A stretch of 47,771 nt of DNA from Lujinxingiaceae bacterium. GTDB lineage: Bacteria > Myxococcota_A > Bradymonadia > Bradymonadales > Bradymonadaceae. The notes beneath the pieces were generated by a model. That model was given only the letters and a program-made list of their open reading frames with translations. It did no database searches and had not been told where the DNA came from. Made by a program: the position numbers and the translations under genes. The DNA lies in NCBI GenBank assembly GCA_013697635.1, contig JACCWM010000196.1, positions 1 to 47,771 of the forward strand. Direction: 5' to 3'. This document shows positions 1-47,771 of the stretch, in pieces (positions within the stretch are counted from its first letter, which is position 1; every line of letters begins with the position of its first letter).

Positions 1-1144
1 GGCCAATGCCGTGCCCGTGACCGTGACCGACGGCGGTGTCACATTGTCCGTATCGACCGAGGTCAACGTTGTCGCCGATTTGACGGGAGCGTTTGCGCCG
101 ACCGGAAACGGATTGACGCCCGCTGGCCCCACCCGCGTACTCGACACGCGCTCGACGGGCAAGCCGCTTCGCGCCGACGAGATTCGCGAGGTCGACGTGC
201 ACGCACCGGCCGGCGCCACGGGCGTGGTCGCAACGATTGCCGTCATCGGCGGTGAACTTCCGGGCTTCCTGACGGCATTTGCCTGCGGAACCACCTTGCC
301 TTCGACGAGCAACATCAACTTTGCGGCTCAGACGGTCGTCGCCAATACGGTGGTCTCGCAACTGGGCTCGACCGGCAAGCTCTGCGTGCGCTCGGTGGCC
401 GATGCCCACGTCATCGTCGATGTCACAGGCTACCTCTCGGCCACCGGACCGCTGTCTTATCAGGCTCTGGCGCCCACGCGTCTGCTCGATACCCGCAGCC
501 CCACAAGCATCTACACCAACCGCCTGGCCGCTCAACAGGTCATCGAGTTGCCCATCCAACCTTTGGCAGGAATGCCCTCGAAGGTCTGGTCGGTGGTCGC
601 CAACATCACCGCGGTCGGCGCCTCCAACTTGGGCTTCATGACGGCCTATCCTTGCGGCGGCTCGGTGCCTGCGACCTCCTCATTGAACTTCGTGCCTGCG
701 AAATCGGTGGGCGCCTTGACCGTCTCCTCAATCGGCAGCCAGGGCTCGCTGTGCATCTACTCGAGCGCACGTGCGCACCTGATCGTCGACCTCGTCGGTG
801 TCTGGGTCCACGACGAGCAAGCCGCTCCGCACGCACCCCAAAGGATCAGCCCGGCCGACCAGGGCGACCCGCGCTCACCGAACGACCCGGACAATGACAA
901 CGCCGGCGGCGAAGACAGCGAGGACGCCTTCAGCGGTGGCGATGTGCACGAGCACGATGTCCACGGCGAAGAAGGCCACATTGACCAGATCTCCGGTGGC
1001 GCCACGGCCGACAAGCAGGCCTCACGTGTCGTCGTCGAAAGCGGCGGATGCACGGTCGCGCCCGGTCAAACAGGCTCTCAGCTGCCCGTCGTGCTGGCGG
1101 CGTTGATTGGATTGGCCTGGCTTGGGCGTCGCCGCAAGCGTTAA
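1..1144 (+). CDS. Repeat-containing surface protein with MYXO-CTERM-like tail (5' partial)
   Basis: The reading frame is open to the window edge, so the N-terminus is missing; about 380 residues are visible. Two copies of a roughly 125-residue unit can be aligned by eye. Each has a VDxTGxx strand, then a PTRxLDTRS motif, then two cysteines (FACG/YPCG and KLCV/SLCI), and a third VDLVG strand closes the array. This unit occurs in secreted or cell-wall-associated bacterial proteins, often in tandem; its role is unclear. An acidic Asp/Glu/His-rich stretch follows. The C-terminus is a Gly-Cys, a hydrophobic segment (LPVVLAALIGLAWLG) and RRRKR, matching the MYXO-CTERM type of sorting tail, so the protein is probably anchored at the cell surface. 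A strong hairpin terminator lies 22 nt after the stop. The function is not recognised. Confidence 0.8.
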   Translation, partial: ANAVPVTVTDGGVTLSVSTEVNVVADLTGAFAPTGNGLTPAGPTRVLDTRSTGKPLRADEIREVDVHAPAGATGVVATIAVIGGELPGFLTAFACGTTLPSTSNINFAAQTVVANTVVSQLGSTGKLCVRSVADAHVIVDVTGYLSATGPLSYQALAPTRLLDTRSPTSIYTNRLAAQQVIELPIQPLAGMPSKVWSVVANITAVGASNLGFMTAYPCGGSVPATSSLNFVPAKSVGALTVSSIGSQGSLCIYSSARAHLIVDLVGVWVHDEQAAPHAPQRISPADQGDPRSPNDPDNDNAGGEDSEDAFSGGDVHEHDVHGEEGHIDQISGGATADKQASRVVVESGGCTVAPGQTGSQLPVVLAALIGLAWLGRRRKR

Positions 1145-1166
1145 CCGCGAGGCTCTTGCACCCAAC

Positions 1167-1204
1167 AAAAAAGCCGCCCGTGCCTTGCGCCGGGCGGCTT
1201 TTTT
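1167..1204. terminator. Bidirectional rho-independent terminator
   Basis: A perfect stem, AAGCCGCCCG (1171-1180) and CGGGCGGCTT (1191-1200), has a 10-nt loop. It is preceded by a run of A and followed by a run of T, so it can terminate in both directions. It separates the surface-protein gene (plus) from the convergent five-gene block ending at 1311 (minus). Confidence 0.9.
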
Positions 1205-1227
1205 GGGCCAAAAAAATGACGACTTTT

Positions 1228-1300
1228 GGGGGAGGAGCCCGGCTTCCATCGCCGCAAACCCACATGGTTTCAGGCTAACATGGCGTTCCACCCCCGGGCG
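1228..1300 (-). repeat. Dispersed intergenic element, copy A
   Basis: On the minus strand this reads CGGGGG (1291-1296), 41 nt, then ATGGAAGCC (1241-1249). The 41-nt interior holds AAACC-CACAT-GGTTT, a 5-bp stem. The copy starts 11 nt after the stop of the GyrA-pinwheel gene and lies before the shared terminator. Its distal end diverges (CCGGGCTCC instead of CCCGGCTGCC). Confidence 0.75.
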
Positions 1301-1310
1301 TTGGCGTTTT

Positions 1311-2495
1311 TCAGTCGCTGCCGCAGGGCAGCGCGGTGAGGCCGATGATGTGCTCGCCATCGGCCAGTTCGGTGACGCGGGTGCCCTTGGCGGCGCGCCC
1401 GAGAAGTTGAAAGTCGGGGGTGGGCATGCGGTGGACACGACCGAGATTGGTGATCAGAGCCAGGTCGTCGTGGGGATCGCAGGGGGCGATTGCGGCGACG
1501 CGGTCGTTGGGGTTGAGGCGCATGAGCTGCATGCCGGCGCCACCGCGGCCCTGGGGGCGAAATTCGTCGAGGTCGAGGCGTTTGCCATAGCCTTGCTCGG
1601 TGATCACGGCGAACTGTTTGACGCGCTCGCCCAAGAAAGCGCCGACGAGCTCATCGTTGTTGGCGGCGAGCTTCATGACGTTGACGCCGACGGCCTTGCG
1701 GCCCATGCTGCGCATATCGTAGGCGTCGAATTGGATGCCCTGGCCAAGCGCCGAGGCGCAAAAGACCGTGGTCTTGTGGTGGCCAGCCAGTACGGCGCAG
1801 GGCTCGTCGCCGTCGTTGAGCAGAAAAGCCTCCCGGCCGGTCTTGTCGATCAGGCGGCCGAGCTCGTCGGCGTCGGTGGCCTTGCCCTTGGCCTGGCGGG
1901 TGATGTGGATGATCCGCCCGGAAATCGCCTGGCGCGCCAGGGTGAAAGCGATCTCCTCGCCCTGCTCGAGAAAGAGCACGTCGCGAATCGAGCGGCGCTC
2001 GTCGCCAGGCCAGTTGGGAATCAAGCGCACGTCGATGCCGAAATAGCGCCCGCGGTTGCTGAATAAGAAGACGGCCTCGGGATCTCCGACGTAGCGGATG
2101 CCGCGCACATGACCGGTGGCCTCGGGGCCTTCGATCGGCTGGGGCGATTCGGCGACCTCGATCTCGGGGCCGTGCATCTTGCAAAAACGCCCCGTCGAGG
2201 TCATCACAAAGCTGGCGTGGCCAAAGCTGTCGGTGACGCGGCGCTCGACGATGCTCTCGATACGCCGCGCCGACTCGCTGGCACCGTCGTCGCGGGCCGT
2301 AACGCTCGATTTCTTGTTCTTCCCAAGCTCGCGAAGCGCGGCGATCAGCGCGCCGTCCCAGCCGCCAAATACTTCGACTGCGGCGTCGAAGAGATCCTCG
2401 TCGCCAACCGAGACGTTCATCTCGAACAGCTCTTCGTAGCGCTCGTCGTCAGCGGCCAGGGCGATGATCTTCTCGATGATTTCTTGGGCGTTCAT
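1311..2495 (-). CDS. Free-standing GyrA C-terminal-domain (beta-pinwheel) protein
   Basis: Roughly the last 270 residues match the DNA-wrapping C-terminal domain of DNA gyrase subunit A, with recurrent pinwheel blades. One blade carries FRPQGRGGAGM, close to the GyrA-box; others read GQGIQFDAYDMRSMGRKAVGV, split here as GQGIQFDAYDM and RSMGRKAVGV, and LGRVHRMPTPDFQLLGR. The GyrA breakage-reunion core and catalytic Tyr are absent. A short helical N-terminal domain (about residues 1-60) precedes the blades. I chose the ATG at 2495, which has AAGGA upstream; a longer frame to 2672 would run into the preceding gene. It is the last gene of the minus-strand block, 97 nt after the GHKL ATPase gene. 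The likely role is binding or bending DNA, inferred from the fold. It could also be a gyrase modulator. Confidence 0.75.
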   Translation of the reverse strand: MNAQEIIEKIIALAADDERYEELFEMNVSVGDEDLFDAAVEVFGGWDGALIAALRELGKNKKSSVTARDDGASESARRIESIVERRVTDSFGHASFVMTSTGRFCKMHGPEIEVAESPQPIEGPEATGHVRGIRYVGDPEAVFLFSNRGRYFGIDVRLIPNWPGDERRSIRDVLFLEQGEEIAFTLARQAISGRIIHITRQAKGKATDADELGRLIDKTGREAFLLNDGDEPCAVLAGHHKTTVFCASALGQGIQFDAYDMRSMGRKAVGVNVMKLAANNDELVGAFLGERVKQFAVITEQGYGKRLDLDEFRPQGRGGAGMQLMRLNPNDRVAAIAPCDPHDDLALITNLGRVHRMPTPDFQLLGRAAKGTRVTELADGEHIIGLTALPCGSD

Positions 2496-2592
2496 CAACT
2501 GGGGGTCCTTGCGGCAGAAATGACGTGAGCATGGCGCGGGCGAGCAACACCATAGCCCAATTTGCCGGTGGCACAACTTCGATCCGGTCAAC

Positions 2593-4197
2593 TCACGACT
2601 GGCCGAGGCGGTGCGCGCGCCGGCCAACGGCGTAGGTGAGCACGGTCTCCATGAACTGGGCGTGGCGAGCATCGTTTTGCGACTCCAAAATCAGCTCGAG
2701 CAACATGGCCGCCGCCCACTCGGGCTCGTCGATCGCTGCGGCAAGCGCGCGCACGTCTTTGTCGTTCGTGTTGACGAGCAAGACGGCCTTGCCATTAAAA
2801 AAATTCGGCCGCGGGGCCTGCAAATCGTCGGCGTTCAACACCGCGTCGAGCTCACCGACGAGCAGGCCGGGGTGGTTGCAAAATTTCGCAGGAACCAGCG
2901 CACCCGAGAGATCGTAGTAGCGCGGCACCCCCGAGCGCAGGCCAGCCTGCTGGAGGAGCACATGCAGCTCGCTCAAAAGCCGAGGATCGCAATCATTGAC
3001 CGCGTCGCTGCTAAACCAGCCAAAGCGTTGCTCGAGGGGGTGGATGTTGTACTTGAATTCGAGCAGGGCGCGCACCAAGCGCCAGGCTCCACTGCCAGCC
3101 GCGCCGCGCAGCACCAGGTGATCGCTTGCCACCGCATCGAGAATCGGGCCCGGTTGCGAGGCAAAGCACAGCTTGTTTTTGCGCGCTGCAGCGCGACAAT
3201 CGGCAAATGAGACCGCTTCGTTGTTGAGCTTGGGAAAGAGCGCCCGCTGGCGCCAGGCGCGCTTGAACTCGTTGCGGCCCAGATAGTTGACGAGCAACCC
3301 GCAGAGCTGATCGTGTCGCTCAGGGTGGGCAGTGTCTTTGGCGGCCTGCTCGATGGCCGCGACCAGACGTTCGGGAAGCTCGACGGTGGCGAACTGATCC
3401 ATGAGCTTGAGCGCCTTGTGATAATTCTTGTCCTCGAGGATCTGGTCGCGCGTCAGGGTGTGCTCGAGATAGCGCGAGTCAATCTTGCAGGAGATGTACG
3501 GCCAGGGGGCATGATCTTGCTCCTTGAGCGTCAATCCCTGATTGTAATAGCCCATCAAGCCCTTCTCGTCGGTAACGAAGCCGATGACCAGGCGCGTGCC
3601 GTCGGCCTCGTGGGTGAGCTTGCAAAGCGAGTCGATGTCGAAGGGTGCGGATACGCTCGTGCCCTCGAAGATCACCGGGATGCGCGCATGCTTGCACCAG
3701 TAGCTGACGACATTGCGCGCGCGGCCTCGAAGCGCCTCGGCCTCCCCACGGCCGATCTCCTTGATGATGCGAATGTGCGTGCCCTCGACGGGCTCGTCGA
3801 GCGCATAGAGCTCAAAGGAGCGGTCCTCGAGAAAGACAACTCGCCAACTCTCGCCGGCGCGCCCGGTCTCGACGATCACGAGCTGTGGCGCGATCGCGAA
3901 GACCGAGACAAAGCCAATGCCAAAGCGCCCGATCTTGGTCAGATCGTCGTCCTTGGCTGAGCTGAACAGGCGCGTAAGCTTGGTCTCGATGATCTCGCGC
4001 GTCATGCCCTCGCCCCAGTCATCGACCTCGATGATGAGCGTTCCCTGCCCGAAATCGCCGGCCTTGGGCTCAAAGCGCGTCGCGATCTCGACCTCGCCGG
4101 TGCCAGCGTCGATCGAGTTTTGAACCAGCTCGCGCAAAAACGAGAGCGGGTCAGAGAACTGATGGACGAGATCATCTAAAACACTGCGAGTTTCCAC
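2593..4197 (-). CDS. Hsp90-type GHKL ATPase with intact nucleotide motifs
   Basis: This 534-aa protein starts with GTG at 4197 and lies 5 nt after the preceding paralog gene. The N-terminal GHKL Bergerat fold is clear: N-box E23-L-V-Q-N27-S-I-D30-A, G1-box D60-W-G-E-G-M65 and G2-box G90-R-F-G-I-G-F. The set resembles Hsp90 or MORC-like enzymes, which use ATP-driven dimer closure. After it come a GTHIRIIKEI strand and ARIPVIFEG, the transition to an Hsp90-like middle region. The same order occurs in the three paralogs upstream. The C-terminal half (about residues 220-534) is not recognised. No nuclease, TOPRIM or transmembrane segment is visible. Co-directional, near-contiguous spacing suggests one complex with its neighbours. 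It differs from HtpG in length and in lacking an evident C-terminal dimer domain. Confidence 0.75.
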   Translation of the reverse strand: METRSVLDDLVHQFSDPLSFLRELVQNSIDAGTGEVEIATRFEPKAGDFGQGTLIIEVDDWGEGMTREIIETKLTRLFSSAKDDDLTKIGRFGIGFVSVFAIAPQLVIVETGRAGESWRVVFLEDRSFELYALDEPVEGTHIRIIKEIGRGEAEALRGRARNVVSYWCKHARIPVIFEGTSVSAPFDIDSLCKLTHEADGTRLVIGFVTDEKGLMGYYNQGLTLKEQDHAPWPYISCKIDSRYLEHTLTRDQILEDKNYHKALKLMDQFATVELPERLVAAIEQAAKDTAHPERHDQLCGLLVNYLGRNEFKRAWRQRALFPKLNNEAVSFADCRAAARKNKLCFASQPGPILDAVASDHLVLRGAAGSGAWRLVRALLEFKYNIHPLEQRFGWFSSDAVNDCDPRLLSELHVLLQQAGLRSGVPRYYDLSGALVPAKFCNHPGLLVGELDAVLNADDLQAPRPNFFNGKAVLLVNTNDKDVRALAAAIDEPEWAAAMLLELILESQNDARHAQFMETVLTYAVGRRAHRLGQS

Positions 4198-4202
4198 GCC
4201 TG

Positions 4203-6440
4203 TTACCTGCTTTCAATAGGGGCCAAGACCCGTTCAAGATTTCTGCGATGTGCGAGCCGCCAATCGGAGATCGCACCGCGATGAAGCCGGCGAAGCTCGA
4301 GAAAGACCGCCTGCAAGACCAGGGATACCGCGATCGGATCGTCTGGCCTCTGCAGGGCATAGGCGACCACGGGGTGCGCTCTAAACAGCACCATGCTCCA
4401 CTCGTTGAGCGATGCGATGCGCGGCGCCGGGCCGCCATAAAACGCGATGCTGGGCGCACCGAGCACATGGTGAGACTCGTTGGCAAGCGTTGCGCTCATC
4501 AGCTCGCTGACTAAACGCCCGAGCTGATGCTCAGCATCACTGGAAGCTTGTGCCTTCGGCGAGTCGGCGCTCGGGGCCGGCCGGCCAGGCGCCGGATCGA
4601 CGGTGAGTTCGCCCCAGCTCTCGCGCTCAAGCGTGCCCATGATGTGTGGGCCGAAGACGGCGCGGAAAATCGCGTTCGTCGCGACGTGAAACTGCAAATA
4701 CAGGTTGTCAGGGTTGCGGTTGACGTGAGGGATCCACAGGGCCTGATCCTCTCTGGGCAGCAGCCAGCACGCGCCGGCCGCCTCGCCGCGGATGAAGGCA
4801 TTGATCTGGCGAAGCGAGAGCAACTCGCCGGCCACGTCGTCAAACAAGGGCGTGTCGGCGATCGCGCCGAGCGCCTCGAGGATCTGGTCGGTCAGCGTCG
4901 CGCTCGCAAGCTCGCTCCAATCCAGCGCGTGAACCTGCCAGACCGAAAGCCTGTCCCCGGCGGCGCAGGTGTCGCTCCAGCTTTGAAGGGCCGCCTCGCT
5001 GAGGTCGATCGCCGCAGCGATGCGTCCGAGCAAACGACCATCGAGCAGCTCATGCAAGTAGTCGACGGTTTGCGTGGCGGGCATGCGCGCTTTGGGATGA
5101 TGCATAAACTCAGGCAGCGCCTCGAGAATAGCCAGGCCGAGCGCGTCGAGCTCGGCCGTGCTCCGTGGCCCGTCGAAGCGCTCATTGGGCTGAAAATCGC
5201 CACACAACACCATGCTCAAGCGCATGCAGCGAACGCCCAGGGGCCGTTGCACGAGCAGGCGGCCATCGCGCACAAAGGCCACCATGCCGGACATGTCGAA
5301 GGTGTCCATGCCGACGACCGCGCGCATCCGGGCGTGCTCCAAAACCATTTGGTGGGGATAGTGGATCTTGGACAGCCCTTCGGACCACACGAGCCCCTCC
5401 CAGCGGTCGCGATTTTTCTGTGTTTCGCGCACCGCGTGCAGGCGATCGGTGAGATCGACGATCTCGTCGACAAAACGCAAGAAGAATGCCTCGGACTCAT
5501 CCGGCTCAGCATAGATGATCGGCGCATTGACCATGGCCCTGGCGTCGTCGCCATGCTCTCGACAGATGTACAGACGCCTGTGACCGACGCGGCGCAAAGC
5601 ATGGGCGATCGAAATGGGAACCGATGATCCGTTGAGCGAGTCTCCAACGGTGGCGTAGAGGGCGAGGCCTTCCGCGGCGCTAAAGAATGCGCGCTCGATC
5701 TCGGCGCTCAGCGGGGCCGCTTCGAATTGCCGATGAGCGCGCAACAGTGTCGGACGAAGCCAATCCTGCTGGACGGCGCGCTCGCCCGGGGTCAGGCTCG
5801 TGATAAAGCGTGTGAACAAGCGCCAGGTGGCTTCGCGCAGGACCTCGTCATGCAGAGTGCGCCAGGCCTCGTCCAAACGGCCGTTGAGCATGTCGAAGAA
5901 CTGGATGAAGTGGCGCGGTTGGATGCGCTCGCGAAGGTAGATGCGTGTGCCTTGCAAGCCGTCTTCGTTGCGAACTTTGCGCGTATTCAAAGCCCGCTCC
6001 GGGGCAAGGCGCGCGAGCACCGCCTGCTCACCGGCGCGAAGCAGCAGCCCGGCGCCCCCTTCAGGGCCCACCGATTCGATCACGATCTCACGCGGGCCAA
6101 GCGCCTTGGCCGCGTTGACCGCGATCGCGATGTGGCGAACGGCCCGTTGGCGTGCGTCGCTGCGCTCTGAAAACAAGGCGGATTGAAGCTCGCTCAGATC
6201 CTCGATGCCCAGGCTCTGCCCATCGAAGCATACCTCCATCTCGTCGGTGTCGATCACGAACTCGATGACCTTGGCCCCCAGCAGGTGTGCGGCCTTGACG
6301 AGCTCGAGCACGTAGTGGTGCGGATCGACGAGCTGAAAGCGCTCCAACTTGTCCGTGGCGCGCTCGGCGTCGACTTGAAACTGCCCGCGCCCCGCGAGTT
6401 TGCCCGCTGCGCGCGCCTTTGCAAGCAAGTCACCCGTCAC
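4203..6440 (-). CDS. Degenerate GHKL/Hsp90-like paralog 3 (internally deleted form)
   Basis: This 745-aa protein is the third tandem paralog. Its GTG start overlaps the stop of the preceding gene as GTGA. It shares with the other two the opening LxKARxxGxLxxxGxFxxDAERA, the VDPHHYVLELVKAAHLLGA segment, the RQRAVRH segment and a C-terminal HPVVAYALQRPDDP block. Relative to both siblings exactly 100 residues are missing between GRLDE and AWRTLH (junction near 5866-5873). The deletion removes the strand that ends the ATPase-like domain and the start of the middle region. The GHKL Asn is replaced (ELVKAAHLL), so ATP hydrolysis is doubtful even before the deletion. The frame is intact, so the protein is probably made. 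A Pro/Ala/Ser-rich linker precedes the last 120 residues or so. The function is unknown. Confidence 0.7.
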   Translation of the reverse strand: MTGDLLAKARAAGKLAGRGQFQVDAERATDKLERFQLVDPHHYVLELVKAAHLLGAKVIEFVIDTDEMEVCFDGQSLGIEDLSELQSALFSERSDARQRAVRHIAIAVNAAKALGPREIVIESVGPEGGAGLLLRAGEQAVLARLAPERALNTRKVRNEDGLQGTRIYLRERIQPRHFIQFFDMLNGRLDEAWRTLHDEVLREATWRLFTRFITSLTPGERAVQQDWLRPTLLRAHRQFEAAPLSAEIERAFFSAAEGLALYATVGDSLNGSSVPISIAHALRRVGHRRLYICREHGDDARAMVNAPIIYAEPDESEAFFLRFVDEIVDLTDRLHAVRETQKNRDRWEGLVWSEGLSKIHYPHQMVLEHARMRAVVGMDTFDMSGMVAFVRDGRLLVQRPLGVRCMRLSMVLCGDFQPNERFDGPRSTAELDALGLAILEALPEFMHHPKARMPATQTVDYLHELLDGRLLGRIAAAIDLSEAALQSWSDTCAAGDRLSVWQVHALDWSELASATLTDQILEALGAIADTPLFDDVAGELLSLRQINAFIRGEAAGACWLLPREDQALWIPHVNRNPDNLYLQFHVATNAIFRAVFGPHIMGTLERESWGELTVDPAPGRPAPSADSPKAQASSDAEHQLGRLVSELMSATLANESHHVLGAPSIAFYGGPAPRIASLNEWSMVLFRAHPVVAYALQRPDDPIAVSLVLQAVFLELRRLHRGAISDWRLAHRRNLERVLAPIESR

Positions 6441-9016
6441 GATCGCCTCTTCTGTGCGCTTGCGAGCACCCGGTTGAGGTGTTCACGGTAGCCTGCGCTC
6501 CAGTTCACGTCGCGAAAATACGGGCGAAGCGCAGCGCTCGCAGCCAAAGCCAGCATCGAGACTGCAACCGGGTCGTGGGGGCGAGCGAGCGCGTGGGCAA
6601 CGAGCGGATGCTCGGAGAAGAGCGTGATGCGGGCGCCGTCGGTCTCCACGGCGCGCACCGTCGGCCCAGCGCGAAGCGTGATCAATGCCACGCCCGCGCT
6701 AGCGTCGCCTTTGATCACGACGGCCAGGAGTTGTTGGACCCTCGCCACCAGCTGAGTTGAGTGGTTGTGTTGGGCTGCTGGCGGCGCAACCGCCGGCGTG
6801 TTGTTGGCGGGCGGCGTTGTGGACGATGGCGATGGCCCTGGTGATGGTGCCGGTGTTGACGATGAATTGACGGCTCGCAGCGATGTAATCGTAAATTCGC
6901 CAAAGACGGCGTTCAAGATTGAGAGTACCGGCTCGTCGCTTCGAATGAAGAGCCTGTCGGGCTCGCTCCTCATCTGGGCGAGCCAGTCGCTCATGTTCAT
7001 CTTTGCAGGCAGTACGTAGCATCTTTGGGCGACAATATGCTCGTAGATCTGGCGAAGCGATTGGTCGGCGCCAACCAGATTGGGGAAGATCGGCAGGTCT
7101 GCGGCCGGCCCGAGCATGACAAGCTTGGCCAAAGGTGTTGCCCGGCTGCACCGCCAGGGTGAGACCCGCTGGGGATCACTTGATGTCGTCTCCAGCGTCG
7201 CCTGCCATTGGCTCAGGGCCTCGCCTTCAACTGGAAAGTCCGCGGTCAGACGCCAGAGCAAGCGCTCACTGAGCAGCTTTTCGAGATAGGATAGCGCCAC
7301 ATCCGTGGGCTTGTGCTGCAGATGCTCGTTTACAAATGATGGCAGCGCCTCGAGCATCGCGATCACCAAGGCCGTGAGCTCGGGCGTGACGGCCGGCCCG
7401 TCGAATGCGGCGTTGGGTGTGAGCTCTCCGGAAAAAATGATCGTCAGACCGCTCAAGGTTCCATCGCTCAAGTGTTGGCGCTTGAGCAGGCGCCCCTGCT
7501 TGACGAAGATCACCGTGCCACGCGCGCTCGAATCGTTGAGCCCGATGGCCACGCGCAAATCCCCATGCTCGATGACCTTTCGATACGGGTAATACATCGG
7601 TGCTGGTAGGGAATCCCTGGGGGTTTGCTCCCAGAGCTTGCGATTTTGTTCGGCCAGGCGAAAGATCTCGACGCGATCGGTGAGGTCGACGACCTCGTCG
7701 GCAAAACGCAAGAATAAGGCTTCGGGCTCGCCATGCGCCGCATAGATCACCGGCGCGCCGACCAGCCGCTCGGCCTCATTGGACGGTCGCCGACAGATAT
7801 GGATGCGCGTGAGCTCTCCGATGCGCTGGGTCGCCTCCGTGATCGAGATCAAGGGTTTTTTGGGCAGCGAGCCGTCGGCTTGCGCATAGATCGCCGTGGT
7901 CGCCAGCTTGAAGAAAAATCCCCGATCGGCGACCAGATCTTCGGGCGCGATGCGACCCCCAAAATGCGGGCTCTTGGTGGTGTGCAGGCGCACGGGACGG
8001 TCTTTGGTGCGCTCGTGGGCGCGCAACACCAGTTGGCGAAGCCAGTCCTGTTTTTCTTCGATCACCTGCGCCGCCAGCCCGCTGACATGCATCTCGAGCG
8101 AGCGCCACATCGCCGCTTGCACGACGCCGCCGTGCAGGGTCTGCCAGGCCTCGTCTTGCACAAACGCGCTCTGCGAGAGGTTGGTCGTCAGCCGGCGCGA
8201 ATCGACGATCGCCTCGACGCCGACCACGTCTGCGCTAAAGATCTGAGTGTCGATAAAAACGCCGTGTTGCAAGACATTGATGCGCAACTTGTCGTCGTCC
8301 GAGATTCCCAGCCGGCCGTTTTCGAGCGGCGTGTCGATCTCGACTACGGCCAGCGCCCGCTTACTTAGCCCGTGCCCTTGATTGATGCTGACCCGGTTGA
8401 CGAAGATTGGGACCTTGGCATAACGCGCCCGCTCGCCCAGGGCGACGACCTCGTTGAGCCGGCCCTTGAGCTTGTCGAAGAACTGCATGATGTGGCGCGT
8501 CTGCGTGCGCTGGCGCAGATAGACGCGGGTGCCAAGCGTCGCCGCTTGGATCTTGATGCCGGTAAGTGACGCTCCGGCGACAAGGCGCACCAGCCGCGGC
8601 TCGGCGTCGCGTCGAAGCACGAGGCGACAGCCGCCGTAGGCGCTAACCGACTCCACGACGATCTCGCCCGGCCCCAACGCCTGGGCCGAGCTTGCCGCAA
8701 TCGCCATATGGCGAACGGCACGCTGGCGATCGTCGGTGCGCGACGAAAACGCTGCCCCGTAAAAGTCCTCCAGGTCATCGAAGCCCAGCGTCTGCCCGTC
8801 AAAGAACACCTCCATCTCGTCGGTGTCGATCTCGAACTCGATGACCTTGGCTCCCAGCAGATGCGCAGCCTTGACGAGTTCCAGAACATAGTGGTGCGGA
8901 TCGACGAGCTGAAAGCGCGCCATCTTCTCCTTGGCGCGCTCGGCATCGAGTCGAAACTCACCCTGCGCCTCGAGCCTGCCCGCCCCGCGAGCCTTTTCCA
9001 GCCACTCGGTCGTCAC
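6437..9016 (-). CDS. Degenerate GHKL/Hsp90-like paralog 2
   Basis: This 859-aa protein starts with GTG at 9016, overlapping the upstream stop by 4 bp (GTGA). The N-terminus (1-110) is laid out like a GHKL domain, but the N-box is E46-L-V-K-A50-A-H-L-L-G-A. Ala sits where the Mg-binding Asn should be and Leu where the Asp should be. D73-G-Q-T-L stands in place of DxGxG, and no GxxGxG lid motif is seen. Next come GTRVYLRQRTQ, then AKVPIFVNRVSIN, paralleling GTHIRI and ARIPVIFEG in the intact ATPase downstream. A VDLTDR block (about residue 455), a long unrecognised middle, a Pro/Ser/Thr-rich linker near residues 715-755 and a conserved 110-residue tail (HPLVAHALARPHDP) follow. It is probably a non-hydrolysing partner in a complex with its paralogs and the intact ATPase (inference). 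The family is not recognised. Confidence 0.7.
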   Translation of the reverse strand: MTTEWLEKARGAGRLEAQGEFRLDAERAKEKMARFQLVDPHHYVLELVKAAHLLGAKVIEFEIDTDEMEVFFDGQTLGFDDLEDFYGAAFSSRTDDRQRAVRHMAIAASSAQALGPGEIVVESVSAYGGCRLVLRRDAEPRLVRLVAGASLTGIKIQAATLGTRVYLRQRTQTRHIMQFFDKLKGRLNEVVALGERARYAKVPIFVNRVSINQGHGLSKRALAVVEIDTPLENGRLGISDDDKLRINVLQHGVFIDTQIFSADVVGVEAIVDSRRLTTNLSQSAFVQDEAWQTLHGGVVQAAMWRSLEMHVSGLAAQVIEEKQDWLRQLVLRAHERTKDRPVRLHTTKSPHFGGRIAPEDLVADRGFFFKLATTAIYAQADGSLPKKPLISITEATQRIGELTRIHICRRPSNEAERLVGAPVIYAAHGEPEALFLRFADEVVDLTDRVEIFRLAEQNRKLWEQTPRDSLPAPMYYPYRKVIEHGDLRVAIGLNDSSARGTVIFVKQGRLLKRQHLSDGTLSGLTIIFSGELTPNAAFDGPAVTPELTALVIAMLEALPSFVNEHLQHKPTDVALSYLEKLLSERLLWRLTADFPVEGEALSQWQATLETTSSDPQRVSPWRCSRATPLAKLVMLGPAADLPIFPNLVGADQSLRQIYEHIVAQRCYVLPAKMNMSDWLAQMRSEPDRLFIRSDEPVLSILNAVFGEFTITSLRAVNSSSTPAPSPGPSPSSTTPPANNTPAVAPPAAQHNHSTQLVARVQQLLAVVIKGDASAGVALITLRAGPTVRAVETDGARITLFSEHPLVAHALARPHDPVAVSMLALAASAALRPYFRDVNWSAGYREHLNRVLASAQKRRS
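8901..8959. repeat. 59-bp direct repeat shared by paralog genes (copy 1)
   Basis: This 59-nt stretch is identical to 11417-11475. Both encode the segment around DAERAKEKMARFQLVD near the start of paralogs 2 and 1. Identity at silent sites implies recent duplication or gene conversion confined to the 5' ends, because the rest of the two genes has diverged further. Confidence 0.8.
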
Positions 9017-11535
9017 GTGTTTCTCCGTTCGTTGGACGGGTTGAGGATGTCGCTGATTTGTGCGCGATGGGCCGCGCCCCAGGCAATGTCCTTGAGGTAG
9101 GGGCGAAGCGCGCCGCGCGCCGCCACGGCCACCATATGGGCGGCGAAACGATCGTCTGGACGGGCCAGAGCGTGGGCGACGACCGGATGCTCGGCAAAGA
9201 GCGTGATAACCTGGCCATCGGTCGCAGCAATCGCCGGCGCGGGCCCGCTTTTGAAGCGGATCACAGTGGCATTGAGCAGGGGTTCGATGTGAGCGCGCAG
9301 GCGCTCTTCGTCGCTCATCCGCGTTTCCACGGGCTTTGGTGTCGCCGCGGGCTTTGGCGAAGCCACGGGCTTTGGCGAGGGCTGCGGGACTTGAGGTTCC
9401 CCCCGAAATTGGCCATTACCACCGGTCACGACCTGGCCGTTGATCGTGACGCTGCTTTTCGAAGGCATGACGCTCTGCAAAGCCGCGATCGTCGGTTTAC
9501 CGAAGACATTTTCGAGAATCGAAAGGCTAACGCGGGGTTGAATATACAACGTCTGGGTATTCTGCTCGCTCATCGATCTCCAGGCCCGCAAGTCGCCGGA
9601 TTCGGGCACCAGGATGCAACGATTGTCCGCAATGTGTTCATGGATTTGGCGCAGCGAATGGTCGACGCCTCGCAGGTCGGGGAAAAGCGCCACGTCGGCC
9701 GCCGGGCCCAGAAGTTCGATCGTTTCCGCGGCTGTGGCGTCGTCTCTATTCCACAGGCTTGGCTGGCTCGCGCTGCGCAAGGCCAGCTGCCAGGCCGCAA
9801 ACACGATCGCCTCGATGTGAAAATCCGACCCGAGACAACGAAGCAGACGGCCGTTGAGCAGCGCCCTGAGATAATCGAGTGCATAGCTCTTTTTCATGTA
9901 TTGCAGATGCTCGTTCACGAATCGCGGCAGGGCATCGAGCAGCGCAAGGCCCAGGACGCTGAGCTCGGCGCAATGGGCCGGGCCGTCAAAGAGCTCGTTG
10001 GCAGCGAGCTTACCCGAAAAGATGAAGCTCAGCCCCCGCGAGCTCTGCTCACTGAGGTGACCGCTCTTGAGCGGGCCGCCCTCTTTGACAAAAATGACCG
10101 TGCTGTGCGCACCAGAGCCGTTGAGGCCCACCACCACGCGCAACTCCCCGTGATCGAGCGCCATCTGATGGGGGGACCAGTTGCGTGGGGGCGCCGCATC
10201 TCGGCTTGAGCTTGCCCACTTCGCCTTGTTGTTAAGCGCCTGTCTGTGCACCTCGATGCGCTCAGTGAGGTCGACGACCTCGTCGGCGAAGCGCAAGAAC
10301 AGGGCCGTGGGCTCATGGAGGTCGGATAAAATGACGGGCGCGCCGGCCAGCGCTTCGGCCTCCTTGGAGGGGCGCCGGCAGATGTGGATGCGTGTGTTCT
10401 GGCCGATGCGTTGGGTGGCCGCAGCGATCGCGATCAGCGGCATCGATTTATCGGCTTGCTGGTAGATCGGCGTCATTGCCACGCGGGTGAAAAAGCCGTG
10501 ATCGGCGACTCTGTCCGTTCGCGCATGGGCGCGCAGCACGAGTTGGCGCAGCCACAGCTGGCCTTCGCCGAAGATCTCGAGCAAGCTCAGGTTGGCCACG
10601 TAGAGCTCGAGCGAGCGCCACATCGCCTCTTGCACGACGCCGCCGTGCAACATCTGCCAGGCCTCGTCTTGGACAAAGGCGCTTTGCGAGAGGTTGGTCG
10701 TCAGCCGGCACGAATCGACGATCGCCTCGACGCCGACCACGTCGGCGGTAAAGACCTGGGTATCGATGAAGACGCCATGCTGGAGCACCTTGATCTGCAT
10801 GTTGCCATCGACCGCGATCCCCAGTCGCCCACGCTCGTGGCTGGTAGCGATCTCGACTACGGCCAGTGCTTTGTCGCTCAGCCCCGAGCCCCGCGTGATG
10901 TCTACCCCGTTGACCACGATCGGTATCGTCGCATAGCGCGCCCGCTCTTCGAGCGCGAGCGTCTCATTGAGCCGTCCCTTGAGCTTGTCGAAGAACTGCA
11001 TGATGTGGCGCGTCTGCATGCGCTGGCGCAGATAGACGCGCGTGCCCACGGCAAGAGCCGACGAAATCTTGACAAGGCCCGGCGTAATCTCGGGCCCAAG
11101 GCGCACCGGCACAGGCTCGACCCCGCGCCCGAGCACCAGCCGACAGCCTCCGCGCGCAGCGATCGACTCCAAGACGATCTCGCGCGGCCCAAGCGCCTGG
11201 GCGGCGTTGACCGCGATCGCCAGGTGGCGCACGGCGCGCTGGCGGTCGTCCGTGCGCGCCGAAAACGCCGCTGAGTAAAAATCGCTGACCTCCTCGAAGT
11301 CCAGCGTCTGCCCATCGAAGAACACCTCCATCTCGTCGGCATCGATCACGAACTCGATGACGCTAGCCTCGAGCAGATGCGCGGCCTTGACCAGCTCCAA
11401 GACATAGCGATGGGGGTCGACGAGCTGAAAGCGCGCCATCTTCTCCTTGGCGCGCTCGGCATCGAGTCGAAACTCGCCACGCGCCTCGAGCCTGCCCACC
11501 CCGCGAGCTTTTTCCAACCAATCGGTCGTGGTCAT
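9013..11535 (-). CDS. Degenerate GHKL/Hsp90-like paralog 1, first gene of the block
   Basis: This 840-aa protein has an ATG start at 11535. It has the same architecture as the next gene: a GHKL-like N-terminal region with the Asn-less box ELVKAAHLLEA, GTRVYLRQRMQ, a strand reading IPIVVNGVDI, a middle region with VDLTERIEVHRQ, a linker of repeated SPKP/TPKP units near residues 705-735, and a conserved tail (HPVVAHALARPDD). A PSLWNRDD-containing region has no clear counterpart in the shortest paralog. It begins the minus-strand block, with 339 nt of spacer upstream. No signal peptide or membrane helix is seen, so it should be cytoplasmic. GHKL ancestry is my inference from motif order; a profile search is needed to settle it. 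Confidence 0.7.
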   Translation of the reverse strand: MTTTDWLEKARGVGRLEARGEFRLDAERAKEKMARFQLVDPHRYVLELVKAAHLLEASVIEFVIDADEMEVFFDGQTLDFEEVSDFYSAAFSARTDDRQRAVRHLAIAVNAAQALGPREIVLESIAARGGCRLVLGRGVEPVPVRLGPEITPGLVKISSALAVGTRVYLRQRMQTRHIMQFFDKLKGRLNETLALEERARYATIPIVVNGVDITRGSGLSDKALAVVEIATSHERGRLGIAVDGNMQIKVLQHGVFIDTQVFTADVVGVEAIVDSCRLTTNLSQSAFVQDEAWQMLHGGVVQEAMWRSLELYVANLSLLEIFGEGQLWLRQLVLRAHARTDRVADHGFFTRVAMTPIYQQADKSMPLIAIAAATQRIGQNTRIHICRRPSKEAEALAGAPVILSDLHEPTALFLRFADEVVDLTERIEVHRQALNNKAKWASSSRDAAPPRNWSPHQMALDHGELRVVVGLNGSGAHSTVIFVKEGGPLKSGHLSEQSSRGLSFIFSGKLAANELFDGPAHCAELSVLGLALLDALPRFVNEHLQYMKKSYALDYLRALLNGRLLRCLGSDFHIEAIVFAAWQLALRSASQPSLWNRDDATAAETIELLGPAADVALFPDLRGVDHSLRQIHEHIADNRCILVPESGDLRAWRSMSEQNTQTLYIQPRVSLSILENVFGKPTIAALQSVMPSKSSVTINGQVVTGGNGQFRGEPQVPQPSPKPVASPKPAATPKPVETRMSDEERLRAHIEPLLNATVIRFKSGPAPAIAATDGQVITLFAEHPVVAHALARPDDRFAAHMVAVAARGALRPYLKDIAWGAAHRAQISDILNPSNERRNT
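11417..11475. repeat. 59-bp direct repeat shared by paralog genes (copy 2)
   Basis: Identical to 8901-8959; see that entry. It lies within the first 40 codons of paralog 1. Confidence 0.8.
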
Positions 11536-11557
11536 CGCATACTCGCCGAGCGAGAGC

Positions 11558-11584
11558 TATTTATCAGCCTACAGGCTACTACAA
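11558..11584 (-). promoter_or_regulatory. Possible sigma-70 promoter of the five-gene block, with internal palindrome
   Basis: On the minus strand TTGTAG (11579-11584) and TAAATA (11558-11563) are 15 nt apart, shorter than ideal. Between them lies AGCCTGTAGGCT (11566-11577), a palindrome with 5-bp arms that could be an operator. The call is weak; nothing better is seen before the ATG at 11535. Confidence 0.25.
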
Positions 11585-11645
11585 AAGCCGGGACCGGCAA
11601 CCTCGAAGCGTTGAGGGTGGGGGTCAAAAATCAGGTCAAAGCCCC

Positions 11646-11725
11646 GGGGGCAGCCGGGCTTCAATGCCGGAAAATACGCTCAGTTACAGGCCCATCAGGC
11701 ATCGATCCCCCATTTCTTCTGGGGG
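11646..11725 (-). repeat. Dispersed intergenic element, copy C
   Basis: On the minus strand this reads TGGGGG (11707-11712), 41 nt, then ATTGAAGCCCGGCTGCC (11649-11665). The first box is the 3' arm of a hairpin whose arms are 11707-11712 and 11720-11725 (7-nt loop). This copy lies between two divergent genes, so it follows no gene end. Confidence 0.7.
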
Positions 11726-11763
11726 CTGTGGTGCCGGGCGAGCCTTGGTGCAAGCCTCGTTGC

Positions 11764-11793
11764 TTGACAGATATTCGCGCCGATGACTAAGCT
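11764..11793 (+). promoter_or_regulatory. Probable sigma-70 promoter of the PEGA-protein gene
   Basis: A perfect TTGACA (11764-11769) is followed after 18 nt by TAAGCT (11788-11793). It is about 80 nt upstream of the start at 11875, where AGGAG serves as ribosome binding site. Confidence 0.45.
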
Positions 11794-11874
11794 CGCGGGC
11801 CTGAACCATTTGGAGGAAGTGCGCACGAGCTTTGGCGTGCCAGGAAACAATCGATAGGTGTAGGAGCAATAAGC

Positions 11875-13254
11875 ATGGCCGACGAGACGACCAAGGGCCC
11901 ATCCGCAGAGGAGATTGTCGACAATCTGGCTGCGGAGTTGGGGGTTGAGAACGAGAAGGTTCCTCAATCCGATAAGTCCGGTGACGATATGATGGCGGGC
12001 CTGGGCGGCATATTTGACGTGCCCGGCGGGGCCAAGAAGAAAAAGAAGAAGACGCCGGCCGAGAAGGCTGAGGCCGCCGAGAAGGCTGAGGCCGCGAAGC
12101 CTAAAAAGGCCAAGAAGGCCAAGAGCCCTGAGATGGCCGGTCTCGAAGGTCTCCTGACGCCATCGAAAGACGCCGCTGACGTCGACCTGTCCAGCTCGCC
12201 TGGCGACTATCTGAGCGACGGCGATCTGGGCGATTACACGCCCAAGCAAAAGAACCCGATGGTGCTGGTGCTCGTGGGCATCATCGTGCTCTTGCTCGTC
12301 GCTGTCGTGGTCATCGTCGGCACGACCACCGACAAGCTCGACGACGTGGTCCGCGTCGTCCAGGGCGACTATCGCGAGTACAAGCTCGCCGAGAAGCGCC
12401 GCATCGAGGAGGACCATCTGGCCGCTCAGATGGACGCCCTCGATCGCTTCGGCAACCTGCTGATCACGGGCAATCCCTGGCATGCGCTCATTCGCCTCAA
12501 CGGCGAGATCCAGTATGGCCAGACCAGCGGCGGTGAGTGGCGCGAGCTGCGCCTGGGCGTCTCGACGGTGTTTCAAAATCTCAAGGTCAAGGAGCTTCAA
12601 AAGCTCGAGGTCAGCGCACCAGGCCACCAGACCCAGGTCTACGAGGTGCGCGAGGGCATGTGGCAGGCCGCCCAGGGCACGATGGACTTTCAGTACGCGC
12701 TGACGGCCAACCTGTTGCCGGCCTCCGATCGCGACTACCAGGAGTTCAATAACCGCATGGGCGCCGATCTCGACAACGAGTACTATGGCGTGATCAACAT
12801 CACGACCATGCCGGCCGGCGCCAAGGTTATCTTCAACAACCATCCGCTGCTCGACAAAGATGGCAAAGAGCTGCTTACGCCCGTGAGCTTCGAGCGCAAC
12901 TGGGTTCGCAACGAAGCCGGCAAGCTCGAGGAGCAGCTTGCGCGCGTCGACACGCCGCCCGATCGTGGCCACAAAATCCAGGTCCAGATGCCCGGCGATG
13001 AATCGATGCCCAAGTATCTGGCCAGCATCGATCGCCGCATGTGGAAGTGCGAATGGAAGGACGACGCGGCGATCAAGAAGCTCGGCGCCAAGGCCACCGT
13101 CCAGCATCAGTGCGATTACAAATGGTCGCTCGAGCTCGACCTCAACGGGCTCAAGCGCTACATCGATGCTCGCGAAGCCGAAGAGCAGCGCATCATCGAG
13201 CAGCAAAAATCGCTGCAGGCGGAATCACCCACACCGGCTGGTGAGCAGGGCTAA
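11875..13254 (+). CDS. Membrane-anchored PEGA-like domain protein with Lys/Ala-rich cytoplasmic segment
   Basis: This 459-aa protein starts at ATG 11875, preceded by AGGAG. Residues 1-125 are hydrophilic and contain a KKKKKK run and EKAEAAEKAEAAKPKKAKKA, a low-complexity Lys/Ala/Glu stretch. One transmembrane helix follows (about residues 127-147, MVLVLVGIIVLLLVAVVVIV). The rest is probably periplasmic. It has a short coiled-coil-like part and two beta modules: ALIRLNGEI..LEVSAPGHQTQVYEV and INITTMPAGAKVIFNNHPLL. The second matches the PEGA motif of surface and signalling proteins of myxobacteria. The orientation suggests a link between cytoplasm and envelope, but the function is unknown. The FAH-family gene follows after 21 nt and may be co-transcribed. 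Confidence 0.75.
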   Translation: MADETTKGPSAEEIVDNLAAELGVENEKVPQSDKSGDDMMAGLGGIFDVPGGAKKKKKKTPAEKAEAAEKAEAAKPKKAKKAKSPEMAGLEGLLTPSKDAADVDLSSSPGDYLSDGDLGDYTPKQKNPMVLVLVGIIVLLLVAVVVIVGTTTDKLDDVVRVVQGDYREYKLAEKRRIEEDHLAAQMDALDRFGNLLITGNPWHALIRLNGEIQYGQTSGGEWRELRLGVSTVFQNLKVKELQKLEVSAPGHQTQVYEVREGMWQAAQGTMDFQYALTANLLPASDRDYQEFNNRMGADLDNEYYGVINITTMPAGAKVIFNNHPLLDKDGKELLTPVSFERNWVRNEAGKLEEQLARVDTPPDRGHKIQVQMPGDESMPKYLASIDRRMWKCEWKDDAAIKKLGAKATVQHQCDYKWSLELDLNGLKRYIDAREAEEQRIIEQQKSLQAESPTPAGEQG

Positions 13255-13275
13255 ATCACAATCGAAGGGCCTTCC

Positions 13276-14073
13276 ATGTTGCTCTACCGCGTCATGCACA
13301 CGCCCAGCCAGCGCGTCTGCTATGCCCTCAAGCAAGACGGCCTCTACCTGGAGGTCACCACGGCCTTCGAGGCGATCAGCACGACACTGGCCGCCGGCGA
13401 GCAATTGGCCCTGGGCACTCGCCTGGGCAGCGATCACGAGGTGCGCCTGCTCGCCCCGACGACGCCCTCCAAGGTGATCTGTGTCGGCCTCAATTACCGT
13501 CGCCACGCCGAGGAAATGGGCAAGACCGTGCCTGAAGAGCCCCTGATCTTTCTCAAGCCCTCGACGGCGGTCATCGGCCCAGAAGAGCCCATCTTGTTGC
13601 CGCCCCAGGCCAGCGAAACCCACCATGAGGGCGAGCTCGGAATCGTCATCGGCAAGCGCGCAGCGGGCCTGAGCGAGCAAGAGGCGCTCTCGGTGGTGCT
13701 CGGCTACACCTGCGCCAATGATGTCACCGCCCGCGATATCCAACGCCGTGAGCAGCGCTACACGCGCTCCAAAGGCTTTGACAGCTTCTGTCCGCTGGGA
13801 CCGGCCATCGCCCTGGCCCCGAGCTTTGTGCCCGGAGAACATCGCCTGATCTGCCGCGTCAACGCCACAGTGCGCCAGTCTTCGACGCTCAACGATTTCA
13901 TCTTTTCGATCCCCCAGGTCATCGCATTCATCAGCCAGGTGATGACGCTGCTGCCCGGCGACGTCATACTCACGGGCACGCCGGCCGGCGTGGGCGCAAT
14001 CGTCGAGGGCGACATGGTCGAAGTCGAGATCGACGGCATTGGCGTGCTGCGCAATCTCGTCCGCTCCAAATGA
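13276..14073 (+). CDS. Fumarylacetoacetate hydrolase (FAH) family protein
   Basis: This 265-aa protein has ATG at 13276 with AAGG upstream. The FAH catalytic domain occupies about residues 70-262: VICVGLNYRRHAEEMG, FLKPSTAVIGPEEPI, and the metal ligands in HHEGELGIVIG (two Glu) and DVTARDIQ (Asp). GDVILTGTPAGVG near the C-terminus is typical of the family. Members cleave or hydrate 2-oxo- or 1,3-dioxo-acids (acylpyruvases, oxaloacetate decarboxylases, 2-hydroxyhepta-2,4-diene-1,7-dioate isomerases). The length fits the YcgM-like acylpyruvase subgroup. The exact substrate cannot be read from sequence. Neighbours are unrelated (PEGA protein, gyrB). Confidence 0.9.
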   Translation: MLLYRVMHTPSQRVCYALKQDGLYLEVTTAFEAISTTLAAGEQLALGTRLGSDHEVRLLAPTTPSKVICVGLNYRRHAEEMGKTVPEEPLIFLKPSTAVIGPEEPILLPPQASETHHEGELGIVIGKRAAGLSEQEALSVVLGYTCANDVTARDIQRREQRYTRSKGFDSFCPLGPAIALAPSFVPGEHRLICRVNATVRQSSTLNDFIFSIPQVIAFISQVMTLLPGDVILTGTPAGVGAIVEGDMVEVEIDGIGVLRNLVRSK

Positions 14074-14160
14074 AATGTTTCACGACGATCACCGGTTTTA
14101 AACAGCGACAAAATGCGTGTCTTTTCAGACACTTGAACGCCGGCAACTTGGGGGCTTAAT

Positions 14161-14202
14161 TCACGCTACAGGCGTGACATCTTGCCGAGATCATGCTAAG
14201 GT
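14161..14202 (+). promoter_or_regulatory. Possible gyrB promoter with overlapping inverted repeat
   Basis: GTGACA (14174-14179), 17 nt, TAAGGT (14197-14202). The inverted repeat TCACGC-TACAG-GCGTGA (14161-14177) overlaps the -35. A second candidate, TTGAAC and TTAATT 17 nt apart, lies just upstream near 14133-14161. Apart from these, the 284-nt spacer 14074-14357 holds nothing I recognise. Confidence 0.35.
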
Positions 14203-14252
14203 TTCGCGACCTTGAAGGCGGCAGAAAAACCGCCAGGCGTTCACTCTGATAA

Positions 14253-16823
<2,571 letters not shown>

Positions 16824-16853
16824 TCTCGAACAGCCAGCGCGAGCCATTTCGTC

Positions 16854-17483
16854 ATGTCAAAACTCCATCTTCTTCACGGACCCGCGGTTCAAGGCGCGCT
16901 GGAGGCGGAGACGGTCGATGAGATGTTTCGCTATGAGCTCAACAAGTACGCCGCGGGCGCCTTGTTGGGCCTTGGCGTGCTCTGTCTCTTGGGCGCCTTT
17001 GGCACCTGGATCTTCACTCGCCTCAACGCCTCTTTGTGGGCGACACTCTTCGTTTTGCTCATGCTCGCTGGGCTGAGCTTTTGCTCCATGGCCTCGTACT
17101 GGGTCAACTTCGTGCGCGACAGCTTCGTCGCCGTCTCGGCGAATTTTCTCTTTGTGGGGCGCTCCGAGCGCGCCTGGAAGATCGACTGGTCGCTGCTCGA
17201 TAAACGCGCTCTTGGACTGCACGCCATGGAGCTCTCGCCGCTCAAGGGCGGGCTGGTGATCGAGGTTGCCGGCCAGCGCATCAAGCTGCATCTCTTCAAC
17301 GCCTTTGCCTACCTCGTCGACATCCAGACTTTCATGCTCCATGTGCTGCAGCGCCTCAAGCCACACGAGGCCGCCCTCGTGGATGCCCGCGATCCGGAAG
17401 ACGACGACGACGACGATGATGATGATCACGACGGCGATGACAGCGGGGAAATAGAGGTAGAAAATAGCGCTCAGGAAGTTTAG
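16854..17483 (+). CDS. Small two-helix membrane protein with Asp-rich tail
   Basis: This 209-aa protein lies 30 nt after gyrB and is probably co-transcribed. Two adjacent hydrophobic segments (about residues 32-52 and 59-80) are followed by a soluble part with alternating beta-like strands (FVAVSANFLFVGRSERAWKIDW, split as FVAVSANFLF and VGRSERAWKIDW) that resembles a membrane-associated PH-like fold (weak inference). The C-terminus is almost purely acidic: a run of nine Asp, then His and Asp, then GEIEVEN. Not recognised beyond this. Confidence 0.6.
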   Translation: MSKLHLLHGPAVQGALEAETVDEMFRYELNKYAAGALLGLGVLCLLGAFGTWIFTRLNASLWATLFVLLMLAGLSFCSMASYWVNFVRDSFVAVSANFLFVGRSERAWKIDWSLLDKRALGLHAMELSPLKGGLVIEVAGQRIKLHLFNAFAYLVDIQTFMLHVLQRLKPHEAALVDARDPEDDDDDDDDDHDGDDSGEIEVENSAQEV

Positions 17484-17501
17484 GCTGCTGAGGACAGTTA
17501 T

Positions 17502-17542
17502 TTGACTACGACATTTTGACGACGCTGTATCTTTGCAGCGTC
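17502..17542 (+). promoter_or_regulatory. Possible promoter and hairpin upstream of the M20 gene
   Basis: A perfect 7-bp stem, GACGCTG (17521-17527) and CAGCGTC (17536-17542), has an 8-nt loop and no T-tract, so it is more likely an operator than a terminator. Just upstream TTGACT (near 17502) and TGTATC are 18 nt apart, the latter inside the hairpin loop. Confidence 0.3.
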
Positions 17543-17594
17543 ACTTCACGGACCCACCGGCACTGGTTATCCGTTTCAGCCAAAGGATTCGATC

Positions 17595-18842
17595 ATGACT
17601 GCTCCCCCAGAGAACCTCTTTGAACGTGTTGAGAAGAGGATTTTGGCCCAAAATCATGATCTAATCGACTTTCGGCGCTATTTGCACGCGCACCCCGAGC
17701 TCAGCCAGCGCGAATTTCAGACCACCCAGACGATCCGAGAACGCCTCGAGGGCCTGGGTTTGAGCGTCCATGCCCGCGCTGAGGGCACGGGGCTTTACGC
17801 GGACTTGGTGCCGCCGGATTTCGATCCGGAACTGCATCCGACGATCGCGATTCGAAGCGACATCGATGCCCTGCCAATTCTCGAGCTCAACGAGGTGCCT
17901 TATGCCTCCCGGCACAAGGGCGTGATGCATGCCTGCGGCCACGACGTGCACATGGCTACGGTATTTGGCACGGGCATGGGCCTTGCGGCTGTGCGCGAGA
18001 GTCTTCCCGGGCGCATCCGGCTGATCTACCAGCACGCCGAGGAGAGCATTCCTGGTGGCGCGATGGACATGGTGGCCTTTGGCGCGGTGGACGGTGCCGA
18101 CGCAGTGCTCGCGTTGCACTGCGATCCGGAACTTCCCGTGGGCCAGATCGGCGTCAAGCCGGGGGCCTTTACGGCAGCCTTCGATCTGTTCGAGTTCAAG
18201 ATCATCGGCAAGGGCGGCCACGGCGCGCGCCCTCATCAGTGCATCGATCCGATTTTTGTGGCGACCCAGCTCGCCACGGCGCTCTACCAGGCCTTTGGCC
18301 GAAACTTCGACTCACGCATACCGATGGTCTTGACCATTGGCACCATTCAGGGCGGCACGGTCTCCAATGTCATTCCCGAGGAAGTGCACATGTCGGGCTC
18401 GATTCGCACGATCTCGGCCGAAGGCCGCGACGGGGTCGAGCCGCTGCTTCGGCGCATCGCCGGCGGCGTCTGCATGACTCACGGTGCAAGCTACGAGCTT
18501 CGCCTCGAGCGCGGTGCGCCGGGCATCGTCAACGATCCGGCGATCACCACGATTTACGCTGAGGTTGGCGCCGCGATGCTCGGCGATGAGAATGTCTTTC
18601 GCATACCTCTTCCCAGTATGGGCGGCGAAGATTTCTCCTACTATCTCGAGCGCACCCCCGGCGCGATGTTTCGCCTGGGCACGGCCGACGGCGGCCCGCG
18701 CCACCCCTTGCACTCGCCACACTTCGACATCGATGAGCGCGCGATCACCATCGGCGCGCGCATCCTCGCCCGCTCGGCGATCCGTCTGCTCTTCGAGCAC
18801 GCCATCCGCATGAAGACAGACCGCCTCGTCGAGACCGTGTAA
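17595..18842 (+). CDS. M20 family amidohydrolase (hippurate/N-acyl amino acid hydrolase type)
   Basis: This is a 415-aa metal-dependent hydrolase of N-acylated amino acids. M20D features: HAHPELS (31-37), RSDIDALPI (87-95), HACGHDVHM (112-120, with the metal-binding Cys114 and His116), QHAEESIPGG with the catalytic Glu, and MGGEDFSYYLER near the C-terminus. The dimerisation domain lies between (IGKGGHGARPHQCIDP). Compared with common M20D members, a short insertion (PPDFDPELHP, about 73-82) sits before the first metal Asp. It is followed after 30 nt by the BKACE gene, so the two may form a unit that releases and then breaks down an amino-acid-derived acid (inference). Confidence 0.92.
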   Translation: MTAPPENLFERVEKRILAQNHDLIDFRRYLHAHPELSQREFQTTQTIRERLEGLGLSVHARAEGTGLYADLVPPDFDPELHPTIAIRSDIDALPILELNEVPYASRHKGVMHACGHDVHMATVFGTGMGLAAVRESLPGRIRLIYQHAEESIPGGAMDMVAFGAVDGADAVLALHCDPELPVGQIGVKPGAFTAAFDLFEFKIIGKGGHGARPHQCIDPIFVATQLATALYQAFGRNFDSRIPMVLTIGTIQGGTVSNVIPEEVHMSGSIRTISAEGRDGVEPLLRRIAGGVCMTHGASYELRLERGAPGIVNDPAITTIYAEVGAAMLGDENVFRIPLPSMGGEDFSYYLERTPGAMFRLGTADGGPRHPLHSPHFDIDERAITIGARILARSAIRLLFEHAIRMKTDRLVETV

Positions 18843-18872
18843 ATCAATGCAATTGCTGAGCATTTGGAGTTG

Positions 18873-19736
18873 ATGTTGACCGATAAAGTAATCATCACCT
18901 GCGCGCTCAACGGTGTGCTCACCGACCCGGCGCAACACCCGGTGCCCTACACACCCGAGGCGATGGCGGCGTCGACCAAGCAAGCTTACGACGCCGGCGC
19001 AGCCGTGGTGCACATCCACTTTCGCGAGCAGGCGATGGGCCGTTTTCCCTCCTGGGATCCCGAGCTCGCTCAAGAAATCGTCGACGCCATTCGCCAGGCC
19101 GCCCCCGGGATCATCGTCAACTTGACTACCGGCGTCGTCGGCCCCGATATCAGCGGCCCCGTCGCCTGCTTGGAGCGCGTACGCCCCGAAACGGCCGCAA
19201 TGAACGCCGGCTCGCTCAATTATTTGAAGACCCGCAGCGACGGCGCTTGGGCCTGGCCCCCGATGCTCTTTGACAACCCCGTCGACAAGATCGAGCGATT
19301 CTTGAGCGTCATGGCTGCCAACAACATCGTGCCCGAGTGCGAGTGTTTCGACATCGGCATTGTGCGCTCGCTCTCGATGCTGCGAGCCGCCGGACTGCTT
19401 AAGCCCCCCTACACCGTCTCACTCGTCCAGGGCGTGGCCAGCGGCATGCCCGCCAGAAAAGATCTGCTCCCCATCCTGATCGACGAGCTGCCTGCCGGCG
19501 CCCACTGGCAATCGATCGTGATTGGCCGCTCCGAGGTCTGGCCTATCCACCGCCTCACCGCCGAGCTCGGCGGGCACCTTCGCACCGGTGTAGAAGACAC
19601 CTTCTATAAACCCGACGGCCAGAAGGTCAGCGGCAACGGCGCGCTGATCGAGTGCATGGCACAGATGGCACGCGAGGTGGGACGTGAGCCGGCGAGCTGT
19701 GAAGAAGCGCGCAAAATCTTGCTCCCCAACGCCTGA
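18873..19736 (+). CDS. Beta-keto acid cleavage enzyme (BKACE, DUF849)
   Basis: BKACE enzymes condense a beta-keto acid with acetyl-CoA to give a CoA ester and acetoacetate, using a zinc ion; 3-keto-5-aminohexanoate cleavage enzyme (Kce) of lysine fermentation is the prototype. The product is about 287 aa and a TIM barrel. Visible are DKVIITCALNG at the N-terminus, zinc ligands in VVHIHFRE, NLTTG, ECECFDIG and LVQGVASGMPA, and GRSEVWPIHRLT. GGHLRTGVEDTFY is a family signature. Starts: ATG 18873 or TTG 18876; GGAG at 18866-18869 is better spaced for the TTG. Substrate specificity cannot be assigned. It is coupled to the M20 gene upstream. Confidence 0.93.
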   Translation: MLTDKVIITCALNGVLTDPAQHPVPYTPEAMAASTKQAYDAGAAVVHIHFREQAMGRFPSWDPELAQEIVDAIRQAAPGIIVNLTTGVVGPDISGPVACLERVRPETAAMNAGSLNYLKTRSDGAWAWPPMLFDNPVDKIERFLSVMAANNIVPECECFDIGIVRSLSMLRAAGLLKPPYTVSLVQGVASGMPARKDLLPILIDELPAGAHWQSIVIGRSEVWPIHRLTAELGGHLRTGVEDTFYKPDGQKVSGNGALIECMAQMAREVGREPASCEEARKILLPNA

Positions 19737-19738
19737 TT

Positions 19739-19818
19739 TCCCCCAAAATTTCGGGGATTAACCACGCTCACGTCCAGCGCCAGCGCGGATTTCCCGCCTT
19801 GCAAGCCCGGCTGCCCGT
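19739..19818 (+). repeat. Dispersed intergenic element, copy B
   Basis: CGGGGA (19752-19757), 41 nt, then TTGCAAGCCCGGCTGCC (19799-19815). The first box is the 3' arm of a weak hairpin (CCCC at 19741-19744), which with its AAAATTT centre may also end transcription of the BKACE gene, whose stop lies 3 nt before. It lies between convergent genes. Confidence 0.75.
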
Positions 19819-19837
19819 GCCATCCGCCCGCCCCAAA

Positions 19838-20803
19838 TCAGTCGTCACGCAGTCGATCCGGCATGCCGTCGTGCGGGCCGAGCTCACGAGCGGGCACATC
19901 GTCCCAATGAAAGTCGCCGATCTCCTGGTTTCTCGCCCGATCGAGCGGGTAGGTGCAGAGATTGTCGTCGCGGTTGGTATCGCCGACGACGAGCAGGCGC
20001 ACGGGCTCATCGCTGTTGTTGATGAACGTGTGGGCGAGACCCGTGCCTGCCACAAAGCCGACAGCGTCGCCGGGCTCGAGGGCGTGAAGATGGCCGTCGA
20101 GCCAGACATGCGGGCGGCCTTCGATCACATAGACGAACTCTTCCTCGCCGCTCTCGGCGTGGGGCCAAGAGGTGCGCCGGCCAGGCGGCAGCAGCTCGTG
20201 GTGGATGCCAAGGCGCGTCAGGCCGAAGCGCCTGCCAAAGGCCGAGCCGATGCTGAGCAGCTCGTCGCTGTTGGGGTAGTGGGCGTTGTCGGCGTCCTGA
20301 ATCTCTTGCCAATGCAAAATACAGTCGGGGCGCGTAGCCGAGGCCAGTTGTCGCTTGGCGTGCTCGCCATCGCCCGTGACGATCGAGTCGAAGGGATTCC
20401 AGGCGACCTCCCAGAGGTGGCCGTCGGGGTCTTCGAAGTAGCCGGCGTAGCCGCCCCAAAACGTGTCTTCGGCACCCTTTCGAAGCGTGGCGCCGGCAGC
20501 CAGTGCCTGTTCGATAACCTCGTCGCACTGCTCGCGGCTTCGCACGTTGTGGGCGATCGAGATGCCGCGAAAACCGCTGCCTTCTTGGGTCAGCTGGGCG
20601 TCGACGGCAAGCTCGGCCCAGGGAAACAGTCCGAGTCGAAGCTGGGGGTTGAGGCCAAAGAAGGCAACACCTTGCTCGTGCACAAGCTCGAGGCTGCCCT
20701 CCAGTGGCAGACCCAGGCCGTCGCGATAGAAGGCGACGGCTTGCTCGAGGTTCTTGACGCCAAGGGTGATCAGCGAGATGCGTGGCTCCACGGTGCTCTC
20801 CAT
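19838..20803 (-). CDS. VOC (glyoxalase-like) and cupin fusion protein
   Basis: About 321 aa from ATG 20803 (MESTVEPRISLI); a longer frame to 20824 has no better ribosome binding site. N-terminal VOC domain (about 1-125): ISLITLGVKNLEQAVAFYRDGLG, split as ISLITLGVKN and LEQAVAFYRDGLG, and GYFEDPDGHLWEVAWNP. C-terminal cupin (about 165-290): SWPHAESGEEEFVYVIEG, where the usual HxH is HAE, then LEPGDAVGFVAGTGLAHTF. Both folds bind metals and are often joined in enzymes acting on small aldehydes or keto acids; this pair is unassigned. It is convergent with BKACE and divergent from the SDR gene, with 92 nt of spacer. Confidence 0.85.
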   Translation of the reverse strand: MESTVEPRISLITLGVKNLEQAVAFYRDGLGLPLEGSLELVHEQGVAFFGLNPQLRLGLFPWAELAVDAQLTQEGSGFRGISIAHNVRSREQCDEVIEQALAAGATLRKGAEDTFWGGYAGYFEDPDGHLWEVAWNPFDSIVTGDGEHAKRQLASATRPDCILHWQEIQDADNAHYPNSDELLSIGSAFGRRFGLTRLGIHHELLPPGRRTSWPHAESGEEEFVYVIEGRPHVWLDGHLHALEPGDAVGFVAGTGLAHTFINNSDEPVRLLVVGDTNRDDNLCTYPLDRARNQEIGDFHWDDVPARELGPHDGMPDRLRDD

Positions 20804-20895
20804 GCTGTGATGTAATAAATACAAGTGGTTATTGTTTGAGATACAGCGACCACCAAAGGTTGCAGCTACGAGCGCGATACGCTATCACGGCAGCC

Positions 20896-22374
20896 ATGGA
20901 TAATCTGCAAAAACGCATCGAAGAAGCAGCTCGCCTGCTCGAAGAAATCAACGAAGACCGCGCGCTGCTCAACGGCGTCGACGAGGTCACGCGCCAGCGA
21001 TTGTTGATCGCGGCCGGTCAGGTATCGCGGCCCGACAAAGACGCGCGTCGCGCGCTTGCGCGTGCGCGCCAGCGCGGCCAAAAACACGACAAACGCGACG
21101 CTGACCAGGGGCTGATGAATCAGACGGGCATTCGCAAGCTGCGCGAGAGCCCGATCTTTTTGACGCCGCGGCGCATAGCCGCCTTTGAAGACCGACCTTT
21201 TGAAAACACGACCACCGAATCCATCGGCGAATCCCACGCTGAGCGCACCTGCTATGTGTGCCGCAAGGCCTTTCGAGAAGTGCACTTCTTCTACGACCAG
21301 ATGTGCCTGGCGTGTGGTGACTTCAATTTCGAAAAACGCAGCCAATTGGCTGACTTGCATGGTCGCGTCGCACTCGTCACCGGGGCGCGCGTCAAGATCG
21401 GCTTTCAGGCCGCGATCATGCTGCTTCGATCCGGCGCCCGCGTGATCTGTGTTACGCGCTTTCCAAACGACGCCGCGGTTCGCTACGCGGCCGAAGATGA
21501 CTTTGAGGATTGGCGCGACCGCCTCGAGATTTTCGGGCTCGACTTGCGCCATACGCCCAGCGTCGAGGTGTTTTGTCGACACCTCAACAACACCCAGCAT
21601 CGCCTTGACTTCATCGTCAATAATGCCTGCCAGACCGTGCGCCGCCCGACGGGCTTTTACGATCACTTGATGGCAAATGAGCTCGAGTCGGACCGTCTAT
21701 CCGATGCTGCTCGCGCGCTGGTCGGCCAGGCCGGCGACGTGGAACGAGGCGACGAGCTGACCCAGCCCCAGACGCCCTCGGCGCTGCTCAGCCAGATCGA
21801 GCTACTGGCCGAGGACAGCGAGCGCGGCAATCATTTGTTTCCCAAGGGTCAGCTCGACGCCGACTTGCAGCAAGTTGACCTGCGAAAGGTCAACAGCTGG
21901 CGGCTCAAGCTCGACGAGGTCTCGGCGATTGAGCTGCTCGAGGTTCAGCTCGTCAACGCGGTTGCGCCCTTTATCTTGAACGCGCGGCTCAAGCCGCTGA
22001 TGGCCGCCGTGCCCACACGCGACAAGCACATCGTCAACGTCTCGGCGATGGAGGGCCAGTTTTACCGGGTTTTTAAGACCGACCGCCACCCGCACACGAA
22101 CATGGCCAAAGCCGCGCTCAATATGATGACTCGCACCTCAGCGATCGACTATTTGGAGGACGGCATCCACATGAACAGTGTGGATACCGGCTGGGTCACC
22201 GACGAAGACCCGATCGACCACGCGCGCGCCAAGCGCGAGATCCATCGCTTCCACCCGCCACTCGACATCGTCGACGGGGCGGCGCGTATCGTCGATCCGA
22301 TCTTTGCCGGAATCAATTCCGGCGAGCATACGTGGGGACAGTTCTTGAAGGATTACAAAGAGACTGATTGGTAG
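20896..22374 (+). CDS. Atypical short-chain dehydrogenase/reductase with N-terminal CxxC pair
   Basis: About 492 aa from ATG 20896, roughly twice a classical SDR. The N-terminal 140 residues are charged and helical and end in CYVCRKAF and CLACGDFNF, four cysteines spaced like a zinc knuckle. The Rossmann part begins at about 158: VALVTGARVKIGFQAA (cofactor loop TGxxxxIG), LDLRHTPSV and FIVNNACQTVRR (the NNA motif). Ser of the active site is present (NVSAMEG), but the YxxxK motif reads T-N-M-A-K (HTNMAKAALNMM), so the catalytic Tyr is replaced by Thr. A long insert (about residues 260-345) carries no known motif. It is either an unusual reductase or a non-catalytic NAD(P)-binding protein. Confident on fold, not on role. 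Confidence 0.85.
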   Translation: MDNLQKRIEEAARLLEEINEDRALLNGVDEVTRQRLLIAAGQVSRPDKDARRALARARQRGQKHDKRDADQGLMNQTGIRKLRESPIFLTPRRIAAFEDRPFENTTTESIGESHAERTCYVCRKAFREVHFFYDQMCLACGDFNFEKRSQLADLHGRVALVTGARVKIGFQAAIMLLRSGARVICVTRFPNDAAVRYAAEDDFEDWRDRLEIFGLDLRHTPSVEVFCRHLNNTQHRLDFIVNNACQTVRRPTGFYDHLMANELESDRLSDAARALVGQAGDVERGDELTQPQTPSALLSQIELLAEDSERGNHLFPKGQLDADLQQVDLRKVNSWRLKLDEVSAIELLEVQLVNAVAPFILNARLKPLMAAVPTRDKHIVNVSAMEGQFYRVFKTDRHPHTNMAKAALNMMTRTSAIDYLEDGIHMNSVDTGWVTDEDPIDHARAKREIHRFHPPLDIVDGAARIVDPIFAGINSGEHTWGQFLKDYKETDW

Positions 22375-22396
22375 GCCTCTGCCCCCGGCTTTGCTC

Positions 22397-25114
22397 TTAA
22401 AAGGCAAAGCCAAATGCCACGTCGAGCCTGGCCGGAAGCGGATCGGCGCGCGGAATTCCGAAAACGGCTTTTACCAGCACGGTGGCCCCGGCTGTATCGA
22501 TACCACCGACGTTGACGACCATCTGAACGAGCGCCTGTCCGCTGATCTGGGCGTGAAGTTCGGCGCTGGTGAGGCCGAGGGGCTCGTCGGTCAGCGTGAG
22601 TTCGATGAGCGCGTCGAGCAGCGTGAGTTCGCCGACGATGAAGCCGGCGCTGTCGTGGACCACCAGCGCGTAGCTGTTGATGCGCCCGCTCCAGGTGGCG
22701 CCGTCGCGCGTGCCATTGATGGAGGCTTCAGTGCCTAAGTCGGGCTTGAGGTTTTCGTTATAGTCTTGAGCCAGGACGAGCACGTCGGGTGCCTCGCTCT
22801 CAAAGCCGTTAAGTCCAAAGAGCATCTGGGGGATGAAGCTTGCGAGCACGCTGCGGGCGAGCGCGTCGTCGGGCTTCAAGATTTGGGTCTCGGCCTTCTT
22901 GGAGGCAAAGAGACGCTCGGGCGTGTTGATCCACTCCTCGGGGATCGTCTCGAAGTCGATCGCGATGAGCGCGCCGAGTTGCTCGTCGCGGCGCGTCCAG
23001 AAGTGGCCGGTGCTCGTCTCCCACAGATAACCAAAGGGATAGATCGTCAGGGTTTCGGGCTTCTCGCGGGCGAGCAACTCGAGCGGATAGCGGTAGAGAG
23101 CTTCGACATCGGCGACCATCACGATGACCCGAGCACTGATTGCGCTGGCGGCAGCGTGCAGTGCCAGCGCATCGTCGAGCAGGGCCTGACGCACGCCGGC
23201 CTCGACGCCCTCCTCGCCTGCCTGTCGGCGAAGCCTGACGAATTCACGCACCTTGATAACACTTGCGTACAGCGCCAGCGAGTGGTCGATGCGCAGCATG
23301 TAGATCGCGAGTGTATTGTAGGCCTCGTGATAGAGCCTCTCCTGGAGCGTGCTGCCGTGACCCTCGGAAGCAGGCAAGCGATCGAAGAGCTCGGCATACT
23401 CAGTGCGCATGCGCTCGAGCATCTTGAAGTCGCGCTCGTGCCAGGCATTGAAGGTGGCGTTGTCCATGGCCACGACGTCACGGTAGGCGATCTTTGGGCG
23501 CCGCGCCGCGATACCGGCCTGCTCGCCAATCTCGTCCTGGCGAAGCTCGCCTGCCAGATAGAAGAAGATCAGCGGGTTTTCCTCGTAGAAGTGGCGTGCT
23601 TGGAGTTGGGTCCAGCCGTCGAGAACATCGGCATACAATTCACCGTGGGCGCCGTACATCGGTGCGATCCAGTCGAGATAGCCGCTCCAGGAGAGCTCGT
23701 CGTCCCAGGTTGCAGCCATCAGGTAGTGGTCGTAGTGCCAGTAATTCCACTCCCGGCCGGTGGTAAAGGTGATGTGGCCACGCACATTGTAGGGGGCGAG
23801 CACGTTCTGGATGTCATGGCCGCGCGACCAGCCGGTCACGGGCAGCGCAAGGGGCATGTTGTTGTCAAAGCCCAGCCACCAGGCCGACTCGGGGAAGTAG
23901 ACCTGCTCGCGTTTGTCATGCTCGGCTTCGAGAAAATCGAGATTATGGGTGAAGTCCTCGCAGTCGTAGACCGGTGCCGGCAAGTCCAGGGTGTAGAACA
24001 TGGTCGTGTGCACCCAGGCGCCCAGATCCGGATCGGCGTGTTTGGGCAGGTGGTAGTAGTAACTGCCATCTTCGGCATCGAGTGAGCAGGTGGTGTGAAT
24101 CCAAGCATAGGTTTTGACCGGGCGCGCGCGCGCGGCCATGTGGCTGGTCCCCAGGTTGAGCCAGGAGATCATCGCCGCCTCGTCGGGCTTGGTGAACTCG
24201 CTGCTGCCGATCTGGAAGGTAAAGAAGTCGAAGCCTGCGTCGGCTAACTGATCGAGGGTGGTGCGGATCTGAACGAGCGGGTCGACCCCGCTGCCCTCGT
24301 CGACGATTTTGAAGTTGTTCTGCTGTTCATCGACAAAGCTGAGCACCATGCCGACATCGATTCCGTAGTCGTGGGCCTCGGCTACGACGTCGCTGATGTA
24401 GGGCAACCAGGTCGACAGCTCGACGGTCTTGAGCATGTGCCAGGACATCGCATTTTGGCGGTTTCTGGCAAACCAGCGGATGTAGCGCGAGACGTAGGGT
24501 CGAAACTCCGCGCTCGGACGAAGCAAGAAATCCGACATCACGGTCGGGTGCTGGGTATGCTCGTGAAATCCGCGCTGCAAGAAGCGCGGCGTGTCGATGG
24601 TGTCCTCATAGCTCCAGGGCAGCGTGGCTTGTGGCAGACGAGGAAAAAACGTCTCTTCGGGATGGTGGTAGCGAACGCCGAGATCGGCGGCGATGCGATA
24701 GAGGCCGTACATCGCGCCGATCTGGGTGCGGGCACGAACGCGCAGACCTTTTCGCGTCGTGTTGAACACGCCCGAATAGATCGAGAAGCCCTGTTCGCCA
24801 AGCTCGCTTGCAAAGTTCTCGGAGACCTCGACGAATACAACGTTGGTGCGCGTCGCGTCGTTAAGCCCGCCCTTGACGATCGCAGCCGGCAGCGCACCAT
24901 CGCTGATGCGCTGCAGCGCCTCAGCCAAATCCACAGCAGCGCCGGATAACCCCACTTCCGAGGCGATCGGGATCACGATCTCGATGTCGAGTTTGCCACT
25001 GGAATCGACGAGCGGCGGCGCCTCGCCGCTGACCGGATCCGGATCAGCGCTGCAAGCCACGAGCAGTGTGGCCGTGAGCACTACAAACAAGAGAAAAAAA
25101 GGTTGTCGCGACAT
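22397..25114 (-). CDS. Large lipoprotein with GH67/GH20-type N-terminal domain
   Basis: This 905-aa protein has a signal peptide and lipobox LVAC21, so it is probably outer-membrane- or periplasm-anchored. After a short spacer there is an alpha/beta region (about 45-165) with the pattern AEALQRISDG..., RARTQIGAMYGLYRIAADLGVRYHHPEE, shown as RARTQIGAMYGLY and RIAADLGVRYHHPEE. This matches the N-terminal domain found ahead of alpha-glucuronidase and hexosaminidase barrels. A barrel-like part follows with W/Y-rich strands (TYAWIHTTCS, GYLDWIAPMYGAHGE). The C-terminal 100 residues look like a beta-sandwich. It may be a polysaccharide hydrolase, but no catalytic pair is certain. It is not in an evident sugar locus; the genes on both sides are unrelated. 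Confidence 0.7.
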   Translation of the reverse strand: MSRQPFFLLFVVLTATLLVACSADPDPVSGEAPPLVDSSGKLDIEIVIPIASEVGLSGAAVDLAEALQRISDGALPAAIVKGGLNDATRTNVVFVEVSENFASELGEQGFSIYSGVFNTTRKGLRVRARTQIGAMYGLYRIAADLGVRYHHPEETFFPRLPQATLPWSYEDTIDTPRFLQRGFHEHTQHPTVMSDFLLRPSAEFRPYVSRYIRWFARNRQNAMSWHMLKTVELSTWLPYISDVVAEAHDYGIDVGMVLSFVDEQQNNFKIVDEGSGVDPLVQIRTTLDQLADAGFDFFTFQIGSSEFTKPDEAAMISWLNLGTSHMAARARPVKTYAWIHTTCSLDAEDGSYYYHLPKHADPDLGAWVHTTMFYTLDLPAPVYDCEDFTHNLDFLEAEHDKREQVYFPESAWWLGFDNNMPLALPVTGWSRGHDIQNVLAPYNVRGHITFTTGREWNYWHYDHYLMAATWDDELSWSGYLDWIAPMYGAHGELYADVLDGWTQLQARHFYEENPLIFFYLAGELRQDEIGEQAGIAARRPKIAYRDVVAMDNATFNAWHERDFKMLERMRTEYAELFDRLPASEGHGSTLQERLYHEAYNTLAIYMLRIDHSLALYASVIKVREFVRLRRQAGEEGVEAGVRQALLDDALALHAAASAISARVIVMVADVEALYRYPLELLAREKPETLTIYPFGYLWETSTGHFWTRRDEQLGALIAIDFETIPEEWINTPERLFASKKAETQILKPDDALARSVLASFIPQMLFGLNGFESEAPDVLVLAQDYNENLKPDLGTEASINGTRDGATWSGRINSYALVVHDSAGFIVGELTLLDALIELTLTDEPLGLTSAELHAQISGQALVQMVVNVGGIDTAGATVLVKAVFGIPRADPLPARLDVAFGFAF

Positions 25115-25202
25115 TCAACGGCTCCTGGTGCTGTTTGGTTTCGTTAACTCTCCACAGCAATAGCACAAATCAATTCACCAAGAAAGGCGCGTGGATGTCT
25201 CA

Positions 25203-25276
25203 GGGGCAGGCGGGCTTCCATTGCGAGAATCCCTTGCGGGTAAAGGCTGACCAGGCAGGCGACCCCCGATTTTTTG
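25203..25276 (-). repeat. Dispersed intergenic element, copy D
   Basis: On the minus strand CGGGGG (25263-25268), 41 nt, then ATGGAAGCCCGCCTGCCCC (25203-25221). It lies in the 372-nt spacer 25115-25486, between the lipoprotein gene and the RAYT gene. The remainder of that spacer is less GC-rich than its surroundings and holds no gene or clear promoter that I can support. Confidence 0.75.
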
Positions 25277-25486
25277 TGACAAATCATCATGGTGAGCGCG
25301 CTCTCGGCTAACGTTGTTAGCACCACAAGTAACTTTTTAAGCAACATTTGAAGGGGATCTCTCGAAAACAAGTAGGAGGGGTTCTTGCTCCTCGTCGGTG
25401 ACTTAAATGACACTAAAATCTCGTGCTCCTTAATCCAAGCCTCCGTTTTTGGTCTGGGATCCGGAGCCCAGCCGAGGGCATCTCTC

Positions 25487-26599
25487 ATGGTCGACCGTAC
25501 CTTTTTAAAGCAGCACGCCGCGTCAATGGCCGAAATGGAAATGTTGTTCGAGGAGAATCCGGGCTTGTTCGGGCATATTCTTGACCGGAAAACGACGGAA
25601 ACCGATGGCGCGGGCGTCGGACACAAAAGCGATGAGAAGTCAGCCACCGGACCCGATGACGAGCCACTGATAGTCGAGCAAAACGACCAACCGGATGGCG
25701 GAGCCAAGGGCTGGATCTACTTCCACATCACCAGCCGCGTCCATTTTCAGCGACGCATCTTCGAGCGCGAAGAGGTCAAGGAGATGCTGCGCAAGCATTG
25801 CTTGCACTATGCTCGGGTGTGCGAGGTGGCGCTGTTGAATTACTGCTTTATGGACAACCACTTTCATCTCAATGTGGCCGTTCGCGTCGAAGCCTTGGCG
25901 TGTTTCAACGCCTCGAAGTTCGTTGGCTGCATCAAGCAGCAGTTCACCAACGAGTACAAGATTTGGTTCAATGGTCCCTACCGTCGCGAGAAGCGGCACC
26001 GCCCCAAGGAACTGGGAAATGGAACGTTGTGGGAGGGGCGTCCGCACATCGAACGTATTGAAGATGACGCGCAATTCGCAGCATGCACCCTTTACATCGA
26101 GGCCAACAGACTTCGCGCCTGCTCAGGTGCCCAACTCGATGCGCTCGAGGAGCCGCCGATGCTCAGAACCCATGATGACGAGGAGGCGCGCCTTCAGCCA
26201 TGCTACGAGGAACTCCTCGAACGCGTTCAATCCTACCGTTATCAATCCGCCCGTTGGTATATCGGCGGCTGTCAGGGTGAGGAACCTGCGCTGACCGACG
26301 GCACTGACGGCAACTGGGCAAGCGAGCAGGAACTCGAGCTCTGGTGGGAGGTGCCCGTGCGTGATCTCCCCAAGGGCTGGCGCAAGGTGTGGTTCAAGGA
26401 GCGCCCGGGCATCCTAAAGCCGACCCTGGCCCATGCACGCAGTTATATGGAGAATCCGTTCATTGCACGTCTTGGCTCAACGCCCCAGGCGCGCGGTCGT
26501 ACGTTTGCGCGCCTGCTGATGAGCACCTGCTGGCACGGCCGCAATCGGCGAGTCTGCGATGACGACGAGGGCAACGAGCCGGGCGTCGTGGATTTTTGA
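25487..26599 (+). CDS. REP-associated tyrosine transposase (RAYT, Y1/IS200-like family)
   Basis: About 370 aa from ATG 25487, with GAGGG 9 nt upstream. The Y1 transposase core is visible: WIYFHITSRV (first strand), NYCFMDNHFHLNV with the HUH metal-binding His pair, KQQFTNEYKIWFN carrying the probable catalytic Tyr, then GTLWEGRPHIERI and LYIEANRLRA. That last series is diagnostic of RAYTs, single-copy domesticated-type transposases that act on REP-like intergenic palindromes instead of forming IS elements. An acidic 85-residue N-terminal extension and a 130-residue C-terminal extension are unusual. No terminal inverted repeats or target duplication are seen. An intergenic element copy lies 211 nt upstream and another about 800 nt downstream. 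Confidence 0.85.
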   Translation: MVDRTFLKQHAASMAEMEMLFEENPGLFGHILDRKTTETDGAGVGHKSDEKSATGPDDEPLIVEQNDQPDGGAKGWIYFHITSRVHFQRRIFEREEVKEMLRKHCLHYARVCEVALLNYCFMDNHFHLNVAVRVEALACFNASKFVGCIKQQFTNEYKIWFNGPYRREKRHRPKELGNGTLWEGRPHIERIEDDAQFAACTLYIEANRLRACSGAQLDALEEPPMLRTHDDEEARLQPCYEELLERVQSYRYQSARWYIGGCQGEEPALTDGTDGNWASEQELELWWEVPVRDLPKGWRKVWFKERPGILKPTLAHARSYMENPFIARLGSTPQARGRTFARLLMSTCWHGRNRRVCDDDEGNEPGVVDF

Positions 26600-26633
26600 C
26601 CGCTTCAACCGTCGAAGAGACTTTGTAACGGAG

Positions 26634-27293
26634 TCACTGCGTGATGTCTTTGTCGCGGCGCTTTCTTGCACGCGTCAACGCATGCCATGTAGCAACGGCT
26701 GCGCAAAAAACCAGGGTGAGTGGCAATGCGTAGCTCAGTGCAAAGGCCTGTATGGCCTCGATCCACTGTGCCAGCGATGCGCCAAGCAAGTAAGCGGCGC
26801 TTACCCAGAATAGTTGAGCGACGATCATCAGCAAGAACATGCGCCGGGGCGAGACACGGGCAACACCGGCGATCGTCGCCAGCATTGGGCCAGGAAGCGC
26901 GAGCAGCACTACGGGCGCAGCACGCTCGACCAGGCCCAGCAGCTGCTCGAGACGCTCCTGATTTGCGGGCGTGTGTTCACTCAGCCACTGGATGGCCCAC
27001 GGACCAAAGGAGCGGCCAAAGAGGTATCCAAGCCAAGATTGAGCGAGCGAAACCAGGATCGCCAGGGGAAAGAAAAGCGCTGCCGGCAGAAGTGGCGCAG
27101 TGATGATGAGGTGGGGTACGAAAGGACTGAGCGCGATGAGGCCTGCTGGCGCGTACGCAAGCAAGGCTGGCGAAAACGCCGTACCGCAAGCACGCATGGC
27201 CAACATCAGCGCGAATCCGGCCAGCAGCCAACGTTTTGATTGTGGACTCACTTGCTCATTTTCACTCTCCCACGCTTCTTCGCCCACGCTCAA
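26634..27293 (-). CDS. DedA/VTT-like multi-span membrane protein
   Basis: About 219 aa with four or five hydrophobic segments. The middle reads FPLAILVSLAQSWLGYLFGRSFG and ERAAPVVLLALPGPMLATIAGVARVSPRRM, given here as segments LGYLFGRSFG and LLALPGPMLATIAGVARVS. It resembles the SNARE-associated/DedA family, which moves lipids across membranes, but is divergent. Start: TTG 27293, with AGGAG 5 nt upstream; GTG 27287 is an alternative. The frame runs open another 55 codons into intergenic element E, which I do not take as coding. It is convergent with the RAYT gene, 34 nt between stops. Confidence 0.65.
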   Translation of the reverse strand: MSVGEEAWESENEQVSPQSKRWLLAGFALMLAMRACGTAFSPALLAYAPAGLIALSPFVPHLIITAPLLPAALFFPLAILVSLAQSWLGYLFGRSFGPWAIQWLSEHTPANQERLEQLLGLVERAAPVVLLALPGPMLATIAGVARVSPRRMFLLMIVAQLFWVSAAYLLGASLAQWIEAIQAFALSYALPLTLVFCAAVATWHALTRARKRRDKDITQ

Positions 27294-27401
27294 GGCAACT
27301 CCTGTGTGACCGTCCTTCGGCCACGTTGTTGACGAAGCATAATAAGTGGGCTTCAACCCCGCTGTCCACTTACTGAGAATCAACTCCAAAAAACGTGGTT
27401 T

Positions 27402-27509
27402 GGCCCAAAGGCAGACGGGCCCAAAGGCAGACGGGCCCAAAGGCAGACGGGCTTCCATCGCCGCAAATCCTTACGGGATTTGGACGACCGACCTGTCCAC
27501 CCCCGATTC
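27402..27509 (-). repeat. Dispersed intergenic element, copy E, with tandem 16-bp expansion
   Basis: On the minus strand CGGGGG (27500-27505), 41 nt, then ATGGAAGCCCGTCTGCC. The interior forms AAATCC/GGATTT (27465-27470 with 27476-27481). The end is repeated: the unit GGCAGACGGGCCCAAA occupies 27410-27425 and 27426-27441, and a third copy begins at 27442. It lies in the 349-nt spacer 27294-27642 between divergent genes. Confidence 0.8.
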
Positions 27510-27569
27510 GTGTCGTTTCGTCGACGAGAATTTGCTCTTGGCAGCTATGCGGATTGGCCATTTGCTGGT

Positions 27570-27598
27570 TTGACACGGGTAGGCTGGTCTCTCACAAT
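27570..27598 (+). promoter_or_regulatory. Probable sigma-70 promoter of the Cys-rich lipoprotein gene
   Basis: TTGACA (27570-27575), 17 nt, CACAAT (27593-27598), about 45 nt upstream of the ATG at 27643. Confidence 0.5.
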
Positions 27599-27642
27599 GA
27601 GGTTGGCGTTCTTTTTCTGAATGATTTTTCCGTGTGAAATAG

Positions 27643-28953
27643 ATGATGAAGATGATTTGGTTCAGGTCATGGTTATTCTTGGCGGTAACGTGCTTGGTCG
27701 CGAGCTTACTACTTTTCGGTTGCGCGGTTGGAGAGACCCCTGGGTCTGTGGGTTGCACTACCGACGACGATTGTGAGTTTGGCAAGAGTTGCCAGCAAGC
27801 GACGGGCGTTTGTGAGAGTGTGCGCGTCGAGCCCGGGCCGCCTACCAACCCCAATTCGCCCATTGTCGAGCCGGACGTAGGCGCGGTGGAGTTGGACACG
27901 TCTACGCAATTGCCACCGGACGATACCGGCACGCAAGAGCCCGATACCGCTGCGCAACCCGATGTCGGATCTTCAGATATTGGCACGCCCGATATGGGCA
28001 TCCCGGATACAGGCACGCCGGATGTTGATGCGCCGGATTCTGGTGCGCCGGACACGGGGGCGCCGGATACGGGGCCCGATCCTACCAACACGTGTCAGGC
28101 AAACGGTGACCTCTGCGATCTCGCCAACCGCTTCCAAGGCGAGTACACCTGTATGCTGGCCGTCAGCGGTGTCGGCCGGTGTTATCGGACCTGCACCTAT
28201 GCATGGACGGCGGACAACTGCGACTCAGGCCGTTACTGTCGCGACTATGGCAGCGCGAACGAGCCGGCGCCGATTTGTGTGCCTCGCGAGTGCAACACCC
28301 ACGCCGAATGCGGGGCGGGCAAGAGCTGCGTGAAGTACAACAATAATTACAGTATGTGCATCGATGCAGGGGCACGCACCGAAGGCCAGTCGTGCAATGT
28401 TGATGCTTCGCCCGTCCAATGCGGGGCAGGCCTGTGGTGCGCCAGAAACTATCTGGGAACCTCGGCCGGGGTTTGTCGCCGGATGTGCAATCCCTGGGGC
28501 GGCAGCAACGCCTGCCCGAATTACTATCAGGCCTGCAGACCGGTCTGGCCCGAGACCGGCGTATGCTCCCACGACATCGATTACACCATCTTCGACAATC
28601 GGCGCAGCCCGTTTGGCGCCTGTTATTATGAAGAGGCGATGTGCGATCATGCCGTGGAGTGCAACGACATGGGCTCCTATGGCATGTGCCTGAAGAGCTG
28701 TCGGCCAGGCGGAAACGATTGCTCAGGCGTGCGCTTCGACGGTGTGCAGACAGTCTGCGACCATTACTGGACCATGGGCGAGACCTCGATTGGCACCTGC
28801 TGGCGCCCGTGCTCGGGCACCAGTTGCGGCGCAGGTTGGACGTGCAAAGATCAGATCTGTCGGCGCCCGTGTCCTACCGGCAACATCTTGACCGAGTGCT
28901 GCGGCGGCGACACTTCCTGCTCGGCGATCTGTCGCGCCGGCCTTTGTGAGTAG
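27643..28953 (+). CDS. Cysteine-rich lipoprotein with PDTG linker
   Basis: This 436-aa protein has a signal peptide with lipobox LLFGC (Cys about 27). A short Cys motif (TTDDDCEFGKSCQQATGVC, of the dickkopf/EGF-like type) follows. Next is a low-complexity linker of about 60 residues built on 5-residue units such as GTPDT, GAPDT and DAPDS. The remaining 290 residues contain many cysteines in repeated CxxxxxCGxGxxC-like modules (CNTHAECGAGKSC, CSGTSCGAGWTC), presumably disulfide-bonded outside the cytoplasm. Such proteins are typical of myxobacteria-like genomes; the role is unknown. Two ATGs open the frame, and no clear Shine-Dalgarno sequence precedes them. It is convergent with the sigma-factor gene (2 nt between stops). 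Confidence 0.8.
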   Translation: MMKMIWFRSWLFLAVTCLVASLLLFGCAVGETPGSVGCTTDDDCEFGKSCQQATGVCESVRVEPGPPTNPNSPIVEPDVGAVELDTSTQLPPDDTGTQEPDTAAQPDVGSSDIGTPDMGIPDTGTPDVDAPDSGAPDTGAPDTGPDPTNTCQANGDLCDLANRFQGEYTCMLAVSGVGRCYRTCTYAWTADNCDSGRYCRDYGSANEPAPICVPRECNTHAECGAGKSCVKYNNNYSMCIDAGARTEGQSCNVDASPVQCGAGLWCARNYLGTSAGVCRRMCNPWGGSNACPNYYQACRPVWPETGVCSHDIDYTIFDNRRSPFGACYYEEAMCDHAVECNDMGSYGMCLKSCRPGGNDCSGVRFDGVQTVCDHYWTMGETSIGTCWRPCSGTSCGAGWTCKDQICRRPCPTGNILTECCGGDTSCSAICRAGLCE

Positions 28954-28955
28954 GC

Positions 28956-29933
28956 CTAAATACACTCCAAGAAGTCGTTCATCTCGTGGCCGAGCTTGTC
29001 GTGTAGGAAGAATTTGAAGTCGTCGCGAACTTCCAACTCGATCTGGCGGATGCGCTCCTTGGAGACCTGAAACTCCAGACCCAGATCGGCTAGTTGTTTG
29101 GGCTCACCTTGGACCATGCGGTCTTGCCAGATCGCGCGCTTGCGCTCGTCGGCCAGGCCGCGGGCAAACTCTTCCATCATCACCCGCAGCTTGTCCAAGC
29201 AGTGACTTCGAGTGGCTACTTCTTCGGGGTTCTCCTGTTCGCCAGCGAACTGATCACCGATACTCACACCGTCCATTCCAGGCACGGGACCGTCGAGATA
29301 GACCGTCTTTCCGTCGAGCTGCGCGCTGACGTGGACCACATCTTCGACATCGACATCCAAATACTGCGCCACCAGTGCCGGCGTGGGCTCAAGGCCTTCT
29401 TTGAGCAGCGCGCGACGAGCCTTCTTGAGATTATAGAAGAGCTTGCGCCCGGCGCGGCTGCCTCCAAGGCGCACGGAATGGAGCTGATTCATCAGATGAT
29501 TGAGCATCATCGCCCGCACCCAGAATTGAGCGTAGCCTGTGAACTTGACGCCTCGGTGGGGGTTGTAGCGCGAGAGTGCCTCGGTTAAACCCAGGTTTCC
29601 TTCCTGGATGAGATCGAGCAAATCGCTCCAGCGTCGGGCATACTCGCGGGCGATCTTGACCACCAGTCGCAGGTTGGTCCAGACCAGCATTTGTCCGGCC
29701 TCGACATCTCCCTTGAGGTAGCGCTCGGCCAGCTCTTGTTGCTCCTCCACGGAGAGCAGTGTGATGCAGCGCAATCGATTCATATAACTGGTGAGCGCAT
29801 CAATCGAGGCGTTTGAGGCGTGCTCGCCCGGGACCTGAGTGTACATCAGGTCACAGTTGACGCTATCCAGCGGCGCTGCCGGCTTTAGAACGAGATCACG
29901 CGATTGGAACTCGATTGCCAGGGAGGAGGCCAT
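28956..29933 (-). CDS. rpoH: RpoH-type sigma factor (sigma-70 family, group 3)
   Basis: This 325-aa alternative sigma factor resembles the heat-shock sigma-32 family. Region 1.2-2 is clear (ITLLSVEEQQELAERYLKGD; LRLVVKIAREYARRW; DLLDLIQEGNLGLTEALSRY; KFTGYAQFWVRAMMLNHLMN). The RpoH-box-like GRKLFYNLKKARR follows. Region 4.2 near the end is LADLGLEFQVSKERIRQIE. A 45-residue N-terminal extension precedes region 1.2. The spacing of region 2 to RpoH-box supports RpoH over RpoS. A sigma-54 promoter match sits 55 nt upstream, which would place a heat-shock-type sigma under an enhancer-dependent regulator. Other paralogs in the genome could carry the housekeeping RpoH role. Confidence 0.88.
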   Translation of the reverse strand: MASSLAIEFQSRDLVLKPAAPLDSVNCDLMYTQVPGEHASNASIDALTSYMNRLRCITLLSVEEQQELAERYLKGDVEAGQMLVWTNLRLVVKIAREYARRWSDLLDLIQEGNLGLTEALSRYNPHRGVKFTGYAQFWVRAMMLNHLMNQLHSVRLGGSRAGRKLFYNLKKARRALLKEGLEPTPALVAQYLDVDVEDVVHVSAQLDGKTVYLDGPVPGMDGVSIGDQFAGEQENPEEVATRSHCLDKLRVMMEEFARGLADERKRAIWQDRMVQGEPKQLADLGLEFQVSKERIRQIELEVRDDFKFFLHDKLGHEMNDFLECI

Positions 29934-29987
29934 GATACAACACCTGCTTTAAAGTTGGTGAATACATCGTCGTCACTCTATGAGCAT

Positions 29988-30003
29988 AGCAATGGCTGTG
30001 CCA
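29988..30003 (-). promoter_or_regulatory. Sigma-54 promoter match upstream of the RpoH-type gene
   Basis: The minus strand reads TGGCACAGCCATTGCT, matching the sigma-54 consensus TGGCACG-N4-TTGCW at all but one conserved position, with the GG and GC exactly 10 nt apart. It ends 55 nt before the ATG at 29933. Confidence 0.6.
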
Positions 30004-30137
30004 GCCAAGCCGCTGAGTTCAATACATTAATCACATCAAACACTTGAGGCGATTCAGCTTGCGCCACGACCGGCTTGGCCTGGTGCGAGACGCCAGCGGC
30101 ACGCATTTTCTGCGCAAGGGAAGTGGAGTTGCGCAAC
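30004..30137. promoter_or_regulatory. Inverted repeats between two divergent sigma-54 matches
   Basis: GCCAAGCCG (30004-30012) and CGGCTTGGC (30071-30079) are a perfect 9-bp inverted pair. GTTGCGCAAC (30128-30137) is a perfect 10-bp palindrome. Partial TTGCGC/GCGCAA half-sites lie at 30059-30064 and 30112-30117. These are candidate activator-binding sites in the 309-nt spacer 29934-30242. Confidence 0.35.
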
Positions 30138-30177
30138 ATGTGCACGTCAATCGTCCGTGAAGTGCCACCCAGATCGA

Positions 30178-30193
30178 CGGCACAGCAGTTGCA
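30178..30193 (+). promoter_or_regulatory. Sigma-54 promoter match upstream of the cation ATPase gene
   Basis: CGGCACAGCAGTTGCA has GG and GC with the correct 10-nt gap and an intact TTGCA; two positions of the -24 box differ from consensus. It ends 49 nt before the ATG at 30243. Weaker than the rpoH-side match. Confidence 0.4.
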
Positions 30194-30242
30194 TTGGCTG
30201 AGCGCAGCTGCTGAGTGTGAAAATGTTGTAAAAAGGAGTTGG

Positions 30243-32936
30243 ATGAGCAAGCAGGTCCGTGAGACGCAAGAGGCATGGGAGACGTTGGCCGCCGAGCAAG
30301 CCCTGGACGTGCTGGGCACAACGCACAGGGGTCTTGGCGGCGAAGAGGCCAGGCAGCGTCTGGCGCGCTACGGCAAAAATGAGCTTCCAGCAAGCGAGCC
30401 TCCGCCGTTCTGGCTGATCTTTGCACGCCAGTTCAAGAGCCCGCTCATCTACGTGTTAGCCATTGCTGCGATCATCTCGTTTGCCATCGGCGAGGTGGTC
30501 GATGCGGGATTCATCGCTGGCGTGCTGCTGATCAACGCCCTTATCGGGGGCGTGATGGAGTGGCGCGCCGAGCGGGGCGTGCGCGCCCTGCAGACGATGC
30601 TGCGCGCCCAGGCCACCGTGGAGCGTGATGGGCGCGCGCGGGTGATCGAGGCCGAGGAGCTCGTGCCCGGCGATATCGTATGGCTGGAAAGTGGCCTGCG
30701 CGTTCCGGCAGACCTTCGCCTGATACAGACCACGGGTTTAAACGTCGACGAGTCGCTCCTCACGGGCGAGTCGGTCGGGGTGGTCAAGGACGCTGCGTGG
30801 GTGGCCAAGATGGCGAGCCCGGCTGCGGATCGGCGCAACATGGCACTGGCCGGCTCGATCGTGATTCGAGGTCGGGCGCAGGGGGTGGTCGTGGCCACCG
30901 GTCTTCGCACCGTGCTCGGCACCATCGCCGGCGACGTTCTGGAAGCCGAGCCGGCACGACCGCCTTTGGTGGTGCGCATGGAACGCTTTGTGCGCATGGT
31001 GGCCATTGCCATCGTCGGCCTCGTGTTGCTAACCGCGGCTCTGGGACTTGTTCGAGGTTTTTCGGCTGAGGAGATGTTTTTTCTGGGCGTGGCGCTGGCC
31101 GTCTCGGCTATCCCGGAGGGTCTGCCCGTCGGGCTGACGGTGGTGCTGGCTATCGCCACCATTCGTATGGTGCGGCGAAACGTCGTCACGCGCCACTTGC
31201 CTGTGGTGGAGGGGTTGGGGAGCTGTACGCTGATCATCAGCGATAAGACCGGGACCTTGACGGTCAACGAGCTCACCGTGCGCCAGATTCGCCTCGTTGA
31301 CGGCACGGCGATCGAGGTTACGGGCCAGGGCTTTCTGCCCGACGGCGTGGTCTGCCTCGATGGTGAAGCCGTCATGGTCGGTCATAACCAGGTCCTCGAC
31401 GACCTGGTGCGTGCCGTCGTGCTCAACAACGAGGCCTCCCTGATTGAAGCCGAAGGAAGGTGGGAGTGGCGAGGAGATCCCACCGATATTGCGCTGCTCG
31501 CACTGGGCCACAAGTACGGCCAACAGCGCGAGGTCGTGCTCCCCGAGGAGCCTTGCGTGGCCCAGATCCCATTCGAGCCCGAGAACCGCTATTCAGCGAC
31601 CTTTCACAGTGTTCTCAGGGCGAGTACGACGCGTGTTTATGTCAAGGGCGGCCCGGAGCGCATGCTGGAGTTGAGCGCGTTCGGGGTCGAAGCCGAGCGC
31701 GAAGCTTTGCGCACCATGGCCCACGAAATGGCAGCCCAGGGATTTCGGGTGCTGGCCATCAGCATCGGCGATCTCGAGGAGCCTATCGACAGCGGCAGGC
31801 CGCCCTCACCCAAAGACCTGCGCTTTTTGGGTCTGGTGGGCATGATCGACCCCCTGCGAGCCGGTGCCAAAGACGCCGTCGAGCGCGCTCACCGAGCCGG
31901 TGTGGAAGTGTTCATGGTCACCGGCGACCATCCGTTGACGGCGCTGGCGATCTCTCGCGAGCTCGGCATCGCGCATGGCGAGGACAAGGTCGTGGCCGGC
32001 GGAGATCTGGGCGAGGCCACCGACAAGGACATGGAGGAGTTGGTGCGCACGCGACACGTCTTTGCGCGCATGGCCCCGCACCAGAAACTCGACATCGTGC
32101 GCGCCGCCCAGCGCGTCGGCCACTTCGTGGCCGTGACCGGCGACGGCATCAATGACGCCCCGGCCCTGCAGGCAGCAAATATCGGCGTGGCCATGGGCAA
32201 GGCCGGCACCGACGTTGCCCGCGAGGCGGCCGGCATCGTGATCAGCGACGATAATTTTGCCAGCATCGTCAATGGCATCGAGGAGGGCCGCGTCGCCTAC
32301 GACAACATCCGCAAGGTGATCTTCTTGCTGCTCTCGACCGGTGCGGCCGAGATCGCGCTCTTAATGACCTCGATCGCGGTGGGCTTGCCCATCCCGATTA
32401 CGCCCATCCAGATCTTGTGGCTCAACGTCGCCACCAACGGCATCCAGCACCTGGCCCTTGCCACTGAGCCCAACGAGGGCGACGTGCTCGAGCGTCCCCC
32501 GCGCCGTCCCAACGAGCCAATCTTCAACCGCCTGATGATCGAGCGGATTTTGCTGACGGCCGTGGTCATCGGCGGCATAGGCACAGGGCTTTTCTGGTGG
32601 CTTTTGGAGCAGGGCTGGACCGAATTTGCCGCCCGAAACGCGCTGCTGCTCTTCCTCGTGCTCTTCGAGAACGTGCACGTCGGACTCGCCCGCTCCGAGA
32701 CCAAGTCCGTGCTACGCCTCTCCCCGCTTCGCGTGCCCATTCTGGTCGGCGCCGTCCTGATCGCCCAACTCATGCACATCGGCGCGATGTATCTGCCCTG
32801 GACTCAGGGTCTGCTCGAGGTCGAACCGGTTCCACTGACCACCTGGCTGCTCTTGCTCATGTGTGTAATGCCAATCGTTTTAACGATCGAGGCACACAAA
32901 TGGCTCGCGCGCCGGCGCGCCAGAAAACAGGTATAG
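30243..32936 (+). CDS. P2-type cation-transporting ATPase (Ca2+-type)
   Basis: This is an 897-aa ATP-driven cation pump of the inner membrane. ATG 30243 has AGGAG at good spacing; an upstream in-frame ATG at 30075 lacks one. It has an N-terminal cation ATPase domain; actuator TGES within LLTGESVGVVKD; ion-site helix AIPEGLPVGLT; phosphorylation motif SDKTGTLTVNEL; nucleotide-binding KGGPERML; hinge VTGDGINDAPALQAANIG; and a C-terminal six-helix bundle. The PEGLP motif and C-terminal domain place it with SERCA/PMCA-like P2 pumps, not with heavy-metal P1B pumps. The transported ion (Ca2+, perhaps Mg2+ or Mn2+) is not decided by sequence. It is divergent from the RpoH-type gene. Confidence 0.93.
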   Translation: MSKQVRETQEAWETLAAEQALDVLGTTHRGLGGEEARQRLARYGKNELPASEPPPFWLIFARQFKSPLIYVLAIAAIISFAIGEVVDAGFIAGVLLINALIGGVMEWRAERGVRALQTMLRAQATVERDGRARVIEAEELVPGDIVWLESGLRVPADLRLIQTTGLNVDESLLTGESVGVVKDAAWVAKMASPAADRRNMALAGSIVIRGRAQGVVVATGLRTVLGTIAGDVLEAEPARPPLVVRMERFVRMVAIAIVGLVLLTAALGLVRGFSAEEMFFLGVALAVSAIPEGLPVGLTVVLAIATIRMVRRNVVTRHLPVVEGLGSCTLIISDKTGTLTVNELTVRQIRLVDGTAIEVTGQGFLPDGVVCLDGEAVMVGHNQVLDDLVRAVVLNNEASLIEAEGRWEWRGDPTDIALLALGHKYGQQREVVLPEEPCVAQIPFEPENRYSATFHSVLRASTTRVYVKGGPERMLELSAFGVEAEREALRTMAHEMAAQGFRVLAISIGDLEEPIDSGRPPSPKDLRFLGLVGMIDPLRAGAKDAVERAHRAGVEVFMVTGDHPLTALAISRELGIAHGEDKVVAGGDLGEATDKDMEELVRTRHVFARMAPHQKLDIVRAAQRVGHFVAVTGDGINDAPALQAANIGVAMGKAGTDVAREAAGIVISDDNFASIVNGIEEGRVAYDNIRKVIFLLLSTGAAEIALLMTSIAVGLPIPITPIQILWLNVATNGIQHLALATEPNEGDVLERPPRRPNEPIFNRLMIERILLTAVVIGGIGTGLFWWLLEQGWTEFAARNALLLFLVLFENVHVGLARSETKSVLRLSPLRVPILVGAVLIAQLMHIGAMYLPWTQGLLEVEPVPLTTWLLLLMCVMPIVLTIEAHKWLARRRARKQV

Positions 32937-32954
32937 AAGGCGGCGTGTGCGACT

Positions 32955-33080
32955 AATTTCGGGGGTGAATGGCCCGCGCGAGCAATATCCGTGAGGGTTT
33001 CCGGGGTTGGAAGCCCGGCTGCCATTGCGCGGCTGCCATTGCGGCACGGCTGCCATTGCGGCACGGCTGCCATTGCGGCA
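32955..33080 (+). repeat. Dispersed intergenic element, copy F, with tandem 17-bp expansion
   Basis: CGGGGG (32960-32965), 41 nt, then TTGGAAGCCCGGCTGCC (33007-33023). The end is amplified: CGGCTGCCATTGCG at 33016-33029, then three 17-bp units CGGCTGCCATTGCGGCA at 33030-33046, 33047-33063 and 33064-33080. It fills the spacer between convergent stops (32936 and 33087). Confidence 0.85.
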
Positions 33081-33086
33081 TGGCCA

Positions 33087-34526
33087 TCAGGGGCTGGCGA
33101 ACTTCCAGATGGCGAATCGCCCGTCTTTCTGTCCACCCACGATGAAGGATCCGTTGGGCCCAAGCAGCACCGTGTGTGCCGCGCTTGAAACGTTAGGCAG
33201 ATACTCCTCGAACGACTTCTCGAGCTTGCCGTCGGTATCGTAGCGATGCACGAGAGGTCGTGAGTTGTTGGTGAGGCTGGTTCGTGTGCCCACGGCGATG
33301 AGCTGCTGACCATCATGGGCACACGCCTCGTAGCGATCGCCATTGGGTGTTTGGTTGTCGAGGACTCCGTAGCTTGCGTCAGTAAAGCTCAAAACAGCAC
33401 GACCGTGTTGGCTCTGGTCCGTTTGCTGCATATGTCCAACGCTCAAGACGCGGCCGATTGTATCAACTGTGATGCCTCGGGCGCTCCCTGCACTCAGATT
33501 CTCTCCTGTGAATTCCGCGGTGAACACGGTGGGCGCGGCCCAATCAATTGTCGCCATGAGGAGCTTGTGGTCCCCGCCGTGCCCGGCCTCGCCTACGGCG
33601 CGAAGAATGTCTCCTGAGGCCACCAGAGCGTGCAGTTGATGGGTGTCGTAGTCTGGGATTTCGAAGATCAATTCAACGAAGCCGCCAGTGGAACTCCCAT
33701 AAAGATTGAGATAGTAAATGCGGCCCGTGTTTTCCTTGTAGCCGCTGATCGCAATGGAGTCTTTCCAGATCGTCATGCCCGTGGTCACCGCGCCGTCCGC
33801 AGGAAATGTCCGGATCTCGTGGATGTTGTCCATGGCGACGGCAGCCCCATCAGCGCTAAATCTTGTTACAAAAACCGTGGAGACTTGCGATGTTTCAAGG
33901 TACTTGGCTTCCAGGTGACCGGCGACGTAAATTTCGTCGCCTTTAGTGGTGACGCCCGTCGCAATGACCTTCGAAAAATCAGGATGGTCGGGAATTACGA
34001 TTCTCAGGCCAAACATGTCGTCGAGCTCACCATCTTCGGTGAGACGCCCGAGGACGCTCATCGATGGTCCCGTTGCGATGAAGACGTAGCCTTGGTTGTG
34101 GCGAGCGATATCAACGACCTTGAGCTGATTGTCTTCGGTGCTCACTTCAATGAACTCCCAGGCCAGGGGACTTTGAGGACCCACGTCGGCGTCTGCAGCG
34201 TCTTGACTGGAGTCGCCATCGCTCTGCACATCGCTCGTCGATAGGGTGTCGGGCTGCTGGCCGGAGTCGGCGTCTGCAACATCGGGCTGCTGGCCGGAGT
34301 CGGCGTCTGCAACATCGGGCTGGCGGCCGGAGTCGGCGTCTGCGGTATCCGAGAGGCCGGTGTCAGCGTCCGTGGCATCGCTTATCGCCACGTCCTCGGC
34401 GCTGTCCTGGGACTTGAAGGGATGATCGGCGGGATTGAGCAAACATCCGCAGAGAATCGTCATGGCCAGAAAGGCTAGAACCGCGGTCATGGTATGGTTT
34501 GAAGACATCATCTTTTTCAATGGCAA
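33087..34526 (-). CDS. Lipoprotein with Asp/Ser/Gln/Pro repeats and beta-propeller-like domain
   Basis: About 479 aa. A signal peptide leads to a CGC lipobox region (Cys about 28). The linker (about 40-115) contains three identical-type 11-residue units, VADADSGQQPD. The remaining 360 residues have recurring strands of the type IYVAGH, AISGY, LRAVGEAG, LSVGHM and FIVGGQKDGRFAIWKF. They resemble the delta-60-type repeat of secreted propellers. The start is uncertain: TTG 34526, TTG 34520 (which gives a typical MKKMM) or ATG 34511; none has a good ribosome binding site. It looks less GC-rich than the neighbouring oxidase genes. Function unknown. Confidence 0.7.
   Translation of the reverse strand: MPLKKMMSSNHTMTAVLAFLAMTILCGCLLNPADHPFKSQDSAEDVAISDATDADTGLSDTADADSGRQPDVADADSGQQPDVADADSGQQPDTLSTSDVQSDGDSSQDAADADVGPQSPLAWEFIEVSTEDNQLKVVDIARHNQGYVFIATGPSMSVLGRLTEDGELDDMFGLRIVIPDHPDFSKVIATGVTTKGDEIYVAGHLEAKYLETSQVSTVFVTRFSADGAAVAMDNIHEIRTFPADGAVTTGMTIWKDSIAISGYKENTGRIYYLNLYGSSTGGFVELIFEIPDYDTHQLHALVASGDILRAVGEAGHGGDHKLLMATIDWAAPTVFTAEFTGENLSAGSARGITVDTIGRVLSVGHMQQTDQSQHGRAVLSFTDASYGVLDNQTPNGDRYEACAHDGQQLIAVGTRTSLTNNSRPLVHRYDTDGKLEKSFEEYLPNVSSAAHTVLLGPNGSFIVGGQKDGRFAIWKFASP
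34249..34347. repeat. Three tandem 33-bp repeats inside the lipoprotein linker
   Basis: Units at 34249-34281, 34282-34314 and 34315-34347; the first two are almost identical and the third has several changes. Each encodes one 11-residue linker unit, so copy number can change without shifting the frame. Confidence 0.85.
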
Positions 34527-34659
34527 CTAGAACGTGTGAACAACGAGCACAGAGCCGTTAGTTACAAGCTGCGGGGAGTCTATCGAAGGCTTGGTTTTGG
34601 GTCAAAAAATTGACGCTCGGACTACCAAACATGCTCAAACCAGGTGACCAAAGTGGGGC

Positions 34660-35448
34660 CTACCACAGCATGACGACCAGCCTGTGGCCGCCAAGTTCAA
34701 AGGGCAGATGAACGTGGGCAATCCAGCCGTTGGCGGCCATGGCAATCAGCCCCAACCAGACGCCGGACAGCGCCATGGCCAGTGGCACGAGGTAGCCACC
34801 AAGCGCGCGAAGGCGGCCGCTGGCAAGGCCGGTCGAGCAGCCGGCGATGAGCAAGACGGGCGTGGTCAAGACGACCAGCCCGGCCATGAGCATCGCGCCG
34901 TGAAAGGGGCTGGCCGTGGATGCCGCCAGGCCCAAGACCCAGAACATCAACATGCAGGGGAGCAGTCCGAGCACGAGGCCAAAGACGAACATGCGCGAGC
35001 TGCCCGGCGCCCTGAAGCGCCGGCTCAAGGTGCGCATAACCCGGCCGATGAAGGCGCCGCTGACGCGGGCCGGGTCAAAGCCGCCCTGGCGAGCCTTGAT
35101 GTGCCGGGCGACGGCCGGCCATTTGGCGATGCCCGCAGCGATCAGGCCCACAGCAACGACCAGGCCGGCGATGCGCGTCATGCCCCGAATCCAGCCCTCC
35201 ATGGCCGCTCCGGCAAATCCCGCGCTCGCCCCGAGCACGAGATAGGTCAGGGCTCGGCCGCCCTGGTAGGCCAGCACGCCCCGGGCGCTGTGCCAGAGCC
35301 GTCGACGCGGTGACTGGCCTTGCAGGCCTCGGCCGGCCGTCAGCCCGGCCACGAGCGGGCCGCACATGCCGGCGCAGTGGACCGTGACCCACAACAGACC
35401 CACGCTCAAGAGCTGGGCGTAGTAGGCGAGATAGGGGTTGGCTTCCAT
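34660..35448 (-). CDS. TauE/SafE (UreH-like) membrane protein
   Basis: About 262 aa from ATG 35448; the frame to 35568 has no support. A polytopic membrane protein with the HCAGMCGP motif near the N-terminus, typical of the TauE/SafE-UreH-like proteins often encoded beside cbb3 oxidase genes. Some of these are linked to copper or heme supply for the oxidase (family knowledge; no specific role shown here). About six hydrophobic segments are seen (e.g. LTYLVLGASAGFAGAAM, VFGLVLGLLPCMLMFWVLG). A CM/LP motif (LPCML) sits mid-protein. It diverges from ccoNO and has a sigma-54 match 66 nt upstream, so it is probably part of the same regulon. Confidence 0.82.
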   Translation of the reverse strand: MEANPYLAYYAQLLSVGLLWVTVHCAGMCGPLVAGLTAGRGLQGQSPRRRLWHSARGVLAYQGGRALTYLVLGASAGFAGAAMEGWIRGMTRIAGLVVAVGLIAAGIAKWPAVARHIKARQGGFDPARVSGAFIGRVMRTLSRRFRAPGSSRMFVFGLVLGLLPCMLMFWVLGLAASTASPFHGAMLMAGLVVLTTPVLLIAGCSTGLASGRLRALGGYLVPLAMALSGVWLGLIAMAANGWIAHVHLPFELGGHRLVVMLW

Positions 35449-35513
35449 GGTGCGGGTTTGCCTTGAGTTGGGTGGGCTGAACGACAAGCCTCGAGATGGC
35501 AGAGGCGCTGCTT

Positions 35514-35529
35514 CGCAAGGATCGCGCCA
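35514..35529 (-). promoter_or_regulatory. Sigma-54 promoter match upstream of the TauE/SafE-like gene
   Basis: The minus strand reads TGGCGCGATCCTTGCG, with GG and GC exactly 10 nt apart; two conserved positions differ. It ends 66 nt before ATG 35448. Confidence 0.45.
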
Positions 35530-35605
35530 GGCCCGGTGCAAAACCTCGTTGAACTCTAGGAAATTCACCGGCCAGGCCGATCAAAGCCCCGACGTCGATA
35601 GCAAT

Positions 35606-35656
35606 CGCTGACCCGCGCGATCCTGGCACGCGCGCTGGTCAGCGCAATATTTGCGC
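35606..35656. promoter_or_regulatory. Palindromes between the divergent sigma-54 matches (candidate activator sites)
   Basis: CGCTGACC (35606-35613) pairs with GGTCAGCG (35637-35644), with CGCGCG arms further inside. Overlapping its right end is GCGCAA-TAT-TTGCGC (35642-35656), a perfect 6-bp inverted repeat. They lie in the 449-nt spacer 35449-35897, where an NtrC-type activator would bind. Confidence 0.45.
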
Positions 35657-35721
35657 GACCTGCCTGCCCGACGCAGTTCCTGCGCACGGCTTTACGGTCC
35701 TGGCGCGGTGGCACAGCCCCC

Positions 35722-35744
35722 CTTGCAGACAGAGGTTTTGCAAG
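35722..35744. promoter_or_regulatory. Inverted repeat upstream of the ccoNO sigma-54 match
   Basis: CTTGCA (35722-35727) and TGCAAG (35739-35744), 11 nt apart, about 46 nt before the -24 element. Possible additional activator site. Confidence 0.35.
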
Positions 35745-35789
35745 CATTTACGCCGGCCTTGGGCCTTGTGAACATCATCGTTTGTCGTG

Positions 35790-35804
35790 TGGCACGGATC
35801 TTGA
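35790..35804 (+). promoter_or_regulatory. Sigma-54 promoter match of the ccoNO operon
   Basis: TGGCACGGATCTTGA keeps the complete -24 box TGGCACG; only the -12 C is A. It lies 93 nt before the GTG of ccoNO. The operon itself ends in a sigma-54 activator gene, which supports the call. Confidence 0.55.
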
Positions 35805-35852
35805 GATGGCGCTCGTCCGGCTACCACGGTTGCGTAGTCCCTTAAAACCCGT

Positions 35853-35871
35853 GCCTCGCGATGATCGAGGC
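35853..35871 (+). other. Hairpin in the ccoNO leader
   Basis: GCCTCG (35853-35858) and CGAGGC (35866-35871) with a 7-nt loop, 16 nt before the AGGAGG ribosome binding site. It could affect message stability or initiation; no T-tract follows. Confidence 0.4.
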
Positions 35872-35897
35872 GCCGATTCAAGAATTTAGGAGGTTGC

Positions 35898-38141
35898 GTG
35901 GCGACAGTACTGGAAGAGGTCTCGGGGCGCCCTGGCGGCTCGAATCCTTCGACCGAAATCGAAACCGTGCGCTACGACGACGCGATCGTGCGCCTCTTCG
36001 TGATGGCCACCCTCATCTGGGGCCTGGTCGGAATGTTGGTGGGCCTGGTGCTCGCTGTTCAGCTGGCCTGGTGGCCGGCCAACGGTCTTGGCGAGTACTT
36101 CACCTACGGGCGGCTTCGGCCCCTGCACACCAACGCGGTGGTTTTTGCCTTTGCCGGCAACGCCGTCTTCGCGGCCGTGTACTACTCCTCGCAGCGTCTG
36201 CTCAAGGCTCGGATGTTCTCCGACGTCATGAGCAAATTTCACTTCTGGGGTTGGCAGGGCATCATCGTGGCGGCGGCGATCACCTTGCCGATGGGCTACA
36301 CCCAGACCAAAGAGTACGCCGAGTTGGAGTGGCCGATCGACATCGTCACCACGCTGGTCTGGGTGGTCTTCGCCGTGAACTTCTTTTTGACCTTGCGCAA
36401 CCGGCGCGAGAAACACCTCTACGTTGCGCTGTGGTTCTACATCGCCTCGATCATCACCGTGGCCGTGCTGCACATCGTCAACAACCTGGTGATTCCAACC
36501 GGGCTGTTCACGAGCTTTTCGATGTACGCCGGCGTGCACGACGCGATGATTCAGTGGTGGTACGGGCACAACGCCGTGGCTTTTTTGCTGACCACGCCCT
36601 TTCTCGGCCTGATGTACTACTTCTTGCCCAAGGCCGCTGACCGCCCGGTGTTCTCCTACCGGCTGAGCATCTTGCACTTCTGGTCGATCGTCTTCATCTA
36701 CATCTGGGCCGGGCCCCATCACTTGCACTACACCTCGCTGCCGGAGTGGGCGAGCACGGTGGGCATGGTCTTCTCGATCATGTTGTGGATGCCCAGCTGG
36801 GGCGGCATGATCAATGGTCTGTTCACGCTGCGCGGTGCCTGGCACAAGCTGCGCGACGAGCCGGTTTTGAAGTTCTTTGTCGTCGGCATCACCTTCTACG
36901 GCATGGCCACCTTCGAGGGGCCGATGATGAGCATCAAGACGGTCAACGCCTTGAGCCATTACACCGACTGGACGGTGGCCCACGTGCACGCCGGTGCCCT
37001 GGGTTGGAACGGCTTCATGACCTTTGGCATGATCTACTGGCTGATCCCGCGGCTTTGGAAGACCAAGCTTTGGAGCACGCGCCTGGCGAACACGCACTTC
37101 TGGCTGGGCACGATCGGCATCCTGCTCTACATCATCGCCATGTACAGCGCCGGCATCACCCAGGGCCTGATGTGGCGCGCCTTTGATGAGACCGGACGCC
37201 TGATGTACCCGGACTTCATGGAGACGGTCGTCGCGATCATGCCCATGTACTGGGTGCGCGTTCTCGGCGGCTCGCTGTACTTTTTTTCGGCAACGCTGTG
37301 CGGCGTCAATCTGTTCATGACGGCGCGCTCCGCTCCCAAAGATCTCAGCGATCCGGTGGTTCAAGTGGCCCGCCCGGCCTGGCGCGATCGCCAGGTCATG
37401 GCGAGCACGGTCAACTACGACGAGGCGCTCTTTGGCCTGCAGGACAAGCTCAAGCATGGCTGGCATCGCCTGCTCGAGGGTTGGCCCGCGGTGTTCAGCG
37501 TGCTCGTGCTCGTGGCGATCTCGGTGGGCTCGATCGTCGAGATCGTGCCGATGCTGCTCGTGCGCAACAACGTGCCCACGATCGCAACCGTCATGCCCTA
37601 CAGCCCGCTCGAGCTCGAGGGGCGCGACATCTACATCAAGGAAGGTTGCGTGAGCTGCCACACCCAGATGATCCGCCCGCTGCGCTCGGAGATCGAGCGC
37701 TACGGCGAGTACTCCAAGGCCGGCGAGGGCATCTATGACCGCCCGCATCTGTGGGGCAGCAAGCGCACCGGGCCGGATCTGGCTCGCCTTGGCGGCAAAT
37801 ACCCGCACCTGTGGCATGTGCGTCACATGGAGGACCCGCGCTCGACGAGCCCAAGCTCGATCATGCCCTCGTACCCCTGGCTTTTGACCAAGTCGCTCGA
37901 TCTGGGCAGCACCCAGAAGAAGCTCGAGGTGATGATGATGCTCGGCGTGCCCTACACGATCGATCAGGCCGACCAGGCGATCGATCTGGCCCAGGCACAA
38001 GCCCTCGAGATCGCCCGTGAGATCGCCGAGCAGGGCGGCCCTGAAGGCCTCGAAGACAAAGAGATCGTCGCGCTGATCGCCTACATGCAGCGCCTTGGCA
38101 TCGACATCAAACGCGAGCAACCGCGAGGAGCACGACGATGA
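35898..38141 (+). CDS. ccoNO: Fused CcoN-CcoO subunits of cbb3-type cytochrome c oxidase
   Basis: This 747-aa protein starts with GTG 35898 behind a strong AGGAGG. Residues 1-480 or so are CcoN, the heme-copper catalytic subunit: histidine ligands in LRPLHTNAVVFAF, HFWSIVFIYIWAGPHHLHYT and DWTVAHVHAGALGW, with about twelve helices. The last 240 are CcoO, a membrane-anchored cytochrome c with one heme site C584-V-S-C-H588 (EGCVSCHTQMIRPL) and an axial Met further on (SSIMPSYPWL). In most proteobacteria these are separate polypeptides. The function is oxygen reduction at high affinity, coupled to proton pumping. It overlaps ccoQ by 4 bp (ATGA) and leads a run of seven cco genes. Confidence 0.95.
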   Translation: MATVLEEVSGRPGGSNPSTEIETVRYDDAIVRLFVMATLIWGLVGMLVGLVLAVQLAWWPANGLGEYFTYGRLRPLHTNAVVFAFAGNAVFAAVYYSSQRLLKARMFSDVMSKFHFWGWQGIIVAAAITLPMGYTQTKEYAELEWPIDIVTTLVWVVFAVNFFLTLRNRREKHLYVALWFYIASIITVAVLHIVNNLVIPTGLFTSFSMYAGVHDAMIQWWYGHNAVAFLLTTPFLGLMYYFLPKAADRPVFSYRLSILHFWSIVFIYIWAGPHHLHYTSLPEWASTVGMVFSIMLWMPSWGGMINGLFTLRGAWHKLRDEPVLKFFVVGITFYGMATFEGPMMSIKTVNALSHYTDWTVAHVHAGALGWNGFMTFGMIYWLIPRLWKTKLWSTRLANTHFWLGTIGILLYIIAMYSAGITQGLMWRAFDETGRLMYPDFMETVVAIMPMYWVRVLGGSLYFFSATLCGVNLFMTARSAPKDLSDPVVQVARPAWRDRQVMASTVNYDEALFGLQDKLKHGWHRLLEGWPAVFSVLVLVAISVGSIVEIVPMLLVRNNVPTIATVMPYSPLELEGRDIYIKEGCVSCHTQMIRPLRSEIERYGEYSKAGEGIYDRPHLWGSKRTGPDLARLGGKYPHLWHVRHMEDPRSTSPSSIMPSYPWLLTKSLDLGSTQKKLEVMMMLGVPYTIDQADQAIDLAQAQALEIAREIAEQGGPEGLEDKEIVALIAYMQRLGIDIKREQPRGARR

Positions 38142-38326
38142 GAAAAGACATTATGGAGCACGCCGGGCTGGCGATTTACGCCGAGATTGCCCTGATCATC
38201 TTTGTTGCCGTGTTTGTCATGATCATCTTGCGCGCCATTTTGATGCGCCGCGAGCACAGCCAGTTTTTGTCACGCATGCCCCTCGAGGACGGCCTAACTG
38301 TTGAGCAAGACGAGGTTTCGCCATGA
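38138..38326 (+). CDS. ccoQ: CcoQ-like small cbb3 oxidase subunit
   Basis: This 62-aa protein has one helix (about 11-33), IYAEIALIIFVAVFVMIILR, followed by a basic RREHSQF stretch and an acidic tail. This is the size and shape of CcoQ, which stabilises the oxidase. It overlaps the preceding and following genes by 4 bp each (ATGA). The sequence match is short, so identity rests mainly on position. Confidence 0.82.
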   Translation: MRKDIMEHAGLAIYAEIALIIFVAVFVMIILRAILMRREHSQFLSRMPLEDGLTVEQDEVSP

Positions 38327-38928
38327 ATGCACCGAACAAATCAGCGTCCCTGCCCGAGCCCTCCGAGCAGGACGACGTGCTGATCACCGGCCACGACTAC
38401 GACGGCATCATGGAGTACGACAATCCGATGCCGGGCTGGTGGCTGGCCATTCTCTACCTGACGATCGTCTGGTCGATCTTCTACGTGGCCGGCATGGGTC
38501 TGGGCTTTATCAACAGCTACGAGGACGATCTGAAGCACTCGATGATCGAGATCAACGAGATGCGTCGCGGGGCGGTGGCCGCCGCGCCCAACGTCGACCA
38601 GAGCTACCTTGCGGGGCTAGTCGGCAACGCCGAGGTGATCGATACCGGCCGCCAGGCGTACGCCTTTAGCTGCGCGGTCTGCCACGCCGCCGAGGGCCAG
38701 GGCCAGATCGGCCCCAACCTCACCGACGATCATTGGTTGCACGGCGGCGAGCTCGTCGACATCTACAAGGCAATCTACGACGGCGTCCCGGCCAAGGGCA
38801 TGCCCGCCTGGGGCAGCGTGCTGAGCAGCGCCGAGAATGTCGCGTTGGCCGTCTTCATCGATTCGTTGCGCGGCACTGAGCCTGCCAATCCCAAGGCCGC
38901 CCAGGGCAAGCCCATGGGAGGCGATTGA
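38323..38928 (+). CDS. ccoP: CcoP-type subunit of cbb3 oxidase with a single heme c
   Basis: This 201-aa electron-entry subunit has the family N-terminus (HDYDGIMEYDNPMPGWWLAILYLTIVW, seen as HDYDGIMEYDNPMPGWW and one helix at about 37-63). A periplasmic cytochrome c domain with C117-A-V-C-H121 follows, with Met in AKGMPAWG. Usual CcoP has about 300 residues and two CxxCH sites; only one is present here, so the second heme domain is missing. The frame is clean at both ends, so this is a real short form and not a truncation caused by a frameshift. Confidence 0.93.
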   Translation: MNAPNKSASLPEPSEQDDVLITGHDYDGIMEYDNPMPGWWLAILYLTIVWSIFYVAGMGLGFINSYEDDLKHSMIEINEMRRGAVAAAPNVDQSYLAGLVGNAEVIDTGRQAYAFSCAVCHAAEGQGQIGPNLTDDHWLHGGELVDIYKAIYDGVPAKGMPAWGSVLSSAENVALAVFIDSLRGTEPANPKAAQGKPMGGD

Positions 38929-38932
38929 GCCC

Positions 38933-40402
38933 ATGGCCGTGAACTCCACATCGTCCTGCCCGGGCCCCGTTTTGGAGTCGCCCGAAGAGGTGCTCTCCAC
39001 GATGAACAAAGACGGCAAGCGTCTTTGGGTCTATCCGACGCCCAGCAAGGGCACGCTTTGGAAGTGGCGGCTGGCCGTGGCCTGGGCGCTGATCGCCTTT
39101 TTTGTGGCCTTGCCCCTGGTCAAGATTCAGGGCAAGCCGGCGATCTTTCTCGATCTCTTGCACCGCGAGTTCACCTTCTTTGGCCTGACGCTCTACGCCA
39201 CCGACACCACGCTCTTGATGGTGTTTTTGTTGTTGGTCTTGGTCTCGGTGTTCCTTGCCACGGCCTTGCTCGGGCGTGTCTGGTGCGGCTGGGGCTGCCC
39301 GCAAACGGTGTATTTGGAGTTTGTTTTCCGCCCGATCGAGCGCTTCTTCGAAGGCAAAGAGAACGCGCGCAAGCGCCGCGATGCCGGTCCCTGGACCCCG
39401 GATCGTGTCGTGCGAAAGGGCCTCAAGCTCGCCGTCTACCTGCTGCTCTCCTTTGGCCTGGCCCACACCTTCGTCGCCTACTTCGTCAGCTGGGAGGTGC
39501 TCCAAGACTGGATGCAACGCTCGCCGACCGAGCACTGGGGCTTTTTCGTGATGATGGCCATGACCACCGGCCTGATCTTTGGAAACTTCGGCTACTTTCG
39601 CGAGCAGATGTGCACGATCGCCTGTCCCTACGCGCGTTTTCAGTCCGTGCTCATGGATCGTGACTCGCTGATCGTCAGCTACGACCCCGGCCGCGGCGAG
39701 CCGCGAAAGCGGCGCAGCGGCGAAGAGCGCGCCCAGGAGAAGGCCAGCGTCAAGCTGGCACTTGGCGACTGCGTTGACTGCGGTGCCTGCGTTCGCACGT
39801 GTCCCACCGGCATCGATATCCGAAACGGCCTGCAAATGGAGTGCGTCGGCTGCACGCAGTGCATCGATGCCTGCGACGCGATCATGATCAGCGTCAACAA
39901 ACCCAAGGGCCTGATCCGCTACACCTCCGAGAACGTCATCGAGAAAAAACCCGCGCGCATCATCCGCACCCGGGTGTTGCTCTACGCGGCGATCATGGTG
40001 AGCTTGACGACGATCTTTGCGATCTTGATCACCAGCCGCACCCCAATCGACATCAACCTTGGCCGCGTCGTCGGCGAGCCCTTCGCCGTGCTTCAAGACG
40101 GCGAGGTGATCAACCGGCTGCGCTTTCGCGTGCAAAACCGCACCAACGAGGAGCTCCACCTCTCGGTGGTGGCCTTGGAGCCGGCCGGCACCGAGGTCAA
40201 GCTCAGCGGACCGGCGATCATGCACATTGCAGCCGGCGCCACCCACCGCGTCGAGGCCTTCGTCGTGGTGCCGCCCACAGCCTTCACCAACGGCTCTTCG
40301 GCCGCGCTCTTTGAGATCATGGCCGCCAATAAACCGGCGCTCTCCTCGACGGTCGCCTTTACACTGCTCGGCCCGTCGACGCCCAAGGAGTCCAAACCAT
40401 GA
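38933..40402 (+). CDS. ccoG: CcoG (FixG/RdxA) ferredoxin-like copper/assembly protein
   Basis: About 489 aa from ATG 38933, with GGGAGG upstream, 4 nt after ccoP. Four or five transmembrane segments; conserved RVWCGWGCPQTVY and EQMCTIACPYARFQSVL, then two 4Fe-4S clusters in CVDCGACVRTCPTGIDIR and CVGCTQCIDACDAIM. The C-terminal periplasmic part has an Ig-like fold. CcoG is needed for cbb3 assembly and has been shown to reduce Cu(II) to Cu(I) for the oxidase in some bacteria. Its 4-bp overlap with ccoH (ATGA) indicates translational coupling. Confidence 0.94.
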   Translation: MAVNSTSSCPGPVLESPEEVLSTMNKDGKRLWVYPTPSKGTLWKWRLAVAWALIAFFVALPLVKIQGKPAIFLDLLHREFTFFGLTLYATDTTLLMVFLLLVLVSVFLATALLGRVWCGWGCPQTVYLEFVFRPIERFFEGKENARKRRDAGPWTPDRVVRKGLKLAVYLLLSFGLAHTFVAYFVSWEVLQDWMQRSPTEHWGFFVMMAMTTGLIFGNFGYFREQMCTIACPYARFQSVLMDRDSLIVSYDPGRGEPRKRRSGEERAQEKASVKLALGDCVDCGACVRTCPTGIDIRNGLQMECVGCTQCIDACDAIMISVNKPKGLIRYTSENVIEKKPARIIRTRVLLYAAIMVSLTTIFAILITSRTPIDINLGRVVGEPFAVLQDGEVINRLRFRVQNRTNEELHLSVVALEPAGTEVKLSGPAIMHIAAGATHRVEAFVVVPPTAFTNGSSAALFEIMAANKPALSSTVAFTLLGPSTPKESKP

Positions 40403-40869
40403 TTCGCATGCCGCCACCCCACATCCTTTATCCGGGCATGGTGCTCGCGCTCTTGACGTTGTCGATGACCTCGAGCTTCTCGATTCTTTATTTTGCAAAG
40501 TCCGGCGGCGGCCCCCAGGTCGAATCAGGCTACTACGAGCGAACGGTGAGCTGGGACGCCGACCAAAAGGCCCGCGACAGCGGCGCACGGCTGGGTTGGA
40601 CGGTCGATCTGCAGCTTAGCGGCTCGCTGCAAGTGCGTGATGCCCAGGGCAGCCCGGTCAGCGGCATCGTCGGCACCGTCGTCACGCGACGGCCTTCCCT
40701 GGGTGAGGCCGTGGCCACGAGCGCCTTGACGGCGGTTGGCGGCAGTCCGGGGGCCTATGCTTTCGAGAGCGGCGCAAACGGCGTCGGGCTGTGGGACTTC
40801 ATGATCGTCGCCGTCGCCCCGAGCGGTGAACCGGTGATCCTCGAGCTGCGCCGCGAGGCCCGCGAGTGA
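40399..40869 (+). CDS. ccoH: CcoH (FixH) cbb3 oxidase assembly protein
   Basis: This 156-aa protein has one N-terminal helix (about 13-33) and a periplasmic domain with the FixH pattern YYERTVSWDADQKARDSGA and LGWTVDLQ. CcoH stays bound to CcoN during assembly and helps hold the complex. It overlaps ccoG and ccoI by 4 bp (ATGA and GTGA). Confidence 0.88.
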   Translation: MIRMPPPHILYPGMVLALLTLSMTSSFSILYFAKSGGGPQVESGYYERTVSWDADQKARDSGARLGWTVDLQLSGSLQVRDAQGSPVSGIVGTVVTRRPSLGEAVATSALTAVGGSPGAYAFESGANGVGLWDFMIVAVAPSGEPVILELRREARE

Positions 40870-43382
40870 AGAGCGAAGCCGCGCCCACAAGCTGTGTGCA
40901 CTGCGGCCTGCCCTCTGGCGAGGCGCAGTTTTGTTGCGTCGGCTGCGAGGCCGTCTACCACGCGATCCACGACAGCGGGCTCGAGGGCTTTTATCGCCTG
41001 CGCGACGTCGCCTCGCGCGGCCCCAGCCCGGTGGGCAGCGATGGCCAGCCGGCGCCGGCCAGCCGCTACGCGCACTTGGATACGCTGGAGTTTTTACAGC
41101 GCCACGCCGTGGTCGAAGAGGGCGGCGTCTTTGGCGTCGAGCTTTATCTCGAAGGCATTCACTGCGCCGGCTGCGTCTGGTTGATCGAGCGCATGCCCAG
41201 GTTTTTGGACGGCGTGATCGAGGCGCGCCTCGATCTGGCCCGCGCCCGGCTCAGCGTGCGCTTTCGACCCGATGTATCGCCGCTCTCGAGCGTCGCCTTG
41301 TGGCTGTCGCGCTTTGGCTACACGACCTACGCCGTGCGCGCCGAGCGCGTTGCCGCCCGCGCCCAGGCCGAGCGCGCCATGCTCGTGCGCGTGGGCGTCT
41401 GCTGGGCGCTCGCTGCAAACGTCATGCTTCTCGCGATCGCGCTCTATGCCGGCCTCGATCTGCTCGACGGCGACGGCCTGGCAAGCGCGGCGCGCTGGCT
41501 GAGCTTTGCGCTGTGCACGATCTCGATGGTTTATGGCGGCGGCGTCTTCTTTCGCCGGGCCTGGGCCTCGTTGCGCGTCGTGCTCAACGAGCGCAGCGCG
41601 CTGTCTTTGCAACAAATCTCGATGGACGTGCCGATCGCGCTCGGGATCTTTGTGGGCTACGTACACAGCGCCGCGGCGACGGTCACCGGTGCTGGCGAGG
41701 TCTGGTTCGACTCGTTGGCCGTGCTGATAGCTGCCGTGCTCACCGCGCGCTGGCTGCAAGTGCGCGGGCGCCGGGCCGCAGGCGACGCCGCCGAGCGCTT
41801 GCTCAGCCTGCTGCCCTCGGTGGCGCGCCGGCTTCGGGGCGCCCTGAGCGAGGAGATCCCGTCCGAGAGCCTCGAGCCCGGCGATCTGATCGAGGTGCGC
41901 GCCGGCGAGGTGGTCGCAGCCGACGGACAAATCGTCGAGGGCCGCTCGTCGGTGTTTCGCGCCGTGCTCACCGGTGAGAGTCGGCCCGAGCCGGTCGCCC
42001 CGGGAGAGGCTATCGAGGCCGGCGTCACCAACCTGGGCTCGCGCATCGTGGTGCGCGTTGCCGCCGCCGGCAGCCAGACGCGCGTGGGCAAGCTCTTGCG
42101 CTGGGTCGAGGAGCATGGCGAGCGCCGCGCGCCGATAGTCCAGCTGGCCGACCGCCTGGGCGGCGTCTTCGTGCTGGTGGTGCTGGCCGCCTCGCTCGTC
42201 ACGGCGCTGGTGTGGAGTATGGTCGATCCCGATCAGGCCGTCTCGCACGTGGTCGCCCTGCTCGTGATCTCGTGTCCCTGTGCGCTGGGCATGGCCACGC
42301 CGCTGGCGCTGACCGTAGGCGTTGGCCAGGCCGCACGCCGGGGAATCTACGTCAAGCACGACGATGTTATGCAGTCGCTGGCGCGCGCCACCCACGTGAT
42401 CTTCGACAAAACCGGCACGCTCACCGAAGGTCGCATGACGGTTGCCGAGATCAGTGGCAGCGAGCGGGCCGTGCGACTGGCCGCCATACTCGAGGCCGGC
42501 AGCAATCACCCGATCGCCGTCGCCCTTCGAAGCCAGCCCGCCGATCTCACGGGCTCGCCCAGTTGCACGGAGTTTGTCGAGCAGCCCGGCGCCGGAGTTT
42601 TTGGCAAGGTCGATGGCAAGGATGTGATCGTCGGCCATCTGGCCTGGGTGCAGGCAAAGATTGCGTCGGTCCCCGACCCAGACGACCAGGCGCTGGTCGA
42701 GCGTATGGCAGGCGACGGCCTAACCCCGGTCGTCGTCGCCGTGGATGGACGTATCGAGGCGATCGTTGGCCTCGGTGACCGCTTGCGCCCCGAAGCCGTG
42801 GAGCTGATCGCGGCCTTGAAGAGGCGCGGCCTCGTGGCTGCGCTGCTCTCGGGCGACCACGAGGGTGTCGTCGACGCAATTGCCGCGCGGCTCGGGCTGG
42901 AGGCGCAATTTGTGCGCGGCGGCGCAACGCCGGAGCAAAAAGCGCGCTTTGTCGAGGCGCTGCGAGCCGAGCTTCCCCAGGCCACGATCGTCATGGTCGG
43001 CGACGGGGTCAATGACGCCGTCGCCCTGCAGGCCGCACATGTGGGCATCGCCGTGCACGGCGGAAGTGAAGCCGCGCTTGTCGCCGCCGACATCTTCATG
43101 ACGCGCGAGGGCGTCGAGCCCATCCTCGAGCTCATCGAGGGCGCCGGGCGAGTGATGGGCGTCGTACACCGAAATCTCGCCGGATCGGCGCTCTACAACG
43201 CACTTGGCATAACGTTTGCTGTACTGGGTTATGTAGCCCCACTGGTCGCGGCGGTCGCCATGCCTGTAAGTTCGTTGGCCGTGGTGATTTCTTCGCTTGT
43301 GCAAACGTCTTTTGTCAGGCGAAATAATGGGTTTAGTGAGCCTGCTCGAAACCGACGCGAATCAAAGGAGTGCACCCGATGA
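40866..43382 (+). CDS. ccoI: CcoI (FixI) copper-transporting P1B ATPase
   Basis: This 838-aa protein has a GTG start at 40866 overlapping the ccoH stop. The N-terminus carries the CcoI-type Cys cluster ([18 protein letters not shown]) and an HMA metal-binding domain ([12 protein letters not shown]). The P-type core has TGES (LTGESRPEP), CPC ion motif in [14 protein letters not shown], phosphorylation loop [13 protein letters not shown] signature [10 protein letters not shown] and hinge [15 protein letters not shown]. It supplies copper for the heme-copper centre of CcoN, exporting Cu(I) towards the periplasm (established for the family). The ccoS start overlaps its stop. Confidence 0.94.
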
Positions 43383-43522
43383 GCGTTTTGTATTTTTTGG
43401 TTCCCCTGGCACTGATGCTCGCGCTGGGGGCCGTGGCGGCTTTTTATTGGGCCGTGCGTCGCGGTCAATTCGACGATCTTGATACGCCGGCCGTACGCAT
43501 TCTTTTGGACGACGACAACTAG
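43379..43522 (+). CDS. ccoS: CcoS small membrane protein for cbb3 oxidase maturation
   Basis: A 47-aa protein: one helix ([20 protein letters not shown]) followed by [22 protein letters not shown], whose FDDLDTP motif is the CcoS signature. CcoS is needed for heme and copper insertion in cbb3 oxidase. ATG overlaps the ccoI stop (ATGA). The next gene starts 39 nt downstream, with no terminator between. Confidence 0.95.
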
Positions 43523-43560
43523 CAACACGAGGCAGTTTCTCCAGCATCTGGGCCAAGAAC

Positions 43561-44699
43561 ATGCACTTCTTCGACGAAATCAAGGATTACATCGGGTTTA
43601 CCGAGGACGACGCGCGCAGGCTCCAGGAGCTTCGCCCCGAGGTCGAGCCCTACTTTGGGCCGATCGTGGCGAACTTCTACGAAGCCTTGCTGCAAAATCC
43701 TCGAGCGCGCGGCGTCTTCGTCGGCCCCGAACAAATCGAGCGCCTTCGTGTTTCGCTGATGCAGTGGTTGGGTGAGCTCTTCGAGGGGCCCTACGACGCA
43801 GCCTACAGCAGTCGGCGCATGCTAATTGGCGAGGTCCACGTCAATGTAGGACTCTTGCCTCAGTTCATGTTCGGGGCGATGAACCTGATCCGCATCGACC
43901 TGATCAAAGCCGTCAGCGAGCTTCGCCCCGAAGCCGAGCGTCAGGCCTACATCACGAGCGTGCAGCGCATCGTGGACATCGATTTGACGCTAATGGTTCA
44001 GTCCTACTGGGACACCTTGATGCGCCTGAAGTTGCAGATTCCCGCGGCTTTGGCCACCGGGCTGGCCCACGAGATTCGCAACCCCTTGAACGCGATTGGT
44101 CTTCAGATGACCTTGTTGGAGCGCAGGCTTCGCAACCAGGACGTGGACCACGAGGTGTTTCAGCCCGTGCTCGACGCGGTGCGCACCGAACTTCGCCGCA
44201 TCCAGGGGCTCAACTCCGAGATCTTGGACTTTGCAAAGCCCATCGAGATCACGCGTCGCCCGGTCAACGTCTCCCAGATCTTTGCCGAATTGCACCACTC
44301 CCACGGGCTGACGCTCGAGGCGGGCAACGTCGTCATGGAGTGCACCCTGGAGGGCTTGCCGGTGATCTGGTGCGATCCGGACCGGCTCAACCAGGTCTTT
44401 GTCAACCTCTTGACCAACGCCATGGAGGCCTTGCCTGACGAGGGCGGCCGCATCGATATCCGCGTGCAAAACAATGAGCGCGGCACGGTGATCAATTTTG
44501 TCGACAACGGCCAGGGCATGACCCCGACGATGAAATATCGCATCTTCGATCTCTTCTTTACGACCAAGGCCTCGGGCACGGGCATCGGTCTTGCGATCGC
44601 GCGCAAGATCGTCGATGCCCATGGTGGCTCAATCGATCTGACCTCGCGTCCCGGGCTCGGCACACATTTCACCATCCATCTTCCTTCCGGGAATCCATC

Positions 44700-44703
<4 letters not shown>
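43561..44703 (+). CDS. Globin-coupled sensor histidine kinase
   Basis: This 380-aa protein shows no membrane helix. Residues 1-155 match the sensor globin (protoglobin/GCS) fold: FFDEIKDYIGFTEDDARRL, then RMLIGEVHVNVGL with the probable proximal heme His93, then FMFGAMNLIR. The kinase core follows: H-box ATGLAHEIRNPLNAIG (phospho-His170), N-box NQVFVNLLTNAMEALP, G1 VDNGQGM, F-box DLFFTTKASG, G2 GTGIGLAIARKIV. It is thus a cytoplasmic soluble kinase that should bind heme and respond to O2 (or CO/NO). It shares its 4-bp overlap (ATGA) with the response regulator and directly follows ccoS, unlike PAS-type FixL kinases. Confidence 0.9.
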
Positions 44704-46103
<1,400 letters not shown>

Positions 46104-46108
46104 GCCCC

Positions 46109-46212
46109 CCACCTCCCAAAAAAACGGGAGTGGACGGCCCGATGGGCTAGTTTCTGCGCGCGTTTGCCGCCATGCAAGCCCGGCTGCCCCTGGGGCTGCT
46201 GCCCCTGGAGCT
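46109..46212 (+). repeat. Dispersed intergenic element, copy G
   Basis: CGGGAG (46125-46130), 41 nt, then ATGCAAGCCCGGCTGCCCC (46172-46190), followed by a partial second unit (GGCTGCTGCCCC). The first box is the 3' arm of a hairpin with CCACCTCCC (46109-46117) and an A-rich loop, 5 nt after the regulator gene stop. It lies between convergent genes. Confidence 0.8.
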
Positions 46213-46225
46213 CATCGATAGGGTG

Positions 46226-47771
46226 TCAAGGGACCCGACCGGCATCCGGCGCCAGCCGCTCGTGCAGGTAGCTGTAGATCAAGGCATGGAGGTGGGCGCG
46301 CTGACGCTGGTTGGCCGCGCCGCCGTGGCCGCCCTCGACGTTCTCGTAATAAAGCACGTCGTGGCCTTGGTCGAGCATTCGGGCCACCATGCGGCGCGCG
46401 TGGCCGGGGTGGACGCGGTCGTCGCGTGTCGAGGTGGTGAAGAAGACCTTCGGGTAGGTGACGCCGGCGCGCACATTTTGATACGGCGAGTAGGCGCTCA
46501 AATAAGCCCAGTCACCGGGTTCGTCGGGGTTGCCGTACTCGGCCATCCAACTCGCGCCGGCCAGCAGGCGATGGTAGCGCTGCATGTCGAGCAGGGGCAC
46601 CTCGCAGACCACTGCGCCAAAGAGTTCGGGGCGCTGGACCATGACGGAGGCGACCAGCAGGCCGCCGTTGCTGCCACCCTGAATGCCCAGGTGCGCGGGC
46701 GAGGTGATCTTGCGCGCGATCAGGTCGTCGGCGACGGCGATAAAGTCGTCGAAGGCGCGCTGGCGGTTTTCTTTGAGCGCGGCCTGGTGCCAGGCCGGCC
46801 CGAACTCTCCGCCGCCACGGATGTTCGCCAGCACGTAGACTCCGCCCCGGCTCAACCAGCTCTCGCCGAGAACGCCCGAGTAGTAGGGCGTCATCGAGAT
46901 CTCAAAGCCGCCATAACCCTCGAGCAGGGTTGGCGCGCGGCCGTCGGCGACAAAATCGCGCGGCGCGACCAGGAAATACGGCACCATCGTGCCATCGGCC
47001 GACTTCGCCTCGTGTTGCGTTGCCTGCATCGTCGTGGCGTCAAACCAGGCCGGCTCCGAGCGCACCTGGTGGTGCTCGTCGCAGCCTGCATCAGCCTCGA
47101 AGATGCTCGTCGGGCTCAAAAAGCCGGTGTAGCGGTAGAAGAACCGGTCCGTGGTGCGACTTGTATCGAGCCAGTCGACGCTGCCCATCGTCGGCACAGC
47201 GAGCTCCTTTTGCTGCCAGGCTTGCCCATCAAACGTGTAACTTATCAGCCCGCCGACGACGTTATCGAGCACGCTCACGAGCACGGTACTTCGCGTCGTC
47301 GAGACCCCCTGCACCGACTGTCGCGGCCCCGGCTGGAACACCGCCACAAAGGCCGCATCGCCACGCACCACGGCGTCGATGCTCGCGGCGATCAGCGCAC
47401 CCTGGCCAAAGCTCACACCGCCGCGTTGCCAGCTCGAGCGAAGCTCAACGAGCAGTTGCCCGTTGATCACTGCGGCAATCTTGGCGTCCGCGGGCAAATC
47501 GAGCCGGTGAAGGGTCGCGTCGCGGTATAAGAACTGCTCCTGCGTATAAAACGTCGGCATCTTCACGACGAAATCATAGGCGCTGTCCTGGTCCCAGATT
47601 CGCATGCCGTACGCGAGCATGTCCTCCTTGCCTGCTTCGTAGACGAGCGTCGCCGCGCTCGCAGGCGTGCCGCGCTCCCAGAGGTAGACGCGCCTCGGAT
47701 AGCCCGACGTGGTCATCTCCTCCTCCTCGAAGGCCGGCGAGTAGAAGACGCTGTCGCGGTCGCGCCAGCCC
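46226..47771 (-). CDS. Prolyl oligopeptidase, S9A family (N-terminus beyond window)
   Basis: The frame is open to the window edge; codons upstream of an internal ATG at 47716 read as family sequence (GWRDRDSVFYSPAFEEEE), so the true start lies outside. About 515 aa are visible: the seven-bladed propeller (in part), then the alpha/beta hydrolase with GGGEFGPAWHQAA, nucleophile Ser in GIQGGSNGGLLVAS, Asp in TSTRDDRVHP and His in EGGHGGAAN. S9A enzymes cut after Pro in short peptides; here it may be cytoplasmic or periplasmic. It is convergent with the response regulator, with element G between. Confidence 0.93.
   Translation of the reverse strand, partial: GWRDRDSVFYSPAFEEEEMTTSGYPRRVYLWERGTPASAATLVYEAGKEDMLAYGMRIWDQDSAYDFVVKMPTFYTQEQFLYRDATLHRLDLPADAKIAAVINGQLLVELRSSWQRGGVSFGQGALIAASIDAVVRGDAAFVAVFQPGPRQSVQGVSTTRSTVLVSVLDNVVGGLISYTFDGQAWQQKELAVPTMGSVDWLDTSRTTDRFFYRYTGFLSPTSIFEADAGCDEHHQVRSEPAWFDATTMQATQHEAKSADGTMVPYFLVAPRDFVADGRAPTLLEGYGGFEISMTPYYSGVLGESWLSRGGVYVLANIRGGGEFGPAWHQAALKENRQRAFDDFIAVADDLIARKITSPAHLGIQGGSNGGLLVASVMVQRPELFGAVVCEVPLLDMQRYHRLLAGASWMAEYGNPDEPGDWAYLSAYSPYQNVRAGVTYPKVFFTTSTRDDRVHPGHARRMVARMLDQGHDVLYYENVEGGHGGAANQRQRAHLHALIYSYLHERLAPDAGRVP

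Follow-up and report, generated by a model that had tools for sequence, protein, structure and literature searches.

A Predicted Compact Hsp90 Encoded with Putatively Inactive Hsp90-like Sister Proteins in Myxococcota

Introduction

The chaperone Hsp90 is a dimeric clamp, the N domains of which bind ATP while the M domain supplies the arginine for its hydrolysis. To our knowledge, every Hsp90 described so far is a dimer in which both chains are active. How work is divided between the arms of such a dimer is an open question that has been approached with engineered mixed dimers, and a review that deals with asymmetry within Hsp90 dimers cites designed heterodimers (PMC11687934). A survey that compares the Hsp90 genes of different kingdoms recognizes, in its account of HtpG, three groups of proteins with 588-681 aa and mentions there none of the kind considered here (PMC1525184).

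Gene Content and Layout

The window, namely the whole stretch of 47,771 nucleotides that was analyzed, contains near one end a row of genes for three related proteins, hereafter called P1, P2 and P3, and for an ATPase, hereafter called A. The features of this region and its flanks are the following.

P1, 9013..11535, minus strand: 840 aa, putative pseudo-Hsp90 (from the ORF list, profiles, AlphaFold and Foldseek)
P2, 6437..9016, minus strand: 859 aa, putative pseudo-Hsp90, tandem duplicate of P1 (from the ORF list and alignment)
P3, 4203..6440, minus strand: 745 aa, putative pseudo-Hsp90 from which the first S5-like module has been lost in frame
A, 2593..4197, minus strand: 534 aa, predicted compact Hsp90 (N-M-C); ATPase motifs complete, Arg250 present
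Pinwheel gene, 1311..2495, minus strand: 394 aa from the likely ATG, free GyrA C-terminal domain; flanking gene outside the system
459-aa gene and 265-aa FAH-like gene, 11875..14073, plus strand: other flank, outside the system, with gyrB next at 14310

All five minus-strand ORFs described in the earlier note were found, and the ORF list of the window gives their 5' to 3' order as P1, P2, P3, A and pinwheel. The junctions are also as it had described them, with 4-bp GTGA overlaps at P1/P2 and at P2/P3 and a gap of 5 nt between the stop of P3 and the start of A. This P-P-P-A order is a minority arrangement that recurs at three other loci. A scan of positions 1000-12200 for sigma-70-like promoters found no site. 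The mechanical ORF of the pinwheel gene spans 1311-2672 (453 aa) and overlaps A only by virtue of an upstream start; because the relatives of this protein measure about 387-446 aa, the likely start is the ATG at 2495, which lies 97 nt past the stop of A and is uncoupled from it. The block had been taken to comprise five genes, but synteny, as presented below, excludes the pinwheel and leaves four, P1, P2, P3 and A. (The source assembly measures 6.2 Mb in 213 contigs; a MYXO-CTERM gene and the named relatives place it in Myxococcota.)

The ATPase A

The canonical GHKL motifs that had been read in the 534-aa protein, E23, N27, D30, D60-W-G-E-G64 and G90RFGIGF96, are indeed present, and residues E23, N27, D30, D60, G62, G64, G90, G93, G95 and R250 are invariant in the 50 sequences of the A family. 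Pfam recognizes in A only HATPase_c_3 (E 2e-10) or HATPase_c, whereas NCBIfam returns sub-threshold matches to HtpG, PRK14083 and sacsin models, together with MutL models that match in the N domain only. A profile built from A and 48 relatives was searched against all PDB sequences and found Escherichia coli HtpG (2iop) as its top match, with residues 12-529 aligned to 14-608 (E 8.4e-15); TRAP1 was matched over a comparable length (27-518 aligned to 58-616). Direct comparison with an alignment of Myxococcota HtpG by hhalign extends over 492 columns (E 4.2e-25), and the AlphaFold monomer (pLDDT 91.9) has its best Foldseek matches in TRAP1/Hsp90 (E 1.2e-21). GyrB, MutL and MORC were considered as closest full-length relatives of A and rejected, since it is HtpG and TRAP1 that give full-length matches.

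The S5-like middle domain with its ATP-contacting arginine is present in A, R250 being situated in the motif DSxxLxxxxxR that aligns with DSDDLPLNVSR of HtpG. A C-terminal dimerization domain is predicted from the HtpG profile match, which reaches residue 608 of 624, and the C-half of A alone matches the M-C region of HtpG with an hhalign probability of 85%. Judged from sequence, A thus appears to be a compact Hsp90 over its full length and, apparently, a working chaperone. The same genome also encodes a canonical HtpG elsewhere (793 bits), so that A would be an additional Hsp90.

The P Proteins

An iterated search had merged the A and P families, and for the claim of homology their profiles were therefore built separately. 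The independent profiles of the N-terminal 300 residues align by hhalign over 259 columns with E 1.6e-18, and the P family matches the HtpG profile with a probability of 92%. The P proteins have no match in Pfam, and the P profile found none among all PDB sequences. The AlphaFold monomer of P1 (pLDDT 86.7) has its best Foldseek matches in TRAP1/Hsp90 (E 6.6e-14). The Foldseek TM-scores for whole chains are low, 0.3-0.45, as expected of flexible multi-domain chains. Profile and structure comparisons thus place both A and P1 with Hsp90-type proteins, in line with the proposal that the paralogs are related to the ATPase and have a GHKL fold. The model of P1 can be divided provisionally as follows.

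Residues about 1-195: degenerate GHKL domain
Residues 200-315: S5-like module
Residues 355-545: second alpha/beta plus S5-like module
Residues 600-700: further segment
Residues 742-832: C-terminal helical module

The N-M part of P (GHKL plus S5-like) is accordingly modelled with the fold of Hsp90, and the S5-like module is repeated beyond this front end. P3 lacks about 100 codons equivalent to residues 188-287 of P2; the loss is in frame and removes the first module of the middle domain, and the ends of the deletion carry the microhomology ACGAGG. At the other extremity, the short strand and three helices that terminate P recall the end of A and of HtpG in the order of elements and in an HP motif; the match of the C-terminal module of P to the Hsp90 dimerization domain is weak, with an hhalign probability of 24-44%.

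The residues required for ATPase activity follow a different pattern in the two families. The Mg-binding Asn (Asn27 in A) is retained in none of 60 P sequences, 47 of which have Ala, the substitution noted previously in the three paralogs. The adenine-binding Asp (Asp60 in A) is likewise absent from all 60, with F, W or Y in 50, a count that rests on an ungapped alignment where 34 of the sequences have Asp at the following position. Of the first two G2 glycines, the equivalent of Gly90 is kept in one sequence (Arg in 41) and that of Gly93 in two (Ala in 56); the equivalent of Arg250 is kept in eight, while the position of the catalytic Glu is still Glu in 49. The idea that one GHKL ATPase is intact and that its paralogs are pseudo-ATPases is therefore upheld at the level of the families, the motifs being complete in 50 of 50 A sequences and the Asn in 0 of 60 P sequences. 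Since P has the fold but has lost the ATPase residues, we do not class it as an Hsp90, but as a predicted Hsp90-like, catalytically dead protein.

The term eroded, previously applied to these paralogs, is nonetheless misleading. Across their first 300 codons, P1 and P2 show a dN/dS of 0.150/0.614, or about 0.24 (Nei-Gojobori), with 77% amino acid identity, which indicates purifying selection and not decay. P genes are also intact in dozens of genomes and have a conserved motif of their own, FQLxDPxxYVLELVQAAxxxGAT.

Co-occurrence and Co-evolution of A and P

Of 379 evenly sampled Myxococcota genomes, 79 contain A, 81 contain P and 77 contain both at the cut-offs applied (Fisher p about 1e-72, phylogeny not being corrected for); the distribution is patchy and multi-copy, with 84 of the 379 genomes involved. 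Among 143 relatives, the genomes with P (E<=1e-3) and those with a strong A match (E<1e-30) are the same 29. The two genes are also neighbours: of the 112 places where A is found, at least 92 have P beside it, a lower bound because just three candidates were scored per genome and P is in fact present at several of the other 20. All 92 pairs are on the same strand, and P lies downstream of A in 91 of the adjacent places, the matched stretches being separated by a median of 30 nt.

Across 45 adjacent A/P genes, the trees and distances of the two families correlate at 0.72, a value that was reached by only 2 of 5000 shuffles of partners within genomes, which hold species relatedness fixed. The trees thus mirror each other partner by partner, so that each A varies along with its particular P, a pattern that proteins in contact would be expected to show. 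Clustering of the genes around approximately 50 A/P loci revealed neither a constant third partner nor a conserved client. (Ser/Thr kinases recur near A/P, but they are common in these genomes and are found at pinwheel loci also.)

Interpretation

The most economical explanation, given the pairing, the co-evolution, the common front-end fold and the probable common C-terminal module, is an A:P hetero-assembly. We infer, with a probability of roughly 60%, that A is an ATP-driven Hsp90 and that P1-P3 are catalytically dead Hsp90 sisters working with it, which would amount to a natural "hemi-active" Hsp90. A and P would join as hetero-dimers or hetero-oligomers via the C-terminal modules and the faces of the GHKL domains; ATP would be bound and hydrolyzed only by A, which would drive the opening and closing of the clamp, whereas P would form an inert arm whose duplicated, family-variable middle modules may hold particular clients or scaffold several copies of A. 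Exchange of P, of which three tandem versions are encoded here, could then alter the choice of client with the same motor, and the presence of three tandem P, one minus a module, would reflect an apparent diversification of the passive arm.

A broader proposition, for which we see even odds, is that this constitutes a natural, obligately asymmetric Hsp90, in which an active subunit is combined with dead subunits having duplicated middle domains, motor and client reader are split between genes, and several co-evolved pairs exist per genome. If true, the asymmetry of Hsp90 could be tested in nature, including whether one ATPase site is enough and what purpose the second arm has, in a bacterial lineage where active and dead arms have been separated repeatedly, with co-evolving partners. 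Moreover, a large P family of Myxococcota that has no Pfam match would gain a fold and a partner.

The main alternative, unlikely although well worth considering, is that A is a homodimeric Hsp90 from which the P proteins arose as co-chaperones, scaffolds or dedicated clients, without a common clamp. P proteins are often far larger, with lengths that reach about 2100 aa, and their sequences differ strongly past residue 300; P3 stays in the operon despite its lost middle module; the number of P per A varies (three here); and one genome has an orphan A and an orphan P at separate loci, all of which would suit this alternative. On the other hand, the retention under purifying selection of the whole GHKL plus S5-like front end would be odd for a mere adaptor, while partner-specific co-evolution fits direct contact under either explanation.

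A role of A and P in accessory conflict or in defence against phages, with an Hsp90-like protein as the sensor as in TmtA (Tiamat), seems improbable to us. The N domain of A does match PADLOC models of TmtA (E 2e-11), and the patchy, multi-copy distribution and the insertion of the block at a syntenic site would be consistent with such a role, but the match spans just the common GHKL domain (residues 14-106). Beyond it, PADLOC found nothing in the block and, in ten neighbours, no strong defence family, only one weak match to LmuB (E 5e-5), and six long P proteins contain no known domain above Pfam cut-offs and no effector domain. Plasmids yielded only one GHKL match of 98 aa and viral contigs only GHKL matches, hence confined to the N domain.

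A gyrase-like DNA clamp that joins an ATPase and pseudo-ATPases to a DNA-wrapping pinwheel and lacks a nuclease was the proposal of the earlier note, and it now seems hardly credible. Adjacency and common strand favour it in this one window. In four relatives, however, the pinwheel adjoins the orthologue of the 459-aa gene and gyrB with no A/P between them (three of these relatives also show the FAH-like gene), and the A-P-P-P unit of the window occupies exactly the interval between the pinwheel and the gyrB side that is contiguous in these relatives. Twelve pinwheel loci in relatives have no A/P nearby, and nowhere else does the pinwheel flank A/P. The phyletic pattern agrees: three genomes contain the pinwheel but lack both A and P, and six have A/P with at most ordinary GyrA-level matches, although several of these assemblies are incomplete. 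The pinwheel was thus rejected as a subunit of the A/P system, since relatives keep it side by side with the gyrB segment without A/P. Consequently, of the co-occurrence that had been expected in a survey of neighbourhoods, the part concerning the ATPase and its paralogs holds (77 shared genomes) but that concerning the pinwheel does not; the idea of a DNA clamp without a cleaving part loses its basis together with the pinwheel, and the full-length kin of A are Hsp90, HtpG and TRAP1, not GyrB or MutL.

That the P genes are decaying duplicates without function, as their missing catalytic residues and the deletion in P3 might suggest, is scarcely tenable in view of their intact state in dozens of genomes, their own motif, the dN/dS of P1 and P2 and their near-perfect co-occurrence with A.

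Comparison with Known Systems

The flanking pinwheel gene resembles Gac of Borrelia, a free GyrA C-terminal domain that acts as DNA-bending nucleoid protein and repressor (PMC10127594), in being free-standing; Gac is produced from an internal start of gyrA, whereas the pinwheel considered here is a separate gene outside the A/P system. Regarding the system itself, a limited search of the literature, which constitutes weak evidence, did not find a natural case in which an active Hsp90 is encoded together with dead sisters.

TmtA shares with A the GHKL N domain, but it is a single protein of 1300-1800 aa, of which about 100 residues match A, and its full-length architecture is absent from A. Two NCBIfam families have the same N domain in common with A, namely PRK14083 (HSP90 family protein; E 1.7e-12, 46.6 bits against a cut-off of 455) and the sacsin N-terminal domain family (E 6.9e-13, 48.9 bits against a cut-off of 50), and for neither do we know of a pseudo-ATPase partner. 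The closest systems are HtpG, TRAP1 and Hsp90, with which P would share the fold of the N-M part. As predicted from its alignments, A is collinear with HtpG in the N (GHKL), M (S5-like, with the catalytic Arg) and C regions, yet it is about 90 aa shorter, is distinct from the canonical HtpG of its own genome and, unlike these chaperones, is accompanied by putatively dead sisters.

Genes within and beside the A/P block

The third of the tandem pseudo-Hsp90 paralogs (P3) has lost about 100 codons in frame, a deletion that removes its first S5-like module; the deleted stretch, as read in the neighbouring paralog P2, is flanked at both ends by the microhomology ACGAGG. The pinwheel gene lies beside A, the compact Hsp90 with all ATPase motifs.

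Window 4203-6440, minus strand: P3 gene, deletion at about residue 189
Window 1311-2495, minus strand: free-standing GyrA C-terminal pinwheel gene

The pinwheel gene is conserved in the host's family (42-53% identity), and more distantly across the host's order and class, adjoining a 459-aa gene and gyrB in some relatives. In its N-terminal part the product is not gyrase; this part has an FGGWxxALxAAL-like stretch that may represent a DNA-binding repeat.

Other A, P and A-like genes

L051:1457-4920 (G000:C106), minus strand: second, short A/P unit in the window's own genome
L094:8127-9680, genome G005: orphan A, beside polyphosphate kinase
L096:7352-9844, genome G005: orphan P, away from the orphan A
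G242, G254, G260 and G366: ORFs of 976-1029 aa, families f40/f43

In the second unit P comes out as two ORFs that overlap, of 527 and 714 aa; a frameshift, an assembly error and a true split are the alternatives. G005 is a single-contig genome carrying both orphans, which are possibly one pair parted by rearrangement. For the f40/f43 proteins, the match to A is confined to its N-terminal 300 residues (E 1e-33 to 1e-40); perhaps they represent an A-P fusion or another family of Hsp90-like proteins.

Recurrent neighbours

L098:3222-5395 (also L047, L095 and L122): tandem pair of uncharacterised genes

The members of this pair, which turns up repeatedly close to A/P loci, encode about 390 and 340 aa; neither gene of the L098 type has a Pfam match, and the first bears a weak likeness to PADLOC LmuB (E 5e-5). 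Ser/Thr protein kinase genes directly adjoin A/P units at L052, L066 and L089 (Pfam-confirmed) and at L121 (assigned by cluster only). In eukaryotes, kinases are classic clients of Hsp90, but kinase genes are abundant in these genomes in any case.

Follow-up and report, generated by a model that had tools for sequence, protein, structure and literature searches.

A dispersed 70-nt repeat beside a RAYT-like transposase subfamily in a bradymonad genome, and a promoter-like box common to these genes and DNA-uptake genes

Repeats associated with a transposase-like gene of their own are described in several arrangements. In REPtrons, a RAYT (TnpA-REP), an HUH/Y1 protein of the IS200 kind, is combined with GTAG-type REPs, palindromes of 20-40 bp that belong to one family and occur both beside the gene and scattered elsewhere (PMC2817692; PMC3733652; PMC6006769). 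TIRtrons (TIRYT) comprise a Y1 gene beside longer non-GTAG repeats, which form moderate families and keep a similar distance at several genes (PMC3733652), and the Y1 domain is also typical of IS200/IS605. The benefit brought by RAYTs to their hosts is an open question. Haemophilus CRP-S and streptococcal ComX represent competence regulons of other bacteria, and no link between RAYTs and competence was found in the open-access literature searched (top-ranked results; most subscription papers were outside the scope), PMC3686654 having both words and touching on competence only in passing. Here, we describe a RAYT-like gene preceded by a copy of a dispersed repeat and by a promoter-like box that also stands before DNA-uptake genes.

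The stretch analysed, hereafter the window, is a contig of 47,771 nucleotides (C170) from a 6.21-Mb, 213-contig assembly (G000). The initial annotation placed a RAYT gene at 25487-26599 and seven copies of one element in the window, and both claims held. The features are listed below, E-values of elements being taken from a genome-wide search with the sequence-only model R2.

1232-1309, forward strand: element A (R2 E 3.4e-14)
11645-11723, forward strand: element B (R2 E 8.0e-15)
19739-19819, reverse strand: element C (R2 E 8.5e-16)
25201-25280, forward strand: element D, located in the leader of the RAYT gene (R2 E 7.8e-15, alignment)
25341-25370, forward strand: P-box GCAAC-N14-TCTCGAAAACA, promoter-like (pattern match; R1 E 3.0e-6, the site itself being in the training set)
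25487-26599, forward strand: RAYT-like HUH/Y1 transposase gene (370 aa, PF01797 E 2.6e-7)
27438-27516, forward strand: element E, past the VTT gene, with tandem partial repeats of its 5' end before it (R2 E 1.2e-16)
32948-33027, reverse strand: element F, preceded by partial tandem copies (R2 E 2.4e-15)
46113-46192, reverse strand: element G (R2 E 2.6e-18)

The scores of the seven window copies (each E <= 3.4e-14) are high by construction, since these copies and 13 others went into building R2; an initial family of 15 seeds had already recovered the remaining copies before R2. The placement of D and E around the gene held as well, with one qualification. The 3' end of D lies 206 nt before the RAYT ATG (211 nt had been claimed), and E starts about 840 nt past the stop codon, close to the 800 nt proposed; as a VTT-domain gene (ORF 26634-27458) intervenes, E does not directly flank the RAYT, and only D is a true neighbour. 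The P-box at 25341-25370 had been missed. Apart from these features, the window contains a sigma-70-family gene (28956-29933, regions 1.2 and 2) about 2.4 kb downstream of the RAYT and without known tie to the P-box, three long similar stretches in succession about 2.5 kb apart (5113-11396), which are probably tandem paralogues, and a 33-nt repeat present three times head-to-tail, two units being identical (34249-34347).

Attribution of a protein as a RAYT may rest on a Y1/HUH domain with the H-hydrophobic-H motif and catalytic tyrosine, on the cut-off of the NCBIfam model NF047646 (REP_Tyr_transpos), and on cognate repeats next to the gene and scattered genome-wide. The first is met: the match to Y1_Tnp (PF01797) is above the Pfam cut-off, and the HUH motif NHFHL and the tyrosine stretch YxExNR (YIEANR) are invariant or nearly so in the four paralogues described below. 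The second is not, NF047646 giving 44.8 bits against a curated cut-off of 80, although this RAYT model is the protein's sole NCBIfam match. The third is met by all four genes of the subfamily and by the genome-wide matches of the element. The transposase also looks domesticated, which is inferred from sequence alone.

The element is a repeat of about 70 nt with two motifs at fixed spacing. Twenty copies align without gaps over 85 columns with conservation around GNAGNCGGGCTTC and CACCCCCGA, and 18 of them have CCCC at an offset of 57-58 relative to the first G. R2 matches the genome at least 68 times at E<=0.05, including 58 matches at E<1e-5; this count is a lower bound, 150 of 1852 first-look candidates having been scored. 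No strong match was detected in the other 28 genomes searched with R2, the best (E 1e-3) being in G011. Copies are clustered, with seven in the 47.8-kb window contig and arrays in contigs C82, C20, and C123, and many of them are preceded by tandem partial copies of the element 5' end. Four of the seven window copies (B, E, F, and G; not A, C, or D) overlap an ATG-started frame of at least 150 aa, these frames not being shown to be genes. Dense tandem arrays composed of the element and its 5' third were observed at L035 (C82), L034 (C74), and C20:61913-62554.

The caution that these elements are not classical REPs held. Folding of eight copies as DNA gave no consistent hairpin (z from -1.40 to +1.46), RNAalifold on the seven window copies returned 6 pairs with no compensatory change, and neither GTAG nor CGTC was found at one end in the conserved columns of the 20-copy alignment. 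A classical REP is thus ruled out by the lack of hairpin and tag, and an RNA element or riboswitch by the absence of conserved structure and of any Rfam match at gathering scores. An integron attC site was set aside on copy layout alone because copies are 2-14 kb apart in mixed orientation.

Nine Y1 genes are present in this genome, eight revealed as Y1_Tnp matches and one as a RAYT-like gene in contig C2. Four of them, in contigs C170, C102, C138, and C200, compose a subfamily, the last three products sharing 72, 40, and 55% identity with the window protein, respectively. Each of the four is preceded by an element copy, with 206, 211, 186, and 188 nt, in the same order, between copy and ATG; that of C200 has degenerated and scored only weakly in the initial scan (E 0.023), and the C102 gene has an additional, inverted copy downstream. 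The other five Y1 genes yielded no element, the stretches around those of C191, C73, C5, and C32 being scanned and C2 being covered by the R2 search. Since all four subfamily genes have an upstream copy and none was found at the other five, the link between RAYT and element is supported. Distant members of the subfamily among 57 genomes are two genes in G011 and one in G003. Both G011 genes are preceded by two tandem repeats of about 70 nt (96% and 99% identical within pairs), the letters of which are unlike the element; they contain GAAG-N5-CTTC and then CCCC at offset 58, that is, the same two-motif layout and spacing. The same scan gave no such repeat at the G003 gene. The earlier idea that the RAYT is the agent spreading the elements is therefore supported, with binding and mobilisation by the protein remaining inferred, and the outcome of the check then suggested, co-presence of RAYT and element, is favourable, the element being strong only in the genome with the four-gene subfamily. 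We regard the element as the probable substrate of the RAYT, a part of the whole explanation that we think likely, binding, cutting, and mobilisation all being inferred.

Comparison of upstream regions disclosed a second motif between D and the gene start, GCAAC-N13/14-TCTCGAWAACA, called here the P-box. The sequence TCTCGAWAACARR has 10 matches in G000, all with GCAAC 13-14 nt earlier, and the bipartite pattern has 11 matches there and 0 if read backwards. Elsewhere among the 57 genomes, it occurs six times, in G013, G016, and G008, four of these sites preceding RAYT-like genes. The model R1, made of these 17 boxes (11 from G000 and 6 others), recovers 23 sites at E<=0.05 in G000. A looser pattern, GCAACN{12,15}TSYCGAHAAC, picks out 97 sites in G010, 20 in G007, and 18 in G000, the respective control counts being 0, 1, and 2; each of the other 18 family genomes has 0-5 sites (controls 0-2). 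Sites fetched anew were 17 of 20 in G007, 3 of 18 in G000, and 60 in G010 away from Y1 genes, G010 being covered in part. In a blind scan of 576 G000 tiles (700 nt), 10 scored at least 12 of 13, comprising five known boxes, a new one before a ComEA-like gene, and four others, and none of 201 tiles from box-free strands of G010 and G007 reached this score. The box is rare, lies in sense orientation, and is mostly located 40-120 nt upstream of the start codon. Its shape resembles a -35/-10 pair of a specialised sigma factor or an activator site, which is an inference made in the absence of expression or binding data. A housekeeping promoter was ruled out given the rarity of the box (18-97 sites in the three richest genomes) and the absence of ribosomal and polymerase genes among those seen behind it.

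Genes behind the box represent the classic DNA-uptake and processing set. In G000, boxes outside the training set precede the genes for ComEC (box E 4.3e-4; PF03772 2.2e-46), YifB/ComM (box E 2.2e-3; TIGR00368, 608 bits), UPF0102/YraN (box E 0.029), a ComF-like protein (box E 0.032; TIGR00201 64.7 bits, below cut-off), SctR (box E 5.6e-5), and BrxC/D; the YraN and ComF-like boxes are weak taken singly, and the remaining new R1 boxes precede genes unidentified or without Pfam match. The dprA box is itself a member of the R1 training set, and the box before the ComEA-like gene comes from the blind tile scan, the helix-hairpin-helix end of the product being judged by eye. Among 30 proteins chosen for Pfam identification in two relatives, several had no match and not all G010 boxes were covered. 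In G007, which we take to be Bradymonas sediminis FA350, the box precedes genes for DprA, RecA, SSB, ComF-like, HHH/ComEA-like, FHIPEP, and FliP proteins, and in G010, taken to be the genome matching Persicimonas caeni YN101, those for RecA, SSB, YifB, UPF0102, HHH, FHIPEP, FliP, DUF559, PDDEXK_3, and 23S_rRNA_IVP; dprA and comEC boxes are present in both. Scanning of 18 of 21 dprA rows gave scores of at least 12 in G010, G007, G000, G004, and G005 (5 of 13 family stretches), and of 15 of 18 comEC rows in G000, G003, G010, and G007 (4 of 11), matches in G021 and G025 being excluded as outside the family. Several family genomes thus have dprA or comEC without clear box. The G006 dprA match (score 12) was dismissed as it reads as coding sequence of the upstream gene, and so do the best dprA matches in G011, G009, and G013 (11, 11, and 9). 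G005 has no Y1_Tnp match yet carries a box-like site at dprA, so the box is independent of RAYTs. An upstream motif common to DNA-uptake genes, as expected of a competence regulon, is thus present; co-induction and transformability are inferred.

Type III export genes (FliO-like, SctR/FliP, FHIPEP) are boxed in three genomes (G000:C102:22116-22711, L321, L326, L334, L363), which would fit joint control of prey killing and DNA uptake, though this is no more than possible. DUF559, PDDEXK_3, and 23S_rRNA_IVP genes, or their look-alikes recognised by eye, stand behind the box at G010 loci L333, L356, L362, L388, L368, and L373. About 22 box copies in G010 are each followed by a conserved leader of about 110 nt without evident gene (L332, L338, L341, L343, L346, L350-L352, L354, L357, L359, and others), conceivably a non-coding RNA family or small mobile element driven by the P-box.

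Box occurrence at Y1 genes was surveyed for 60 of 73 Y1_Tnp rows in 21 genomes, leaving out the four G000 subfamily genes, an additional row for one G008 gene, and 8 rows belonging to G023-G025. A score of at least 12 was obtained in 34 of 60 upstream stretches and in 0 of 60 on the reverse strand; among 20 random shuffles made per stretch, at least one reached 12 for 6 of 60 genes. Every Y1 gene of G010 (26 of 26) is boxed, and the other eight belong to G007 (2), G003 (2), G008, G011, G004, and G000 (C191), one G003 site (L219), 696 nt from the domain, being counted and possibly unrelated. In G000, the box precedes six of nine Y1 genes (C191, C170, C102, C138, C200, and C2), with one mismatch in C138. 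Y1 genes lacking it are 7 of 9 in G007, 3 of 9 in G000, one member of the G011 subfamily pair, and both Pfam-detected ones in G013; RAYT-like genes outside the Pfam listing are also boxed in G013, G016, G018, G002, and G008. The spelling is TGYCGA in G010 Y1 genes, as in G010 dprA, and TCTCGA in all six G000 genes. Boxed Y1 proteins are very unlike each other (22-40% identity between groups, or not alignable). The G010 RAYTs (n=20; four sampled) share 69-85% mutual identity, so the 26 boxed genes represent far fewer than 26 independent events. Boxed genes also include a true IS200-type one (C191; NF033573 77 bits, cut-off 55) and six IS200-like ones in G010. The unboxed RAYT-like genes of C5 and C32 (L044, L045) have upstream, as judged by eye, a common TTGACC-type promoter and GTCGGCTGCCC repeats. 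In a different RAYT type, short repeats flank the gene in G016 (L401 1576-1796 and 3375-3420) and lie on a single side of it in G013 (L399 921-1088); they read as small palindromes CGAC-TCCCG-GTCG and are probably that type's own REP family.

Thus, the repeat family, its tie to the RAYT subfamily, the common box, and the genes behind it are established, and the functioning of the box as a promoter, its assignment to a competence or predation regulon, the action of the RAYT on the element, and its timing are inferred. The account we consider likely, for which there are no data on expression, binding, or transformation, is that gene and repeats form a REPtron/TIRtron-type RAYT-repeat system run from a competence-type, perhaps predation-linked, P-box regulon. 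A sense, rare, -35/-10-like box before uptake and processing genes and type III export genes is most simply explained by a competence-type, perhaps prey-induced, regulon that includes RAYTs. The RAYT, as an HUH/Y1 nuclease, would by family act on single-stranded DNA, and copy D would be kept at a fixed place in its leader. Its transcription would start from the P-box, as for the type III export genes and those of DNA uptake and recombination (dprA, comEC, comEA-like, yifB/comM, comF-like, yraN, and, in relatives, recA and ssb). Since the box is common to those genes, we propose that the RAYT is made during competence or prey attack, when single-stranded DNA is abundant, and may at that time act on element copies by cutting and moving them. 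In B. sediminis, expression of five type III export genes and of pilT rises during predation (PMC7460792), their locus tags not being matched to box sites. A bolder reading, to be taken as a possibility, is that RAYTs have a working role in bradymonad natural transformation and predation: expressed from the competence promoter, they would process single-stranded prey DNA, and the repeats would spread as a by-product.

The best surviving alternative is a selfish hijack, in which still-mobile RAYT and IS200-type genes captured a host competence promoter, their expression thereby coinciding with the availability of single-stranded DNA and recombination, with no benefit to the host. It is favoured by near-identical multi-copy G010 RAYTs carrying the box along and by the boxed IS200-type genes; retention of the box in divergent single-copy RAYTs and its spelling as in each host speak against it, but neither excludes it, and we consider it possible, though less likely than the preferred account. 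Alternatively, the regulon denoted by the box may be one for DNA damage or other recombination (recA, ssb, dprA) and not for competence, in agreement with boxed recA and ssb in G007 and G010. This seems unlikely, as the box also stands before comEC, comEA-like, comF-like, and yifB/comM genes, and the genes identified behind it include neither lexA nor any uvr or error-prone polymerase gene, G010 boxes being incompletely covered. Finally, coincidence, meaning that another agent spread the repeats and they adjoin RAYT genes by chance, could appeal to the clustering of elements and to E not adjoining the RAYT, but is very unlikely given the same upstream position in 4 of 4 subfamily genes with none found at the other five Y1 genes, the same repeat layout at both G011 genes, and an expectation, by simple arithmetic from 68 copies per 6.21 Mb, of 0.004 copies in a 400-nt leader.

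For the competence-type regulon, a P-box common to DNA-uptake genes and divergent Y1 groups and spelled as in the host makes it testable that RAYTs act when single-stranded DNA enters the cell. The box also offers a way into the study of competence in predatory bradymonads and of how it relates to prey killing, two of these bacteria, B. sediminis and P. caeni, being available in culture. If RAYTs do participate in a transformation and predation programme, this would supply their missing host role.

Compared to REPtrons, the window system has the same kind of protein and the same disposition of one-family repeats, and differs in an element of about 70 nt with two spaced motifs and no conserved hairpin instead of a short palindrome, in a 370-aa protein below the NCBIfam RAYT cut-off, and in a promoter-like box common to com genes. 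IS200/IS605 shares the Y1 domain, and the boxed C191 gene is truly of IS200 type, whereas the window gene is not and no subterminal end hairpins were found. The P-box resembles the CRP-S and ComX regulons as a single upstream motif on genes of the comEC, comEA, dprA, comM, ssb, and recA type; it differs in motif, in including type III export genes and Y1 transposases, and in its regulator being unidentified. With TIRtrons, D and E disagree in having the same orientation and in E being not adjacent, whereas the longer non-GTAG repeats of a moderate family, their similar distance at several Y1 genes, and the inverted order of the copies flanking the C102 gene are all features in common.
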